A stretch of DNA of 64,000 bases. It comes from Bacteroidota bacterium. GTDB taxonomy: Bacteria; Bacteroidota; Bacteroidia; Chitinophagales; Chitinophagaceae. The stretch lies in assembly GCA_005798905.1 (NCBI GenBank), contig SYIK01000011.1, positions 62,001-126,000 of the forward strand, given 5' to 3'. The notes beneath the pieces were generated by a model. That model did no database searches, was not told the origin of the DNA, and worked only from the letters and a program-made list of their open reading frames with translations. The translations under genes and the position numbers were made by a program. Positions 1-64,000 of the stretch are shown here, piece by piece; position 1 is the first letter of the stretch, and the number at the start of each line of letters is the position of its first letter.

Positions 1-195
1 GAAGACACACTTAGCGGCGGAGTTGGTGGTGAGATTTCTGCATGGATTTCAGAAAATTGTTTTCATCTTTTGGACGCGCCAGTTGTTCGATGTGGTTCGT
101 TGGATACGCCAATTCCATTTAATGTTGAATTGGAAAAAAATTTTATGGCAAAAGCCAGATTAGATCAATCTATAAAACAATTGTGTAGTTATTAA
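1..195 (+). CDS. Alpha-ketoacid dehydrogenase E1 component, C-terminal fragment
   Basis: The window opens inside a reading frame that ends in TAA at 193-195. The 64 visible residues include GGVGGEISAWI, LDAPVVRC and LDTPIPF, which match the C-terminal transketolase-like domain of the E1 beta part of pyruvate or branched-chain 2-oxoacid dehydrogenases. Such enzymes decarboxylate 2-oxoacids with thiamine diphosphate and pass the acyl group to the E2 lipoyl domain. The start lies outside the window, so I cannot tell a stand-alone beta subunit from the fused alpha/beta form frequent in Bacteroidota. The next gene is convergent, and no hairpin terminator is evident in 196-348. Confidence 0.75.
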   Translation, partial: EDTLSGGVGGEISAWISENCFHLLDAPVVRCGSLDTPIPFNVELEKNFMAKARLDQSIKQLCSY

Positions 196-348
196 CTTTA
201 TTTCTGAGTGTTGGATTTTTATTACAACAAGCGATCAATTAAAAATTAATTAAAGTAATATGTACTTACATGGCTTTAATTATATTTTTGGGCAGGCCAT
301 TTAATTTTTTGATATTGGTAAATGAAGTGATAAACAGTTCTTGAATAA

Positions 349-1632
349 TTAATTATTCATTGCCTGATAAGTTAATGCTCTAAATTTCTCAACTACATCT
401 CCGTGGGTGCTGCTTTGTAATTGACGATAAAAAAGTAAAACCATTTTTTCTTTTGGGTCTACCCAGTACGAAGTTGCAAATGCGCCGCCCCAACTAAAAG
501 TGCCTGCCTGCGCAGGTGTTCGCGCACTTCCTTTTTCTGATACAATTAAAAATCCCAGACCAAATTTATCATCATTACTAAAAGGGATATCACCAATTTG
601 ATTCATTGTCATTAAGCGAACGGTGTTTTTCCCCAACAATCTTTTTCCGTCATAAATTCCTCCATTCAATAACATTTGTAAAAAAATAGCATAATCGTAA
701 ATGGTGGATGACAAACCCGCACCGCCCGAATAATACTCACTTTTGTATAATGGATAATTGGATGAAATTGTTTTTCCATTCAACATATTGCTTTGTGATT
801 TAATCAGTTTGCCCAACGAATCTTCTTTGTATAAATTCACCAATCGTGTTGCTTTGTTTTCAGGAATTTGAAAATAAGTGTCCTGCATATTTAGCGGCTC
901 AAAAATTCTTTTTACAAAAAAGTCATTCAAGCTCATTCCAGAAATAACTTCTACCAAACAACCCAATAAATCTGAGTTCAATCCGTAAGTCCATCTTTCG
1001 CCGGGTTGATGCAATAATGGAAGTTTACCTAATCGTGACATTGCACTTAATAAAGATTCGCTTGTTACGCCAATACCCGCAGTGAGATTGCTTTTTGCAT
1101 AAAGTGCATTTGCTTCTTTGCTTCCAATTTGTGCATAGCCAATGCCCGAAGTATGCGTAAGTAATTCGCGAATTGTAACTTCTTTTTTAGCAGGAATCAC
1201 CGTGTAAGTTGTATCCAAAAGATTGAATTTGTCGATAACAGATTGTTTTTTGAAAGACGGAATGTATTTTGAAACTGGATCATCCAATAATAATTTTCCT
1301 TCTTCGAAAAGCATCATAACGGCAACACTTGTAATTGCTTTTGTTTGCGATGCAATTCTAAAAATGTTATCTTTTTTTAAAATTGATTTTGAGTCTAAAT
1401 CATTAAACCCTGCTGCTTTGTGGTAAACAATTTTCCCATCTCGAATAATCAATGCCACACCGCCATTCATCCATCCTTTGTCGGTCCAATCTTTCATCGC
1501 ATTGTCAATTCTTAAAAGTCGCTCACTCGAGAAACCAGCCGATTCCGGATTAGTAGCTTGTTCAATTTTTTGTGCAGAAATAATTGAAATCTGCAAAAAA
1601 GTAAAAGCGAAGAGTAGAAATTGTTTTTTCAT
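349..1632 (-). CDS. Secreted serine hydrolase, beta-lactamase/penicillin-binding-protein-like family
   Basis: A 427-residue protein with a signal peptide (residues 1-20, ending ISA-Q). The acylation motif SxxK is SQTK at 95-98, and Y216 in WTYGLN fits the catalytic tyrosine of class C beta-lactamase-like esterases and D-Ala-D-Ala peptidases. The HTSGIGY segment around 160-166 is also typical of this family. Such proteins act in the periplasm on ester or amide bonds; the substrate cannot be read from sequence. It is the last of three same-strand genes, 27 bases after the CDGSH gene, so probably cotranscribed with it and the MeaB gene, although no functional link is obvious. I see no sign that it confers beta-lactam resistance. 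Confidence 0.85.
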   Translation of the reverse strand: MKKQFLLFAFTFLQISIISAQKIEQATNPESAGFSSERLLRIDNAMKDWTDKGWMNGGVALIIRDGKIVYHKAAGFNDLDSKSILKKDNIFRIASQTKAITSVAVMMLFEEGKLLLDDPVSKYIPSFKKQSVIDKFNLLDTTYTVIPAKKEVTIRELLTHTSGIGYAQIGSKEANALYAKSNLTAGIGVTSESLLSAMSRLGKLPLLHQPGERWTYGLNSDLLGCLVEVISGMSLNDFFVKRIFEPLNMQDTYFQIPENKATRLVNLYKEDSLGKLIKSQSNMLNGKTISSNYPLYKSEYYSGGAGLSSTIYDYAIFLQMLLNGGIYDGKRLLGKNTVRLMTMNQIGDIPFSNDDKFGLGFLIVSEKGSARTPAQAGTFSWGGAFATSYWVDPKEKMVLLFYRQLQSSTHGDVVEKFRALTYQAMNN

Positions 1633-1659
1633 AAATCTTAATTTGATGATAAAAGGAGA

Positions 1660-1941
1660 TTACTTATTATTTTCTTTTATTGAACGATGCGAGCCATCAC
1701 AAAACGGTGGCGTTTTACTGTGCTTGCATTGGCAAAAAGCAATTTCTGTTTCTTTTTCAAATTGTACTTTCATACTTCTGTATGGCATTCCTTCTATTTT
1801 TTTATGCGAGCCATCGCAAAAAGGTTGTTTTTCGCTTAATCCACAAGTGCACCAAGAATATATTTTTCCAGCTTCTACTTTAATTGTTTTGGGATTGCAA
1901 GCAGCAATTATCGGAAAATTTTCGTTTGGAATTAACTCCAT
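1660..1941 (-). CDS. CDGSH iron-sulfur domain protein with two motifs
   Basis: A 93-residue protein made of two mini-domains, each with the C-x-C-x2-(S/T/H)...C-D-G-S-H pattern: CTCG...FCDGSH and CQCK...FCDGSH. The three Cys and one His of each motif bind a 2Fe-2S cluster in the mitoNEET/CISD family, so this is predicted to carry two clusters. There is no signal peptide, so it should be cytoplasmic. It starts 2 bases after the MeaB stop codon and is followed after 27 bases by a serine hydrolase, so the three probably share a transcript. Its partner is unknown; electron transfer or cluster transfer are the usual proposals for the family. Confidence 0.9.
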   Translation of the reverse strand: MELIPNENFPIIAACNPKTIKVEAGKIYSWCTCGLSEKQPFCDGSHKKIEGMPYRSMKVQFEKETEIAFCQCKHSKTPPFCDGSHRSIKENNK

Positions 1942-1943
1942 AA

Positions 1944-2846
1944 TTATTCAAATTTTTTCATGTAAACATACAACTGAAATTCATTTTTTATCATCAAGGA
2001 TTTTACTTCAGCAAAAAATTCTTTCTTATCGATGTGTTTCATTTTTTTTTGTTGAATGAGCTGCCAAGCTTTTTCGGCTTGCAACCAATATTTTTTTTCT
2101 TTTGTATGAGTATGTTTTAATAAATGAAGCAATTGTTTGTACAATTCATCAATCCCAAAATTTTCAATAGCGATTGTTTTTACAATTGGAATTTCGTTGT
2201 AATGATTACGAAAAGATGGCGCTAACATTTGTTGCAAATTTTTTACAAACAAATCTGCATCGGGTCGGTCGGCTTTGTTTACCACAAAAATGTCGGCTAT
2301 TTCCATCAAGCCGGCTTTCATTGTTTGCACTTCATCTCCTGCTTCGGGTACAACGGTAACAATAGTTACATCAGCCAACCCTGTTATTTCAATTTCACTT
2401 TGACCAACTCCAACAGTTTCAATAATTATTAAATCAAATCCAACTGCTTTTACCAATTCGGTTATTTCAATAATTTTCGGACTCAATCCGCCAAGCGAGC
2501 CGCGACTTGCTAATGAACGAACAAAAACATTGGGATGGTTTTGCCAATTGGTCATCCGAATTCTGTCTCCCAAAATAGCACCAAGATTAAAAGGCGATGA
2601 TGGATCAATGCATAATATGGCAATTTTTTTTCCATCATTCACCAATTTTCCAATTAACGCATCTACTAAACTACTTTTTCCGGATCCGGGGGGGCCGGTA
2701 ATTCCAATAACAGGTGTGGCAACTGAATGCGTCAACGATTGTAATAATTGTTCGTAGCCTTCCGATTCGTTTTCAACAATCGAAATACTACGAGCCAACG
2801 CTTTTTTATCGCTCTGTTTAAGTTGTTGAATTAATTCAGCAATCAT
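1944..2846 (-). CDS. meaB: MeaB/ArgK-type GTPase, methylmalonyl-CoA mutase chaperone
   Basis: A G3E-family P-loop GTPase of 300 residues. The Walker A loop is GPPGSGKS at about 51-58, followed by IDPSSP, the switch region with GDRIRM, ETVGVGQSE (Walker B area) and the base-specificity motif NKAD. MeaB proteins guard B12-dependent acyl-CoA mutases: they gate cofactor loading and remove damaged cobalamin in a GTP-dependent way. A longer frame begins at a TTG at 2861, but a -7 box at 2867-2874 puts the transcript start near 2863, so the ATG at 2846 is preferred. The only mutase in the window (IcmF, 17111) carries its own built-in G-domain, so this protein may serve another mutase elsewhere. Confidence 0.92.
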   Translation of the reverse strand: MIAELIQQLKQSDKKALARSISIVENESEGYEQLLQSLTHSVATPVIGITGPPGSGKSSLVDALIGKLVNDGKKIAILCIDPSSPFNLGAILGDRIRMTNWQNHPNVFVRSLASRGSLGGLSPKIIEITELVKAVGFDLIIIETVGVGQSEIEITGLADVTIVTVVPEAGDEVQTMKAGLMEIADIFVVNKADRPDADLFVKNLQQMLAPSFRNHYNEIPIVKTIAIENFGIDELYKQLLHLLKHTHTKEKKYWLQAEKAWQLIQQKKMKHIDKKEFFAEVKSLMIKNEFQLYVYMKKFE

Positions 2847-2866
2847 TTTTATCAAAATCAATTATT

Positions 2867-2874
2867 CAAAAATA
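2867..2874 (-). promoter_or_regulatory. -7 promoter box for meaB operon
   Basis: Minus-strand TATTTTTG matches the Bacteroidota primary-sigma -7 consensus TAnnTTTG. It leaves a leader of roughly 17 bases to the ATG at 2846 and overlaps no coding sequence. No clear -33 element was seen. Confidence 0.55.
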
Positions 2875-2911
2875 CGTTGTATCATAACGAGATACGAAAT
2901 TAGGGAAGACC

Positions 2912-2919
2912 TATTTTTG
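2912..2919 (+). promoter_or_regulatory. -7 promoter box for glycosyltransferase gene
   Basis: TATTTTTG matches TAnnTTTG exactly. Only 4 bases separate it from the ATG at 2924, so transcription should begin at or next to the start codon, giving a leaderless or near-leaderless mRNA. Confidence 0.55.
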
Positions 2920-2923
2920 CGTT

Positions 2924-3679
2924 ATGCCACAAATTTCCGTTGTAATCATTTGTAAAAATGAAGCACAAAATATTGGGAACACATTAAATAGTTTTCAAGG
3001 GATTACCGACGATATAATCGTTTACGATAATGGAAGCGAAGATGGAACGCAGCAAATTGTAAAAGACTTTGGCGCTAATTTGGTTGAAAGCAGTTGGGAA
3101 GGTTTTGGCAAAACAAAAAACAAAGCAATTGCATTGGCAAAATATGATTGGATTTTTTGCCCGGATGCAGATGAAGCAATTGACGAAGCTGCAAAAAAAG
3201 AATTGGGTAATATTAACTTTTCGGACGAAACTATCGTGTATCAATTTCGGTTTAAAAATTTCTTTTCCGAAAAATGGATTCGTTTTGGTGAATGGGGAAA
3301 AGACAAACACATTCGCTTATTTAATCGTAAAAAAAATAAATGGAGCGAAGATGCGGTGCACGAACAGTTGCTTTTACCGTATTATATCAAATCAGTTTTG
3401 TTGAAAGGATTCATACTTCATCACACTGCAAAAAATGTAAACGAGTATGAAATAAAAATGAGAAAATATGCAAAATTAGGCGCTGAAAAATATTTTCGTC
3501 AAGGTAAAAAAGTAAGTTGGTTAAAAATAATTTCATCTCCTTGTTTTTCTTTTATTAAAAACTATGTTTTCAAATTTGGATTTTTAGATGGAAAGGAAGG
3601 ATTTGCCTGCGCATGGCTTAGCGCACTTTATACATTTTTGAAATACAAAGAACTGAATCAACTCACAAATAAAAGCTAA
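2924..3679 (+). CDS. Family 2 glycosyltransferase, WaaE/KdtX-like
   Basis: A 251-residue GT-A fold glycosyltransferase. It opens with SVVIICKNEAQNIGNTL, the family-2 nucleotide-sugar binding strand, has YDNGSEDGT at about 36-44, and a DxD-like metal site in CPDADEA near residue 80. These features and the length resemble the WaaE/KdtX group that adds a glucose to the LPS inner core, but the acceptor here is not known. It is the first gene of a rightward run: coaX starts 27 bases after it with its own -7 box. The ATG sits 4 bases after a consensus -7 box, which suggests leaderless translation. Confidence 0.88.
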   Translation: MPQISVVIICKNEAQNIGNTLNSFQGITDDIIVYDNGSEDGTQQIVKDFGANLVESSWEGFGKTKNKAIALAKYDWIFCPDADEAIDEAAKKELGNINFSDETIVYQFRFKNFFSEKWIRFGEWGKDKHIRLFNRKKNKWSEDAVHEQLLLPYYIKSVLLKGFILHHTAKNVNEYEIKMRKYAKLGAEKYFRQGKKVSWLKIISSPCFSFIKNYVFKFGFLDGKEGFACAWLSALYTFLKYKELNQLTNKS

Positions 3680-3694
3680 ATACAATTTTCGTAT

Positions 3695-3702
3695 TATTTT
3701 TG
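3695..3702 (+). promoter_or_regulatory. -7 promoter box for coaX
   Basis: TATTTTTG, an exact TAnnTTTG match, lies in the 27-base gap before coaX. Its last base is 4 bases before the ATG at 3707, the same unusually close spacing as at 2912-2919. Confidence 0.5.
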
Positions 3703-3706
3703 TTTT

Positions 3707-4435
3707 ATGGTTACTACTTTTTGCCTTGATTTTGGAAACACAAGAAAAAAAATTGCAATTTTTGAAAATAAACTACTCATAAATACCATTGAAATAATAG
3801 AAGATGATTATGAAACGATTTCAACTTTAATTAAAAAATATAATCCGCAAAAATCAATCCTTTCTTCTGTCGTCAATCATAATTCGGAATTGGAAATTCT
3901 ACTTGCAGAAAAAACAAAATTTCACAAACTCAATCACCTTTCTAAACTTTCTTTTACCACAGCTGTTGGTAAACCAGAAACAATTGGAACAGACCGATTA
4001 GCGATGTCGGAAGCTGTTGTTTATTTTTTCCCGAATCAGAACAATCTTGTTATTGCTTTGGGAACTTGCATTACCTATAATTTTCTAAATAAAGAACATG
4101 AATTTTTTGGGGGAGGTATTTCTCCTGGTATGGAAATGCGTTTCAAATCGCTGAATCACTACACCGCATTATTGCCGATTGTAAAGCCAGAAAGCATTGT
4201 TCCGCTTATTGGTTATGATACGGTAACCAACATTACAAGTGGGGTTATACTTGGAATGGCAAACGAAATTGACGGATTTATTGATTCATATAAACTGAAA
4301 TTCAACAATTTTAATGTCCATTTAACCGGAGGAGATATAGTCTATTTGGCTCCGCACCTTAAAAACAAGATATTTGCGGATTCTGAATTAATTTTTAAAG
4401 GACTTTATGCAATCAGTGAAACGAACAATCAGTAA
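3707..4435 (+). CDS. coaX: Type III pantothenate kinase
   Basis: A 242-residue ASKHA-fold kinase that phosphorylates pantothenate, the first step of coenzyme A synthesis. Evidence: the N-terminal phosphate loop LDFGNTR, the GTDR motif (TIGTDRLAMSE) and the GGGISPGMEMR segment that follows the second phosphate loop. That second loop reads IALGTCITYNF, whereas well-studied CoaX enzymes have acidic residues in it (DxGTAxTxD), so two usual Asp positions are Leu and Asn here; this may be a lineage trait. The 3' end overlaps the next gene by 29 bases, implying translational coupling with the outer-membrane protein and lptC. Confidence 0.9.
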   Translation: MVTTFCLDFGNTRKKIAIFENKLLINTIEIIEDDYETISTLIKKYNPQKSILSSVVNHNSELEILLAEKTKFHKLNHLSKLSFTTAVGKPETIGTDRLAMSEAVVYFFPNQNNLVIALGTCITYNFLNKEHEFFGGGISPGMEMRFKSLNHYTALLPIVKPESIVPLIGYDTVTNITSGVILGMANEIDGFIDSYKLKFNNFNVHLTGGDIVYLAPHLKNKIFADSELIFKGLYAISETNNQ

Positions 4436-5795
4436 AAAAATCAGTTTAATTGGACTGTCAAGTTTGGTATTTTTTATAACAGTAAAAGCGCAGGACAATT
4501 CGCCTTATTCTCGCTATGGTATTGGAGATCTACATTCCAACACTACTGTGTTGAACCGTGGAATGGGAGGTGTAAGCGCGGCATATTCCGATCAACTTTC
4601 TGTCAATTTTTCCAATCCAGCTTCGTATTCTTCTTTATTTTCTATGTTGGAAGGAAAGTCGAAAAAATCCGCTTATAGTAGAATTTTACTAGATATCGGA
4701 TTGAATTTGGATAGTCGAACTTTACACGAAACAGATAATCCAGAAAAGTTTAATGTTTCCAATGCATTTTTCTCCTATTTACAAATGGGAATTCCGCTTA
4801 AAAAAAATTGGGGATTTACATTTGGTTTGCGCCCTATTTCTTCAATCAGTTATAAAGTAAGAAGGTTTGAGCGTTTGAAAGATCCATTTACCGGTTTGCC
4901 GATAGATAGCGCCGTTACGGATTTCACTGGAGAAGGTGGAAGTTTTCTTGTAAACACAGGAACAGGATATGCAATCAAAAAATTTAGTTTTGGAATAAAT
5001 GCCGGTTATCTTTTTGGTAAAAAAGATTACAGCAGCAAACGCTTATTGATTAACGATTCGGTGGAATACAATCGTTCCAATCATCAAACAAAAACAACTT
5101 TTGGGAACCTGTTTTTTAGTGGCGGGTTGCAATATCGAGTGAATTTGAACACTGCAAAAACAACATATATTCAAGTAGGACTTTTTGGAAATACAAAACA
5201 TACGTTGAATTCGCGCACCGATAAAATTCGCGAAACATATTTTCGCGTAGCCGATGGCGGTGAGTTTCGCCTGGACAGTGTTTCCGAACAACTTGACATA
5301 AAAGGAACAATTATTTATCCGGCAAGTTTTGGCGGTGGAATAATAATGGAAAGACTTGCTGATGATAAAAAAGGCGGGCTTTTAGTTGGCATTGATTTTA
5401 TTCATAATGGGTGGGATGATTATCGGGAGAATAATTTACGCGATGCGGTTAAAAACAATTGGCAATTAAAAATCGGAACGCAATTTAAGCCGACAACCAA
5501 AAATGCACAGTACAAAAATTTTATGGCATATCGTGCAGGATTAATTCTTGGAACGAGTTATGTGCAGTTGAATAAAAAGTTACCCGAGTTCGGAATTTCT
5601 GCAGGCGTAAGTTTACCTGTTGCAAATTTGAAAGATGCTGCAAGAAGGTTTCGCACACAATATACTGTTGTAAATATTTCTGTTGAATATTTAAAGCGTG
5701 GCACAAAAGAAAATTTACTACGCGAAGATTTATTTAGACTTTCTGCAGGATTTACATTGAGCGATCTTTGGTTTACTAAACGCAAGTATGACTAA
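4407..5795 (+). CDS. Predicted outer-membrane beta-barrel protein
   Basis: A 462-residue protein with a signal peptide ending near VKAQ (about residue 28). It contains SPYSRYGIGD and NRGMGGVSAAYSD followed by VNFSNPASYSS, a pattern of Bacteroidota outer-membrane proteins related in style to the PorV/FadL group, then many alternating hydrophobic strands. The function is not known. The ATG at 4407 overlaps coaX by 29 bases; a GTG nine bases further in would give a more compact signal peptide (MKRTISKK). Its 3' end overlaps lptC by 8 bases. The operon position next to LptC suggests a role in envelope assembly, which is inference. Confidence 0.7.
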   Translation: MQSVKRTISKKISLIGLSSLVFFITVKAQDNSPYSRYGIGDLHSNTTVLNRGMGGVSAAYSDQLSVNFSNPASYSSLFSMLEGKSKKSAYSRILLDIGLNLDSRTLHETDNPEKFNVSNAFFSYLQMGIPLKKNWGFTFGLRPISSISYKVRRFERLKDPFTGLPIDSAVTDFTGEGGSFLVNTGTGYAIKKFSFGINAGYLFGKKDYSSKRLLINDSVEYNRSNHQTKTTFGNLFFSGGLQYRVNLNTAKTTYIQVGLFGNTKHTLNSRTDKIRETYFRVADGGEFRLDSVSEQLDIKGTIIYPASFGGGIIMERLADDKKGGLLVGIDFIHNGWDDYRENNLRDAVKNNWQLKIGTQFKPTTKNAQYKNFMAYRAGLILGTSYVQLNKKLPEFGISAGVSLPVANLKDAARRFRTQYTVVNISVEYLKRGTKENLLREDLFRLSAGFTLSDLWFTKRKYD

Positions 5796-6351
5796 TTATT
5801 TTTCAACAATATTTTTAAAACCAACAGCAACCTTTTTATTGAGTTGCTGTTTTTTATTGAGCTGCGAAAACGATCTAAAATTGATAAAAGCTTGGACAGA
5901 AAAAAGAGAAGTAGCCGAAGAAGCAAAAAATATTGAAAGTTATTTTAGCCAAGATGGTGTGATGCGTGCAAAGCTTGTTTCTTCGTTCATGCTGCGTTAT
6001 ATGACGGATACTGTTTACACAGAATTTCCGAAAGCACTTCATGTTGATTTTTATGATGACAGTTTACAAATTAAAAGTTGGCTTTCGGCACGTTATGGCA
6101 AATATTACGAAAGTATGAACAAGGTTTTTTTAAGAGATAGCGTAATGGTGGTAAATAGAGATGGAGATACATTGCGATGTCCCGAATTGTGGTGGGATCA
6201 AAATTTACAAAAATTTTATTCCGACAAACCAACGCGATTGGACGGTAAAGACAAACATATTGTCGGCAATCAAGGTATGGAAGCCACGCAAGATTTGAAA
6301 GTGATTACATTTAATTATCCAACGGGACCTTTTCAAATGAAAGAAAATTAG
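5788..6351 (+). CDS. lptC: LPS export periplasmic protein LptC
   Basis: A 187-residue protein with an N-terminal hydrophobic segment ending LLSCE, which could be a lipobox-like cleavage site or a membrane anchor, followed by an OstA/LptC-type beta-jellyroll. Supporting stretches are SYFSQDGVMRAKLVSSFMLRY, FPKALHVDFYDDS, SWLSARYGKYYES and ELWWDQNLQKFYSDKP, all typical of Bacteroidota LptC. LptC carries LPS from the inner-membrane LptBFG transporter toward LptA. The ATG overlaps the upstream barrel gene by 8 bases. The adjacent SDR gene begins 18 bases downstream. Confidence 0.87.
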   Translation: MTNYFSTIFLKPTATFLLSCCFLLSCENDLKLIKAWTEKREVAEEAKNIESYFSQDGVMRAKLVSSFMLRYMTDTVYTEFPKALHVDFYDDSLQIKSWLSARYGKYYESMNKVFLRDSVMVVNRDGDTLRCPELWWDQNLQKFYSDKPTRLDGKDKHIVGNQGMEATQDLKVITFNYPTGPFQMKEN

Positions 6352-6369
6352 TAATTAAAAATTTCATCA

Positions 6370-7191
6370 ATGATATTTAAAAACAAAACAATTTTTATTA
6401 CGGGCGCTTCTCGTGGAATTGGAAAAGCAATTGCATTAAAATTAGCATCTGCAAATGCAAATATTGTTATTGCTGCAAAAAGCATCGAAGAAAATTCCAA
6501 ACTTGGAGGAACTATTTTTTCTGCAGCAGCGGAAATCGAAAAAGCTGGTGGAAAAGCGCTGCCCATTCAATGCGACATTCGCAACGAAGAGCAAATTCAA
6601 CAAGCAATTGAAAAAACAATTGCACATTTTGGCGGAATCGATGTTGTAATAAATAATGCAAGTGCAATTAGTTTAACAGCAACTGAAGAAACAGAAAGCA
6701 AAAGATTCGATTTAATAAACGACATCAATGTTCGCGGAACTTTTTTTGTAACAAAAGCATGCATTCCTTATTTGAAAAAAGCAACTAATCCGCATATTCT
6801 TACTTTATCGCCGCCAATTAGTTTGAAACCAAAATGGTTGGGTAGTCATCTTGCATACACGATGACGAAATACAATATGAGTATGATGGCAATGGGTTGG
6901 GCCGAAGAATTAAAACAATATAAAATTGCTTCTAATGCGTTGTGGCCACAAACAACAATTGATACTGCTGCGGTAAGAAATTTATTAGGAGGACAAATGT
7001 TAGCCAATATGAGCCGAACTCCCGAAATACTTGCCGATGCAGCTTATTATATTTTAAAACAATCTTCGGCAACTTGCACCGGAAATTGTTTTATAGATGA
7101 AGAAGTATTGGCAAAAGAAGGAATAACAGATTTGTCTCAATACAGCGTTGTGCCGGGCGCACAATTGTATAAAGATTTATTTTTGGATTAA
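6370..7191 (+). CDS. Short-chain dehydrogenase/reductase
   Basis: A 273-residue Rossmann-fold oxidoreductase. The cofactor loop is TGASRGIGKA near residues 12-21, followed by NNAS, and the catalytic pair lies in YTMTK (YxxxK). The serine position is in LTLSPPIS. Its length and the pattern SRGIGKAIALKLA...AAKSIEEN resemble the HSDL2-like group, often linked to lipid metabolism, but the substrate is unknown. It is the last rightward gene before convergent lysS, whose stop codon is 9 bases away, and no hairpin terminator is visible between the two. Confidence 0.85.
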   Translation: MIFKNKTIFITGASRGIGKAIALKLASANANIVIAAKSIEENSKLGGTIFSAAAEIEKAGGKALPIQCDIRNEEQIQQAIEKTIAHFGGIDVVINNASAISLTATEETESKRFDLINDINVRGTFFVTKACIPYLKKATNPHILTLSPPISLKPKWLGSHLAYTMTKYNMSMMAMGWAEELKQYKIASNALWPQTTIDTAAVRNLLGGQMLANMSRTPEILADAAYYILKQSSATCTGNCFIDEEVLAKEGITDLSQYSVVPGAQLYKDLFLD

Positions 7192-7200
7192 TAAAAATTC

Positions 7201-8727
7201 TTACTCGCCTTCTTTTTTTTCTGGGCGCATCATCGGAAATAAAAGTACGTCTTGAATGGATGGTTGATTGAGCAGCAACATGCAAATACGATCAATACCA
7301 AAACCAATACCAGAAGTTGGAGGCATGCCATATTCCAATGCACGAAGAAAATCGGTATCAATAAACATGGCTTCGTCATCGCCGCGTTCCATTAGTTTTA
7401 CTTGTTCTTCAAAACGATTTCGTTGATCAATTGGGTCGTTCAACTCGCTATAAGCATTTGCAATTTCTTTTCCGTTTATTATCAACTCAAACCTTTCCAC
7501 CAATCCGGGTTTGCTTCGATGTTTTTTTGTAAGCGGGCTCATTTCTACCGGATAGTCCGTAATGAAAGTTGGTTGTATGTAATATGCTTCGCATTTTTTG
7601 CTGAAGATTTCGTCAATCAATTTTCCTTTTCCCATTGTTTTATCCACATGAATGTGCAGCTCATTACAAACTGTTCGCAATTCTGCTTCATTCATATTAC
7701 TGATATCGATACCTGTATGTTCTTTTATTGCATCATACATGGTAATTCTTTTGTACGGCGCTTTGAAATTAATTTCTTTTTCGTTTATTAAAACGGTGCT
7801 TTTTCCATTTACAGCAACTGCAGTTTTTTCCAACAGTTGTTCTGTAATTTCCATCATCCATAAATAATCTTTGTAAGCAACATAAAATTCCAAGATTGTA
7901 AATTCGGGATTGTGCGTACGATCCATTCCTTCGTTTCTAAAATTTCTACTAAACTCATAAACCCATTCAAATCCGCCAACAATCAATCTTTTTAAATAAA
8001 GTTCATTTGCAATTCGCAAATACATCGGCATATTCAGCGCATTGTGCTGTGTGATAAATGGCTTTGCTGATGCACCGCCGGGAATGCTTTGCAAAACAGG
8101 AGTATCAATTTCCAATGCACCGCGTTCATTTAAAAAATTGCGAATGGCATTTACCAATTTTGTTCTTTTTGTAAAAACTTCTTTTACATCGGGGTTGATG
8201 ATTAAATCTACATATCGCTGACGATACTTAAATTCCGGATCGGTAACTACATCAAATTGATGCCCTTCAGCTTCTTTTACAATTGGTAATGGTTTTAATG
8301 CTTTCGTAAGTAGCGTTAATTCTTTTACATGAATGGATGTTTCCCCTGTTTTTGTTTTGAAAACAAAACCTTTTACTCCAATAATATCGCCAATGTCAAT
8401 ACACTTTTTCCAAACGATATCATACAATGATTTATCGTCGCTACTGCAAATATCATCGCGACGAATATAAAGTTGAATGCGACCCGAAGCATCTTGCAAT
8501 AAAGCAAAATTAGCTTTGCCCATATCGCGTACACTCATGATGCGCCCCGCAACACAAACTTCCGTAAACGTTTCTTTATTTTCTTCTGTAAAATTTTCTT
8601 TTATTGCTTCAGCATTTGTTGTAATTGGAAAAGCTGGAGCGGGAAAAGGATCAATTCCCAATGCCAATAATTCGCTCAGTTTTTCTCTGCGTATAAGTTC
8701 TTGTTCGGATAAATTAGGGTTGTTCAT
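7201..8727 (-). CDS. lysS: Lysyl-tRNA synthetase, class II
   Basis: A 508-residue class II aminoacyl-tRNA synthetase that charges tRNA-Lys. An N-terminal OB-fold anticodon-binding domain (VAGRIMSVRDMGK..FALLQD) precedes a catalytic domain with motif 2 (FRNEGMDRTHNPEFT) and motif 3 (GIGFGIDRICMLL). The frame stays open to a TTG at 8751, but that codon lies inside a perfect -7 box at 8749-8756, so the ATG at 8727 (MNNPNLSEQ) is the likely start with a leader of about 16 bases. It is convergent with the SDR gene. Confidence 0.97.
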   Translation of the reverse strand: MNNPNLSEQELIRREKLSELLALGIDPFPAPAFPITTNAEAIKENFTEENKETFTEVCVAGRIMSVRDMGKANFALLQDASGRIQLYIRRDDICSSDDKSLYDIVWKKCIDIGDIIGVKGFVFKTKTGETSIHVKELTLLTKALKPLPIVKEAEGHQFDVVTDPEFKYRQRYVDLIINPDVKEVFTKRTKLVNAIRNFLNERGALEIDTPVLQSIPGGASAKPFITQHNALNMPMYLRIANELYLKRLIVGGFEWVYEFSRNFRNEGMDRTHNPEFTILEFYVAYKDYLWMMEITEQLLEKTAVAVNGKSTVLINEKEINFKAPYKRITMYDAIKEHTGIDISNMNEAELRTVCNELHIHVDKTMGKGKLIDEIFSKKCEAYYIQPTFITDYPVEMSPLTKKHRSKPGLVERFELIINGKEIANAYSELNDPIDQRNRFEEQVKLMERGDDEAMFIDTDFLRALEYGMPPTSGIGFGIDRICMLLLNQPSIQDVLLFPMMRPEKKEGE

Positions 8728-8748
8728 TTCTGTTTGATTCAAGCTGCG

Positions 8749-8756
8749 CAAAGGTA
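8749..8756 (-). promoter_or_regulatory. -7 promoter box for lysS
   Basis: Minus-strand TACCTTTG fits TAnnTTTG exactly and lies 21 bases before the ATG at 8727. It overlaps the alternative TTG start at 8751, which argues against that start. Confidence 0.6.
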
Positions 8757-8849
8757 ATAGTTAAGTAAGATATATGCACTTAGTCGATCGATTACTTAAT
8801 TGACATTTTGAAAACTAGTCTTTACAAAAAGAAAAATATTTCTATTTCG

Positions 8850-9599
8850 TTACATAATAAGTTTCTTCTTTTTTGTTTTGAAAGTAAAAATAAAAAGTGC
8901 AAACCCAGATAAAACAGTAAGTAATCCCATCACAGAAAAAATACGAAGTAAAAGATTGTTGAAATTATCTCTAGTTGCATAATCCATCGTGTGTGTCATC
9001 CAAAGCCAATCAAACCAACGCCAAGGATGGTTGCGAAATTTTTCGACTGTTCCTAATTCGGTTGCAACATAAATCGTTGTTTTATTTTTATTGTCGAAAC
9101 TTACAGCGTAGGCAGGCAGCGGATTTTCGCGGTATTCATGATAAGCATCAACACTTGTAATATATGTTGTGGATTTAACATTTGCCGTACCATTAAAATG
9201 TGCTGCAGCTAAATGAATCGCTTCTTTTTCTGTTAATGGCGGTCTAAAATTTCCGGTTTTTGCATCGGCAAGTTGAACACTTTGGTGCTTCGTAGATTGA
9301 TGATCTTCATAGATTAATTGATAAACTGGAGCGTTTAAAATGTTAATGAGTTTAAAAGAAATTATTTTTTCGACCGGTTTTATTTTTTGTAGTTGTTCAA
9401 TAAGTAAAGATGGGCTTACGAATGTAGAGTCAGCTGTAAGCAAGGACGGCTGCTTCTTTTCAAAGTCGCCATGGATTTCGTCAAGATTAGTCCAGCTGAA
9501 ATAAATTCCGCTTACAGTCCAAAATAAAAACTGGACACCAATAATTAGACCCAGCCAGCGATGTGTTTTTCGGAGAAATTGAATTTTGTTTTTTTTCAT
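8850..9599 (-). CDS. PepSY-associated transmembrane protein
   Basis: A 249-residue membrane protein with THRWLGLIIGVQFLFWTVSGIYFSW near the N-terminus, the hallmark first helix of PepSY-associated TM proteins, a periplasmic PepSY-like region, then WRWFDWLWMTHTMDYATRDNFNN and a C-terminal helix with a lysine-rich tail. Histidines in the two membrane-proximal motifs (H13 and the MTHTMDY histidine) could bind heme, as proposed for relatives. It starts 6 bases after the stop of a flavin reductase-like gene, so the pair may act together in electron transfer or iron reduction; this is inference. Confidence 0.8.
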   Translation of the reverse strand: MKKNKIQFLRKTHRWLGLIIGVQFLFWTVSGIYFSWTNLDEIHGDFEKKQPSLLTADSTFVSPSLLIEQLQKIKPVEKIISFKLINILNAPVYQLIYEDHQSTKHQSVQLADAKTGNFRPPLTEKEAIHLAAAHFNGTANVKSTTYITSVDAYHEYRENPLPAYAVSFDNKNKTTIYVATELGTVEKFRNHPWRWFDWLWMTHTMDYATRDNFNNLLLRIFSVMGLLTVLSGFALFIFTFKTKKKKLIM

Positions 9600-9605
9600 A
9601 CTGTA

Positions 9606-10487
9606 TTAATAAGCTGAAATTAATATTTGCCAAGCTTCACGAACACAACCTTTGCTCAATAATTGTTTAGCGTAGTGATGCAATTCTTTTTCCATTTCAT
9701 CGGGAGACATGCTGTAATATTGAATTATCTCTTTTAATCGAACATCTGAAAATGTCGCATCAACTATGGGCATTTCGGAAACATTAGCCAATTGGCCCAA
9801 ATCATTCCCTGATAAAATTTTACTATTTCTAATATTTTCTGGCAAAGATTCTACGCCAATTCCTAATTCAGAAATTGGTTTTGGAACTGTGAAAAGATTC
9901 GTTTCATTTACTACACAATACCAATCCGCACCCAAGCGAGCCACATGATTTATTTTTCGTTGATCAATTTTTTTATTTTCATCTAATAGAGAATCATCCA
10001 TATGTAATTTCAAAACTTCGCAGATAATTAAATTGCCAGCACCAGCATCATTTCCCAACGATTTTATTTCGATAACCTTGCATTCCAATTTTATTTTACT
10101 TTCTTTCACCATCGGTGGAGACACAATAGTGGCACGCTCTGGCGTAAATCCTGCTTTTATAAATTCGTTTACTCCTTTCGCGTATTCGCAACTGGCTAAC
10201 GAAGTTTGTTGCACCATATCTTGTGTAACAATATTGATAACCACTTCGGGAACTTCTTTTACATTTTCCAAAGTATGTTTAATGGTATTGTCGCGCAATC
10301 TTCTTCCTGGCGAAAAAATAACAATGGGTGGATTGGCGGAAAACAAATTGAAAAAACTAAACGGACTTAAGTTTACATTTCCGACTTTATCAATTGTTGA
10401 AGCAAAACAAATTGGCCTTGGCGCAATTGCGTGTTGCAAATAATATTGCGCTTCAACCGGCGTTAAATCATTCAGAATAAAAATCAT
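9606..10487 (-). CDS. Flavin reductase-like FMN-binding split-barrel protein
   Basis: A 293-residue protein of the DIM6/NTAB flavin reductase-like family. ARPICFASTIDKVGNVNLSPFSFFN is the canonical N-terminal FMN-binding strand set, followed by NPPIVIFSPG, with RLGADWYC in the C-terminal half. Members bind FMN and reduce flavins or small substrates with NAD(P)H; the true substrate is not clear. The gene overlaps nothing and leads directly into the PepSY protein. The 102-base stretch before it (10488-10589) holds no recognisable -7 box. Confidence 0.85.
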   Translation of the reverse strand: MIFILNDLTPVEAQYYLQHAIAPRPICFASTIDKVGNVNLSPFSFFNLFSANPPIVIFSPGRRLRDNTIKHTLENVKEVPEVVINIVTQDMVQQTSLASCEYAKGVNEFIKAGFTPERATIVSPPMVKESKIKLECKVIEIKSLGNDAGAGNLIICEVLKLHMDDSLLDENKKIDQRKINHVARLGADWYCVVNETNLFTVPKPISELGIGVESLPENIRNSKILSGNDLGQLANVSEMPIVDATFSDVRLKEIIQYYSMSPDEMEKELHHYAKQLLSKGCVREAWQILISAY

Positions 10488-10589
10488 TGTTTTTTTAAAT
10501 TGCTTCTCATCTTATTTTTAAAATAATAATTCAATTTCTAAGAATGGAAGATAGCAATATTAAGTAACAATTGTTTTTAGCTAAAAAAC

Positions 10590-10928
10590 TCAATTAAGCA
10601 ATTGGTCAACCACAGAATTCAATTTCCCTATTTTTTCTGTGTTAATCGAGTAGTAAATAAATTTTCCAATTTTTTTTGTAGATACAAAATTTGCTTTTCG
10701 TAAAATCGCAAGGTGTTGCGATGTAATGGATTGCTCTAATCGCAGATGTTGATAAATTTCCGAAACGGTAATGCTTTCTTTTTCTGCAATAAATTTTAAT
10801 ATTTGTTGGCGAAGCTTATGATTAATAGCTCGCAAGATCCATGCAAACTTTCTGGTTTTTAGTAAATCAACTTTTGATTCACTATTTTTTTCACTTGCTG
10901 AAGTAAGGATTAAGGAATTATTGTTCAT
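10590..10928 (-). CDS. ArsR-family winged-helix transcriptional regulator
   Basis: A protein of 112 residues with a winged helix-turn-helix: INHKLRQQILKFIAEKESITVSEIYQHLRLEQSITSQHLAILRKANFVSTKKIGKFIYYSI is the classic ArsR/SmtB fold. I see no cysteine-rich metal site, so the signal is unknown. The open frame extends to a TTG at 10952, but this lies within a -7 box at 10950-10957, so the ATG at 10928 is chosen. Both neighbouring genes lie on the same strand with gaps of about 100 bases, so the regulator may be monocistronic. Confidence 0.87.
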   Translation of the reverse strand: MNNNSLILTSASEKNSESKVDLLKTRKFAWILRAINHKLRQQILKFIAEKESITVSEIYQHLRLEQSITSQHLAILRKANFVSTKKIGKFIYYSINTEKIGKLNSVVDQLLN

Positions 10929-10949
10929 TGTTAAATTGGTTGGTTTGTA

Positions 10950-10957
10950 CAAAATTA
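10950..10957 (-). promoter_or_regulatory. -7 promoter box for ArsR regulator
   Basis: Minus-strand TAATTTTG fits TAnnTTTG. It lies 21 bases upstream of the ATG at 10928 and covers the alternative TTG start. Confidence 0.55.
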
Positions 10958-11017
10958 GCTTTTTGCATATTTAAAAAATTACAAATATGTTAAAGGTGTT
11001 TATTTATGGATGAACGG

Positions 11018-11701
11018 TTAGTGAGCAGGTGTATAATATTCTTTCAAATAAAGAGGTTCCGAATAGGCTAAATCGGTAAATTCTTTATTAATAGTTTTTT
11101 TTTCAACCAACGGAATTAAATTTCTTGCATCCCAGTTTATTGATTCAAAAAAAGCACTTGGAGAAACACAAATATTTTGAAATTTCATACTGCCATTCCC
11201 AAAGAAGTGAATTTTGTTTGTAGCTAATTTTTCTGAAAAACTTGTTGTATCTAAAATTGACGCTCTTGGTGGTTCAATTGTTTCCAGTTTACAATTATAT
11301 AAAGCAGTGAACACTTCCATTCTGCGCGCATCAATCATTGGACAAAACAAATCAGTATTAGCATCATCGACATTTGTTAAATTTTTTATCGCCACATCTG
11401 TCATTAATTCTAATGTGTTTATTGTAACAAGTGGAATGTTTAATGCATAACAAAATCCCTTTGCAGCAGCTAATCCAATGCGTAGACCAGTGTAAGATCC
11501 CGGACCAATTGTAACGGCAACTGCCTCCATATCTTTCATCGTTAAACTCGCATTTGTAAGAATAGATTGCAATGTGGAATGCATCCAAATTGTGTGATCT
11601 TTTAGCACATCATTTTTTTGAAAACACAAGGATTCTCCATTTTTTGAAATACAGAGTGATGCAGCATCAATAGAAGAATCGATATTTAAAATAATTGCCA
11701 T
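11018..11701 (-). CDS. tsaB: tRNA threonylcarbamoyladenosine biosynthesis protein TsaB
   Basis: A 227-residue ASKHA-fold protein, partner of TsaD in making t6A37 on ANN-decoding tRNAs. Diagnostic stretches are ILNIDSSIDAASLCI at the N-terminus, the HT...HSTLQSIL segment and AVAVTIGPGSYTGLRIGLAAAKGFCYALNIPLV. It lacks the TsaD metal-binding His motif, as expected for TsaB. It begins 4 bases after the stop of the 3-hydroxyacyl-CoA dehydrogenase remnant, so the two are likely cotranscribed. Confidence 0.95.
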   Translation of the reverse strand: MAIILNIDSSIDAASLCISKNGESLCFQKNDVLKDHTIWMHSTLQSILTNASLTMKDMEAVAVTIGPGSYTGLRIGLAAAKGFCYALNIPLVTINTLELMTDVAIKNLTNVDDANTDLFCPMIDARRMEVFTALYNCKLETIEPPRASILDTTSFSEKLATNKIHFFGNGSMKFQNICVSPSAFFESINWDARNLIPLVEKKTINKEFTDLAYSEPLYLKEYYTPAH

Positions 11702-11705
11702 TCGT

Positions 11706-12341
11706 TTAGTTTGGGAAAACTGATTTCGTTAAAAAATCGCAAGGCAAATAGCGTGCTTCGTTTTTGCTGAGTTTGGTTAACAATTGACAAATATTATTCA
11801 TGCCAATTTTTTCTCCCCATTCAAATGGTCCGTAAAGATAATTTGCTCCAAGTTTCATAGCAATATCAATTTCCTCTTTATTACTTACCGATTCGCTTAT
11901 TGAAAAAAAAGCTTCGTTAACTATCATCGAAATTATTCTTGCAGAAATAAAACCGGGCTGATCGTTTACCCATTCTGTTTTTCTTCCGAGTGCTGCAAAA
12001 ATTGTTTCCACTGTTTGCCTATTTGTTGAAGAAAGACAAGCTGCTTCGGTTATTTTTCTTTTCAATAAAGTTGGCCAGCCGTTTATACGAATAAATGGTT
12101 GATCAATTTCTTGCAGTGTGTCACAAACCGAATTTACAATTACAGGTTTTGGTAAAAATTGAGCAAGTAATTTTTTTTCCTCTTCTGTATTTTCAAATAG
12201 TAAATCAATGATAGCAGCTGCATCTTTATATAAACTTAATTCCGACAAATTGCTGATTCTTTCAATGATTAACTCGTCAGCGATTGGCTGAAATAAAAGT
12301 TCATTCATTAAAACTTCATTTGATCGGATTAGTAGTTTCAT
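11706..12341 (-). CDS. 3-hydroxyacyl-CoA dehydrogenase family protein lacking the NAD-binding loop
   Basis: A 211-residue protein whose C-terminal half (NDQPGFISARIISMIVNEAFF...IDIAMKLGANYLYGPFEWGEKIG) is the 3-hydroxyacyl-CoA dehydrogenase C-terminal domain. The N-terminal half resembles the distal part of the Rossmann domain (AAAIIDLLFENTEEEKKLLAQFL...VNSVCDTL) but contains no GxGxxG nucleotide loop, so normal dehydrogenase activity is doubtful. A longer frame runs to 12413, but the ATG at 12341 (MKLLIRSNE) follows a near-consensus -7 box (12355-12362) and avoids a clash with the divergent ridA gene. Confidence 0.7.
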   Translation of the reverse strand: MKLLIRSNEVLMNELLFQPIADELIIERISNLSELSLYKDAAAIIDLLFENTEEEKKLLAQFLPKPVIVNSVCDTLQEIDQPFIRINGWPTLLKRKITEAACLSSTNRQTVETIFAALGRKTEWVNDQPGFISARIISMIVNEAFFSISESVSNKEEIDIAMKLGANYLYGPFEWGEKIGMNNICQLLTKLSKNEARYLPCDFLTKSVFPN

Positions 12342-12354
12342 CAAACTTTTTTTG

Positions 12355-12362
12355 CAAAGAAA
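12355..12362 (-). promoter_or_regulatory. Probable -7 promoter box for the 3HCDH-tsaB pair
   Basis: Minus-strand TTTCTTTG differs from TAnnTTTG at one position. It lies 13 bases before the ATG at 12341 and inside the 59-base divergent gap to ridA. Confidence 0.35.
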
Positions 12363-12400
12363 CAGTATAAACTTAAATTCGTTCTTCTTAAAAAAATAGT

Positions 12401-12781
12401 ATGACAAAAACAATTATAAACACGTCAATGGCACCAGCGCCGATTGGACCTTACAACCAAGCAGTGTTGCATGGAAATACGCTTTACATTTCGGGACAAG
12501 TTTGCATCGATCCGGCAACCGGGCAATTAAAGAATAAAGATATTCAGGAAGAGGCTCATCAAGTAATGCACAACCTTCGTGCAATTTTAACGGAAGCCGG
12601 AATGACATTTGAAAATGTAGTAAAAACTACAATCTTTATTACCGACATGAATCGTTTTTCTGATATCAACGAAGTTTATGGAAAATATTTTGAAGCCAAT
12701 TTTCCGGCAAGAGAAACAGTACAAGTTTCTGCACTGCCAAAATTTGTGAATATTGAAATTAGTATGATTGCCATAAAATAA
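12401..12781 (+). CDS. ridA: RidA family enamine/imine deaminase
   Basis: A 126-residue YjgF/YER057c/UK114 protein. IINTSMAPAPIGPYNQAVLHGNTLYISGQV, GDIQEE-like DIQEEAHQVMHNL and the C-terminal PARETVQVSALPKFVNIEISMIAI are full-family signatures, including the substrate-binding arginine in PARETV. RidA hydrolyses reactive 2-aminoacrylate and related enamines to keto acids, protecting PLP enzymes. It is divergent from the 3HCDH gene, stands alone, and ends just before a strong hairpin terminator shared with the convergent M1 peptidase. Confidence 0.95.
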   Translation: MTKTIINTSMAPAPIGPYNQAVLHGNTLYISGQVCIDPATGQLKNKDIQEEAHQVMHNLRAILTEAGMTFENVVKTTIFITDMNRFSDINEVYGKYFEANFPARETVQVSALPKFVNIEISMIAIK

Positions 12782-12782
12782 A

Positions 12783-12809
12783 AACCTCCCGAAGGAGGTT
12801 CTTTTTTTT
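12783..12809 (+). terminator. Rho-independent terminator after ridA
   Basis: A 7-bp stem AACCTCC/GGAGGTT with a 4-base loop (CGAA) is followed by a run of eight T at 12802-12809. It lies 1 base before the end of the convergent M1 peptidase gene and could work weakly in the other direction too. Confidence 0.9.
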
Positions 12810-14756
12810 CTAAAACGGTTTTTCTTTAAATGTGTTATTGTTTCGGTTTACATCCGGTAGTTGTTTTTCCGGATCTAAAATAATTTCTTTTATTTTAGAT
12901 GTAGTTTGAATCCCAAAAGTCCAAGAGCTGCCGCGTTGCCAAACTTCAACTGGTAAATTTATTTTGTGTTCTTTTCCATTTTCTTCTTTTACAAGAAGTG
13001 AAACCGGCATTACCATTTTTTCTACATTTTCGATTGTAATCATTGCACCATCTTCTGGTTTGTTTCGTATGTATTTTATTTCTTTTACACGTTGATCCAA
13101 TTTCCAAGTATTTAAAACCCAAGCTCTCCAAAACCAACTAAGGTCTTCGCCAGAAGCGTTTTCAATTGAATGGAAAAAATCCCACGGAGTTGGATGTTTA
13201 AATGCCCAACGGCGAATGTATTCGCGAAAAGCATCATCAAATCTTTCTTTGCCTAGCACTACTTCTCTCAATACAGTTAACATCATAGCTGGTTTATAAT
13301 AAGCAGTAATTCCTAAATTCATTTGTTGTATTACTTCTGGAGAATTAAATAAGCCATCCATTTTGTCATTGAAGATGAAAGCGCTCACGTCCAAGCCATG
13401 CATTTCATCTTCTACAAATTCTCCTTTATTAAATTCTTTTGTAGAAATGCTATTAATAAAAGTGTTGAACCCTTCGTCCATCCAAGCATATTTTCTTTCA
13501 TTATTTCCGACAATCATCGGAAACCAAGTGTGCCCAAATTCATGGTCGGTTACTCCCCACAAACTTGCACCACTATCCGAATGACTACAAAATACAATTC
13601 CGGGATATTCCATTCCACCTACGATTCCGCCCACATTGGTTGCTGCAGGATATGGATATTCAAACCATGTTTTTGAATAATGTTCAATACTTGCTTTTGT
13701 AAATTCTGTTGATCGTTGCCAACCGTCTTTTTTAATACTTTCAACCGGGTAGGCACTAATAGCCATACATTTTTTACCACTTGGTAAATTTATTTTTGCA
13801 GCATCCCAAACAAATGCTTTTGAAGCAGCCCAAGCAACATCTCTTGCATTTGTAATTTTAAATTTCCAAGTACAATTTGCTTTTGCCGGCCGTGAACTTT
13901 TATCATTTACTTCATATTGACTGCGAAGAACAATAGTCGTATCGCTATTTTTTGCATCGTTCCATCTTTTTTGTTGAAGTGGAGTAAGGCATTCCAAAGG
14001 ATTTACCAATTCTCCGGAACCAACAACAATAAGATTTGCAGGGGCGGTTACAGAAAATTCATAATCTCCATATTCGCAATAAAACTCTCCGGCGCCGAGA
14101 TAGGGCAATGTGTTCCACCCTTGAATATCATCGTACACACACATTCTTGGAAACCATTGTGCTACTTCGTAAACGATTCCGTCTTTTGTTGTAAGTCTTC
14201 CCATGCGGTCGGTTCCATATTCCGGAATTTCAAATTCAAATTTTACAATCAATTTTATTTTTGCACCCGTTGGTTTCAACGGTTCATTCAATACTATTTG
14301 CATCCGTGTATCTGTAACGATGTATTTTGCTTTTGTAATTTTTCCGGCAGATTCTATGTTTACTGATTTTAGTACATCTCCTTTTGTAAACTGTGCATTT
14401 GCCCATCTGCCGCCAGTTTGCGTGGTAGTGGCAGATCCACGAGAATCTTGTTTGTAAATATTTTGATCTAATTGCAACCACAAAAATTTTAAATTATCCG
14501 GGCTGTTGTTGGTATAAATAATTTCTACATCGCCGGAAACAATATGCGTTGCTGTGTCAATCGTACAATTGATTTTATAATCAGCGCGATTTTGCCAATA
14601 TTTTGGACCTGGTTCGCCACTTGCACTTCTAAAATCATTTCCCAAATATGGATAAAAATGTGGATGAAATGCTTCGCGATGATCGTATTTCGACTCTTGG
14701 GCAAAGCCAACAAAAGAAATAAGAAACGACAATAATGCGATAATGGATTTTTTCAT
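12810..14756 (-). CDS. Secreted M1-family zinc metallopeptidase
   Basis: A 648-residue protein with a signal peptide (residues 1-19, ending GFAQ). The gluzincin site is complete: HEFGH at 405-409 and the third zinc ligand E428 in WMDEGFN, 18 residues later, with the exopeptidase-like GGMEYPG motif upstream. An N-terminal beta-saddle domain precedes the catalytic domain. M1 enzymes are typically aminopeptidases; this secreted Bacteroidota form probably trims peptides in the periplasm or outside. The TTACTTTG at 14779-14786 (minus) may be a variant promoter box. It is convergent with ridA. Confidence 0.92.
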
Positions 14757-14833
14757 ACGTGATTTATTTTGAGATGACCAAAGTAATTAAATTCGGAATA
14801 ACAACAATGCCAAAAAATAAGTTTAGAAATAAA

Positions 14834-15559
14834 TTAAGAAAAAATAGTTTCAGCAATTGCAACCGATTCGGGTTTGCCCACATCCAAAAATTTATCGCCG
14901 CTATGATCAAATCCGAGAATAGTGTGGCTAGAAGCAAGTTTTAAGTAAACATCCGTTAATGAAAATTTCCCACTAAAATTATTTTTTATCATCAAATCAA
15001 AAATGGAATAATCTAAAATGGCAACACAGCTGTATGCTTTTGCAATTAACGGTGAATGATTAATTGCAATTTTTTTTTCATTTGTATTGTTATTTTCCCA
15101 ACCACACAATCGGTTTGTATTGTCGAATAAAAAATTGCGCGAAGAAACTCGATTGGTAACACCAAATGAAATAAGTGGTTTGTTTTGTTGATGAAATAAT
15201 TGTAGTGCGTTGATGTTTAGATTTGTAAGTACATCCACATTGCAAAGAATAAAGGATTCTTTTTTTGTAAAATATTTTTGCGCATTTAATAATCCGCCAC
15301 CCGTTTCCAATACTTCAGTTCGTTCGTCGCTAATTGAAATTTTACTTCCCCAACCGTTGTTTGTTTTTACTGAATTGATAATTTGATCGGCAAAATGATG
15401 CACGTTAATTACGACTTCGTAAATATTAAATTGTTGTAAATATTCAATGTTTCGCTGCAGTAAAGTTTTTCCGTTTACAATTGCCAAAGCCTTGGGGTGC
15501 GTATCCGTCCACGGTTTGAAGCGTGTACCCAATCCTGCTGCGAAAATTATTGCTTTCAT
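14834..15559 (-). CDS. Sugar-1-phosphate nucleotidyltransferase, MurU-like
   Basis: A 241-residue nucleotidyltransferase with the signature AAGLGTRFKPWTDTHPKAL at residues 7-25, the conserved lysine of the product-binding loop and VDVLTNLN (Asp metal site). This fits NDP-sugar pyrophosphorylases and in particular MurU, which makes UDP-MurNAc from MurNAc-1-phosphate. It starts 3 bases after the stop of a kinase that resembles AmgK, the enzyme that supplies MurNAc-1-phosphate, which supports a peptidoglycan sugar salvage role. Other sugar-1-phosphates, such as mannose-1-phosphate, cannot be excluded from sequence alone. Confidence 0.82.
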   Translation of the reverse strand: MKAIIFAAGLGTRFKPWTDTHPKALAIVNGKTLLQRNIEYLQQFNIYEVVINVHHFADQIINSVKTNNGWGSKISISDERTEVLETGGGLLNAQKYFTKKESFILCNVDVLTNLNINALQLFHQQNKPLISFGVTNRVSSRNFLFDNTNRLCGWENNNTNEKKIAINHSPLIAKAYSCVAILDYSIFDLMIKNNFSGKFSLTDVYLKLASSHTILGFDHSGDKFLDVGKPESVAIAETIFS

Positions 15560-15562
15560 TTT

Positions 15563-17017
15563 TTAGAAACCTTTTTGTTCGGTGATGTGTTGTTCGCGAT
15601 GTGTTAAAATTATTTTCACTTTGAATTTATTTCTTAAATGTCTTGCCAAAGCATCGGCTGCAAAAACACTGCGGTGTTGTCCACCGGTGCAGCCAAAATT
15701 AATCGATAGGTTTTCGAAATTTCTTTTTATGTAATCGGTAACGGCGATGTCTACCAAATCAAAAACACTATTTAAAAAAAGCGGCATTTGTGTTTGTTGT
15801 TCTAAAAAATCTTTTACTGGTTTATCGCGTCCTGTAATTATTTTATATTCATCCAATCGGCCTGGGTTTAAAATGCTTCTACAATCAAATACAAAGCCAC
15901 CGCCATTTCCAGATGCATCTTCCGGAATTCCATTTTTGTAAGCAAAGCTGGTAATTTTTATTAAAAGTGGCGTTTGTTCGCTTGCTTGAATTGGTGTAAA
16001 ATAATTTATCGTTTCTTCTTCGGTACAAATGGCTAATACTTTTTGAAATTCTAGTGTGTCAATTTCAATTACATTTTTGCTGAGAAAATGTTTTAGATTC
16101 AAAAGTGCAAATGGAATACTTGTCAAAAAATGAGCTTTTCGTTCAAACAATCCACGAAATCCATAAGCACCTAAAACTTGCAATAAACGAATTAACACAA
16201 AACCGTTGTATTGGTTTTTAAAATTTGGTACATCTATTTTTTCCCCAATTTCTTTTTCAAAAGAAAGGATATAATCGTTCAGTAAATTTTCTTTCCATTC
16301 GTCGCTTAAATTAGCCCGTGCTTGCCACAACATACTTGCTACATCGTACTGTGGTGCACCTTTCATACCACCTTGGTAATCGATAAAATGAGGCGAGTTA
16401 TTTTCATCAATCAAAATATTTCTACTTTGAAAATCGCGAAACATAAAATAATTATACTCTGTGTGCGCAAGATATTGACTAAGCTTTTCGAAATCGTCCA
16501 TCAATTTTTGTTTATCGTACGGACGGCGCAACGCATCTAAAAAATAATATTTAAAATAAAGTAAATCAGCCATGATGGCCTGTTTACCAAATTCGTGATT
16601 TGTGAGGCAACGATTGTAATCAAGTTCTTTATCACCATTCACTTGAAGTTTGGCGAGCGCTTCCAAACTTTTTTTGAAAAGCAAATAAATTTCATTTGTA
16701 AATCCATCTTTTTCCAAAAGTGTTAGCAATGAATCATCGCCAAAATCTTCTTGAATATAAAAAAGTCCATCTTTACTTACAGCATAAATAGTAGCAACGT
16801 GTAAATCTTGTTTACTGAATTTTTTAGAAAAATAAATAAAGACTTCGTTTTCTTTTTTATTTGCTCCGTATGTGCCAATAAGTGTTTGCCCGTCTTTTTC
16901 GTGCAAACGAAAATAGCGTCGTTCGCTTCCGGACTGAGGCAGGACATCAATCGTTTCGATAGAAATTCCTTTCCAGTTTTTATATAGTTCCGATATAGAA
17001 TATAAAGCATCTTGCAT
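15563..17017 (-). CDS. AmgK-like sugar kinase fused to a RapZ C-terminal domain
   Basis: A 484-residue two-domain protein. Residues 1 to about 330 form an aminoglycoside-phosphotransferase-fold kinase, with YFMFRDFQSRNILI (catalytic loop, FRDFQxxN) and HFIDYQGG (metal-binding Asp). Residues about 345-484 match the RapZ C-terminal domain: FAYKNGIPEDA, FVFDCRSILNPGR, TGRDKPVKDFL and GCTGGQHRSVF. AmgK phosphorylates MurNAc and GlcNAc; RapZ-C binds glucosamine-6-phosphate and RNA in enterobacteria. The RapZ N-terminal P-loop domain is absent. The MurU-like gene follows 3 bases later. The ATG sits 4 bases after a consensus -7 box. Confidence 0.88.
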   Translation of the reverse strand: MQDALYSISELYKNWKGISIETIDVLPQSGSERRYFRLHEKDGQTLIGTYGANKKENEVFIYFSKKFSKQDLHVATIYAVSKDGLFYIQEDFGDDSLLTLLEKDGFTNEIYLLFKKSLEALAKLQVNGDKELDYNRCLTNHEFGKQAIMADLLYFKYYFLDALRRPYDKQKLMDDFEKLSQYLAHTEYNYFMFRDFQSRNILIDENNSPHFIDYQGGMKGAPQYDVASMLWQARANLSDEWKENLLNDYILSFEKEIGEKIDVPNFKNQYNGFVLIRLLQVLGAYGFRGLFERKAHFLTSIPFALLNLKHFLSKNVIEIDTLEFQKVLAICTEEETINYFTPIQASEQTPLLIKITSFAYKNGIPEDASGNGGGFVFDCRSILNPGRLDEYKIITGRDKPVKDFLEQQTQMPLFLNSVFDLVDIAVTDYIKRNFENLSINFGCTGGQHRSVFAADALARHLRNKFKVKIILTHREQHITEQKGF

Positions 17018-17021
17018 GAAG

Positions 17022-17029
17022 CAAAAGTA
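17022..17029 (-). promoter_or_regulatory. -7 promoter box for the kinase-RapZ operon
   Basis: Minus-strand TACTTTTG fits TAnnTTTG. Four bases separate it from the ATG at 17017, the third case in this window of that close spacing. Confidence 0.55.
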
Positions 17030-17080
17030 AACGAATTGAATATGCAGTGTAAATACGGATAGGCATTACTTTTTTTAATT

Positions 17081-17088
17081 TAACTTTG
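17081..17088 (+). promoter_or_regulatory. -7 promoter box for icmF
   Basis: TAACTTTG fits TAnnTTTG and lies 22 bases before the ATG at 17111, the more usual spacing for this genome. It is divergent from the box at 17022-17029. Confidence 0.55.
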
Positions 17089-17110
17089 AAACCTTCAGAA
17101 TAAACTTATT

Positions 17111-20100
17111 ATGGGCGAAAGACCAAAACATAAAGTTAGAATTGTAACGGCAGCTTCTTTGTTTGATGGGCACGATGCGGCGATAAATATTATGCGCCGA
17201 ATAATGCAAGCAAAAGGCGCAGAAATTATTCATCTTGGACACAATCGCAGCGTACACGAAATTGTTGAAACAGCCATCGAAGAGGATGTGCAAGGCGTTG
17301 CAATTACAAGCTACCAAGGAGGTCATCTTGAATTTTTCAAATACATGAAAGATTTACTTGATGAAAACGGATGTGGGCATATTAAAATATTTGGCGGTGG
17401 TGGTGGAACTATTTTACCAAATGAAATTGAAGAATTACAACAATACGGAATTGCAAAAATATTTTCACCCGACGATGGAAGAAAAATGGGATTGGAAGGA
17501 ATGATTGAAGAAGTAATCAAACAATGCGATATACACTTAAATGGAAATCCCGAATATAAAATTGCACTTAAACTCGAAGAAGCAAAAGATGTTCGAAAAA
17601 TTGCAAGACAGATTACGAATGTAGAAAATGGAGTAAATATAAATGTTGAAAAAGGAAAAGCGGAAATAAAAACGATTCCTGTTTTAGGAGTAACCGGAAC
17701 AGGTGGCGCAGGAAAATCATCAGTTACGGATGAATTGGTGCGCCGATTTCTAAATAATTTTTTAGATAAAACAATTGCAGTCATTTCTGTTGACCCTTCC
17801 AAGAAAAAAACAGGTGGTGCATTGTTGGGAGATCGAATTCGAATGAATTCCATTTCTCATCCAAGAGTCTACATGCGTTCGCTTGCAACAAGAGAAGACA
17901 ATACTGCGCTGAGTGGTGCAGTGAAAGAAGCAATTGCAATTTGTAAAGCGGAACTGTTTGATTTTATTATTTTAGAAAGTGCAGGAGTTGGACAAAGCGA
18001 TGCATCCATTCTTGATTTTTGCGATGTGAGTTTGTATGTAATGACGCCCGAATACGGCGCTGCTTCGCAGTTAGAAAAAATAAACATGCTTGATTTTGCT
18101 GATTTGATTTGTATCAACAAATTTGACAAAGCCGGTGCGCTGGACGCACTTGCAGATGTTCGAAAACAATTCAAACGCAATCACCAAATGTTTTTGGCGA
18201 AAGACAGTGAGCTTCCAATTGTAGGAACAATGGCGAGCAAATTCAACGACGAAGGGGTTAATTATTTATTTGAGTTGCTTTTAAAAAGAATTGAATCGAA
18301 AATGAAAATTTCATTTGGTGAATTTCATTTTTCGGAAACAGCAAAAATTTCGCAAGCAATTATTCCTTCGGGTCGTGTTCGTTATTTGAGCGAAATAAGT
18401 GAGAGCAATCGAAATTATGATCAATTGGTAAAAGAGCAAGCTACAATTGCTTCAAAGCTGTATCAGTTGCATGGAAGTTTGGAAATAATAAAAGAAAATG
18501 TGATTGAATCGCAACTGGAAATTTTACAACAACAAATTAATTTTTATACCGATCAACTTACACCGATTAGTCGAAAATTGATTACAAATTGGGAACAAAA
18601 AAAGAAAGAATATCAAAAAGATTTTTACGAATTCACTGTGCGCGACAAAACGATTCGACAGGAAATGTTTACGAAAAGTTTATCGGGACTTCGTATTCCA
18701 AAAATTGTTTTGCCAAAATATAAAGATTGGGGCGATATTTTAAAATGGCAAGCACAGGAAAATGCTCCCGGACATTTTCCGTTTACTGCAGGTGTGTTTT
18801 CATTAAAAAGAGAAGGAGAAGATCCCACAAGAATGTTTGCAGGAGAAGGAGGGCCGGAAAGAACGAACAAACGATTTCACTATGTAAGTTTGGACCAACC
18901 AGCGAAACGCTTATCCACAGCGTTTGACAGCGTTACACTTTATGGAGAAGATCCTGCACATCGGCCAGATATTTATGGAAAAGTTGGAAATAGTGGAGTT
19001 AGTATTGCAACCGTTGATGATGCAAAAAAATTATACAGTGGTTTCGATTTGTGCGATTTCAAGACAAGCGTATCAATGACAATTAATGGTCCAGCTCCAA
19101 TTGTTCTTGCTTTTTTTCTGAATACAGCAATCGATCAGCAATGCGAAAAATGGATTGAATTAAATGAAAGTTGGGCGGATATAAATAAAAAAATTGTTGA
19201 AAAGTTTAAAAAACAACCACAACCAAAATATTTTAGTGAATCAAAATCGCAGCAATTGCCAGAAGGGAATAATGGACTTGGATTAAAATTATTGGGATTG
19301 AGCGCAGATGAAATTTTACCGAAAGAAATTTATGACCAATGTAAACAAGCTGCACTGCAACAAGTGCGCGGTACTGTTCAAGCAGATATTTTAAAAGAAG
19401 ATCAAGCGCAAAACACTTGTATTTTTTCTACAGAATTTGCATTGAAATTGATGGGTGATGTGCAAGAATATTTTATAAATAAAAAAATTAGAAATTTTTA
19501 TAGTATAAGTATTAGCGGTTATCATATTGCAGAAGCTGGTGCTAATCCAATTACACAGCTAGCATTCACATTGTCGAATGGATTTACTTATGTAGAATAT
19601 TTTCTGAGTCGTGGAATGGCAATTGATGATTTTGCTCCAAATCTATCTTTCTTTTTTAGCAATGGGATGGATCCGGAATACAGTGTAATTGGAAGAGTTG
19701 CTAGAAGAATTTGGGCAAAAGCGATGAAGTATAAATACAAAGCCAATAAACGCAGCCAGATGTTAAAATATCATATTCAAACATCGGGCAGAAGTTTACA
19801 TGCGCAGGAAATAGATTTCAACGATATCCGTACAACGCTTCAAGCACTGTATGCCATTTATGATAATTGTAATTCGTTACATACAAATGCTTATGACGAA
19901 GCAATAACAACACCTACTGAAGAAAGTGTGCGTCGTGCAATGGCAATTCAATTAATAATCAACCGAGAATTAGGAACTGCAAAAACTGAAAACTTTATTC
20001 AAGGAAGTTTTGCGATTGAAGAACTAACTGACTTGGTTGAAGAATCGGTTTTGAAAGAATTTGATAGAATTACAGAACGTGGCGGCGTAATGGGAGCAAT

Positions 20101-20467
20101 GGAAAGAATGTATCAACGAAATAAAATTCAAGAAGAAAGTTTGTATTACGAACATCAAAAACATTCAGGGGAATTGCCCCTTGTTGGCGTAAATACATTT
20201 TTAAATAAAAAAGGAAGTCCAACAATTATTCCCGGCGAAGTAATAAGAAGCACTATGGAAGAAAAGGAAATGCAAATTGAAAACTTACACAAATTTTGCG
20301 AACGAAATAATTCTAATTCACAAGCGATGCTTGAACGGTTGAAAACAGTAGCAATCAACAATGGAAACCTTTTTGAAGAATTAATGGAAACAGTAAAATT
20401 CTGCTCGTTGGGACAAATTACACATGCTTTGTATGCAGTAGGCGGTCAGTATAGAAGAAATATGTAA
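17111..20467 (+). CDS. icmF: Fused B12-dependent acyl-CoA mutase with internal G-domain (IcmF type)
   Basis: A 1118-residue fusion. Residues 1 to about 140 are the cobalamin domain, with the lower-ligand motif DGHDAA, TSYQGG and FGGGGG. Residues about 190-420 are a MeaB-like GTPase: Walker A GTGGAGKS at 196-203, [19 protein letters not shown] and [12 protein letters not shown]. The rest is the mutase TIM barrel, including [47 protein letters not shown] and [11 protein letters not shown]. The domain order is that of IcmF, which interconverts isobutyryl- and butyryl-CoA; the substrate-selective residues were not checked, so methylmalonyl- or pivalyl-CoA remain possible. The gene has its own promoter and ends 9 bases before the amidase gene. 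Confidence 0.93.
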
Positions 20468-20476
20468 TTTGTAAAC

Positions 20477-21283
20477 ATGAAACAGTTTCTATTTATTTTT
20501 TGTACGGCAATTTTTATTACTGCTTGTTCGCCAAAACCATATAGCGAAACAAATAAAAGCTATAAGAAACAAGTCAAACAATTTGCAACAAATTTTAAAA
20601 CCTATCCACTGAATGACTCAGTGGGCTTGCCTTTTGCCAATCAATTTGTAGGGACTACGAATCTTTCCATGCGCCGTCCAAATTTTATTGTCATTCATCA
20701 CACGGCACAAAATAGTTGCGATCAAACTTTAAAAACATTCACCTTGCCACGAACTGCAGTTAGCTCACATTATGTTATTTGTAGAGAAGGAACTGTTTAC
20801 CACATGTTGAACGATTTATTGCGCGCACATCATGCAGGTGTAAGTAAATGGGGCAATGCTACCGATTTAAATTCTTCGAGCATTGGAATTGAAATTGACA
20901 ATAACGGAAGCGAACCATTTTCGGAAATGCAAATGAATAGTTTGTTGTTGTTGTTGGAGCGATTGAAAAAAACATACAGTATTCCAACAGCAAATTTTGT
21001 TGGACATGCCGATGTAGCACCGGGAAGAAAAGTAGATCCAAGCAGGCAATTTTCTTGGAAACAGCTGGCTGATAAAGGATTTGGTCATTGGTACGATACA
21101 ACAAATGTAGAAGTGCCAAATGATTTTAATGCACTTCAAGCTTTAAGAAATATTGGCTATAATACATCAAACACGAAGAATGCAATTCAATCTTATAAAA
21201 TTCATTTTACTCCACAAGACACAACGAATTTTCTTACCAATGGTGATAGGAAAATACTTTTTGAACTTTCAAAAAAATACTAA
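20477..21283 (+). CDS. N-acetylmuramoyl-L-alanine amidase lipoprotein (PGRP/Amidase_2 type)
   Basis: A 268-residue predicted lipoprotein: the signal peptide ends in TACSPK, with the lipobox cysteine near residue 17. The zinc amidase domain shows FIVIHHTAQNS (first His ligand), SSHYVICREGTVYHML, HAGVSKWGN, NSSSIGIEIDNNG and FVGHADVAPGRKVDPSRQF (second His and catalytic Lys region). It cleaves the bond between MurNAc and the stem peptide and may act in wall recycling or remodelling. It follows icmF after 9 bases and is convergent with an MFS gene 9 bases away. Confidence 0.92.
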   Translation: MKQFLFIFCTAIFITACSPKPYSETNKSYKKQVKQFATNFKTYPLNDSVGLPFANQFVGTTNLSMRRPNFIVIHHTAQNSCDQTLKTFTLPRTAVSSHYVICREGTVYHMLNDLLRAHHAGVSKWGNATDLNSSSIGIEIDNNGSEPFSEMQMNSLLLLLERLKKTYSIPTANFVGHADVAPGRKVDPSRQFSWKQLADKGFGHWYDTTNVEVPNDFNALQALRNIGYNTSNTKNAIQSYKIHFTPQDTTNFLTNGDRKILFELSKKY

Positions 21284-21292
21284 TAAAATTTG

Positions 21293-22450
21293 TTACTCTT
21301 TCATCAGTAAAAAATACACAACAATGATTAGCGCAACAATTGCAGAAATTAAAAATACAAATTGACTTCCCCACTGACTCCAAATAATTCCGGCAATTGT
21401 ACTTGCAAATAATGCAGAAACACTTTGACAAGTTGTAAAAAATCCGATGGCAGTTGCTGTATTGTTGTGGTGTGCGCTATTTGTAATCCATGCTTTTGCG
21501 ACTCCTTCTGTAGCTGCTGCATACAAACCATAAATAAAAAACAGTATAAAAATTGTAGCAATTGAAGGGTTAAATGCAAAGCCTCCATAAACGATTACAA
21601 ACAACAATAATCCAAAAATGAATGTTTTTTTAATTCCATATTTATCGGCTATAATCCCCATTGGGTAAGAAACCGAAGCAAAAACAAGGTTGTAAAAAAC
21701 ATAAGCAACAATCGTTATCGAATCACTTCCGGTAATTTCTTTTGTAAGTAGCAAAAGAAAAATATCTGAACTATTAATTAATGCAAATAATATCATTCCG
21801 CAAACAATTCTTTTAAATTGCGGCGAAGCGATATTCCAATATTTTAAAAATGAGAAAAAATTTCCTTTGCCCAAAGTTGCTACCGATTGTTTTTTTTCTT
21901 TCAACAAAAACAAAAAAAGGACCGCAATTATTCCGGGAATAAATGCCAGAAAAAAAATGGAGGCATATTGTTTTGGAAAATAATGAAGAAAAATTAATGT
22001 AATTATTGGACCGATTGCTGCACCAATCGTATCTAAACTTCTATGAAAACCAAATACAGTTGCTTTTGTTTCTTTCGTTGCTTGATGCGAAAGCAATGCA
22101 TCTCTTGCCGCTGTTCGAAGTCCTTTTCCCAATCGATCGGTAGTTCTTGCAAAAAAAATTCCTAGTGGTTGTATAAAAACAGCCATCATTGGTTTGCTAA
22201 TTGCACTCAATAAATAACCCCATTTTATAAAAGGCAATCGAACTCCTTTTTCATCACTTAGTTTTCCAAAATAGCCCTTGCTAATTCCGGCAGTAAATTC
22301 TGCAAACCCCTCCAAAACGCCAATGAGTATAATTGAAAAGCCAATTTCTTTTAAATAAACCGGCACAATTGGATAAAGCATTTCGCTGGCAATATCAGCA
22401 AATAAGCTAACCAAAGAAAGTATCAAAACTGTGCGGTTGACAATACGCAT
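21293..22450 (-). CDS. MFS transporter
   Basis: A 385-residue membrane protein with about 12 predicted helices. It has the cytoplasmic loop motif GYFGKLSDEKG between helices 2 and 3, RTTDRLGKGLRTAARDALLS further on, and FIYGLYAAATEGVAKAWI in the second half. The GKGLRTAARDAL pattern is common in a Bacteroidota/proteobacterial MFS subgroup of unknown substrate. It stands alone between the convergent amidase gene and the divergent mreB cluster. Confidence 0.88.
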   Translation of the reverse strand: MRIVNRTVLILSLVSLFADIASEMLYPIVPVYLKEIGFSIILIGVLEGFAEFTAGISKGYFGKLSDEKGVRLPFIKWGYLLSAISKPMMAVFIQPLGIFFARTTDRLGKGLRTAARDALLSHQATKETKATVFGFHRSLDTIGAAIGPIITLIFLHYFPKQYASIFFLAFIPGIIAVLFLFLLKEKKQSVATLGKGNFFSFLKYWNIASPQFKRIVCGMILFALINSSDIFLLLLTKEITGSDSITIVAYVFYNLVFASVSYPMGIIADKYGIKKTFIFGLLLFVIVYGGFAFNPSIATIFILFFIYGLYAAATEGVAKAWITNSAHHNNTATAIGFFTTCQSVSALFASTIAGIIWSQWGSQFVFLISAIVALIIVVYFLLMKE

Positions 22451-22542
22451 TTCTTGAAGTTAATTAATTCAAAAGAGTTGACTAAAATTAAAAATAAGTC
22501 GCAAACAGCGATTTCTGCTTTGCTAATTCAAATTATTTACAC

Positions 22543-22550
22543 CAACTTTG
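22543..22550 (+). promoter_or_regulatory. Probable -7 promoter box for the mre-rodA cluster
   Basis: CAACTTTG differs from TAnnTTTG only at its first base. It lies 24 bases before the ATG of mreB at 22575 and covers the TTG at 22548 that would extend the frame. Confidence 0.4.
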
Positions 22551-22574
22551 TGCCCATTAATTACAAATCATAAA

Positions 22575-23600
22575 ATGGGACTTTTTAACTGGCTAACACA
22601 AGAAATTGCAATTGATTTAGGCACTGCAAATACGCTAATTATTTTCAACGACGAAGTCGTAGTAAATGAACCATCAATCATCGCATTGAATAGAAATAAC
22701 CCAAAAGAAGTTTTGGCAATTGGAAAAAGAGCGTTGATGATGCACGAAAAAACGCACGAAAGTATTCGTACTGTTCGTCCGTTGAGAGATGGAGTAATTG
22801 CAGATTTTAACGCAGCCGAATTGTTAATTCGAGAATTAATAAAATTAGTTCATCCCAAAAGACCGCTTTTTGCTCCAAGTTGGAGAATGATGATTTGTAT
22901 TCCTTCTTCCATTACCGAGGTAGAAAAAAGAGCTGTTCGCGATAGTGCAGAACAAGCAGGTGCAAGAGAAGTATATTTAATTCACGAACCAATGGCTGCT
23001 GCATTGGGAATTGGAATTGATGTGGAAGAACCTGTAGGTAATATGATTATTGATATTGGTGGCGGAACAACAGGAATAAGTGTAATTGCATTGGCGGGAA
23101 TTGTTTGTGATCAAAGTATTCGAGTTGCAGGGGATGAATTTACTGCCGATATTATGGAAGTGCTTCGTCGCTACCACAGCTTATTGATTGGCGAAAGAAC
23201 TGCAGAACAAATCAAAATTCAAGTAGGAGCTGCAACTAAAGAGTTAGAAAATCCACCCGAAGATATCCCGGTAAACGGACGCGATTTGGTAACAGGAATT
23301 CCAAAACAAATCTATATCGGTTATCAGGAAATTGCAGAAGCGTTGGATAAAAGTTTATTTAAAATAGAAGAGGCAATTTTAAAAGCATTGGAACAAACTC
23401 CGCCGGAACTTGCAGCAGATATTTACCGTCGTGGCTTGTACATAACTGGCGGTGGTGCACTGTTGCGCGGTTTGGATAAACGAATTCAGCAAAAAATAAA
23501 ATTGCCGGTACATATTGCCGACGATCCACTTAAAAGTGTGGTGCGCGGCACGGGTATTGCTTTGAAAAATTATAACCGTTTTCCATTTGTGATGCGCTAA
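22575..23600 (+). CDS. mreB: Rod shape-determining protein MreB
   Basis: A 341-residue actin-like ATPase that forms membrane-bound filaments guiding cell-wall synthesis. It begins MGLFNWLTQEIAIDLGTANT (amphipathic helix, then phosphate 1 loop), with RPLRDGVIADF, HEPMAAALGIGIDVEEPVGNMIIDIGGGTT (phosphate 2) and YITGGGALLRGLD (adenosine motif). The frame extends upstream to a TTG at 22548, but this is in a promoter box and MGLFNWL matches the family start. It heads the cluster mreB-mreC-mreD-PBP2-rodA. Confidence 0.97.
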   Translation: MGLFNWLTQEIAIDLGTANTLIIFNDEVVVNEPSIIALNRNNPKEVLAIGKRALMMHEKTHESIRTVRPLRDGVIADFNAAELLIRELIKLVHPKRPLFAPSWRMMICIPSSITEVEKRAVRDSAEQAGAREVYLIHEPMAAALGIGIDVEEPVGNMIIDIGGGTTGISVIALAGIVCDQSIRVAGDEFTADIMEVLRRYHSLLIGERTAEQIKIQVGAATKELENPPEDIPVNGRDLVTGIPKQIYIGYQEIAEALDKSLFKIEEAILKALEQTPPELAADIYRRGLYITGGGALLRGLDKRIQQKIKLPVHIADDPLKSVVRGTGIALKNYNRFPFVMR

Positions 23601-23688
23601 CCGACACTAATTTTAATAATTAATAATTCAAATTATTTTACGATTATACTTACCTTGTATTTCAAAGATTTGAATTTGTAAAAATTTC

Positions 23689-24567
23689 ATGCATAATATA
23701 TTTCTCTTTCTGCGTCGGTATTCAACTTTTATAAGTTTTCTTGTATTGCAAGTTATTGCATTGGTGATGCTTTTTCGATACAACAAAAATCAGCGTGCAT
23801 TTTTTTTGGGAAAAGCAAATGAGATAACCGGTTATTTTAATTCGAAATATAATAACGCCGAAGATTTTTTTCATTTGCAAAATGAAAACAAACGCGTTCA
23901 TCAATTGAATGATTCGCTGCGAAATTTACTTCTTTCCAATTTTACAACTCCCGACATATCTGTTGGTGTTTTTTCCGATACGACAAATTTTGATTCTTCC
24001 GGAAAAGTTCGCCGTTATTTTAGCAGAACAGCACAAGTGGTTGGCAATTCTGTAAGTGAAGAAAAAAATTATATTCAACTCAATCGCGGATCAAAATATG
24101 GAATAAGCGATAATATGGCTGTTGTTAATTCGGATGGGTCGGCAGTTGGTGTAGTGGTAAATGTGAGTGAAAATTTTAGCCAAGTGATGAGTTTGCTGCA
24201 CATCCAAAGCAAAGTGAATGCAATGGTAAAACGCAGTCGCAACAACGGTCGTATTGAATGGGATGGAAAAAACCCATTGGTTCTCACCTTAAAAGATATT
24301 CCGAAAAGTGATGCAGTTGCTGTAGGCGATTCTGTGCTTACAGGTTTGTACTCGTACAACTTTCCTCCTGGATTATTGATTGGTACGGTGGAAGAAATTA
24401 TCAATGAAAAACAGTCAAATTTTTTTATATTAAAAATTAAAACAGCGACAAATTTCCAAAACCTTCAACAAGTATTTGTAATTGAAAATTTACAACGAAA
24501 AGAACAGGTTGAATTGGATAAGGCAACGCATAAAAAAATTGAAGAAATTAATAAAGTAAAAAAATGA
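23689..24567 (+). CDS. mreC: Rod shape-determining protein MreC
   Basis: A 292-residue protein with one N-terminal membrane helix (TFISFLVLQVIALVMLF), a coiled-coil stretch around the NENKRVHQLND segment, and the beta-rich MreC core (YIQLNRGSKYGISDNMAVVNSDG, VGDSVLTGLYSYNFPPGLLIGTV). MreC is the periplasmic scaffold that activates PBP2 in the elongasome. It lies 88 bases after mreB and overlaps mreD by 4 bases (ATGA). The lysine-rich C-terminal tail is not part of the usual core. Confidence 0.93.
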   Translation: MHNIFLFLRRYSTFISFLVLQVIALVMLFRYNKNQRAFFLGKANEITGYFNSKYNNAEDFFHLQNENKRVHQLNDSLRNLLLSNFTTPDISVGVFSDTTNFDSSGKVRRYFSRTAQVVGNSVSEEKNYIQLNRGSKYGISDNMAVVNSDGSAVGVVVNVSENFSQVMSLLHIQSKVNAMVKRSRNNGRIEWDGKNPLVLTLKDIPKSDAVAVGDSVLTGLYSYNFPPGLLIGTVEEIINEKQSNFFILKIKTATNFQNLQQVFVIENLQRKEQVELDKATHKKIEEINKVKK

Positions 24568-25097
24568 TTAATTTTTTTAAAAATATAATTCGCTTTGTTC
24601 TCTTTTTGGGAGTGCAAGTTTATGTGTTGAACAATGTGCCGCCGTTGCATCATTTTATTTCGCCGGTTATTTATTATTTATTTCTATTGTGGTTGCCGTT
24701 TTCAACAGATAAATTTTGGTTATTGATAATTGGTTTTTTGCTTGGACTGTCTTTCGATTACTTTTTAATGACACCTGGATTGCATGCTGCGGGTTGTGTA
24801 TTGATTATGTATTTACGTCCTGCTTTAATCAACTTGTTTGTACAATACGAAAAAAATGAATTTACTTATCGCGAACCATCTGCTGCGGCTATGGGATGGG
24901 CTCCTTTTTTAACTTATGTTTTTATTTTAACCATTGTGTATCACGGTTATATTTCCTTTTTGGAATGGTTACAGTTTGGCAATTTTTTAGACTTTTTATT
25001 TAAAATAATTAGCTCGTCTATCATCAGTATGTTGCTTGTAATTACACTCGAGGTAATTTTTTCAAGAAAACAAAAGTTGAGGTCAACTATGAGTTAA
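24564..25097 (+). CDS. mreD: Rod shape-determining protein MreD
   Basis: A 177-residue integral membrane protein with about five helices. FLGVQVYVLNNVPPLHHFISPVIYYLFLLWLPF, FLLGLSFDYFLMTPGLHAAGCVLIMYLRP are typical of Bacteroidota MreD. It links MreC to the rest of the elongasome in the inner membrane. It overlaps mreC by 4 bases, so the two are translationally coupled. The 81-base gap to the PBP2 gene contains a promoter box just before that gene. Confidence 0.9.
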   Translation: MINFFKNIIRFVLFLGVQVYVLNNVPPLHHFISPVIYYLFLLWLPFSTDKFWLLIIGFLLGLSFDYFLMTPGLHAAGCVLIMYLRPALINLFVQYEKNEFTYREPSAAAMGWAPFLTYVFILTIVYHGYISFLEWLQFGNFLDFLFKIISSSIISMLLVITLEVIFSRKQKLRSTMS

Positions 25098-25169
25098 AAA
25101 ATTTTTTTTCAAAAAAATCAGTTTAGAATTTTTACAGTGTAGTTTTGAAACGAATCAATTCCCCATTTT

Positions 25170-25177
25170 TATTTTTG
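25170..25177 (+). promoter_or_regulatory. -7 promoter box immediately before the PBP2 gene
   Basis: TATTTTTG fits TAnnTTTG, and TTTG at 25144-25147 could be the -33 element with a 22-base spacer. The box ends 1 base before the ATG at 25179, so a transcript starting from it would begin at or inside the start codon. Confidence 0.4.
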
Positions 25178-25178
25178 T

Positions 25179-27263
25179 ATGTCCGTATTCAACCAGTCAA
25201 GAAGTCAAATTGTTAAATTAGTTTTTCTTACAACTTTTGTAATCATACTTGTAAAACTTTTTTTTATGCAAAGCATTTCTGGTAAATACCAGAAATTAGC
25301 ATTAGATCTTTCTGTTTATCCAAAAATTGTTTATCCCGAACGCGGAATTATTTATGATAGAAATGGAAAAGCCATTCTCAACAATTCTATAATGTACGAT
25401 TTGATGGTTACGCCATCAGAAGTTAAAAATATTGACACGCTTGAGTTTTGCAATATGATGGAAATTGATATGGCAATGTTTCGAAAACGAATACGTGATG
25501 CCTCATTTAAAAACACAGAAGTTCGGCCATCTGTTTTTGAAGATTTATTACAACCTTATTTACAAGCACGGTTTGAAGAAAACAGTTGGAAGTTTCCTGG
25601 ATTTGTTTTGGTGCAACGTCCGGTGCGCACTTACCCATTCAATGCTGCAGCACATATTTTAGGATACATTGGCGAAGTAGATACAAGTCAGATTCGGCGA
25701 TCAGAAAATTTTTACCGAATGGGAGATTACGTTGGTAAAAATGGATTGGAAGCATTTTACGAAGCGACATTAATGGGGCAACGAGGAATACAATATTTAA
25801 TTAGAGATAATAAAAATAGATTAGTTGGTTCTTTTGAAAATGGTGAATTGGACACTATTGCCGTAGCTGGAAAAAGTTTAAGAACTTATATTGATATTGA
25901 AGTGCAACAATTAGCCGAGCAATTACTTGCGAATAAAGTAGGAGCCATTGTTGCAATAGAACCAAGCACAGGTGGAATTATTGCAATGGCATCTGGTCCA
26001 AATTTTAATCCCAATGATTTAACAGGGCCTGATAAAAATAAAAATTTTGCAAAATTACAATTGGATGTTTCTGCACCGATGCTGAATAGAGCAATTAAAG
26101 GGCAATATCCACCGGGGTCCACTGTAAAAATTCTTGGGGCGCTTACAGCACTCGATGATGGAATTATTACTGAAAACTATGGATATAATTGTAGAGGTCG
26201 ATATACTTCTTGCGGCATTGGCAAACCAGCTTGTTCGCATAACAATGCCGGGCATGCCGCTAATCTTCGATTAGCCATTGCAAATTCTTGCAATGCATAT
26301 TTTACACAATTATACCGAATGTCGGTTGATAATTCCAAGTATAAAAGTGTAAAAGAAGGTTATTCTGTTTGGCAAAAATATATGAACAGTTTTGGGCTCG
26401 GCACTCGATTGGGAATTGATCTTCCAAGCGAAGACAAAGGAAATATTCCTGATACAACAATTTACAATAAAGATTATCGCGGCAGTTGGAATTCTTGCAC
26501 CAACCTTACGCTCGGAATTGGACAAGACAAAATGCTTGCAACGCCATTGCAACTTGCCAATGCCATGTGCATTGTTGCAAATAAAGGGTATTATTTTTCA
26601 CCACATTTTGTACGCTCAATTGAAGGAGAAACAATAACAGATACTTTGTTAACTAAATTTAGAAAAAAACAAAAAACATCAATCGAGCTTTCAAATTCTA
26701 TTTATGAAATTGTAATTGACGGAATGCAAGATGTGGTGGAAAAAGGAACGGCAAGTAATGCAAGAATACCGGGTATTGTTGTTTGTGGTAAAACAGGAAC
26801 TGCAGAAAATAAAAAAGTAATTGATAGACGTGTATTGCAATTAGCCGACCATTCTTTCTTTGTTTGTTTTGCTCCAAGAGAAAATCCAAAAATTGCAATT
26901 GCTGTTGTTGTTGAAAATAGTGGATTCGGAAATACTTGGGCGGCTCCTATTGCAAAAATGGTAATGGAAAAATATTTGAATGATTCACTTAGTACAGAAA
27001 GTAAAGTAAGGTGGCTGGATTATATCAGCACTAAAAATTTATTGCCGTCTTATTTAAAACGATTGCAAACGAAAACAGATTCCATTCGTGCTTTTGATTG
27101 GTTTAAAACAACAAAAGATAGTAGCTACATCAAAAAATATGTATTTGAAAACAAAAATCGTTTTCCAAAACAAAAAAAAGATAACAGCAAAAACAAGCAA
27201 AGAGAAGAAGTTGCAATAAGACAATATCCATTTTATAATTTCAAATCCACCACTACTCGATGA
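25179..27263 (+). CDS. mrdA: Penicillin-binding protein 2 (elongasome transpeptidase)
   Basis: A 694-residue class B PBP that crosslinks peptidoglycan during elongation. It has an N-terminal membrane helix (LVFLTTFVIILVKLFFM), the dimerisation region with YPERGIIYDRNGKAIL, and a transpeptidase domain with the active-site serine S314 in STVK (314-317), SCN in ANSCNAYF, and KTG in VCGKTGTAEN. MSVFNQSRSQ matches the usual start of Bacteroidota PBP2. A charged C-terminal tail of about 60 residues follows the last conserved motif. It overlaps rodA by 4 bases, as expected for partner proteins. Confidence 0.95.
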   Translation: MSVFNQSRSQIVKLVFLTTFVIILVKLFFMQSISGKYQKLALDLSVYPKIVYPERGIIYDRNGKAILNNSIMYDLMVTPSEVKNIDTLEFCNMMEIDMAMFRKRIRDASFKNTEVRPSVFEDLLQPYLQARFEENSWKFPGFVLVQRPVRTYPFNAAAHILGYIGEVDTSQIRRSENFYRMGDYVGKNGLEAFYEATLMGQRGIQYLIRDNKNRLVGSFENGELDTIAVAGKSLRTYIDIEVQQLAEQLLANKVGAIVAIEPSTGGIIAMASGPNFNPNDLTGPDKNKNFAKLQLDVSAPMLNRAIKGQYPPGSTVKILGALTALDDGIITENYGYNCRGRYTSCGIGKPACSHNNAGHAANLRLAIANSCNAYFTQLYRMSVDNSKYKSVKEGYSVWQKYMNSFGLGTRLGIDLPSEDKGNIPDTTIYNKDYRGSWNSCTNLTLGIGQDKMLATPLQLANAMCIVANKGYYFSPHFVRSIEGETITDTLLTKFRKKQKTSIELSNSIYEIVIDGMQDVVEKGTASNARIPGIVVCGKTGTAENKKVIDRRVLQLADHSFFVCFAPRENPKIAIAVVVENSGFGNTWAAPIAKMVMEKYLNDSLSTESKVRWLDYISTKNLLPSYLKRLQTKTDSIRAFDWFKTTKDSSYIKKYVFENKNRFPKQKKDNSKNKQREEVAIRQYPFYNFKSTTTR

Positions 27264-28588
27264 GTTATAGAAGACAAGAGATAACAAAAGGAATAGACTG
27301 GGCGCTGCTTTGGCTTTGGATATTGCTTTGTGCAGTTGGCGTGATGGCAATTTTTGCGGTTACATTTAAAGAAGGCGATCCGTTTATTCAAACTTTACTT
27401 GGTTTTAAAACTGATTACAGCAAACAATTTTATTTCTGGGGTGTTGCATCTTTATTTGGCATTTTTATTTTATTAACTGACAGTAAATTTTTTGCAGCAA
27501 CTGCCAATCTTTGGTATTTGTTTGGAATTTTATTGTTGCTGTTGGTATTTCCATTTGGTTCAAATGTTCGTGGCACAGCATCAATTATTAAATTGGGAGG
27601 ATTCCAATTTCAACCTGCAGAATTTTGTAAAATTTGCGTTTGTCTTGCATTAGCAAAATACCTTTCACAACCACATAGAGAATTTCTAAAACCAAAATCA
27701 CAAGTATATGCAGCAATCATTGTGTTGATTCCTGCAATTTTTAGCGTCATGCAAAGCGAAACCGGATTGGCCTTAGTTTATTTTTCTTTTTTTATTGTAA
27801 TGTATCGTGAAGGGTTGTCTTCTTCGGTGCTAATAATTGCATTTGCGATTGCTGTTTTAGTTGTCTCCACTTTGTTGATTGAAAAAAATACACTTGCTTT
27901 TATTTTGACCGGACTTGCTTTAGCAACTATTTATTTTTTGCGAAGACAAGTAAAAAAGAAAAAAGCATTAATGTTTGCCGTTTTATTTATTTGGTTGATT
28001 TGTGTGGGAGTGCAACGATTTGCGGTTCCGTTTATTTTCAAAAATATTCTTAAGCCACACCAAGTGGAAAGAATTTTTAGCACCATTGGTAAAGATGTTC
28101 CGTCGGAATATTTTTCCGAAAGCAATGCAATTGCTACAAGAAAAACAGATGTTCATTACAACGTAAAGCAATCAAAAATTGCAATTGGTAGCGGCGGTTT
28201 TTGGGGAAAGGGTTTATTGAAAAGTACACAAACACGAAATGATTTTGTTCCGGAACAAAGAACCGATTTTATCTTTTGTACTATAGGAGAAGGGTTTGGT
28301 TTTGTTGGAAGTTTTATTTTGATTACATTATACACACTTCTTTTATTTAGAATCATCACAGTTGCAGAAAGGCAGCGAAGTGTTTTTAGTCGAACCTATG
28401 GATATGGAGTTGCGGCTGTTTTCTTTTTTCATATTTCTATTAATCTCGCCATGACAGTTGGGCTTGCTCCCGTTATTGGAATTCCACTTCCCTTTATTAG
28501 TTATGGAGGAACTTCGCTACTTACCAATTCAATTTTACTTTTTATTCTTATTCGGTTAGATGTGGATCGGCAAATGGGTTTGAGATAG
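27260..28588 (+). CDS. rodA: Rod shape-determining glycosyltransferase RodA
   Basis: A 442-residue SEDS-family membrane protein that polymerises lipid II glycan strands with PBP2. About ten helices; signatures include GGFQFQPAEFCKICVCLALAKYL, MQSETGLALVYFSFF (conserved acidic catalytic region) and GLAPVIGIPLPFISYGGTSLL at the C-terminus. It overlaps PBP2 by 4 bases. The final gene of the run, a metallo-beta-lactamase-fold hydrolase, starts 19 bases later. Confidence 0.95.
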   Translation: MSYRRQEITKGIDWALLWLWILLCAVGVMAIFAVTFKEGDPFIQTLLGFKTDYSKQFYFWGVASLFGIFILLTDSKFFAATANLWYLFGILLLLLVFPFGSNVRGTASIIKLGGFQFQPAEFCKICVCLALAKYLSQPHREFLKPKSQVYAAIIVLIPAIFSVMQSETGLALVYFSFFIVMYREGLSSSVLIIAFAIAVLVVSTLLIEKNTLAFILTGLALATIYFLRRQVKKKKALMFAVLFIWLICVGVQRFAVPFIFKNILKPHQVERIFSTIGKDVPSEYFSESNAIATRKTDVHYNVKQSKIAIGSGGFWGKGLLKSTQTRNDFVPEQRTDFIFCTIGEGFGFVGSFILITLYTLLLFRIITVAERQRSVFSRTYGYGVAAVFFFHISINLAMTVGLAPVIGIPLPFISYGGTSLLTNSILLFILIRLDVDRQMGLR

Positions 28589-28607
28589 GGATTGTATTTT
28601 TACAGCC

Positions 28608-29342
28608 ATGAAAATAATTCCACTTTCTGAAGGTCAATTTACAATTGATAAAACAAAAGAATTTATTCCGTTTGATGAAAAACAGCACGAGCTGCAAAAT
28701 CGTCCGGTTGGAAGTTTGTTGGTGGAAGTGCAACCATTTGTGGTCGTTACAAAAAAAGATATTTTATTATTCGATACAGGATTGGGATTTAGTAAAAATG
28801 GCGTGCTTCAACTTCACCAAAATTTGAATGATGTTGGAATTAATTCTACTGAAATAACGAAAGTATTATTTTCTCATTTACATAAAGACCATGCAGGAGC
28901 GATTACAAAAAAAGAGGATAAAACTAAACTTAGTTTTCCCAACGCAACTTATTTTGTACAACAAAAAGAACTCGAATATGCATTGCAAAAAACATCTCCA
29001 TCTTATTTGTTGGAAGAACTTGAGCTGCTTAAATCATCTTCTCAAGTTTGTTTATTAAATGAATACGAAGGAGTAATTGACAACCATATTTCTTACCAAC
29101 TCACCGCAGCCCATTCGTCTTTTCACCAAGTATTTTGGGTAAGAGAAGAAGATGAAATTGTTTTTTTTGGAGGAGATGTTGCACCGCAATTGCAACAAAT
29201 GAAACATCGCTTCATTGCAAAATATGACCTTGATGGAAGAAAGGCAATGGAATTAAGAAAACAGTGGTGGGCGCAAGGAGAAAAAGAAAAATGGACTTTT
29301 TTATTTTATCACGATATAAAAAATCCTGTTTGGCGTTTTTAA
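28608..29342 (+). CDS. Metallo-beta-lactamase-fold hydrolase
   Basis: A 244-residue protein with the di-metal motif HLHKDHAG (HxHxDH) near residue 91, FDTGLG upstream, AHSSFHQVFWV (further His ligand) and FFGGDVAPQ (bridging Asp). This is the common MBL fold used by quorum-quenching lactonases, glyoxalase II and many others; the substrate is unknown. It follows rodA by 19 bases and may be transcribed with it, but no functional link to the cell wall is evident. It is convergent with the sigma-factor operon, 18 bases away. Confidence 0.85.
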   Translation: MKIIPLSEGQFTIDKTKEFIPFDEKQHELQNRPVGSLLVEVQPFVVVTKKDILLFDTGLGFSKNGVLQLHQNLNDVGINSTEITKVLFSHLHKDHAGAITKKEDKTKLSFPNATYFVQQKELEYALQKTSPSYLLEELELLKSSSQVCLLNEYEGVIDNHISYQLTAAHSSFHQVFWVREEDEIVFFGGDVAPQLQQMKHRFIAKYDLDGRKAMELRKQWWAQGEKEKWTFLFYHDIKNPVWRF

Positions 29343-29360
29343 ATTAGTTGGAAAAAGAAA

Positions 29361-29762
29361 TCAACGGAATTTTTTTGGAGCTCGTTCTATTCTTTGTTGC
29401 ATTCTATCTTTTCTAATATTGTCCAACTCGCGAATGAATAAATCTTGTTGGCGATAAACTTCATTGCTTCTTGCTTCTCCCATTATTTCTTTAAAGTCGG
29501 TTCGATAGCGAAGACGCAATTCAATAATTTTTTGCTGGCGAAAAAGTGGGTCTTCTCTATTTTCTTTTAGCATGGCGCGCCAATCCGAATAGTAGCGCAT
29601 AAAAATAGGAGTAAATCGTTCTGCTTCGTTTTGGGAAAGTCGCATTCTTTTTTGAATAAACTCTTTCATTCGATCGCGAATTTTTTCTGCATTTTCATTT
29701 TGTGCAAAAGAAGGCAGCGCCACAAACCATCCCAATATTAATAGTATAATTATCTTTTTCAT
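29361..29762 (-). CDS. Small periplasmic helical protein, ECF sigma-operon partner
   Basis: A 133-residue protein with a signal peptide (ending SFAQ) and a predicted all-helical mature part rich in charged residues: MKEFIQKRMRLSQNEAERFTPIFMRYYSDWRAML resembles the LTxxQ-type helices of CpxP/Spy-like proteins. In Bacteroidota, small proteins of this kind commonly sit third in ECF sigma operons and are often called sensors of ECF sigma factors. Here it follows the anti-sigma-like gene by 10 bases. A role in sensing periplasmic conditions is inference. Confidence 0.65.
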   Translation of the reverse strand: MKKIIILLILGWFVALPSFAQNENAEKIRDRMKEFIQKRMRLSQNEAERFTPIFMRYYSDWRAMLKENREDPLFRQQKIIELRLRYRTDFKEIMGEARSNEVYRQQDLFIRELDNIRKDRMQQRIERAPKKFR

Positions 29763-29772
29763 TTCTATTTGC

Positions 29773-30393
29773 TTATTTCAAAACTATTTCTTCTGTAAAA
29801 TTTGTTTCGTCAAAAAATTGTTGAATTTCTTTGTTGGAAACATCTTTCATTAATAATTCCAATTCAGTTGAATTGTCTGCCAAAGTCAAATTTTCTTTTG
29901 TGTTCAATTCAGCTTCGGTAAGATTAATGAAGTTACTTATATCTTCTGTACTTACTTTTTTCATTTTTTGTTCTACCCAATTGTGCGGAGTTGAAACGGG
30001 GTTAATCTTGTTTTTATTTATAAATTCCAAACCAGAAATTACCATTAAGCCAAATACACCGGCTACTGCTGCAAAACGGAACCATTTTTTTGTAGTTATC
30101 GGAATAACTTTTGCATTTGTTTTTGAAGTTGAAAAAGTTATCGTTTCAAAATATTGCGAAGGTGCTGCGTAAGTATTTATTTTTTCTAAGTTTTTTAAGA
30201 ATGGTGATAGATTCGCTAACTCTTCACTTGCCGTTTGATAATCGGCACTTGCTTTTACTGCAAGCATCAAATTCGTTTCCAAATTTTCAAAATAACCTGC
30301 AGGAGCTGTATAAAGATTTTCTCCAACCGCATTTACGATTGAGTTTTTTCCGACTGCATTAAGTTCATTTACTATTTCGTCCCTATTTTTCAT
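29773..30393 (-). CDS. Probable anti-sigma-like membrane protein
   Basis: A 206-residue protein with one central membrane helix (WFRFAAVAGVFGLMVISGLEFI, about residues 107-128), a cytoplasmic N-terminal half and a periplasmic C-terminal half containing EDISNFINLTEAEL and an acidic tail. I recognise no zinc-binding anti-sigma domain. Position between an ECF sigma gene and a small periplasmic helical gene, plus the single-helix topology, suggest an anti-sigma role. A small hairpin (GTCCT/AGGAC at 30417-30430) lies in the 56-base gap before it and lacks a T-run. Confidence 0.5.
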   Translation of the reverse strand: MKNRDEIVNELNAVGKNSIVNAVGENLYTAPAGYFENLETNLMLAVKASADYQTASEELANLSPFLKNLEKINTYAAPSQYFETITFSTSKTNAKVIPITTKKWFRFAAVAGVFGLMVISGLEFINKNKINPVSTPHNWVEQKMKKVSTEDISNFINLTEAELNTKENLTLADNSTELELLMKDVSNKEIQQFFDETNFTEEIVLK

Positions 30394-30449
30394 TTTATTT
30401 TCGAAACCAATTTTCCGTCCTTTTTAGGACAACAACCCGAAATTAAGGT

Positions 30450-31004
30450 TTAATTATTCAGCATAAAATCTTCAATTTTTTTAACAGCATGGTGATAGCT
30501 GGCCTTTAAAGCTCCTTCGCTTGTTTCTAAAACTCGACTCATTTCGGCATAAGGCATCTCGTCGTAATACCGAAGTTGAAATACAACTTTTTGTTTTTCA
30601 GGAAGTTGTTGAATTGCCAATTGAAGTTTCCATTCTAGTTTATTAGCATCAAAATTTTTATCTGCTTTTATGGTGTTTTCAAGTCCGGAGGCAACATCAT
30701 CATAAGAAACAGATTTTCGTTTTTTTTGCTGTTCTAAAAAATTAAGGCATTCATTGGTAGTTACACGATATAACCATGTATAAAGTTGACTATCTTCTCT
30801 AAAATTTTGAAGACCATTCCAAACACGGATGGCAACATTTTGCAATACATCGTTTGCATCTTCGTGGTCTATCACCATTCTTCGAATATGCCAATAAAGT
30901 TTTTCCTGATATTTTTTTAAAATGGCGGTAAATGCACTTTCTTTCGTAAAAGGATTGCGAAATTGAAATAACAATTCTGTATCGCTGTTACTTGTTAAAG
31001 CCAT
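30450..31004 (-). CDS. ECF-type RNA polymerase sigma factor
   Basis: A 184-residue sigma-70 family factor. Region 2 spans YQEKLYWHIRRMVIDHEDANDVLQNVAIRVWNGL and LYTWLYRVTTNECLNFL; region 4 is LPEKQKVVFQLRYYDEMPYAEMSRVLETSEGALKASYHHAVKKIE, a helix-turn-helix that reads the -35 region. It heads a three-gene operon with an anti-sigma-like membrane protein and a small periplasmic protein. No obvious TAnnTTTG box precedes it, which would fit autoregulation through a different promoter, though I cannot show this. Confidence 0.9.
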   Translation of the reverse strand: MALTSNSDTELLFQFRNPFTKESAFTAILKKYQEKLYWHIRRMVIDHEDANDVLQNVAIRVWNGLQNFREDSQLYTWLYRVTTNECLNFLEQQKKRKSVSYDDVASGLENTIKADKNFDANKLEWKLQLAIQQLPEKQKVVFQLRYYDEMPYAEMSRVLETSEGALKASYHHAVKKIEDFMLNN

Positions 31005-31050
31005 TTTATTATTTATAGTACAAGCAATATAAAAATAAGCAATCCTGAAA

Positions 31051-32007
31051 TTATTTTCTTGCTATTACTTTTTCGGCGGCAGTAACAATATCCGTTACAT
31101 CCATTCCGTATTTTTTAAGCAATTGCATGGGTGTTCCACTTTCGCCAAATGTATCTTTTGTACCAATATATTCAATTGGAATGGGGAAATTTTTCGCAGC
31201 ACATTGTGCAATCGCATCGCCAAGTCCGCCAATAATATTATGCTCTTCGGCAGTTACTGCACAGCGCGTTTTTCGAATTGAATTTATAACAGCAGATTCA
31301 TCCAATGGTTTTATGGTATGAATATTTATTACTTCTACACTAATTCCTTTTTCTTGCAAAATAACTCCAGCCTGAATTGCATTCCAAACCAAATGCCCGC
31401 AAGCAAAAATGCTAACATCAGTTCCTTCGGAAAAAAATTGTGCTTTTCCTATTTCAAAATTTTCGGTGGCTTGGGTAAATATTGGCCAACTTGGTCGCCC
31501 AAAACGCAAATAAACAGGTCCAACAAAATCGGCAATTGCCAATGTTGCTGCTTTGGTTTGGTTATAATCGCAAGGGACAATAACCGTCATTCCGGGAAGC
31601 ATTTTCATTAATCCAATATCCTCCAATATTTGATGCGTTGCACCATCTTCGCCCAAAGTAACACCGGCATGCGAAGCACAAATTTTTACATTTTTTCCAC
31701 TGTAGGCAATGCTTTGGCGAATTTGATCGTAAACTCTTCCTGTAGAAAAATTTGCAAAAGTGGTAGTGAAAGGAATTTTTCCGCCAATGGTTAAGCCCGC
31801 TGCAATTCCCATCATATTAGCTTCGGCAATTCCACACTGAATAAATCTTTCGGGAAATTCTTTTATAAATTGATTCAATTTTAAAGATCCTGCGAGGTCG
31901 GCAGTAAGTGCAACAATATTTGAATTTTTTCTGGCGGCTTCCACAATTCCATCTCCGAAACCACTTCTTGTATCTTTATTTCCTGTTGATTGAATTTCTT
32001 TTAACAT
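31051..32007 (-). CDS. Transketolase C-terminal subunit
   Basis: A 318-residue protein equal to the pyrimidine-binding and C-terminal domains of transketolase: RSGFGDGIVEAARKNSNIVALTADL, ERFIQCGIAEANMMGIAAGLTIGGKIPFTTTFANF (with the catalytic Glu of the thiamine diphosphate site), CASHAGVTLGEDGATHQ and the final transketolase_C domain. Bacteroidota often encode transketolase as two proteins. The N-terminal, diphosphate-binding half is not adjacent here: the upstream gene is asnB. It has its own -7 box (32025-32032). The sigma gene begins 46 bases downstream. Confidence 0.9.
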   Translation of the reverse strand: MLKEIQSTGNKDTRSGFGDGIVEAARKNSNIVALTADLAGSLKLNQFIKEFPERFIQCGIAEANMMGIAAGLTIGGKIPFTTTFANFSTGRVYDQIRQSIAYSGKNVKICASHAGVTLGEDGATHQILEDIGLMKMLPGMTVIVPCDYNQTKAATLAIADFVGPVYLRFGRPSWPIFTQATENFEIGKAQFFSEGTDVSIFACGHLVWNAIQAGVILQEKGISVEVINIHTIKPLDESAVINSIRKTRCAVTAEEHNIIGGLGDAIAQCAAKNFPIPIEYIGTKDTFGESGTPMQLLKKYGMDVTDIVTAAEKVIARK

Positions 32008-32024
32008 TCCTAAAATTTATGACG

Positions 32025-32032
32025 CAAAAGTA
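32025..32032 (-). promoter_or_regulatory. -7 promoter box for transketolase C-subunit
   Basis: Minus-strand TACTTTTG fits TAnnTTTG and lies 17 bases before the ATG at 32007. Confidence 0.55.
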
Positions 32033-32088
32033 AGGGAATTGTTTTCGGAATTTGACCACTTTATATGAGGATATTATCGTATTAAATT

Positions 32089-33753
32089 TTAATATCCACT
32101 ATTGTGTACGCTCTTTACGGCTCTTCCACTCGGATCGTTCAAGTTTTGAAAAGAAGGATCCCATGCTAAGGCTTCGGGTGTGCTACAGGCAATAGACTTT
32201 ACCGATGGAACACAAGCTGCTGCAGTTTCGCTTGGAAAATGTTCAGAAAAAATACTTCGGTAATGATACTCTTCTTTGGACATAGGAGGGTGCACCGGAA
32301 ACCGGAATTTAGCTTTTGCTAATTCTTCGTCGCTAATTTTTTCATTTGCAATTTTTTTCAAAGTGTCTATCCATCCGTAGCCAACACCGTCGCTAAACTG
32401 TTCCTTCTGCCTCCACGCAATGCTTTCGGGCAATAAATCTTCAAAAGTTTTTCTTAAAATAAATTTTTCCATCTTCCCATCCTTCGCCATTTTATCTTCC
32501 GGATTTAATCGCATTGCTACATCCATAAATTCTTTGTCGAGAAAAGGTACACGTCCCTCCACACCCCAAGCCGCTAAAGATTTGTTTGCCCTCAAGCAAT
32601 CGTATAAATGCAACTTACCCAATTTGCGAACGGTTTCTTCGTGAAAGGCCTGTGCGTTTGGGGCTTTGTGAAAATAAAGATAGCCACCAAAAATTTCGTC
32701 GGCACCTTCGCCCGATAGCACCATTTTTATTCCCATCGATTTTATCACTCTTCCCAAAAGATACATGGGTGTTGAAGCTCGAATAGTGGTAACATCATAG
32801 GTTTCTAAATGATAAATCACATCTCGAATAGCATCCAAACCTTCTTGAATGGTGAAATGTATTTCGTGATGAATGGAACCGATATGATCTGCCACTTTTT
32901 GTGCGGCGGCTAAATCGGGCGATCCTTCCAATCCCACTGCAAATGAATGCAACTGCGGATACCAAGCCATCTGCGTATCATTGCTTTCAATTCGTTTGGC
33001 AGCATATTTTTTTGTGATGGCCGAAATGATGGATGAATCCAATCCGCCCGACAATAAAACACCATAGGGTACATCGCACATGAGTTGACGATGAACAGCT
33101 TGCTCCAATGCTGCTTTCAATTCATCAATATTGCTCTTATTATTTTTTACATTTTCGTAATCATTCCATTCTCGATGATACCATTTTACTGGTGTTGCTC
33201 CTTCGGTACTGAATAAATAATGCCCAGGTAAAAATTCTTCAATCTTATTACAAATTGTTTCTAAGGCTTTCAACTCGGAGGCTACATAAAAATGCCCAAA
33301 TTTATCCCATCCCATATACAACGGAATTATTCCTATATGATCTCTGGCGATGAGGTAGGTATTTTTCTCTTCATCATATAAAGCAAAGGCAAAAATGCCG
33401 CTGAGGTCTTCAATAAACTTCGGACCTTTTTCTCGATACAAAGCAATGATGACTTCGCAGTCGGAGGCGGTTAAAAATTTGTAATTGGGAAATTCAGCGC
33501 GCAACTCCATGTGATTATAGATTTCACCATTTACTGCGAGTACAATTTTTTTGTCTTCGCTATACAAAGGTTGTTTTCCGCTTGATGGATCCACAATAGC
33601 CAAACGCTCATGCGCCATAATTACATTATCGTTACTGTATATCCCCGACCAATCCGGACCACGATGACGAATTTTTTTTGCCATTTCCAACACTTGCGGA
33701 CGCAATTCTGCGCTGCTATTCTTTACTTCAAATACTGCTACGAAACCACACAT
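32089..33753 (-). CDS. asnB: Asparagine synthase B, glutamine-hydrolysing
   Basis: A 554-residue two-domain enzyme. The N-terminal class II glutaminase begins MCGFVAVFE (Cys2 nucleophile) and has HRGPDWSG and NGEIYNHMELR. The synthetase domain has the PP-loop LLSGGLDSSII near residue 235 and VLSGEGADEIFGGYLYF, which binds ATP and aspartate. It makes asparagine from aspartate, glutamine and ATP. Length and motifs are full. It follows galE by 14 bases and may be cotranscribed with it. Confidence 0.95.
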   Translation of the reverse strand: MCGFVAVFEVKNSSAELRPQVLEMAKKIRHRGPDWSGIYSNDNVIMAHERLAIVDPSSGKQPLYSEDKKIVLAVNGEIYNHMELRAEFPNYKFLTASDCEVIIALYREKGPKFIEDLSGIFAFALYDEEKNTYLIARDHIGIIPLYMGWDKFGHFYVASELKALETICNKIEEFLPGHYLFSTEGATPVKWYHREWNDYENVKNNKSNIDELKAALEQAVHRQLMCDVPYGVLLSGGLDSSIISAITKKYAAKRIESNDTQMAWYPQLHSFAVGLEGSPDLAAAQKVADHIGSIHHEIHFTIQEGLDAIRDVIYHLETYDVTTIRASTPMYLLGRVIKSMGIKMVLSGEGADEIFGGYLYFHKAPNAQAFHEETVRKLGKLHLYDCLRANKSLAAWGVEGRVPFLDKEFMDVAMRLNPEDKMAKDGKMEKFILRKTFEDLLPESIAWRQKEQFSDGVGYGWIDTLKKIANEKISDEELAKAKFRFPVHPPMSKEEYHYRSIFSEHFPSETAAACVPSVKSIACSTPEALAWDPSFQNLNDPSGRAVKSVHNSGY

Positions 33754-33767
33754 ACGATTTTATTTTC

Positions 33768-34805
33768 TTATTTAATGCTTGAGTCAAACTCCTCTTTTAA
33801 TTTTTGTTCCCATTTCCAGCTCGAAGAAACCATGTCAGCTAAACTATATTTTAAACTCCACCCCAATTCGCTTTTTGCCAATTCGTTACTTGCGTAAATT
33901 GCCATAATGTCTCCGGGTCGTTTCGGACCTATTTCATAATTCAGTTTTACTTTATTTACTTTTTCAAAAGTTTCAATTGCTTCCAATACAGAAACTCCAA
34001 CCCCTGTTCCTAAATTAAAAACTGAAAAATTTGATTTTTCTTTTTCAGCTTCTAAATAATTTATAGAAAGTGTATGTGCATGTGCAATATCGCAAACATG
34101 AATATAATCGCGAATACAACTTCCATCTCTTGTATCATAATCATTTCCATGAACTGTCAATTTTGAAATTTTTCCAATTGCAGTTTGTGTAATAGCCGGA
34201 AATAAATTTTGCGGTTTGCCAATTGGCAACTCGCCAATTAATGAGGATGGGTGAGCGCCAACCGGATTAAAATACCTTAACGAAACACATTTGGTTGAAT
34301 TGGCTTTTGAAAATTCCGAAACAATTTCTTCGCCCATTTGCTTTGTAATTCCATACGGCGATTCGCCTGGTTTGATTGGCGAACTTTCGCTTACGGGGCT
34401 TTCGTCTGGGCTGCCGTAAACCGTACACGACGATGAAAAAACAAAATAAGGTGTGGCAAATTCTTCCACGCATTTCAATAAATTAATTAACGAAAACAAA
34501 TTGTTTTGAAAATAAAGCAAAGGATTTTCTACCGATTCATTTACAGCTTTAAAAGCCGCAAAATGAATGATTCCTTTTATATCTGTATTTTCTAAAAACA
34601 CCGAACGGCAAGCATCAAAATTGCAAAGGTCGATGGCATAATTTTTTATTTGTTTGCCTGTAATTTTTTCTACCCTTTCCAACATTTTTGGGTTGGATCT
34701 GGAAAAGTTATCAATGGAAATAACATCGAAACCATTTTCGATTAGGTCCACCATTGTATGTGTACCAATATAACCACAACCACCAGTAACAAGTATTTTA
34801 TTCAT
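33768..34805 (-). CDS. galE: UDP-glucose 4-epimerase
   Basis: A 345-residue extended SDR. The NAD loop is TGGCGYIGTH at about 6-15, followed by DLIENGFDVISIDNFS, FSSSCTVYGSP with the catalytic Ser/Thr region, and YGITK holding YxxxK. The C-terminal part (RDYIHVCDIAHAH, NLGTGVGVSVLEAIETFEKV, RPGDI) is typical of GalE, which interconverts UDP-glucose and UDP-galactose. The open frame continues far upstream into the Pit gene region, but MNKILVTGG is clearly the family start. The ATG directly abuts the T-run of the hairpin at 34806-34839. Confidence 0.95.
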   Translation of the reverse strand: MNKILVTGGCGYIGTHTMVDLIENGFDVISIDNFSRSNPKMLERVEKITGKQIKNYAIDLCNFDACRSVFLENTDIKGIIHFAAFKAVNESVENPLLYFQNNLFSLINLLKCVEEFATPYFVFSSSCTVYGSPDESPVSESSPIKPGESPYGITKQMGEEIVSEFSKANSTKCVSLRYFNPVGAHPSSLIGELPIGKPQNLFPAITQTAIGKISKLTVHGNDYDTRDGSCIRDYIHVCDIAHAHTLSINYLEAEKEKSNFSVFNLGTGVGVSVLEAIETFEKVNKVKLNYEIGPKRPGDIMAIYASNELAKSELGWSLKYSLADMVSSSWKWEQKLKEEFDSSIK

Positions 34806-34839
34806 AAAAAAAATCCCAACAAATGTCAGGATTTTTTTT
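34806..34839 (-). terminator. Hairpin terminator between the Pit gene and galE
   Basis: An 11-bp stem (eight A then TCC, paired with GGA then eight T) around a 12-base loop at 34817-34828. Read on the minus strand it ends in eight T, immediately followed by the galE start codon. It lies 19 bases after the Pit gene stop and is symmetric enough to act in either direction. Confidence 0.75.
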
Positions 34840-34858
34840 ATAGAAGTTGAATTAAATA

Positions 34859-36565
34859 TTAAATAAAAAATAGTACTACTTTGTAAACCAGCGCAGCCAT
34901 TAATGCACTTACGGGAATCGTTAATATCCAAGCCCACAAAAGATTGATGGTAATTCCCCAACGCACAGCTGATAAACGCTTGGTTGCACCAACTCCCATG
35001 ATACTTCCGGCAATGGTGTGCGTGGTAGAAACCGGGATTCCCATTTGTCCGGTAAAAAATAAAGTAAATGCACCGGCAGTTTCTGCAGCTACGCCTTCGA
35101 GTGGCGTTACTTTCGTAATTTTTGTTCCCATTGTTTTTACAATCTTCCACCCACCGCTTAGTGTACCTAATCCAATTGCGGCATAACATGCAATAGGAAC
35201 CCAAGCAGGAAGATGGCTAAAATCTTGAATGGATCCACTTGCAATTAACGCAGCACCAATAATACCCATTACTTTTTGTGCATCGTTTCCACCATGTCCA
35301 ATACTAAATGCAGCAGAACTAAGTAATTGCAATTTTTTAAACATATTGCTTACGCGGTAAGCCGTTGGCGTTTTTATTTTTTCGGAATATAAAAAGGCAA
35401 GACAAAAAATAATAGACATTGCAGCAATACCCCAAGTGATTCCTTTATTGTCTGCTTTTAAAATATCTTTTCTAAAAGATTTTTCAATATTGAAATTGGA
35501 AAGAACTTTATTTATTTGGGAAATGTTTTTTTCTTTCAAAGGATAAATTGCGCTCATTGCAGCAATCGTGCTATCTGCAGAAGCTTCTTTTTTCAAATAG
35601 CGAGCCAACGGTTCTTTGTATTTCTCTGTTAATTCTTTGGCTTTTGCAAATTCTGTTTTTTTTGTTTTATCCGTTAATGATGCAGATTCCAAAATCAAAT
35701 AATCGTTTGCATTGCGAACGTCATCTTTTAATTTGCTTACTTCAATTTCCGACAACCATCCTTCGTTGTAAGTAATTTTTGCAATAGAGTCGGCACCCAA
35801 TTTATCGTAATCAGCAATTAATGGTTCAATCTTTTCATAAGTTGCAACAGCTTTGTCCAGTTTCTTTTTTGCAGATGCAAAAGTTGCAATTGAAACACTA
35901 TCGGTCGAATCCAATTTTGCAGCAGCTTTTTCAAAATCAATTTTGTATTTATCTGCTTTTACAAATTTTGTAAGGTTTTGATTCATTTTATTTTGCTCAA
36001 ATTGGTCGAAAGCAAAAATGATTACAATTGTAAATAACCCAAAAATTGCAATACGTAACCAAACATTTCGTATCACCGTGACGATAGTGATGAAAATAGA
36101 AACAAACATTCCAATAAGTGGTGCTAAGAAAATAAATAACACCGTTTTTAGAATCATATCACTTTCTACAATCGAAGTCCAGGAAATGTTCCATCCTTTT
36201 GTATTAATTGCATGCGCAATAGCTGCACCTGCAAAACCTCCAATTAATGTATGCGAAGAAGAAGAAGGAATTCCGTACCACCAGGTTACTAAATTCCAAA
36301 TAATTGCAGCTATCAATCCAGAAAAAATTACGGGAAGTGTAATAAATTCTTTGTTGACTGTTTTGCTGATTGTATTTGCCACTGCATGATCTTGAAAAAT
36401 CCAAAAAGCAGCAACATTAAATATGGCTGCCCACAAAACTGCCTGTAATGGTGTAAGCACTTTTGTGGAAACAATGGTGGCGATAGAATTAGCCGCATCG
36501 TGAAATCCGTTAATAAAATCAAAAACCAGCGCCAATATAATAATGGAAAGTAAAAATGGAATCAT
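34859..36565 (-). CDS. pit: Inorganic phosphate transporter, Pit family
   Basis: A 568-residue membrane protein with the two PHO4 signature repeats: DFINGFHDAANSIATIVSTKVL near the N-terminus and FSIGHGGNDAQKVMGIIGAALI in the second half, plus GIPSSSSHTLIGG and GIPVSTTHTIAGS, the paired substrate-binding loops. Between the halves is a hydrophilic, charged insertion (about residues 190-370) predicted to be helical. Pit proteins import phosphate with protons or cations. It is preceded by the DUF47 gene, a standard partner, and followed by a hairpin terminator. Confidence 0.93.
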   Translation of the reverse strand: MIPFLLSIIILALVFDFINGFHDAANSIATIVSTKVLTPLQAVLWAAIFNVAAFWIFQDHAVANTISKTVNKEFITLPVIFSGLIAAIIWNLVTWWYGIPSSSSHTLIGGFAGAAIAHAINTKGWNISWTSIVESDMILKTVLFIFLAPLIGMFVSIFITIVTVIRNVWLRIAIFGLFTIVIIFAFDQFEQNKMNQNLTKFVKADKYKIDFEKAAAKLDSTDSVSIATFASAKKKLDKAVATYEKIEPLIADYDKLGADSIAKITYNEGWLSEIEVSKLKDDVRNANDYLILESASLTDKTKKTEFAKAKELTEKYKEPLARYLKKEASADSTIAAMSAIYPLKEKNISQINKVLSNFNIEKSFRKDILKADNKGITWGIAAMSIIFCLAFLYSEKIKTPTAYRVSNMFKKLQLLSSAAFSIGHGGNDAQKVMGIIGAALIASGSIQDFSHLPAWVPIACYAAIGLGTLSGGWKIVKTMGTKITKVTPLEGVAAETAGAFTLFFTGQMGIPVSTTHTIAGSIMGVGATKRLSAVRWGITINLLWAWILTIPVSALMAALVYKVVLFFI

Positions 36566-36591
36566 AGTTGTTACAATTAGCTAAGCAAAAA

Positions 36592-37239
36592 TTAAGCGTA
36601 CTTAATAATTATAGATTCAATAACATTGGAAGCGTCTTCACATTTATCGGTTGCTATTTCAAGTACTTGATAAATTTCTCTTTTTTTAATTACTTCTTTT
36701 GCATCCGGCTCTGTTTCGAAAAGTCGTTCAATGCTCATGTCAAAAATATCATCGGCTTGGTTTTCCAAACTGTTTATCTTAATAAGCGCTTCAGTCATTC
36801 GCTTCATGTTCTTCATGTTTCTTAATTCGGTAACTGCATTTCTAACTTCGTTGCAACTTAATTGAATTACTTCGGCTAATTTTTGAATTCCTATTTCATT
36901 TGGATTGACTTTATAAAAATTTATCTTTTTGGCAGAAGCATAAATATAGTCGGCAATATCGTCCATTGCTGTTGCAAGTGCATGGATATCTTCTCTATCA
37001 AAAGGTGTAATAAAATTTCTTCCTAGTTCGGTAAATATGGTGTGAGTCAACTCATCATTTTTGTGTTCTAAGTCTTCAAGCGATTTAAACCAAAAACTTC
37101 TCTTGTCATAATCTGCTTCTGAAACTAGTTCTCTCAGTTGGTCACTCATTAACGATACGTTTCCTGCAGCGCTTTCAAACAAGTCGTAGAAAACTCTGTC
37201 TTTTGGCATAAAAATTTTAAAAATGGAATTTAGTGACAT
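36592..37239 (-). CDS. DUF47/PhoU-like accessory protein of the Pit transporter
   Basis: A 215-residue all-helical protein of the DUF47 (TIGR00153/PhoU-domain-like) family: MPKDRVFYDLFESAAGNVSLMSDQLRELV, KSLEDLEHKNDELTHTIFTELGRNFITPFDREDIHALATAMDDIADYI (paired acidic metal sites) and YQVLEIATDKCEDASNVIE. Such proteins are encoded next to Pit genes and are thought to regulate phosphate uptake. The open frame begins at a TTG at 37275; the ATG at 37239 (MSLNSIFKIF) is preferred because a -7 box lies at 37260-37267. The Pit gene follows after 26 bases. Confidence 0.9.
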   Translation of the reverse strand: MSLNSIFKIFMPKDRVFYDLFESAAGNVSLMSDQLRELVSEADYDKRSFWFKSLEDLEHKNDELTHTIFTELGRNFITPFDREDIHALATAMDDIADYIYASAKKINFYKVNPNEIGIQKLAEVIQLSCNEVRNAVTELRNMKNMKRMTEALIKINSLENQADDIFDMSIERLFETEPDAKEVIKKREIYQVLEIATDKCEDASNVIESIIIKYA

Positions 37240-37259
37240 AAAAATTTGTTTTAATGGTG

Positions 37260-37267
37260 CAAAAGTA
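37260..37267 (-). promoter_or_regulatory. -7 promoter box for the DUF47-pit operon
   Basis: Minus-strand TACTTTTG fits TAnnTTTG and lies 20 bases before the ATG at 37239. No repeated PhoB-like direct repeat was recognised upstream. Confidence 0.55.
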
Positions 37268-37400
37268 AAAGCCAATTTGATACAAAAAAGAGAAATGAAA
37301 TACTTAATAATTACTTAACATAGGGCTAACTTTTACCATACAGTGTTGAGTTGTTGGTGTTGTACTTATCTTTAGAACTTCATAATTAATTATAAAATCT

Positions 37401-39818
37401 ATGATTCAACGGTATAAAAGACTTGTATTAATAGTAGCAATAACAAGCTGTAGTTGTTTTTTTGTAAATGCCCAAAAAAAAGTAACACTGCCCAACGGAT
37501 GGTCGCTATCGCCCGCTGGAAGAAGTTTGCCTCTTGGCGATTTACCGTTGAATATGGCGGTTTCGCCTTCAAAAAATTTGATAGCAGTTACTAACAATGG
37601 GCAAAGTGTTCAAAGTCTGCAATTGATTAATCCGCAAAATGAAAAAATAGTTAGCACAGTTGTTATTCCAAAATCTTGGTATGGATTAAAATTTAGCGCT
37701 GATGAAAAATATTTGTATGCAAGCGGAGGGAATGATAATTGGATTTTACAATATTCTATTTTAAATAATAATTTAAACTTAATTGATTCCATAAAACTGG
37801 GCGATAAATGGCCGAACAAAATATCGCCAACAGGAATTGAAATTGATGACGAAGCGAAGACAATGTTTGTCGTTACAAAAGAAAATAATTCTTTGTACAT
37901 AATTAATCTCGAAAACAAACAAATCATTTTTCAACAATCATTGGGCGACGCTGCTTATTCTTGCCTCTTATCGAAAAATAAAAAAGAGCTTTATATTTCT
38001 TTGTGGGGCGATAAAAAAGTTCTTGTCTTTGATATTGTTTCTCGAAAAATAGAAGCAACAATTCATGTTGGAGAAAATCCAAATGAAATATTACTCTCAA
38101 AAAATGGTAAACATCTTTTTGTTGCAAATGCCGGCGATAATTCCGTTTCGGTAATTGATGTTGAGCAGCGGAAAGTTTTAGAAGTTTTAAATGCAGCGTT
38201 GTATTCCAACGCACCCACAGGTTCTGCGAGTAATGGTTTAGCACTTAGTGCCGATGAAAAAATTTTATACATTGCAAATGCCGACAATAATTGCCTTGCT
38301 GTTTTTGATGTAAGCAATGTTGGGTTCAGTACTTCAAAAGGGTTTATCCCTGTTGGTTGGTATCCAACAAATGTAAAAGTGGTGGATGGAAAAATATTTG
38401 TAAGCAATGGCAAAGGGCTCACTTCTTTATCCAATCCGTACGGACCAAATCCAACCAAACGAAAAGAAGAAGTTATTTATCAAAAAGGGTCTACAAAGCA
38501 ACAAAAAGAAGTAGAATATATCGGCGGTTTATTTAAAGGAACATTAAGTATTATTGATACACCATCCGAAGAAGAGTTGGCTTCTTATTCTCAAAAAGTT
38601 TATGAAAACACGCCGTATTCCAAACACAAAGAACTTAATGCAAAAGGAGAAAAAGGAAATCCTATTCCAATGAAAGTGGGCGATGCTTCACCTATCAAGT
38701 ATGTTTTTTATGTAATTAAAGAAAACAGAACTTACGATCAAGTGTTGGGTGATGTGCCCGAAGGAAATGGAGATACAAGTCTTGTTTTGTTTGGGAAAAA
38801 AATAACTCCCAATCAACATAAATTGGCAAGTGAATTTGTGCTGCTCGATAATTTTTATGTTGATGGTGAAGTAAGTGCCGATGGGCATAATTGGAGTACC
38901 GCTGCAAATGCAAATGATTATTTAGAAAAAACTTGGCCAACAAATTATGGCGGACGGGGTGGAAGTTATGATGCAGAAGGTAACCGTGAAATAGCCAATC
39001 CAGATCGTGGTTTTATTTGGGATTACTGTAAAAAAGCTGGAGTAAGTTATAGAACCTATGGAGAATTTGTTTTTAATGGCAAAGGTTCAATCCCAGCTTT
39101 GGAAAATAATTTCTGTCCTTATTTTACAGAGTGGGACGAATCGGTTAGAGATACTTCTCGTTTTTATCAATGGCAAAGGGAGTTTGATTCACTTCTTTCA
39201 AAAAATGCAGTTCCAAAGTTTAATACTATTCGATTTATTAATGATCATACCGAGGGATTGAGGTTGGGGAAACCAACTCCATTTGCACATGTTGCGGATA
39301 ATGATTTAGCAACAGGTTTATTTGTTGAGTATTTATCCAAAAGTTCTATTTGGAAAGAAACAGCAATATTTATTGTTGAAGATGATGCACAAAATGGCCC
39401 TGATCATGTTGATGCACATCGAAGCACAGCTTATGTTGCAGGTGGGTTTGTAAAAAGAAAAACAGTTGATCATACGATGTATTCAACTTCTTCTGTATTG
39501 CGTACAATAGAATTGATACTTGGATTGCCACCAATGAGTCAATACGATGCAGCAGCAGAATCGTTGTGGAGATGTTTTTCAAAAACTCCAAACATTTCTC
39601 CATTTATTTCGTTGCCTGCAAATGTGAATTTAAATGATATAAATAAAGAAAATAATGCAAGTGCCAAACTTAGCGAAACGTTTGATTTTTCTAAAGAAGA
39701 TCAAATTCCGGATCTTGTTTTTAGTGAAGTAATTTGGAAAGCGGTAAAAGGAGAAAAAAGTGTAATGCCCGCACCAAGAAGAAGTGCTTTTTTAAAAAAA
39801 GTAGAAAAGGAAGATTAA
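37401..39818 (+). CDS. Secreted YncE-like beta-propeller fused to a phosphoesterase domain
   Basis: An 805-residue protein with a signal peptide ending VNAQ (about residue 24). Residues about 40-340 form a YVTN/YncE-type beta-propeller (repeats such as KHLFVANAGDNSVSVIDVEQRK and KILYIANADNNCLAVFDV). From about 430 on is a PF04185-type phosphoesterase/alkaline-phosphatase-like domain: YVFYVIKENRTYDQVLGDVPEGNGD (metal site), DNFYVDGEVSADGHNWSTAA, IFIVEDDAQNGPDHVDAHRS (conserved metal ligands Asp and His). Substrate unknown; neighbouring phosphate genes favour phosphate scavenging. A near-consensus box TATCTTTA is at 37367-37374. Confidence 0.87.
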   Translation: MIQRYKRLVLIVAITSCSCFFVNAQKKVTLPNGWSLSPAGRSLPLGDLPLNMAVSPSKNLIAVTNNGQSVQSLQLINPQNEKIVSTVVIPKSWYGLKFSADEKYLYASGGNDNWILQYSILNNNLNLIDSIKLGDKWPNKISPTGIEIDDEAKTMFVVTKENNSLYIINLENKQIIFQQSLGDAAYSCLLSKNKKELYISLWGDKKVLVFDIVSRKIEATIHVGENPNEILLSKNGKHLFVANAGDNSVSVIDVEQRKVLEVLNAALYSNAPTGSASNGLALSADEKILYIANADNNCLAVFDVSNVGFSTSKGFIPVGWYPTNVKVVDGKIFVSNGKGLTSLSNPYGPNPTKRKEEVIYQKGSTKQQKEVEYIGGLFKGTLSIIDTPSEEELASYSQKVYENTPYSKHKELNAKGEKGNPIPMKVGDASPIKYVFYVIKENRTYDQVLGDVPEGNGDTSLVLFGKKITPNQHKLASEFVLLDNFYVDGEVSADGHNWSTAANANDYLEKTWPTNYGGRGGSYDAEGNREIANPDRGFIWDYCKKAGVSYRTYGEFVFNGKGSIPALENNFCPYFTEWDESVRDTSRFYQWQREFDSLLSKNAVPKFNTIRFINDHTEGLRLGKPTPFAHVADNDLATGLFVEYLSKSSIWKETAIFIVEDDAQNGPDHVDAHRSTAYVAGGFVKRKTVDHTMYSTSSVLRTIELILGLPPMSQYDAAAESLWRCFSKTPNISPFISLPANVNLNDINKENNASAKLSETFDFSKEDQIPDLVFSEVIWKAVKGEKSVMPAPRRSAFLKKVEKED

Positions 39819-40864
39819 TCTTTTCTTCCTTCTAATGTAAATCCAATGGTTGTTCCAACTCCTTCGGAACTGCGCACATGTATGTTTTGGTTGTGCGCTT
39901 CAATGATGTGTTTACAAATAGATAATCCCAATCCGCTGCCTGCTACATCACGGCTTCTTCCTGCATCGGTTCGGTAAAAACGTTCAAAAATTCTTGGGAT
40001 ATGTATTTCCGGAATACCAATGCCATCATCGCTAATTTCTATTAGAATATGCATTTCATCCATCGTATAAATACTTGCTGAAATAATACCCCCCGGTTTT
40101 CCATATTTAATTGCGTTGTCAATCAGATTGATGAACACTTGTTTAATTTTTTCTTTATCTGCAAAAACAAATAGTGGAGCTTCGCAACCCTTTTTAATAC
40201 CGGCTGTAATATTTTTATTTATCATTTTTAAAGACAAACTTTCAAACACTTCTTTAATTAATTCTTGTACAACAAAGTTTGTTTTTGCAATAACTATTTC
40301 ACCACTTTCTAATTTTGAAATTTCATCAAGATCTAATATTAGATTAGTAAGTCGTTCAATATTTTTAGATGTGTTGTTGAGAAATCGTTTGTTGATTTCG
40401 GGATCCAACATGCCGCCATCCAATAAACTTTCTACATAGCCTTGAATTGCAAATACCGGCGTTTTAAATTCGTGCGAAAGATTTTGTAAAAACTCTTTTC
40501 TGAATTGTTCGTTTTTTTGAAGTATTTCAATCTCTTGCGTTTTTTCTGTTGCCCACGCTTCCACATCTGCAGTAACTTCTTTTATATTTTTTTGAGGCAG
40601 CAGATACTTGTGATAAATTTCTTCTTTTTTAGTTGCTTTTGTATTGTAAATAATTTTATAAATCAATTTTATTTTTCGATAAATAAATCGGTTGAAAGTA
40701 AAAACGATAATTGAAAAACTGATAATCGTGAGCAGCGCGAAAGAAATAAAAAATATTATCCAATTTTGATTCAATAAATAAATAACAAAAGCGGTTGGAG
40801 TAGAAATGGCGAGAGCAGCTAAGAACGAGAGCTGGCGAGGAGTTAGGTTTTTTGGACTCAACAT
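39815..40864 (-). CDS. Sensor histidine kinase, PhoR-like
   Basis: A 349-residue membrane kinase with two N-terminal helices (about 12-30 and 34-57), no large periplasmic domain, a HisKA domain with H131 in LSHEFKTPVFAIQGYVESLLDGG, and an HATPase domain with DNAIKYG, DDGIGIP, FERFYR and GSGLGLSICKHIIEAH. The short periplasmic loop resembles PhoR, which senses through a partner rather than a ligand domain. It is 48 bases downstream of its response regulator and overlaps the phosphoesterase gene tail by 4 bases on the opposite strand. The true signal is unknown. Confidence 0.9.
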   Translation of the reverse strand: MLSPKNLTPRQLSFLAALAISTPTAFVIYLLNQNWIIFFISFALLTIISFSIIVFTFNRFIYRKIKLIYKIIYNTKATKKEEIYHKYLLPQKNIKEVTADVEAWATEKTQEIEILQKNEQFRKEFLQNLSHEFKTPVFAIQGYVESLLDGGMLDPEINKRFLNNTSKNIERLTNLILDLDEISKLESGEIVIAKTNFVVQELIKEVFESLSLKMINKNITAGIKKGCEAPLFVFADKEKIKQVFINLIDNAIKYGKPGGIISASIYTMDEMHILIEISDDGIGIPEIHIPRIFERFYRTDAGRSRDVAGSGLGLSICKHIIEAHNQNIHVRSSEGVGTTIGFTLEGRKD

Positions 40865-40912
40865 GGGTGCAAATCTACGAGCTATGTTTGAAAACTAATA
40901 AAATCAATCCAT

Positions 40913-41596
40913 TCAATTTAAAAGTGAAAATTTATAGCCAACGCCTTTTATTGTTGAGATGCAATCGACACCTAATTTTTGTCGAATTTTTCGAATATGA
41001 ACATCAATCGTACGGTCGCCAACAATTACATCAGCTCCCCAAATTTGTGCAAGTATTTCATTGCGAAGAAAAACACGTTCTGGTTTTGCAGCTAAAAAAT
41101 ATAAAAGTTCAAATTCTTTTTTTGCTAACAGAATTGTTTTTTCTTTATAACTAACAATATATTTTTCAGGGTCAATCGTTAAATCATTAATCGCAATAGT
41201 TTTGGTTTGTGTTTTATCAAATCGTCGAAAAAGTGTGTTTACTTTACTTGCAAAAATTTTTGGACTAATTGGTTTGCTCACATAATCATCCGCTCCGGTT
41301 TCCAAACCTTTTAATTGAGTTGATTCATCATTCAGTGCGGTTAAAAAAATTATTAAAGTGGATTTAAATGCAGCTTGCTTTCTAAGCAATTCACAAACTT
41401 CAACTCCATTTTTTTTCGGCATCATTATATCCAACACAATTAAATCGGGCTGAAATTGTTTTGCTTTATCAAGCGCATCATTCCCATCCTTTGCTGTAAA
41501 AACTTGGTATCCTTGATTTGTAAGATTGTATTTTAATATTTCCAAAATATCAGGTTCGTCATCTGCAATCAACACTTTCAACGATTTTGTATCCAT
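40913..41596 (-). CDS. Response regulator, OmpR/PhoB family
   Basis: A 227-residue two-domain regulator. The receiver domain has ADDEPD and the phospho-acceptor D56 in IVLDIMMP, with conserved LTAL and KPISPK near the C-terminal end. The winged-helix DNA-binding domain (KKEFELLYFLAAKPERVFLRNEIL, VGDRTIDVHIRKIRQKLG, IKGVGYKF) is of OmpR/PhoB type. It heads an operon with the histidine kinase. Next to a Pit transporter and a phosphoesterase, it is a reasonable candidate for phosphate control. Confidence 0.92.
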   Translation of the reverse strand: MDTKSLKVLIADDEPDILEILKYNLTNQGYQVFTAKDGNDALDKAKQFQPDLIVLDIMMPKKNGVEVCELLRKQAAFKSTLIIFLTALNDESTQLKGLETGADDYVSKPISPKIFASKVNTLFRRFDKTQTKTIAINDLTIDPEKYIVSYKEKTILLAKKEFELLYFLAAKPERVFLRNEILAQIWGADVIVGDRTIDVHIRKIRQKLGVDCISTIKGVGYKFSLLN

Positions 41597-41615
41597 GAAA
41601 AAAAGTTAAGTTTTG

Positions 41616-41623
41616 CAAACCTA
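41616..41623 (-). promoter_or_regulatory. -7 promoter box for the two-component operon
   Basis: Minus-strand TAGGTTTG fits TAnnTTTG and lies 19 bases before the ATG at 41596. Confidence 0.5.
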
Positions 41624-41731
41624 CTTTAAATTGTGGGTTTTTAGATATGAATAAAAATTTTGACTAATAGTTAATAATTATTTAATATTAAAGAGATCAA
41701 TTGAAAGAGAATAATTAAAATTAGAAGGTTG

Positions 41732-41739
41732 TAGATTTG
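41732..41739 (+). promoter_or_regulatory. -7 promoter box for the 730-residue secreted protein gene
   Basis: TAGATTTG fits TAnnTTTG and lies 11 bases before the ATG at 41751. It is divergent from the box at 41616-41623. Confidence 0.5.
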
Positions 41740-41750
41740 CTCCCATCGCT

Positions 41751-43943
41751 ATGAATTTGAAATTAAGTTTTTTATTGGTTTTTCTGTTTTTTGCATTTGC
41801 AAGTTCTGCGCAAACTGATTCTCAATTTGTATTTACGCCAGACCGCAATACAGTTTTATTCCACGATTTTATTGATAGAGAACAAGCATTAATTTTAAAA
41901 TCGGACGGAAAAGAAGATGAATTATTTTCAGCTTCTTCAAATGAAGAAATCAATTTTCATATAACTCGAAGTTTAATTCAAGGTGTAAATCAATTTCAAT
42001 ATCGGATGGAAAAGGATTCCGTTTTAGGAATTCAAACAAAAATTAGATACCTCCGCGGCGTTGAACGATTGCTGAAAGATTTTAATGCAAATTGGAAATC
42101 GAATCGATTTGCAGTAAACGAATTTCCAACCATGTTGCTCGAATATTTTAATTGTGTGGAAGCCGACAGACAAGGATTGACGATAGAAAATATTATTGAC
42201 CGATTGTCGTACGCAGTTGCACAACCAATCGTAAACTGTTCTGCATTTGATAATAATCTAGGTTTTAAAACAAGTAAAAACTTATTGGTTAAAAAATATT
42301 GTCATTTATTTCCGGATAAAATTTTATTAACGCTTACCCAATTCCCAGATGTACCATTTGCAGACAGCTTAATTATAATTGCAGGATATTATTCTCCAAA
42401 ACAATTGTACAATTACGCAACCGTCAATAATAAATTGGGTGCAATTATTCGAAAAATAGATGAGCCATTAATTAGTGCTGTGTCTAAAATGGCCACCAGC
42501 AGCGGAAATGGGCAGCTTTATTTTCCTTTTCTCGACAATGTTGTAAATGGAAAGTTAACAATAGCAGCGATTGATTTGGCGCGAAATGATTCGTTGGACT
42601 ATTATCGCTTGTTGGTGAAAACGCATATTGATTATGCCGGTCGGCTACTAAAAAAAGATACGGCAAGAGGGTATGAAGATCTAATAAAAATGTTGGAAAT
42701 AAAAGCGCAAGATGTTTTTGTAACTACGATTAATGCATTGCACGATGAATCGGATGAGCTGCGTTTTAAAATTATTGAACCGTTAACGGCACAAGAACTT
42801 TATTATTTGGCTGTGCTTTCCGATGGAATTATTTATACTTCCAGTTTTGTAAAAGGGGTTTTTCCGTTGATGATGCGAAAAGTAAATAACCGCGGTGATT
42901 CGTTGTTAATGCTTGTAAAATTTGATCGCTACCGAAAATTTTTAAAAATGACTGCGGGGTTCAACACGCTAAATAGTTTTTTAAATTCTTTCTCAAATTC
43001 CAATGATGCAAATGATTTGATGCGTGCATTTGTTGGAAATCTTGAAAAATCAAATGGACTGGAAGATGGCGTGGACGTGGCAGATTCTTATGCAAGTATT
43101 GTGGAGATTAATCCATCGTTATCAAAAAAAATGTTGGAAAATGTACAATTGAACTACAATCGAAATGTAGCGCAAAACAACAAAAAAGGAATGGTAGTTT
43201 ACAAATTGTTGCACCAACTTTTTCAATCAGCAGATAGTTCCAAACAAGTGGATCTTACTGCAGCGCTCGGAATTCCACCTGTGTATTTTGTGCCATTTAA
43301 TAATTTGACGAATGACAGCAATCAAATTATTATTCAAGTATTTTTTTATGGAGATAAAGACGGGCAAGCTATTTTTCAAGGGTTTCAAAAAATGTTTAGT
43401 ACAGATGCTTGGAAGATTACGAATGAAAAAAATTGGATCGTCATCAATTCAACAAAAGGGAAAAGAATTTCCGTATTTGCCAACCGACCTTTGCCCGAAG
43501 AAACAGGCGAAGACGAACTTGCACAAAAATCATTGGATTCATTTCTTGTCAAGCAAAATTTAAACCCAACGGTTACCATTCATCGCGGACATAGTTATTA
43601 TGCGCCTTATACAATTGCGCAATTAAATCCAATTTCAAAAATTGTTTTTATGGGCAGTTGTGGCGGCTATCATTTAATTCACAATATTCTTAAAACCGCT
43701 CCCGATGCGCATATCATCGCATCCAAGCAAATTGGAAAAACAGCCATCAATCGTCCATTTTTTGAATTGCTTTTGGAAAAATTAAGAACCGGAAAAGATA
43801 TTCAATGGATTAGTTTTTGGAAAGAATTTCAACAGAAAGTAAAAGTGGAAGGAGTGGAAGATTATATTCCTCCGCATAAAAACTTGGGTGCAATTTTTAT
43901 AAAAGCATATGCAACCGCACTTCAATTTAATGCAAAAAATTAA
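41751..43943 (+). CDS. Secreted protein of unknown function with a possible caspase-fold (clan CD) C-terminal region
   Basis: A 730-residue protein I do not recognise as a named family. It has a signal peptide ending SSAQ (about residue 20), a long middle part that looks mostly helical, and a C-terminal region with a clan CD-like layout: a hydrophobic strand ending in HRGHS (H614), then IVFMGSCGGYH (C637), then AHIIASKQIGKT and a helix with FFELLLEKLRTG. This is the strand-His, strand-Cys order of caspases, gingipains and CHAT domains. The 23-residue His-Cys spacing is shorter than usual, so the assignment is tentative. Its stop codon directly abuts the next gene, an ABC exporter. Confidence 0.6.
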   Translation: MNLKLSFLLVFLFFAFASSAQTDSQFVFTPDRNTVLFHDFIDREQALILKSDGKEDELFSASSNEEINFHITRSLIQGVNQFQYRMEKDSVLGIQTKIRYLRGVERLLKDFNANWKSNRFAVNEFPTMLLEYFNCVEADRQGLTIENIIDRLSYAVAQPIVNCSAFDNNLGFKTSKNLLVKKYCHLFPDKILLTLTQFPDVPFADSLIIIAGYYSPKQLYNYATVNNKLGAIIRKIDEPLISAVSKMATSSGNGQLYFPFLDNVVNGKLTIAAIDLARNDSLDYYRLLVKTHIDYAGRLLKKDTARGYEDLIKMLEIKAQDVFVTTINALHDESDELRFKIIEPLTAQELYYLAVLSDGIIYTSSFVKGVFPLMMRKVNNRGDSLLMLVKFDRYRKFLKMTAGFNTLNSFLNSFSNSNDANDLMRAFVGNLEKSNGLEDGVDVADSYASIVEINPSLSKKMLENVQLNYNRNVAQNNKKGMVVYKLLHQLFQSADSSKQVDLTAALGIPPVYFVPFNNLTNDSNQIIIQVFFYGDKDGQAIFQGFQKMFSTDAWKITNEKNWIVINSTKGKRISVFANRPLPEETGEDELAQKSLDSFLVKQNLNPTVTIHRGHSYYAPYTIAQLNPISKIVFMGSCGGYHLIHNILKTAPDAHIIASKQIGKTAINRPFFELLLEKLRTGKDIQWISFWKEFQQKVKVEGVEDYIPPHKNLGAIFIKAYATALQFNAKN

Positions 43944-45734
43944 TTGCTAAACAATTTGAAAACAAAAACAGTTAATCAGAAATTTAATTTTGCTTTGTTG
44001 CGTCGTGTGCTGCATTACGCAAATCCGTATAAAAAAAAATTATACGCTTCAATTTTTCTTTCCATTTTTTTAGCATTCCTTACGCCGGTTCGCCCATTAT
44101 TGATTCAAGTTTCGGTAGATAAATATATTCAAGGACGATTACCAGAAATGCTGATTGCAGTTACGGTTTTTCAAATTGTATTAATTCTGTTGGAAACTTT
44201 TTTGCGCTCCTATTTTTCTTTTATTACAGCTTGGCTTGGGCAACACGTAGTAAAAGATTTACGCATAAAAGTGTATGATAAAATAATAGGATTAAATCTA
44301 TCTCAATTTGATAAAACACATATCGGGGTTCTTACAACAAGAACAGTTGATGATATTGAAAGAATAAACGATGTTTTTTCCGACGGAGTAATTCCAATTC
44401 TTGCCGACTTGCTTTCTATTCTTTGTGTGTTGTCGTATATGTTTTGGCAAGATTGGCAACTAAGTTTGATTGCATTAATTCCTTTTCCTATTTTACTAAT
44501 TGCCACTTATTATTTTAAAGAAAGCGTAAACAAATCATTCCATCGCGTTCGAAATGCTGTTGCCAATTTAAATGCTTTTGTTCAAGAGCGATTAACTGGA
44601 ATGCATGTGGTGCAAGCATTTTCAGCGGAAGAGCGCGAATTAGTAAAATTCAAGAGTATTAATAAAAATCATCGAAACGCAAACATTGATGCAATTTTTG
44701 CTTACTCCGTTTTTTTCCCAATTGTAGAAATTGTGTTGGCTGTTGCCATTGGATTAATTGTTTGGTGGACATCAAAAGAAGCGTTGCATTTACACCAAAG
44801 TCAACAAGGAACTTTAATGGCATTTATACTTTGTTTAAATCTTATTTTTCGTCCGTTGCGGGTTATTGCAGATAAATTCAATGTGTTGCAAATGGGAATG
44901 GTAGCCGGTGAACGCGTTTTTAAATTATTGGATAATGAAGATTTTATTCAAACGCAAGGAAATTTTTCGCCAAAAAAAATTGTTGGTAAAATTGAATTTG
45001 AAAATGTATGTTTTGGTTATTCAAACGAAACAATGGTTTTAGAAAATATAAATTTCACTGTAAATCCCGGCGAAACAGTTGCGATTGTGGGCCACACCGG
45101 AAGTGGAAAAACAACCATGGCAAGTTTGCTGAACCGTTTGTACCCTGTTCAACAAGGTGTAATAAAAATTGACGATATAGCAATTGAAGACTATGAATTA
45201 AATAGTTTAAGAAAAAACATTGGCGTTGTATTGCAAGAAGTATTTCTTTTTTCGGGTACAATTTTTGAAAATGTTTCCCTGCTCAATTCTGCTATCACAA
45301 AAGAGGAAGTTATTAATGCGGCTAAGCTTATAAATATGCACGATTTTATTATGCGTTTACCACAAAATTATGATTGTCCTGTAATGGAACGAGGCGGAAT
45401 TCTTTCTTTTGGCCAGCGACAATTACTTACTTTTTTGCGCACACTTTTGTATAATCCTTCCATACTTATTTTGGATGAAGCAACTTCTTCGGTGGATTCG
45501 GAAAGTGAATTGTTAATTCAACAAGCCATTGAAAAACTGATAAAAGGAAGAACCTCAATTATTATTGCTCACCGACTTTCAACCATCAGAAAAGCCAATA
45601 AAATAATTGTTTTGGATAAAGGAAAAATTAAAGAAATGGGCACACACGATGAGCTGATTGAAAAACAAGGTCATTACAATCAACTTTATCAGCTACAGTT
45701 TGAAAAGCATAGTCCCGCTTTTCAAAGAGATTAA
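43944..45734 (+). CDS. MsbA-type ABC exporter (fused permease and ATPase)
   Basis: A half-transporter of about 596 residues: an ABC membrane domain with six helices, then a nucleotide-binding domain with Walker A GHTGSGKT at 383-390, Q-loop VVLQEVFLFSG, a signature reading LSFGQ rather than LSGGQ, Walker B ILILDEATSSVD and the AHRLST switch His. It would act as a homodimer exporting lipids, peptides or drugs. No ATG exists near the 5' end: TTG codons at 43944 and 43956 are the candidate starts. The first directly follows the stop of the 730-residue protein, so the two genes are almost certainly coupled. Confidence 0.9.
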   Translation: MLNNLKTKTVNQKFNFALLRRVLHYANPYKKKLYASIFLSIFLAFLTPVRPLLIQVSVDKYIQGRLPEMLIAVTVFQIVLILLETFLRSYFSFITAWLGQHVVKDLRIKVYDKIIGLNLSQFDKTHIGVLTTRTVDDIERINDVFSDGVIPILADLLSILCVLSYMFWQDWQLSLIALIPFPILLIATYYFKESVNKSFHRVRNAVANLNAFVQERLTGMHVVQAFSAEERELVKFKSINKNHRNANIDAIFAYSVFFPIVEIVLAVAIGLIVWWTSKEALHLHQSQQGTLMAFILCLNLIFRPLRVIADKFNVLQMGMVAGERVFKLLDNEDFIQTQGNFSPKKIVGKIEFENVCFGYSNETMVLENINFTVNPGETVAIVGHTGSGKTTMASLLNRLYPVQQGVIKIDDIAIEDYELNSLRKNIGVVLQEVFLFSGTIFENVSLLNSAITKEEVINAAKLINMHDFIMRLPQNYDCPVMERGGILSFGQRQLLTFLRTLLYNPSILILDEATSSVDSESELLIQQAIEKLIKGRTSIIIAHRLSTIRKANKIIVLDKGKIKEMGTHDELIEKQGHYNQLYQLQFEKHSPAFQRD

Positions 45735-45767
45735 TAGTTATATTCGGGTTTCAAAAACAAAAAAAGT

Positions 45768-46525
45768 ATGAAATCTCCCCCCGAAAAAATTCTTGACTAT
45801 TTTATGTAGCATTTTGCTATTTGTAACCACCAATGCGCAGGTTGGCATTGGTACGGCAACCACTGCTGCATCGGCACAGTTGGATGTAACAAGCACCACC
45901 AAAGGATTTTTGCCTCCACGGATGACAATTTCGCAAAGGAATACAATTACACCTATAGCAGGTTTAATGATTTATAATTCTACTACAAATAAACCCAATT
46001 TTTATAACGGAACAGAATGGAAGAATTTTGATGGCAGCCTTGATACAATAATTGGTGGTAGTTTTCAAGGCGGAATAATTGCCTATATTTTACAAAGTGG
46101 AGACCCTGGCTATAACGCAAATACTACACACGGTTTAATTGCTGCAGCTGCAGACCAAAGTTCTGGTGCTCAATGGGGTTGTGTCGGAACAATAATATCT
46201 GGTGCCGATGGCACAGCCATTGGAACAGGAAACCAAAATACCATTGATATTATGGCGGGTTGCTCCACAGCAGGCAGGTATAGCTGCCAGGCTTTGTGGA
46301 GATTTGGTATTGAACGGATATAGCGACTGGTATTTACCAAGTAAAGATGATTTGAATAAATTGTATATAAACCAGGCAGCAATTGGTGGCTTTCTTAGCG
46401 ACTACTACTGGAGTTCTTTGGAAAACAATTACAATATCGCATGGATTCATCACTTCGCCTATGGCTGGATCACTGCCGATTCCAAAGCAGTCTTACATCG
46501 AGTTAGAGCAGTTCGGTCTTTTTAG
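45768..46525 (+). pseudogene. Frameshifted secreted protein gene with DUF1566/FISUMP-like C-terminus
   Basis: Two open frames together make one protein. Reading from the ATG at 45768 hits a stop within 14 codons; removing one C from the C6 run at 45777-45782 gives MKSPPKKFLTILC...TTNAQ, a good signal peptide, then VGIGTATTAASAQLDVTSTTKGFLPPRMT (a common start of Bacteroidota tail-fibre-like or FISUMP proteins). The frame fails again at 46270-46278, where CAGG is repeated in tandem; removing one copy restores [33 protein letters not shown], a DUF1566/Lcl-type domain that runs to the stop at 46525. Either decay, phase variation or assembly error. Confidence 0.75.
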
Positions 46526-46613
46526 GTTTGGGTTGCACTCCCATGAGCCTGTCGAATAGTCGAAAAATGATGCTAAAGCAAACAGCAATGGATGAAGCAC
46601 AAATCATCAATCT

Positions 46614-46641
46614 ATTGCAGTCAGTTTTAACTGACTGCAAT
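46614..46641 (+). repeat. Perfect inverted repeat, REP-like hairpin
   Basis: Arms of 13 bases (ATTGCAGTCAGTT and its exact complement) are separated by 2 bases. The following A-rich stretch AAAAAAG gives no T-run on the plus strand, so it is not a standard terminator for the upstream gene, but read on the minus strand it is followed by T's. A shorter hairpin (TGGCT-TT-AGCCA) follows at 46663-46674; paired hairpins like this resemble RAYT-type REP elements. Confidence 0.6.
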
Positions 46642-46662
46642 AAAAAAGTAGTTAATTATTTT

Positions 46663-46674
46663 TGGCTTTAGCCA
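46663..46674 (+). repeat. Short inverted repeat
   Basis: TGGCT and AGCCA flank a 2-base spacer, 21 bases after the larger hairpin. On its own it is weak; it is listed because it pairs with the larger repeat in a REP-like arrangement. Confidence 0.35.
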
Positions 46675-46743
46675 CATAAAATATAACTCCAATACTTTTA
46701 GCTTTTATGCTTTAAAATTCAAGGTTTTTAGGCCTTGCAACCC

Positions 46744-46751
46744 TATCTTTG
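46744..46751 (+). promoter_or_regulatory. -7 promoter box for the atp operon
   Basis: TATCTTTG, a perfect TAnnTTTG match followed by CGGC, lies 20 bases before the atpB ATG at 46772. Confidence 0.65.
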
Positions 46752-46771
46752 CGGCAAATTTTAAAAAAAAT

Positions 46772-48165
<1,394 letters not shown>

Positions 48166-48184
48166 TAACTATTTGCCAAAAATT

Positions 48185-48219
48185 TACTGCACTCAACACA
48201 AAGGGTGGCGAGTGCAGTA
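48185..48219 (+). ncRNA. Intercistronic stem-loop between atpE and atpF
   Basis: TACTGCACTC at 48185-48194 pairs perfectly with GAGTGCAGTA at 48210-48219 around a 15-base loop. TTTTAAATTT-like sequence follows, not a clean T-run, so an mRNA stabiliser or partial terminator is more likely than full termination. The rest of the operon continues beyond it. Listed as a cis RNA structure, not a separate transcript. Confidence 0.55.
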
Positions 48220-48254
48220 TTTTAAATTTAAACAAAAGAAATAACAGAAATAAG

Positions 48255-48749
48255 ATGAAACTACTTACCCCCGAATTTGGGTTGCTTATTTGGACTTTTT
48301 TGGCTTTTATGATTGTTTTCTTTTTACTAAAAAAACTGGCTTGGCCGGCAATTGTAAATGGTTTAAAAACAAGAGAAGCATTCATTGCTGAATCTTTGGC
48401 AACTGCTCAAAAAGTAAAAGATGAAATGGCGCAAATGAAAAGCGAACACGAACTTTTACTTTCTCAAGCAAGAGAAGAAAGAGCCTCCATGCTAAAAGAA
48501 GCACGCGAAACCAAAGAAAAAATAATCAACGAATCAAAAGAAGCTGCAAAAGTAGAAGCATCCAAAATTGTTGCCGATGCACAAGTTGCGATTGAAGCAC
48601 AAAAAATGGCTGCGCTGATTGCAGTAAAAAACCAAGTGGGGAAAATGGTTGTAGAGGTTTCCGAAAAAATATTAAGAAAAGAATTGAACAATAAAGAAGC
48701 ACAAGAAGCCCATATTAATGGGTTGGTAAATGAAGTAAAATTGAATTAG
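48255..48749 (+). CDS. atpF: F0F1 ATP synthase subunit b
   Basis: A 164-residue subunit with one N-terminal membrane helix (FGLLIWTFLAFMIVFFLLKKLAWPAI) followed by a long charged helix rich in Ala, Glu and Lys, forming the peripheral stalk. ALKTREAFIAESLATAQKV-like sequence and EILRKELNNKEAQEAHINGLVNEVKL are standard. It is separated from atpE by 89 bases holding the stem-loop, while atpH follows 32 bases later. Confidence 0.95.
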   Translation: MKLLTPEFGLLIWTFLAFMIVFFLLKKLAWPAIVNGLKTREAFIAESLATAQKVKDEMAQMKSEHELLLSQAREERASMLKEARETKEKIINESKEAAKVEASKIVADAQVAIEAQKMAALIAVKNQVGKMVVEVSEKILRKELNNKEAQEAHINGLVNEVKLN

Positions 48750-48781
48750 AAAATTGTAGTTGAATACAGAATAATTGATTT

Positions 48782-49345
48782 ATGGTAAATACACGCTTAG
48801 CATCACGATATGCAAAATCATTGCTCGATCTTTCCATTGAAAGAAACGAATTAGAGCAAGTTTTTGCAAGCATGCAATGGTTGCAAGCCGTTTGCAAAAG
48901 CAATCGCGATTTTGCAACTCTATTACGTAGCCCGGTAGTAAATGCCGATGCAAAACAAAAAATTATTACCGCTGTTTTTCAAAATAATGTTGGACAATTA
49001 ACTGCTTCTTTTTGTGCCTTGTTAATTCAAAAAGGAAGAGAAGGTGTATTGCCAGAAATTGCCAATGCATTTATCCAACAATACAAAGAATTAAAAGAAA
49101 TTAATACAATCAAATTAACAACAGCTACTGCAATTAGCGAAGAATTAAAAAATGCAATTGTAAAGCATATCACTACTACAACGGAAATGAAAAATATTGA
49201 ATTGGAAACAATAGTGAAAGAAGATATTATTGGAGGATTTGTATTACAAACTGGCGATAAATTAGTAGATGCGAGCATCGCTTATGACTTAAAAGCGATT
49301 GCCAAACAATTTGAAAACAACGATTTTATTTACAACATTCGATAA
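48782..49345 (+). CDS. atpH: F0F1 ATP synthase subunit delta
   Basis: A 187-residue OSCP/delta subunit linking the stalk to F1. MVNTRLASRYAKSLLDLSIERNELEQVFASM is the usual N-terminal helical domain, and the C-terminal region has IVKEDIIGGFVLQTGDKLVDASIAYDLKAI, the family signature. It sits between atpF and atpA with gaps of 32 and 52 bases. A weak 5-bp stem (GCGGA/TCCGC) lies in the gap before atpA. Confidence 0.95.
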   Translation: MVNTRLASRYAKSLLDLSIERNELEQVFASMQWLQAVCKSNRDFATLLRSPVVNADAKQKIITAVFQNNVGQLTASFCALLIQKGREGVLPEIANAFIQQYKELKEINTIKLTTATAISEELKNAIVKHITTTTEMKNIELETIVKEDIIGGFVLQTGDKLVDASIAYDLKAIAKQFENNDFIYNIR

Positions 49346-49397
49346 GCGGAATAGTATTTCAAATCCGCCATTGAAATTAAAAGAATAATATAACAAC

Positions 49398-50978
49398 ATG
49401 GTAAAAATTAAACCCGAAGAAATTAGTGCTATCCTTCGTCAGCAACTAAGCAATTTTAATGCAAGTGCCGATTTAGAAGAAGTAGGAACCGTTTTGCAAG
49501 TGGGCGATGGAATTGCTCGTGTATACGGACTTGGAAACGTTCGCTACGGAGAACTTGTAGAATTTGAAAGTGGCGTTCGAGCCATTGCACTTAACCTCGA
49601 AGAAGACAACGTAGGTGTAGTATTGATGGGTGACACAGGTGGAATTCAAGAAGGATCGAAAGTTCGTCGTACCGGACAAATTGCCTCTATAAAAGTAGGA
49701 GAAGGAATGGTGGGACGCGTAGTAAATACGTTGGGAGAAACAATTGATGGAAAAGGACCAATTGTTGGTGAGCGATATGAAATGCCACTTGAGCGCAAAG
49801 CTCCAGGAGTAATTTTTCGTGAACCAGTTAAAGAACCTTTGCAAACAGGTATCAAAGCAATTGATGCAATGATTCCAATTGGTCGTGGCCAGCGTGAGTT
49901 GGTTATTGGCGATCGTCAAACAGGTAAAACAGCTATTTGCATTGATACTATTATTAATCAAAAAGAATTTTTTGCGGCAGGCAAACCGGTTTATTGTATT
50001 TATGTAGCGATTGGTCAAAAAGCATCTACCATTGCAGGTGTGATGAAAACATTGACCGATGCTGGCGCAATGGAATACACTACAATTGTAGCAGCCTCTG
50101 CATCGGATCCTGCTCCGTTACAATTCTATGCTCCATTTGCTGGAGCTGCGATTGGTGAATATTTCCGTGATACCGGAAGAGCGGCATTAATTATTTATGA
50201 TGATTTGTCGAAACAAGCAGTTGCCTATCGCGAAGTTTCTTTGTTGCTTCGTCGTCCTCCAGGCCGTGAAGCTTATCCGGGTGATGTATTCTATTTACAC
50301 AGCCGTTTGTTGGAAAGAGCTGCAAAAATCATTAACGATGATACGGTAGTAAAAAACATGAATGACGTTCCAGATTCTATTAAACATTTGGTAAAAGGAG
50401 GAGGATCTTTAACAGCACTTCCAATTATTGAAACACAAGCGGGTGACGTATCTGCATACATTCCTACTAACGTAATTTCCATTACCGACGGTCAAATATT
50501 TTTGGAAACAAACTTATTCAATGCTGGTATTCGACCTGCAATTAACGTGGGTATTTCGGTAAGTCGTGTGGGAGGAAATGCACAAATTAAGTCAATGAAA
50601 AAAGTTGCAGGTACATTGAAATTAGACCAAGCACTTTATCGCGAAATGGAAGCATTCTCAAAGTTTGGTGGCGATTTGGATGCAGCTACTAAAAACGTGT
50701 TGGACAAAGGAGCACGTAACGTGGAAATTTTAAAACAATTACAATATTCACCTGCATCTGTAGAAAAACAAGTTGCAATTATTTATCTTGGTACAAACGG
50801 ATTTTTGAAAGAAGTTCCTGTAAAAAAGATAAAGGAATTTGAAGAACATTTTTTGATGGAAATGGATAATAAATTACCAGAAGTATTGGCGGAATTTAAA
50901 AAAGGAAATTTACCTGAAGAAGGGTTGAAGAAAATGATGATACTTGTCAACGAGTTGATTCTTCAGTACAAAAAATAA
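49398..50978 (+). CDS. atpA: F0F1 ATP synthase subunit alpha
   Basis: A 526-residue alpha subunit. The P-loop is GDRQTGKTA, preceded by [69 protein letters not shown] and the alpha-specific [10 protein letters not shown] motif are present. It is the last gene of the atp run here: a strong terminator follows 20 bases on, and no atpG, atpD or atpC is in the window. Confidence 0.98.
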
Positions 50979-50998
50979 TTTTGTTTAAATTAAGAAAT

Positions 50999-51022
50999 AA
51001 AAGCGGCTCGATGGCCGCTTTT
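50999..51022 (+). terminator. Rho-independent terminator after atpA
   Basis: A 9-bp stem AAAAGCGGC/GCCGCTTTT around a 6-base loop (TCGATG), continuing into ATTTTAT. It ends the atpBEFHA transcript. Confidence 0.85.
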
Positions 51023-51098
51023 ATTTTATCTTCACTATTGAACTTACTGAATAATTATAGAGTGTCAGTGAAGTATTTTAAAAATAAATTAACTATTT

Positions 51099-51797
51099 AT
51101 GGAAACAAAAAAACATAAACTGCTTTTGTGCGAAGACGATACCAACCTCGGAACAGTTTTAAAAACATATTTAGAATTGCACGACTATTCGGTAACATTG
51201 GAACGCGATGGCCGGCTTGGTTTAGCTGCTTTTCAAAGAGAAAAATTCGAACTTTGTTTGTTGGATGTGATGATGCCCAATATGGATGGGTTTAAATTGG
51301 CAGAAGAAATTCGTGATGTGGACCAAGATATGCCTTTGTTTTTTTTGAGTGCAAAAACCATGAAAGACGATATCATTCATGGTTATAAATTAGGCGCCGA
51401 CGATTATATTACAAAACCTTTTGAAAGCGAAGTGTTGCTTTTAAAAATAAAAGCAATTTTAAAAAGAAACGAAGAACTAAATAGAGAATCGGAAAACAAA
51501 GAATTTGATTTGGGCACTTATCATTTCAATCCAAAATTGCGCCACTTGATTCGGAACAACACGACACAAGTTTTATCGCCAAAAGAAAATGAACTGCTTC
51601 GTTTGCTTTGCGAATATTTGAATGATTTACTTCCAAGAGATTTGGCGTTAAAAAAAGTTTGGGGCAGCGATACTTATTTTAATGGCCGAAGCATGGATGT
51701 TTATATTGCCAAGCTGCGCAAATATTTAAAAGAAGACGAAAAAATTGAAATTGTAAATATTCACGGAAACGGATTTAGATTGGTTACACACCCCTAA
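51099..51797 (+). CDS. Orphan response regulator, OmpR family
   Basis: A 232-residue regulator with receiver residues CEDD near 11-14, D56 in LLDVMMP, the conserved Thr/Ser in FLSAKT and KPFESE, and an OmpR-type winged helix (SPKENELLRLLCEYLNDLLPRDLALKKVWG, FNGRSMDVYIAKLRKYL, NIHGNGFRL). It resembles the RprY-type regulators of Bacteroidota. No histidine kinase adjoins it, so its partner must lie elsewhere. Convergent with ruvB, 8 bases away. Confidence 0.88.
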   Translation: METKKHKLLLCEDDTNLGTVLKTYLELHDYSVTLERDGRLGLAAFQREKFELCLLDVMMPNMDGFKLAEEIRDVDQDMPLFFLSAKTMKDDIIHGYKLGADDYITKPFESEVLLLKIKAILKRNEELNRESENKEFDLGTYHFNPKLRHLIRNNTTQVLSPKENELLRLLCEYLNDLLPRDLALKKVWGSDTYFNGRSMDVYIAKLRKYLKEDEKIEIVNIHGNGFRLVTHP

Positions 51798-51805
51798 AAA
51801 TAATT

Positions 51806-52831
51806 TTAAAACAAAGTTTCTGCAGATCTCGATTTTGTTTTTCCCAAATGTGTGTACGCTTTTTCGGTCACTTCTCTTCCTCGCGGTGTGCGTTGCAAAA
51901 ATCCTTCTTGAATTAAAAATGGTTCGTACACTTCTTCGATTGTGCCAGCTTCTTCGCTTACGGCAGATGCAATGGTGCCAATTCCCACAGGCCCTCCTTT
52001 AAATTTTTCAATAATTGTAGTTAGAATTTTATTATCCATATCATCCAAACCAAACTCGTCTACATTCAATGCTTTTAATGCATGTTTTGTAATGCCAATA
52101 TCTATTTGCCCGTCATTTAATACTTGTGCAAAATCTCGAACGCGTCTCAATAATCCATTTGCAATTCTTGGTGTGCCTCTACTTCTTCTTCCAATTTCTG
52201 CAATTGCTGATTCAGAAATTTTTGTTTGAAGAATAGCTGCCGATCTCGAAATAATTTTATTTAAAACATCTGCGGAATAATATTCCAATCTTGATTTAAT
52301 TGCAAATCGGGAAAGCAACGGTGCAGTTAATAATCCACTTCTTGTAGTTGCTCCAACCAATGTAAATGGATTCAAATTGATTTGTACACTTCTTGCATTC
52401 GGGCCGCTGTCAATTAAAATATCAATTCGATAATCTTCCATTGCCGCATACAAATATTCTTCCACTACGGTACTCAGCCGATGAATTTCATCAATAAATA
52501 AAACATCGTTCGGTTGTAAATTAGTAAGTAGCCCGGCTAAATCTCCCGGCTTTTCTATAACCGGCCCGGAAGTTTCTTTGATGTTAACGCCCAATTCATT
52601 TGCAACAATTCGTGAAAGTGTGGTTTTTCCCAATCCCGGCGGGCCATGAAATAAAATATGATCCAAAGCCTCTCCGCGAATTTTTGCAGCTTTAATAAAT
52701 ATTTTTAAATTCTCAATCGTTTGTGCTTGTCCTGCAAATTCTTGTAACTGATTTGGACGAATATTATTTTCAAATGCTTTATCTGCATCCGATAAATTAT
52801 CTTTTTTATTGTTCAAGTTTTCGTTACTCAT
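51806..52831 (-). CDS. ruvB: Holliday junction branch-migration helicase RuvB
   Basis: A 341-residue AAA+ ATPase, full length. [20 protein letters not shown] is Walker [13 protein letters not shown] is Walker [10 protein letters not shown] is sensor 1, [20 protein letters not shown] is sensor 2, and the C-terminal winged helix includes [20 protein letters not shown]. RuvB drives branch migration with RuvA during recombination repair; ruvA and ruvC are not adjacent. It sits between an orphan response regulator and the T9SS protein gene, with the latter's terminator just upstream. Confidence 0.97.
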
Positions 52832-52874
52832 CTTTATTTATTACTTGTAAAACTAAACAATTCTAAAATTTCTA

Positions 52875-52904
52875 AAATAAAAAGTCCCGCTTTTCAGCGG
52901 GACT
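52875..52904 (-). terminator. Rho-independent terminator of the T9SS protein gene
   Basis: On the minus strand an 8-bp stem AGTCCCGC/GCGGGACT with a 6-base loop is followed by TTTTATTTTA. It lies 24 bases after the stop of the large gene and 44 bases before ruvB. Confidence 0.85.
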
Positions 52905-52927
52905 GTGAAAAATTATTCAATCAATTA

Positions 52928-55900
52928 TTAATGACTTTTTACAACCAACTGTCCAGCTGCAAGTCTATCTCCTCCTGGATCGCGGAATTCGATAACATAA
53001 ACTCCGGCTGCAAGTCGGCTATTGCTGAAGTCGAATCGAGTGTAAGGTGCAGTTGTTACTGCATGCCTTTCTTCAATTTTTCTTCCTTTCATATCAGTCA
53101 ATGTAATTGTAATTGGTGAGCCAACTTGTGGCATATAATAAGTCACATAATATGCTCCACTTGTCGGATTTGGATAAATAAACAAATTAGAAGATGCAAG
53201 TGCGGTGAATTCAACTTCACTTGTTGTATTTACACAACCATTTACATCTGTAACTCTTACTTTGTATTTACCTAAATGATAAGCATCTACTGCATAACTT
53301 GGAGTTGCAATGTTGGCTTGGGCAATACCGTTTAATGACCAAACGTAACTTGCTGCAGCTGGTGTAGAATTTACAGTTACAGTTGTTACTAATCCTGGTC
53401 TTAATTGAGTTTGACCTACAGGATTTAAACTAAAGCTAACTGTTGGTAAAGGATTTACAACCAAAGTAGCAGCATTAGAATTTGAAACACCACATCCTAC
53501 ACTTGATATTGCACAACGATACTTGTAATTGTTCATTGCAGTTTGAACATTCGATGCTGTATAAGTAGCTGTATTAGCTCCTGTAATATTTGTCCAAACA
53601 GTACCGCCATCAGTACTTACTTGCCATTGGTAAGTTTGAATTGTACCTGTTGCAGCAACTGTAAATGTTGCATTATCGCCATTACAAGTTGTTTTATTTA
53701 CAGGTTGGGTTGTAAACACTACCGGAAGATTTACCGTAACTGTTATTGTTGTTGGCGCAGATGTACAAACTGTTGGAGTAGATGGTACCGTAAATGTAAT
53801 TGACCAACTTGTTATTGAACCGGCATCTCCGCCAACATCATCTATAACATATAAATTCCAAGTTCCGTTGTTAGCAGCATTAAACATCGAAAGGGTTGGC
53901 GTAGCCATAGTAATACTACCTGGACCCGGTGCAGGGAAATTATCTGTTGCGCCGGAATTTGTTGGTTTATATGTTCCGGAAGGGTTGGAACTTGTTGCTA
54001 AACTACTTGCCGCAGCATCGTCCAATGTATAAGTTCTACCTGAAAATCCACTTCCACCACCAATATCAGATAATACAGTCACATTGGTTCCAGATGGAGA
54101 TTGTAATAATATGTCAATATCTGAAGGCCAAGTATGCGAAACACCATTTAATGTGATTGATTTAATTACAGCATTAGCCGGTAAGCCGGTTACTGCAATT
54201 GGTGCAGGATACGGACTTGCAACTCCACTGCCTGGAATTGTAATAGCTGCTCCGGAATAGTTAAATGTATAATTAGCAGTAGCCGGGCCAGGGCCTGAAT
54301 TACTTGCTGTAGCTGAGTAAGTAGTTGTAACAGTTGGCGATGCATAAATTTGTGTTACTGCATTTCCAGTATAAGCAGAAGTCATAGCTGCATCATTAAA
54401 TAAACCTATTGTTGGTGTAAAACTAACCGTTGACGCTCCTGTACTAAATGTAATGTTCCAACCGCTTACAGTTCCAAAGTCTCCTCCAAACTGATCTATT
54501 CCATATAATCTCCAAGCTCCATTTTGGTTACCCGCGCCAAACATAGCAAGCATAGGTGTAGCTTGTGTAATACTACCAGGACCCGGTGCAGGGAAATTAT
54601 CCGTAGCACCATTATTACTTGGTTTATAAGTTCCAGCAGGGTTGCTTCCCGTTGTCATAAGTGTAGCAGCAGCATCATCAAATGTATAAGTTCTGCCTGG
54701 TGAAGTATTTGTTGAACCGCCAACATCTGACATCAATATAACTGCAACTCCAGTTGGTGAAACAAGTACAAAATCCACATCGGAATGCCATGAATGGGAG
54801 AAATTATTTAATGTAACAGATTTTACGGTAACTCCAGAAACTGGCAATCCACTTGCAGTAATTGTAGATGGGTATGGTGATGTAGGTCCACTATCAGGAA
54901 TTACAATTGTTCCCGTGTTAGCAAAAGACTGTGAACCTGCAACTCCAATTAATTGTGCAGTTCCTAAACAAATAGTTGCAGCAGATGGTGAAAGTGATGG
55001 GATGCTTGGTTTACCTACAACTCCTACCGATGCTGTATTAGAGCAAGTAGTTGCCGTGTTGGTTCCTGTAACTGTATAAACAGTATTTGCGGTTGTAGTT
55101 GCAGTTACGGTTGCTCCTGTTGTAGCACTTAAACCACCAGCAGGTGACCATGAATAAGTATCAGTACCAGCAGCTGTAAGCATTACCGGAGAACATTGTG
55201 CGTCCGGACTTACTGTAACTACTGGTAAAGCATTTACTGCAAAAACCACTTCGTTGGAATTAGCTGCAGGTGAACAAGTACCCGTTGCAACAGCTCTATA
55301 TTTATATCCATTCATTGAAAACGCTACTGGGCTAATCGTTAAAGTAGCTGTTGTAGCATCTGAATAAGGAGCAACATTTGTAATATTTACAAACCCTGTT
55401 CCATTATCTACTTGCCACTGATAAGTAACAGCAGTTCCTGTTGCAACAACTGTAAATGTTTTAGTTGTTCCCACGCAACCATTTACTCCTGAAGGATGAG
55501 TTGTAAATGACGGTGCTTGATTTACTGTAACTGTTGCTGTTGATGCCGGAGAATTACAAACCCCGTTCGACAATACAGCAGAATAAGTTGTAGTAGCAGC
55601 GGGGGAAGCATATACGAATGGTACTGCTGCTCCTGAAGTATAAGCAGTTGTCAAACCAGCATCAGTAAATAATCCGGAAATTGGCGTCCAAATACCTGGA
55701 ACAGTTGCCCCATAAGTTATATCAATAGACCATGAAGTAAGTGTTCCTTCATCCCCACCCCAAGGATCAACCATAGCAAGTTTCCAATCACCATTTGGTA
55801 TTGAAAATAAATCTGAAAAATTGATAACATTTGATCGAAAAGCAGTAGGCCCTACATTCAAAACACCATCCGCTTTAAATGTTCCAGTAAACGGAGCAGT

Positions 55901-57595
55901 TCCTGTTCCTAAAGATGTAGTAGATGCCGAACTGATAATTGTATTTACAAAATTATCGCCACTTCCTCCTCTTGATCTTACCAAGTTTAATATTTTCCCA
56001 TTTGGAGCAACAAGGTTGATAGTTAAATCACTATCCCAAGTATGAGCAATATTAAATTTTACACTTACTGTAGAAACAGTTGCTCCTGTAGGGATACCTG
56101 AAACAGGAATTGTATGCGTAACACCGGCAGCCGTTGCATCTGGTATTACTACCGCAATTGTACCGGAAGATGTTGTACTTGTTGTTGGAGCAGAAACTGT
56201 AGTAATAGATAATTGTTGCGACCCACCTGGGCAAATTGCGGCAGTTGAAGGAGCAACACCCGGCGCAGCCAAAGCCGCAGGAACTGTTAACGTTGCTTCA
56301 TTTGAAATTTCAGGTAAGCCAGTAGCAGTAACTACACAACGATATTTATATCCATTCATAGATACAGTTACACCAGTTAGTGATAATGTACCAGTTGTAG
56401 CTCCTGAATAAACACCACCGTTTGCAAGGTAAGCCCAACCACTACCGCGATTTTCTTGCCAATTGAAATTTACACCTACAGGTGTAGCGGTAACTGAAAA
56501 AGATGTGTTTGTAGTAGGACAAGCAGTTGCATTTGTTGGTTGAGATGTAATAACAATGGCCCCAGTTGGTGGTGCACCAACGCAAGTCAAACCATCAACT
56601 GTTACTGTATAGTTAGTTGTAGTTGTTCCAGCAGCTGGATTATACACAACAATAACAACAGTTGCACCTGCAGCAAGTGTAAAAGAATAGGTTCTTGGTG
56701 CTCCAATAGAACTTGAACCACAGTCTGCCAAATAATTCTGGCATTGGTTTGCAGGATTAAAACTACCTAAATAAGAAACTGCGTGCATTTGAGTTCCTCC
56801 GCCCGTTACAGCAATGGTTGTAGTAACACATTGGCTGCTACCAGTGGTATTGGTAATAGTGATAGGATCGTAATTGAATGGTGATGTGCCAAAAGGTGTA
56901 CCGGTAGGACAAGTTTTAGGTGCCGCACAAGTAGATGCAATACCATCTCTAAAAATTCTACCTGTAATTTGAGGATCACCAGCTTGTACGGTACCTGTAT
57001 AAGTACAAAGTGCAGCCGTACTTAGATTAATTCCGCCGTCTCCACCTCTTGCATTAAGTTGATAAAGAATTTCCGACTTTAATTCAGGAATAGAAAAGCC
57101 TTGTTTTTGTTTGAATGTTTCAACAGCAAGTTGTGCTTGCCTTTCTGCTTCTTGTCTGTTTTTTGCACTTGCATCGGAACCTCCAATTACACTTTGTTCC
57201 AATATTTTAGTTTGACCATCAAAAATTTGATAATCAAAACCGCCTTTTGCATTTGAAAAAATTTCGTAAGAAACACCATGTTTCTCCAATTTTTTTCCAA
57301 CTGCTTTTTGTTCAGCAGCTAATTTATTTTCTTGAATAACGGCTTTGCTATTTTCTCCACCATTTTGTTCAATCCATTCGGCTTTTGCCTTTGCAGACAT
57401 CGACTCCGTCTTTCTTTGCTCTTGTGCAAAAGAAAATTGAACCGTAAGAATTGTTAATAGCAATGGGAATAAAAAGCTCATTGTGGCTTTCTTCACATTT
57501 ATGAAATTACTTCTGAAAAAACCAGTATTAGTAATTGAGTAAAAAACTGACATAAGCAGCTTGTGTTTAGGGTTTAAAAAAATTGTTGTAAACAT
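52928..57595 (-). CDS. Large T9SS-exported protein with Ig-like and proprotein-convertase P-type domains
   Basis: Up to 1555 residues. The likely signal peptide is KKATMSFLFPLLLTILTVQFSFAQ, so the true start may be the GTG at 57496 (or ATGs at 57553 or 57481) rather than the ATG at 57595. After a charged N-terminal region come Ig-like modules with the repeated pattern SMNGYKYR..V, three P-type beta domains (IPDATAAG..VSGIP, then two close copies with GPGSIT.ATP), and a C-terminal type A sorting domain (NLFIYPNPTSG ... AGVYVIEF, final GQLVVKSH). It should cross the outer membrane via T9SS and be anchored or released. No catalytic domain was recognised, so adhesion or matrix function is likely. 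Confidence 0.88.
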   Translation of the reverse strand: MFTTIFLNPKHKLLMSVFYSITNTGFFRSNFINVKKATMSFLFPLLLTILTVQFSFAQEQRKTESMSAKAKAEWIEQNGGENSKAVIQENKLAAEQKAVGKKLEKHGVSYEIFSNAKGGFDYQIFDGQTKILEQSVIGGSDASAKNRQEAERQAQLAVETFKQKQGFSIPELKSEILYQLNARGGDGGINLSTAALCTYTGTVQAGDPQITGRIFRDGIASTCAAPKTCPTGTPFGTSPFNYDPITITNTTGSSQCVTTTIAVTGGGTQMHAVSYLGSFNPANQCQNYLADCGSSSIGAPRTYSFTLAAGATVVIVVYNPAAGTTTTNYTVTVDGLTCVGAPPTGAIVITSQPTNATACPTTNTSFSVTATPVGVNFNWQENRGSGWAYLANGGVYSGATTGTLSLTGVTVSMNGYKYRCVVTATGLPEISNEATLTVPAALAAPGVAPSTAAICPGGSQQLSITTVSAPTTSTTSSGTIAVVIPDATAAGVTHTIPVSGIPTGATVSTVSVKFNIAHTWDSDLTINLVAPNGKILNLVRSRGGSGDNFVNTIISSASTTSLGTGTAPFTGTFKADGVLNVGPTAFRSNVINFSDLFSIPNGDWKLAMVDPWGGDEGTLTSWSIDITYGATVPGIWTPISGLFTDAGLTTAYTSGAAVPFVYASPAATTTYSAVLSNGVCNSPASTATVTVNQAPSFTTHPSGVNGCVGTTKTFTVVATGTAVTYQWQVDNGTGFVNITNVAPYSDATTATLTISPVAFSMNGYKYRAVATGTCSPAANSNEVVFAVNALPVVTVSPDAQCSPVMLTAAGTDTYSWSPAGGLSATTGATVTATTTANTVYTVTGTNTATTCSNTASVGVVGKPSIPSLSPSAATICLGTAQLIGVAGSQSFANTGTIVIPDSGPTSPYPSTITASGLPVSGVTVKSVTLNNFSHSWHSDVDFVLVSPTGVAVILMSDVGGSTNTSPGRTYTFDDAAATLMTTGSNPAGTYKPSNNGATDNFPAPGPGSITQATPMLAMFGAGNQNGAWRLYGIDQFGGDFGTVSGWNITFSTGASTVSFTPTIGLFNDAAMTSAYTGNAVTQIYASPTVTTTYSATASNSGPGPATANYTFNYSGAAITIPGSGVASPYPAPIAVTGLPANAVIKSITLNGVSHTWPSDIDILLQSPSGTNVTVLSDIGGGSGFSGRTYTLDDAAASSLATSSNPSGTYKPTNSGATDNFPAPGPGSITMATPTLSMFNAANNGTWNLYVIDDVGGDAGSITSWSITFTVPSTPTVCTSAPTTITVTVNLPVVFTTQPVNKTTCNGDNATFTVAATGTIQTYQWQVSTDGGTVWTNITGANTATYTASNVQTAMNNYKYRCAISSVGCGVSNSNAATLVVNPLPTVSFSLNPVGQTQLRPGLVTTVTVNSTPAAASYVWSLNGIAQANIATPSYAVDAYHLGKYKVRVTDVNGCVNTTSEVEFTALASSNLFIYPNPTSGAYYVTYYMPQVGSPITITLTDMKGRKIEERHAVTTAPYTRFDFSNSRLAAGVYVIEFRDPGGDRLAAGQLVVKSH
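53780..54900 (-). repeat. Two near-identical P-type domains in the T9SS protein gene
   Basis: A segment around 53910-53950 reappears around 54567-54607 with few changes, a period of 657 bases (219 codons). Both encode P-type domains that include GPGSIT.ATP and YGIDQFGGD/YVIDDVGGD. This marks an internal duplication; an earlier, more diverged P-type domain lies near 55700-56150. Confidence 0.75.
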
Positions 57596-57769
57596 TACAG
57601 CGACCTAAGATAATGTTTTTTTCATTATTTGTGCAATACGAGTAAAAAAAATATACTTTTTCTATTTACTTACTTATAAATACTTTCATAATTGTGGGTT
57701 AAAAAATTTGAAAATTTGTACTATTGTTTTTACTTTCATTTCATCTTTTAACCCATTACTAATTTGTTT

Positions 57770-58285
57770 ATGCCTGTAAACCCAGCAACCAGCAGCAGCT
57801 TTGATATAGTCAGCTCGCATCAATTTGCCGAAATAAGAAAGGATACTTCTTCCGGTCAGCAAAGTTTATTTTCGCTACAAACCTTTAACGAAGAAGATGT
57901 TATTACCTCTTTTGGAGCTGCGTTGGTTTCTGCAACTCCTTCGTATTTAACAGTACAAATCAACGAAAAGAAACATATTAACTTGTACCCATTTTTTTTA
58001 CAATACATCAATCATGGTTGTAATCCCAATTGTTTTTTCGACACAACACAATTAAAAGTAATTGCATTAAAAAATATTGCTATCGACGAAGAGTTTACAT
58101 TTTTTTACCCATCAACAGAATGGAAAATGGAAAGCCCGTTTACCTGTTATTGCAATCAACCAAACTGCTTGACAAGCATTCGAGGAGCTGCACATATTTC
58201 AGAGGAAATTCTTAGCAAATACAAACTGAGCGATTTTATTAGAAAAAAGTTACAAAAAAGGTTGGTTAAAAAAAAGAGTGTTTAA
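57770..58285 (+). CDS. SET-domain protein with post-SET cysteines
   Basis: A 171-residue protein with the core of a SET methyltransferase: NHGCNPNCFF at about 81-90 (the NHSCxPN motif, with Gly for Ser), KNIAIDEEFTFFYPSTEW (GEELTxxY-like motif), and the post-SET zinc pattern C126-x-C128-x4-C133. SET proteins methylate lysines using S-adenosylmethionine; bacterial targets are mostly unknown. The frame begins at a TTG at 57764, but the ATG at 57770 (MPVNPATSSS) is preferred. A near-consensus promoter variant TAATTTG at 57760-57766 ends 3 bases before it. It stands alone between two leftward genes. Confidence 0.85.
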   Translation: MPVNPATSSSFDIVSSHQFAEIRKDTSSGQQSLFSLQTFNEEDVITSFGAALVSATPSYLTVQINEKKHINLYPFFLQYINHGCNPNCFFDTTQLKVIALKNIAIDEEFTFFYPSTEWKMESPFTCYCNQPNCLTSIRGAAHISEEILSKYKLSDFIRKKLQKRLVKKKSV

Positions 58286-58288
58286 TTA

Positions 58289-61066
58289 TTATAGCACAAT
58301 ATTCACCATCTTGTTTTTTACATAAATAATTTTCTTTGGTTGTTTTCCTTCAATCCATTTTTTAACTAATTCATTATTCAGCACAATTTCTTCAACTTGT
58401 TGTTGCGTTGCATTTAAGTCAATGTTGATTTCTGTTCTTGTTTTTCCGTTGATTGCTACGGGATAAGTTTTGGATGTTTCGCTAATGTATTTTTCTTCCC
58501 AAGTTGGAAACGATGCATTTAATATGGAGTTTGTATTTCCCAATGCAAACCACAGTTCTTCCGAAATATGTGGCGCATACGGTGCAAGTAGAATTAATAG
58601 TTTTTCTAAAATTTCTTGTTTGTTGCATTTCAAATCAGTCAACTCATTTACACAAATCATAAACGCACTAACTCCGGTATTGAAACTAAAGCGTTCGGTA
58701 TCTTCTTCAATTTTCTTAATTGTTTTGTGTAACACTTTCCATTCGGCATCGGTTGGTTTTTCTGTTGTCCACTGCTTTCCTTTTTGGTTGTCGAAAAATA
58801 AACGCCAAAGTTTTTTTAAAAAGCGATGCACTCCTTCAATTCCTTTTGTGTCCCATGGTTTATCTTGTTCCAACGGGCCTAAAAACATTTCGTACATCCG
58901 AAAAGTATCAGCGCCATATTTGTCAACTACGTCATCGGGATTCACCACATTGAAATAGCGCTTACTCATTTTTTCCAATCGTGCTCCGCAAAAATATTTT
59001 TCTGATTCAAGAATAAATGTTGCATTCGCAAATTCTGGTTTCCATTTTTTAAATGATTCAAAATTTAATTCCATTCCATCAACCAAACTTACATCCACAT
59101 GTAATTCATCCGTTTTATAATTATCTTTCAAACCTGCCGAAACAAATTGATTGGTTCCGTGAATTCGATAGGCAATTCTGGAATCGCCACCGATTTTTCC
59201 TTGATTGATTAATTTTTTAAATGGTTCGTCGAAACTAATAAAACCAAGGTCGAACAAGCATTTCGTCCACATCCGGCTGTATAATAAATGGCCAACTGCA
59301 TGTTCGGTTCCACCAATGTATAAATCTACCTGTTCCCAATAATCAGCAATTTTTCGATTGCAAAATTCAGTTTCATTTTTCGGATCCATGTAACGCAAAA
59401 AATACCAAGACGATCCTGCATATCCCGGCATCGTATTTACTTCTCGTATTCCCGAATCAATATTTTTCCAAGCGATGAGATTAGACAAAGGTCCTTCGCC
59501 ATCTTCTCCCGGTTTTATTTCTTGAAGTGATGGAAGTAGCACTGGAAGCTGGTTTTCATTTAGTGCAATGGCAGTTCCATCTTTCCAAACAATTGGAAAA
59601 GGTTCGCCCCAATAACGCTGCCGACTGAAAACAGCATCGTGAATTTTATAATTTACTTTATGTCTTCCAATTTCTTTTTCTTCGAACTTATTAATGGCAA
59701 CTTGTATTGCTTGTTTCGGAAACATCCCATTTAAAAAGTCAGAATTTTCGAGTGCAATAGCGTTGGAAACAATTGCTTCTTCTTGTATAAAATGCGTTCC
59801 GAAAATATTTGTGATTGGAATGGAGAAATGTTTAGCAAATAAAAAATCGCGTTGATCGCCACTTGGAACCGCCATGATTGCACCCGTTCCGTAACCAATC
59901 AAAACATATTCGCTAATCCACACCGGAATTTTTTTACAATTGAACGGATGAATTGCAAATGCACCGGACGATATGCCGCTAATTTTTTTCTCCGCCATTC
60001 TCTCTCTCTCACTTTTCTTTTTTACAGTGTTGCAATATTTTTCTACTTCCTGTTTTTGTTCTTCAGTTACAATTTTGTTTACTAATTCATGCTCTGGAGC
60101 AATCACCATAAAATCAACACCAAAGATTGTATCCGGTCGAGTTGTGTAAACAACTAACTTATTATTTTGAAAATTTTTATTTGAAGTTTGTAATTGAAAT
60201 TTAATTTCTGCACCACTACTTTTTCCAACCCAATTGCGTTGCATTTCTTTCATGCTTTCGCTAAAATCTACTTTATCCAACCCATCAAGTAAGCGATCGG
60301 CAAATTCTGTTATGCGCAAATACCATTGACGCAATTTTCTTTTTACAACCGGATGACCACCGCGTTCGCTAACGCCATTTATTATTTCATCATTTGCTAA
60401 AACGGTTCCCAATACTTCGCACCAATTCACTTCTCCAAATCCGCAATACGCCAAACGATACTGCATCAAAATTTCCATTTTCTTTTTTTCGTCAAACGCA
60501 TTCCATTCTTCTTTTGAAAAAGGAATAACGGTTGACGAACAATGCACTTCGTTATTATTAACACCTTGCGTTTCAAAAATATTTATCAATGTTGCAATCG
60601 GTTCAGCTTTATTTTTTTTTCGGTTGTACCAAGCATCAAACAATTGCAAAAAAATCCATTGTGTCCATTTATAATAATTGGGATCGCAAGTACGAACTTC
60701 TCTTTCCCAATCGTAACAAAAACCAATATTGTCTAATTGTTTTCTGAAATTGTCGATATTATCATTGGTGGAAACTTCTGGATGAATGCCGTGATCAATG
60801 GCGTATTGTTCTGCCGGCAAACCAAATGCATCATAACCCATCGGGTGTAACACATTGAACCCTTTTAATCGTTTGTATCTACTATAAATATCGCTGGAAA
60901 TATAACCGAGCGGATGGCCTACATGCAAACCAGCACCACTTGGATAAGGAAACATATCCAAGACATAAAACTTTGGAAGTGAAAAATTGGTTGCAACTTT
61001 ATACTGCAAATTTTTCTTCCATTCGCTTTGCCACTTTTTTTCAATATTTCTAAAATTGTACTCCAT
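58289..61066 (-). CDS. leuS: Leucyl-tRNA synthetase
   Basis: A 925-residue class I synthetase, full length. The HIGH motif is HVGH in PSGAGLHVGHPLGY, there is a CP1 editing domain with TTRPDTIFGVDFMV and YGTGAIMAVP, and the second class I motif reads KMSKR instead of KMSKS. Insertions near residues 165-235 are usual in Bacteroidota LeuRS. It charges tRNA-Leu and edits mischarged tRNA. A -7 box at 61138-61145 would give a leader of about 70 bases, long for this genome; the leader holds a small hairpin (CTATTTCGATAG) but no recognised T-box. Confidence 0.97.
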   Translation of the reverse strand: MEYNFRNIEKKWQSEWKKNLQYKVATNFSLPKFYVLDMFPYPSGAGLHVGHPLGYISSDIYSRYKRLKGFNVLHPMGYDAFGLPAEQYAIDHGIHPEVSTNDNIDNFRKQLDNIGFCYDWEREVRTCDPNYYKWTQWIFLQLFDAWYNRKKNKAEPIATLINIFETQGVNNNEVHCSSTVIPFSKEEWNAFDEKKKMEILMQYRLAYCGFGEVNWCEVLGTVLANDEIINGVSERGGHPVVKRKLRQWYLRITEFADRLLDGLDKVDFSESMKEMQRNWVGKSSGAEIKFQLQTSNKNFQNNKLVVYTTRPDTIFGVDFMVIAPEHELVNKIVTEEQKQEVEKYCNTVKKKSERERMAEKKISGISSGAFAIHPFNCKKIPVWISEYVLIGYGTGAIMAVPSGDQRDFLFAKHFSIPITNIFGTHFIQEEAIVSNAIALENSDFLNGMFPKQAIQVAINKFEEKEIGRHKVNYKIHDAVFSRQRYWGEPFPIVWKDGTAIALNENQLPVLLPSLQEIKPGEDGEGPLSNLIAWKNIDSGIREVNTMPGYAGSSWYFLRYMDPKNETEFCNRKIADYWEQVDLYIGGTEHAVGHLLYSRMWTKCLFDLGFISFDEPFKKLINQGKIGGDSRIAYRIHGTNQFVSAGLKDNYKTDELHVDVSLVDGMELNFESFKKWKPEFANATFILESEKYFCGARLEKMSKRYFNVVNPDDVVDKYGADTFRMYEMFLGPLEQDKPWDTKGIEGVHRFLKKLWRLFFDNQKGKQWTTEKPTDAEWKVLHKTIKKIEEDTERFSFNTGVSAFMICVNELTDLKCNKQEILEKLLILLAPYAPHISEELWFALGNTNSILNASFPTWEEKYISETSKTYPVAINGKTRTEINIDLNATQQQVEEIVLNNELVKKWIEGKQPKKIIYVKNKMVNIVL

Positions 61067-61137
61067 AATTTTTTTCTATCTATCGAAATAGAAGATAAAT
61101 TCAGTGTTTGAAATTTTTTATCTTTATTTGATAGCGA

Positions 61138-61145
61138 CAAATTTA
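61138..61145 (-). promoter_or_regulatory. -7 promoter box for leuS
   Basis: Minus-strand TAAATTTG fits TAnnTTTG and lies 71 bases before the leuS ATG. It faces away from ftsX. Confidence 0.4.
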
Positions 61146-61203
61146 CGAATTGACATTTTATATTCGTTATTTTGCTTGTTGTATCTCCTTAAAAAAACAG
61201 AAA

Positions 61204-62076
61204 ATGATTCGAGCAGGAAAATCATCGATTAAGCGCGGCAAACCATCTTACTTTATGTCCATTCTTGGCGTAACAATTGTGCTGTGCTTGTTTGGCATTA
61301 TTGGTATTTTAATGCTTAATTCGCGCAAACTAATTACCAATCTAAAAGAAAGTGTAGAAGTACATGTTTTTCTAAAACAAAATATAAAAGATACCGCACG
61401 TAAACAATTACAAGCTTTTCTTGCAGCAAAACCTTATGTAAATAAAATTTCTTACACCGATAAAGAAACCGCTAAAAAAGAATGGGTAAAAACCGGTGGC
61501 GAAGATTTTACTGAATTTATCAACAATAGTTTGTTGCCGCCAAGTATTGATTTTACATTAAAAGCTGATTATTTAGATTCTACAAAATTGACAGCCATCA
61601 AAGAAGAGATTGTTCAATTTCCAATTGTAGATGAAGTAAAATATCCAACAGCTGTAGTAGGAAAAATGGTTTCCAATTTAAAAACAGCTAGTTTGATTTT
61701 ATTAGTTGTTGCTTCACTAATTTCCATATTAGTAACTATTTTAATTGATAACACCATTCGTCTCGCGATGTTTAGCAATCGCTTTTTAATTAAAACCATG
61801 CAAATGGTAGGTGCCACCCGTTGGCACATTGCTCAACCCTTAAATCGTAAAGCAATCATAAACGGTGCTACAAGTGGCATACTTGCATTTGGGATTATTT
61901 ATTTTTTATTACTGTTTGCAGTCACTTTTTTTGAAGGGTTCAAAAAACTGCATGATACGAAATCGTTGTTGTTGCTTGGATTAGTGTTAATTTTTTTAGG
62001 AATTGGAATTACGCTTTTTAGCACTTATCGCAGTGTGTTGAAATACTTGCGTATGAAATTGGATGAATTATACTAA
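61204..62076 (+). CDS. ftsX: Cell division protein FtsX
   Basis: A 290-residue permease-like protein. One helix near 18-38 (SILGVTIVLCLFGIIGILML), a periplasmic domain with VEVHVFLKQNIKD and DKETAKKEWVKTGGEDF, then three helices with MQMVGATRWHIAQPLNRKAI, the FtsX signature. It works with FtsE to control wall hydrolases at division; ftsE is not adjacent. The frame reaches up to a TTG at 61150, but the ATG at 61204 gives the usual FtsX start. DUF3098, uppP and an MFS gene follow in order. Confidence 0.92.
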   Translation: MIRAGKSSIKRGKPSYFMSILGVTIVLCLFGIIGILMLNSRKLITNLKESVEVHVFLKQNIKDTARKQLQAFLAAKPYVNKISYTDKETAKKEWVKTGGEDFTEFINNSLLPPSIDFTLKADYLDSTKLTAIKEEIVQFPIVDEVKYPTAVVGKMVSNLKTASLILLVVASLISILVTILIDNTIRLAMFSNRFLIKTMQMVGATRWHIAQPLNRKAIINGATSGILAFGIIYFLLLFAVTFFEGFKKLHDTKSLLLLGLVLIFLGIGITLFSTYRSVLKYLRMKLDELY

Positions 62077-62115
62077 ATAATGCTTTTAATTATATTGCAC
62101 TTCTAATTTTTATTT

Positions 62116-62364
62116 ATGAGCGACAAAAAACAAACTACAACTACTTCTAATTTTTTTGAAAAACAAAACCTAAAATTGATGGCAATCGGTGCTGTAACCA
62201 TTGCAATAGGGATGTTTTTGATGAGTGGCGGCAAAAGCACCGACCCTGCAGTTTTCAATGAAAAAGAAGTTTACAGTTTTACACGAATTACGGTAGCTCC
62301 AATATTAATTATTATTGGGTTGGTTATTGAAGTTGTTGCTATTTTCAAAAAAACAAAATCCTGA
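62116..62364 (+). CDS. DUF3098 small membrane protein
   Basis: An 82-residue protein with two membrane helices (LMAIGAVTIAIGMFLMSGG and ITVAPILIIIGLVIEVVAIF) and a charged N-terminus. It matches the DUF3098 pattern found next to ftsX and uppP in Bacteroidota. The function is unknown; position between two envelope genes, 39 bases after ftsX and 36 before uppP, suggests a role in division or lipid-carrier recycling, as inference. Confidence 0.85.
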   Translation: MSDKKQTTTTSNFFEKQNLKLMAIGAVTIAIGMFLMSGGKSTDPAVFNEKEVYSFTRITVAPILIIIGLVIEVVAIFKKTKS

Positions 62365-62400
62365 TTGCAAATTTTCCGTTGCAATTTTTCTTAACTGCAC

Positions 62401-63234
62401 ATGACTATTTTTGAAGCCATCATTACAGCAATTGTAGAAGGGGTAACTGAATTCCTGCCTATTTCCTCCACAGGCCACATGATCATCAGTAGTTATTTAT
62501 TGGGCATTCATCAAGATGAATTTACCAAACTATTCGAAATTTCTATTCAGCTTGGCGCCATCTTGGCTGTGGTGTTTTTGTATTGGAAAATTTTTTTTAC
62601 AGTAGATTTTTTTTCCTTTCGAAGTTTACAATTTTATTTAAAATTAATTGTTGGTGTTTTACCTGCAATTGGTTTGGGATTATTATTTTCCGATACAATT
62701 GATGCATTGTTGGAAAGTCCGCTGACGGTTGCAATTGCCATGTTGCTCGGTGGTGTTTTTTTATTATTTATTGATAAAATTTTTAAAACACACAGCATTA
62801 AAACCGACGAAGCAATTAGTTTTAAAAAAGCATTTATTGTCGGATGTTGGCAAACAATTGCCATGATTCCGGGTGTTAGCCGAAGTGCCGCATCAATTAT
62901 TGGCGGAATGCAACAAAAATTAACCCGAGAACTTGCTGCTGAATTTTCATTTTTTCTTGCGGTACCCACAATGTTGGCTGCTACTTGTTATTCACTTTTT
63001 TTAAAAGATTGGGAGAAAGAAAATCAAGTTCGAAAAGGAGTTGCTATTCTTTTCGAAAATCAACAAAACCTGATTTGTTTTATCATTGGCAATATTGTTG
63101 CTTTTATCGTTGCGCTGCTTGCCATTCGTTTTTTTATCAACTATCTTAAAAAAAATGGGTTCAAAATTTTTGGCTGGTATCGAATCATTTTAGGAACTAT
63201 TTTATTAATTAGTATTTGTAGCGGGATGAAATAG
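62401..63234 (+). CDS. uppP: Undecaprenyl-diphosphatase
   Basis: A 277-residue BacA/UppP family membrane enzyme. VEGVTEFLPISSTGHMII near the N-terminus and MIPGVSRSAASIIGG in the second half are the two active-site motifs. It removes a phosphate from undecaprenyl diphosphate so the lipid carrier can be reused for peptidoglycan and O-antigen. Overexpression of this family can raise bacitracin tolerance. It follows DUF3098 in what is likely one transcript with ftsX. Confidence 0.96.
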   Translation: MTIFEAIITAIVEGVTEFLPISSTGHMIISSYLLGIHQDEFTKLFEISIQLGAILAVVFLYWKIFFTVDFFSFRSLQFYLKLIVGVLPAIGLGLLFSDTIDALLESPLTVAIAMLLGGVFLLFIDKIFKTHSIKTDEAISFKKAFIVGCWQTIAMIPGVSRSAASIIGGMQQKLTRELAAEFSFFLAVPTMLAATCYSLFLKDWEKENQVRKGVAILFENQQNLICFIIGNIVAFIVALLAIRFFINYLKKNGFKIFGWYRIILGTILLISICSGMK

Positions 63235-63281
63235 TTATAAAAAATATTTCTTTATCTTTCCCCATCAACAAATTCTACAAG

Positions 63282-64000
63282 ATGCAAACAGCTTCAAAAA
63301 AGACGGTAAAAGCTTGGGCAATGTACGATTGGGCTAATTCTGTTTACAGTCTTGTTATCACTTCCACCATCTTTCCAGCTTATTTTGAAAGTATGACTGG
63401 AGATGGAATTGAGTCTACGCAAAACGATACAGTATTTCTTTTTGGAAGAGAGTACATAAATACTTCGTTGTATAATTATACGCTTGCAGTTGCTTTTTTA
63501 GTTGTTGCTATTTTTTCTCCATTGCTTTCTTCCATTGCAGATTATAAAGGGAACAAAAAATCTTTTCTTCGTTTTTTCATGACGGTAGGAAGTGTAGCAT
63601 GCAGTACTTTATTTTTTTACAATAAAACCAATTTAGTTTTTGGATTAATCTGTATGATTTTTGCTTGCATTGGCTTTTGGTCAAGCCTTGTTTTTTACAA
63701 TTCATATTTACCAGAAATAGCAGCACCGAAGGATAGAGACAAAGTAAGTGCACGCGGTTTTGCCTACGGCTATGTGGGCAGTGTACTTTTACAAATTATT
63801 TGTTTTGTATTTGTAATGGGAAGCGATTCGTTTGGAATTACCATTGGTTTTGCATCGCAATTGTCTTTTTTATTAGTTGGCATTTGGTGGTTTAGCTTTG
63901 GAAATTTTTCGCTAAATCGTTTACCAAACTCAATTGCTGCGGGAGAAGGCAACCAAAATAATTTTCTTTCAAATGGTTATAAAGAATTACGAAAAGTGTG
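63282..64000 (+). CDS. MFS transporter of the UMF1 (Atg22-like) family, 5' part
   Basis: The first 239 codons of a membrane protein that runs off the window. KKTVKAWAMYDWANSVYSLVITSTIFPAYF is the family start, followed by AVAFLVVAIFSPLLSSIADYKGNKKSFLRFF and FYNSYLPEIA, all typical of UMF1/Atg22-type MFS proteins, whose substrate in bacteria is unknown. A near-consensus box TATCTTTC lies at 63253-63260, 21 bases before the ATG, so it may have its own promoter. Confidence 0.87.
   Translation, partial: MQTASKKTVKAWAMYDWANSVYSLVITSTIFPAYFESMTGDGIESTQNDTVFLFGREYINTSLYNYTLAVAFLVVAIFSPLLSSIADYKGNKKSFLRFFMTVGSVACSTLFFYNKTNLVFGLICMIFACIGFWSSLVFYNSYLPEIAAPKDRDKVSARGFAYGYVGSVLLQIICFVFVMGSDSFGITIGFASQLSFLLVGIWWFSFGNFSLNRLPNSIAAGEGNQNNFLSNGYKELRKV

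Follow-up and report, generated by a model that had tools for sequence, protein, structure and literature searches.

An AmgK-like kinase fused to a RapZ C-terminal domain, with a MurU-like enzyme alongside, is conserved in many Bacteroidota

A three-part set comprising an AmgK-like sugar kinase, the C-terminal domain of RapZ (RapZ-C), and a MurU-like nucleotidyltransferase is conserved in many Bacteroidota and is no local oddity. Here, we describe its anatomy, its fusion and gene order, the co-occurrence and conservation of its parts, and the fold. The kinase and the MurU-like enzyme very probably convert free MurNAc to UDP-MurNAc, bypassing MurA/MurB, with substrates, catalysis, and direction predicted. 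RapZ-C is probably an obligate third part of the module, with a Cys-x5-Arg anion pocket that serves to handle a sugar phosphate and with no RNA-binding role. Our single best guess for its role, a tentative one, is a cysteine-type sugar-phosphate phosphatase that stands in for MupP and turns MurNAc-6P into MurNAc.

RapZ, a family known from E. coli as a regulator of RNA, is thereby tied to metabolism through a module of Bacteroidota, among them the gut genera Bacteroides, Phocaeicola, and Parabacteroides. The public annotation of these Bacteroidota proteins as "RNase adapter RapZ" is called into question. Two questions are raised, namely, what RapZ-C does beyond enterobacteria and what becomes of MurNAc-6P in Bacteroidota that have AnmK and lack MurQ (17 of the 54 module genomes).

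The fusion protein and its MurU-like neighbor

In the window (the whole stretch of 64,000 nucleotides analyzed), one ORF on the minus strand (15563..17017) encodes a protein of 484 aa. Pfam placed the RapZ C-terminal family (PapZ_C, PF22740) at aa 352 to 476 with an E value of 2e-33 and also matched APH (PF01636, E 5.4e-9). The best NCBIfam model overall was RapZ (NF003828), at 105.3 bits and thus below its cut-off of 244, and the match covered only profile positions 152 to 277, which is the C-terminal part. Together, these matches on a single ORF bore out the fusion of an AmgK-like kinase with RapZ-C claimed in the initial annotation. The RapZ-C domain was delimited to aa 351 to 476 (15590..15967, minus strand) from the Pfam match and the superposition of its model on 5o5s. 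AlphaFold gave a pLDDT of 92.4 for the full fusion and 95.3 for RapZ-C alone. The fusion ORF was the single RapZ-C match in a search of the whole source genome.

The APH-fold anomeric sugar kinase domain spans aa 1 to 334 (16016..17017, minus strand; Pfam, NCBIfam, Foldseek, and alignment A2). Its best kinase model was AmgK (NF045759; E 1.1e-14), with 54.3 bits against an equivalog cut-off of 550. Foldseek matched it to APH-fold kinases, with a putative APH from Silicibacter (3csv) at the top. The catalytic loop RDFQSRN (aa 194 to 200; 16418..16438, minus strand) holds D195 and N200, the APH catalytic Asp and Asn, and is followed downstream by the second conserved Asp, D213; all three residues were invariant in alignments A1, A2, and A4. 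To our knowledge, AmgK of Pseudomonas putida has no RapZ-C domain.

Three bases separate the stop codon of the fusion ORF from the ATG of the MurU-like ORF (14834..15559), a sugar-1-phosphate uridylyltransferase of 241 aa on the same minus strand, as had been noted at the outset. MurU (NF045761) was the best of 33 matching models for this ORF, with an E value of 3.1e-32 and 112.2 bits, below the cut-off of 250. Pfam PF00483 also matched (E 1.3e-10), and the nucleotidyltransferase signature AAGxG(T/S)R and the conserved Lys23 were present in alignment A3. The kinase would convert free MurNAc to MurNAc-alpha-1-phosphate, from which the MurU-like enzyme would make UDP-MurNAc. In having anomeric kinase and uridylyltransferase genes side by side, and often where MurQ is absent, the locus resembles the AmgK-MupP-MurU pathway of Pseudomonas putida (PMC5371407), although its sequence scores do not reach the equivalog cut-offs. 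In P. putida lacking mupP, MurNAc-6P is reported to accumulate (PMC5371407). In Pseudomonas, the AmgK/MurU route is described as bypassing the fosfomycin target (PMC5371407).

Distribution of the module and of MurQ

Among 392 Bacteroidota genomes, RapZ-C was found in 54, the kinase class in 55, and both in 54 (Fisher P = 5e-66, not corrected for relatedness). The kinase class was defined by a score above 250 bits, a line set after the scores had been seen to jump from 151 to 256 bits. MurU scored above 190 bits in all 55 kinase-class genomes, including all 54 with RapZ-C; in one other genome, a MurU scored 192 bits but the kinase was absent. The survey of domain co-occurrence proposed in the initial annotation showed the two domains to be common to 54 of 392 genomes. 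The kinase and RapZ-C were fused in 40 of these 54 and encoded by adjacent genes in 8, and the RapZ-C matches outside the fusions (14) lay in short separate ORFs. Since the fusion formed one open frame in those 40 genomes and in 80/80 named loci found by querying with the fusion, it is real and neither chance nor an assembly error. The 54 loci came from a Pfam search with the RapZ-C family alone, whereas the 80 named loci came from patterns containing the GGG insert and the GCTGGQHR loop; thus, only the former are unbiased for both features.

MurU was the same-strand downstream neighbor (-200 to 500 bases) in 42/54 and 51/80 loci. It was missing from this interval in 12/54 and 29/80. Among the 29 named loci, MurU lay slightly further away in five, two loci ended within 435 bases, and one was a triple fusion of kinase, RapZ-C, and MurU (L101). 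The order kinase, RapZ-C, MurU was kept in all eight loci with three separate neighboring genes, in fused loci with an adjoining MurU, and in L101. In single-linkage ORF clusters from 104 loci, no further conserved neighbor formed a cluster of more than 12 loci, and the first cluster, which merged kinase, RapZ-C, and MurU, could hide another gene. No paper describing the kinase/RapZ-C/MurU module was found in our literature searches.

The MurQ etherase was absent from 31/54 module genomes and from none of 25 hand-selected control genomes, all of which lacked a kinase match (P = 1.6e-7, not corrected for relatedness). Presence was scored at 250 bits or more; the lowest accepted score was 251.9, and the next was 45.4. 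MurQ of the source genome scored 300.3 and so fell slightly short of its curated cut-off (302). The frequent lack of MurQ points to MurNAc salvage and, together with the family matches below curated cut-offs and the co-occurrence, supports the AmgK/MurU-type salvage pair proposed initially. It is improbable that the two enzymes use a sugar other than MurNAc or GlcNAc. Both proteins score far too low for the AmgK and MurU equivalog cut-offs of NCBIfam, but AmgK and MurU remain the top-scoring models of their kind, and module genomes often lack MurQ.

Two candidate markers were rejected. AnmK was no simple predictor of the module, being present in 36/54 module genomes and 288/392 genomes overall, with one genome counted as positive despite a weak match (E 1.2e-10). 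NamZ was uninformative as a discriminator, occurring in 76/80 genomes, with and without the module alike.

The anion pocket of RapZ-C

The RapZ-C model superimposed on the E. coli RapZ C-terminal domain (5o5s) with a Z score of 19.2 and an rmsd of 1.8 over 123 residues, and Foldseek returned only RapZ chains (16) at E <0.001. The domain thus shares its fold and most of its anion pocket with RapZ of E. coli, YvcJ of Bacillus subtilis, and HpaP of Xanthomonas. In contrast to these proteins, the P-loop NTPase N-terminal domain is replaced by the APH-fold kinase or is absent, and there is no RNA-binding tail. Module RapZ-C sequences grouped separately from five canonical RapZ (support 100/99).

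The anion pocket is formed around GCTGGQHRS (aa 442 to 450; 15668..15694, minus strand), which is continued as GCTGGQHRSV to aa 451. In the model, its Cys-x5-Arg-Ser loop lies between strand 95-102 and helix 108-124. The loop was kept in 54/54 family-search members and in 134/134 members in all, and such motifs occurred elsewhere at 0.009 per 143 aa (960 other ORFs). Conservation was clustered in and near the loop, at C, T, G, G, H, R, and S and at D378, R380, N384, and H473. For the ligand-binding residues, on which the initial proposal had been made to depend, the outcome was mixed. Five of the six residues of the E. coli RapZ ligand pocket (C247, T248, G249, H252, and R253) are kept, whereas the position of H190 is Gly in 54/54 family-search members and in 134/134 in all. 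This Gly, in NPGR of the window protein (aa 384 to 387; 15857..15868, minus strand), is followed by Arg or Lys in 133/134, whereas canonical RapZ has NPH or NPY (six compared; Tyr in Fusobacterium and Acetoanaerobium). An insert with (N/H)GGG, seen as GNGGG in the window protein (aa 370 to 374; 15896..15910, minus strand), was present in 134/134 and missing from the six canonical RapZ compared.

Dual-specificity and low-molecular-weight protein tyrosine phosphatases (PTPs) carry a Cys-x5-Arg-Ser/Thr oxyanion-binding loop between a strand and a helix, and RapZ-C has the same arrangement. However, the fold similarity is low. VIA-align gave dual-specificity phosphatases Z scores of 4.5 to 5.0, in the common-fold range. 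Phosphofructokinases (4.8 to 6.1) and P-loop folds (up to 6.9) scored as high or higher, and methyltransferases were listed as well; no low-molecular-weight PTP was among the 50 entries listed. In DUSP19 (4d3q, title R156A), Arg156 fell within one residue of Arg108 of the model, as interpolated from the alignment end offset. Homology to low-molecular-weight PTPs by profile comparison was rejected, as nothing was found (probability 0.6%), and control comparisons with the kinase and MurU were equally empty. The resemblance of RapZ-C to Cys-based phosphatases, whose activity is putative here, is thus confined to the motif and, weakly, the fold.

Possible roles of RapZ-C

As a phosphatase, RapZ-C would strip the 6-phosphate from MurNAc-6P supplied by AnmK or another kinase and would pass MurNAc to the AmgK-like kinase. 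MupP is a HAD phosphatase; RapZ-C belongs to a different, unrelated family and would be at most MupP-like in action. In favor of this role, the 17 module genomes with AnmK and without MurQ need another exit for MurNAc-6P. In addition, AnmK was absent from all 66 genomes that had a kinase (either class) but no RapZ-C (65 with a MurU match), which also counts for it, but 65 of them belong to one family, so that about two lineages are represented and the correlation is weak. If the fusion came first, the kinase and RapZ-C have become separate about three times without loss of RapZ-C, as expected of a part able to act in trans. Against this role, AnmK was absent from 18/54 RapZ-C genomes and both AnmK and MurQ from 14/54; thus, MurNAc-6P made by AnmK is not the reason everywhere. 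The low dual-specificity phosphatase scores and the lack of a low-molecular-weight PTP profile match also stand against it.

The published data on RapZ point in both directions. Sulfate and malonate occupy this pocket in E. coli RapZ (PMC5737377), and C247A and C247S abolish its activity, for which a possible catalytic function of the SH was suggested (PMC9841335). The C247 variants are also described as not binding the RNA (PMC9841335), which would not be expected if the Cys were purely catalytic and which counts against the phosphatase. Phosphatase activity is cited for YvcJ, a RapZ homologue (PMC7525490), and for HpaP (PMC10782981), a homologue judging by how it is cited (PMC7525490 and PMC7073468); this second-hand activity may reside in the N-terminal domain. 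Also against it, sensing is the known role of RapZ in E. coli, and catalysis by the C-terminal domain of that protein is not shown in the literature covered. A broader and rather unlikely extension is that cysteine-type dephosphorylation of sugar phosphates is the ancient function of RapZ-C. The domain would then be the missing MurNAc-6P phosphatase of Bacteroidota and certain other phyla, joined to AmgK and, in a single genome seen here, to MurU too, with enterobacterial GlcN6P/RNA sensing as a later reuse of the active site.

Close behind the phosphatase comes the possibility, also tentative, that RapZ-C binds an amino-sugar phosphate or UDP-sugar and tunes the kinase and UDP-MurNAc salvage up or down, as the initial annotation had proposed. 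The E. coli domain is reported to bind GlcN6P (PMC7073468), the anion pocket is largely kept, fusion in 40/54 genomes is consistent with regulation in cis, and RapZ-C persists in the 14 genomes without AnmK and MurQ. However, the invariant Gly in place of H190 and the GGG insert indicate that the ligand is probably not GlcN6P. YvcJ is described as binding UDP-GlcNAc, but this was lost in the Walker A mutant K22A and thus may not belong to RapZ-C (PMC7525490). Moreover, RapZ-C was not lost in the 14/54 genomes where it is a separate or unlinked gene.

A dimerization platform or structural part that joins the kinase and MurU and channels MurNAc-1P is unlikely: the E. coli domain is described as a dimer (PMC5737377) and the triple fusion exists, but conservation is concentrated at the pocket loop, which a scaffold would not need. 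An RNA adaptor as in enterobacteria was rejected and is very improbable despite the shared domain, its public label, and a Lys in the window protein matching the RNA-proximal K170 of E. coli RapZ, since the RapZ N-terminal domain is missing, the tail lacks the consensus RxRxKNxQxRHRTxxKRK (PMC7525490), the RNA-binding tail is described as a feature of Enterobacteriaceae only (PMC7073468), and the H190A change reported to abolish E. coli RapZ activity (PMC9841335) falls where Gly stands here. For the same lack of N-terminal domain and tail, RNA sensing by RapZ-C, raised initially, was not borne out.

A divergent AmgK-MurU pair in family f18 of the same phylum likewise consists of a kinase and a nucleotidyltransferase, but RapZ-C was found in 0/65 f18 genomes, and the f18 kinase scored 86 to 151 bits against the module profile. 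Six f18 loci were retrieved and four of them mapped. In the one locus scanned with Pfam (L144), this pair is followed by a NamZ exo-muramidase and a symporter, which we counted for MurNAc as the substrate. The MurU of that locus carries a C-terminal hexapeptide-like tail.

The module and its distribution

In the window, an ORF of 484 aa (15563 to 17017, minus strand) combined an APH-fold kinase (aa 1 to 334) with the RapZ C-terminal domain (RapZ-C, PF22740; aa 351 to 476). A MurU-type nucleotidyltransferase ORF of 241 aa (14834 to 15559, minus strand) lay 3 bases downstream. The kinase (54 bits against 550) and the 241-aa ORF (112 bits against 250) scored well under the NCBIfam equivalog cutoffs, and the RapZ model gave 105 bits on the 484-aa ORF against a cutoff of 244. 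Nonetheless, the top-scoring NCBIfam models of their kind were AmgK and MurU, respectively. The nearest solved structure to the kinase was 3csv, a putative aminoglycoside phosphotransferase of Silicibacter. An N-acetylmuramoyl-L-alanine amidase (20477 to 21283, plus strand; Amidase_2, Pfam E 4e-30), lipoprotein-like by eye, was encoded nearby, but a divergent 1,118-aa ORF (17111 to 20467, plus strand), resembling by eye an IcmF-like acyl-CoA mutase fused with a G-protein chaperone, sits between it and the module.

PF22740 was found in 54 of 392 sampled Bacteroidota genomes. It was fused to the kinase in 40 and encoded by a separate gene adjoining a separate kinase gene in 8; in the other 6, no kinase was nearby, with one domain (L047) adjoining MurU and five (L040, L041, L042, L045, and L046) near neither. 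The order kinase, RapZ-C, MurU was kept in all eight loci with three separate adjoining genes, and MurU was the same-strand downstream neighbour in 42 of the 54 RapZ-C loci. In a collection with one genome per species, at least 586 stretches encoded relatives of the fusion. The best 80 of these were mostly from Bacteroidota, including Bacteroides, Phocaeicola, Parabacteroides, and a Tannerella sp., and also from Ignavibacteria, Calditrichia, Delongbacteria, and Elusimicrobia bins. Kinase and RapZ-C were fused in all 80, with MurU -200 to 500 bases downstream in 51; in a single case, a Bacteroidaceae bin (L101, about 6001 to 8277), all three formed one ORF.

The kinase domain profile scored above 250 bits in 55 of the 392 genomes and 86 to 151 bits in 65. 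All 54 RapZ-C genomes fell within the 55 high-scoring ones (Fisher p 5e-66, kinship ignored), and MurU exceeded 190 bits in all 55, even where the genes were far apart. The 65 low-scoring genomes all belonged to one family (f18), in which the kinase is divergent and RapZ-C absent; MurU matched at E 1e-25 or better in 64 of them. That the module serves UDP-MurNAc salvage, with RapZ-C always accompanying it, is highly probable and is the firm result of this analysis.

Probable link to MurNAc metabolism

MurQ, the catabolic route for MurNAc-6P, was absent from 31 of the 54 module genomes and present in all 25 hand-picked controls without the module (p 1.6e-7, kinship ignored). Because MurQ is often absent where the module is present, MurNAc is the likely substrate. 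The pattern resembles one known from proteobacteria, in which MurQ and AmgK-MurU occur in an either-or fashion (PMC5371407). The window's own genome also encodes AnmK, MurQ, and NamZ; thus, the module there would be a second, anabolic route.

Every one of the 66 genomes that had a kinase of either class and no RapZ-C also lacked AnmK, a correlation that favours the phosphatase reading given below but comes from only about two lineages. One of them, G009 (L143, 3590 to 5301), was the sole genome to lack RapZ-C while having both MurU and a module-class kinase, and gave no AnmK, MurQ, or NamZ match. In an f18 locus (L144, 1208 to 5838, minus strand), a divergent AmgK, a MurU whose tail is hexapeptide-like, the exo-muramidase NamZ, and a sodium:solute symporter stood in a row without RapZ-C (Pfam); L145 and L146 were arranged alike by eye.

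Possible roles of the anion pocket

The conserved pocket stretch, G-C-[TS]-G-G-x-H-R-S, is shared with the canonical RapZ compared. In a confident structure model, it is predicted to form a Cys-x5-Arg-Ser loop that joins a strand to a helix, as in Cys-based phosphatases. Across 960 other ORFs of loci L031 to L134, such a motif had a frequency of 0.009 per 143 aa. The E. coli RapZ pocket binds sulfate or malonate (PMC5737377), and replacement of its Cys by Ala or Ser abolished activity, from which the authors suggested a possible catalytic function for the SH group (PMC9841335). The RapZ homologues YvcJ and HpaP are cited as having phosphatase activity (PMC7525490, PMC10782981). RapZ-C may be a cysteine-type sugar-phosphate phosphatase acting on MurNAc-6P; 17 of the 54 module genomes have AnmK but no MurQ, and there the pathway would call for this step.

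Against this, 18 of the 54 lacked AnmK and 14 lacked both AnmK and MurQ. Likeness to the dual-specificity phosphatase fold was weak (Z 4.5 to 5.0), with phosphofructokinase and P-loop folds equal or better, and profile comparison of RapZ-C with LMW-PTP was negative. Moreover, C247 variants of E. coli RapZ also fail to bind RNA (PMC9841335), and the known E. coli function of the domain is GlcN6P sensing. In view of these arguments, we regard the phosphatase assignment as tentative, though the best single guess, and a sensor role as almost as probable. Sensing of an amino sugar had been proposed in the initial annotation; five of six E. coli ligand-pocket residues are indeed kept, but the sixth, H190, is Gly in 54/54. 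The RNA role proposed alongside was rejected: the N-terminal P-loop domain is missing, and the RNA-binding consensus given in PMC7525490 is absent from the tail.

RapZ-C compared with canonical RapZ

Canonical RapZ has a P-loop N-terminal domain, His or Tyr at the H190 site (six proteins from other phyla), and no GGG insert (the same six), whereas module RapZ-C differs on each count. Gly occupied the site in 134/134 loci, and the next residue was Arg or Lys in 133; the GGG-containing insert was also found in 134/134, a count biased for the 80 loci picked by patterns containing it. In a tree of the 54 module domains and 5 canonical RapZ, a branch supported at 100/99 separated the module domains from the canonical ones; many inner forks stayed open, and the bootstrap had not yet converged. 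At least two switches between fused and separate states are required by well-supported branches. If fusion is the older state, RapZ-C came apart from the kinase about three times (f4; f41 with f47; L022), and it was retained at each inferred break.

In open-licence literature, RapZ was matched together with neither AmgK nor "tyrosine phosphatase," and no paper among the matches listed combined UPF0042 with CX5R. The only match for RapZ with Bacteroides concerned E. coli phage resistance, that for AmgK, MurU, and Bacteroidetes was a Tannerella study naming AmgK and MurU but never RapZ, and two Tannerella MurK papers had MurU in reference lists only and RapZ nowhere. Kinase/RapZ-C fusions of Bacteroides finegoldii and Parabacteroides distasonis (L135, 2993 to 4423; L136, 2981 to 4411) are publicly annotated as "RNase adapter RapZ," a misleading label since these proteins lack the RapZ N-terminal domain.
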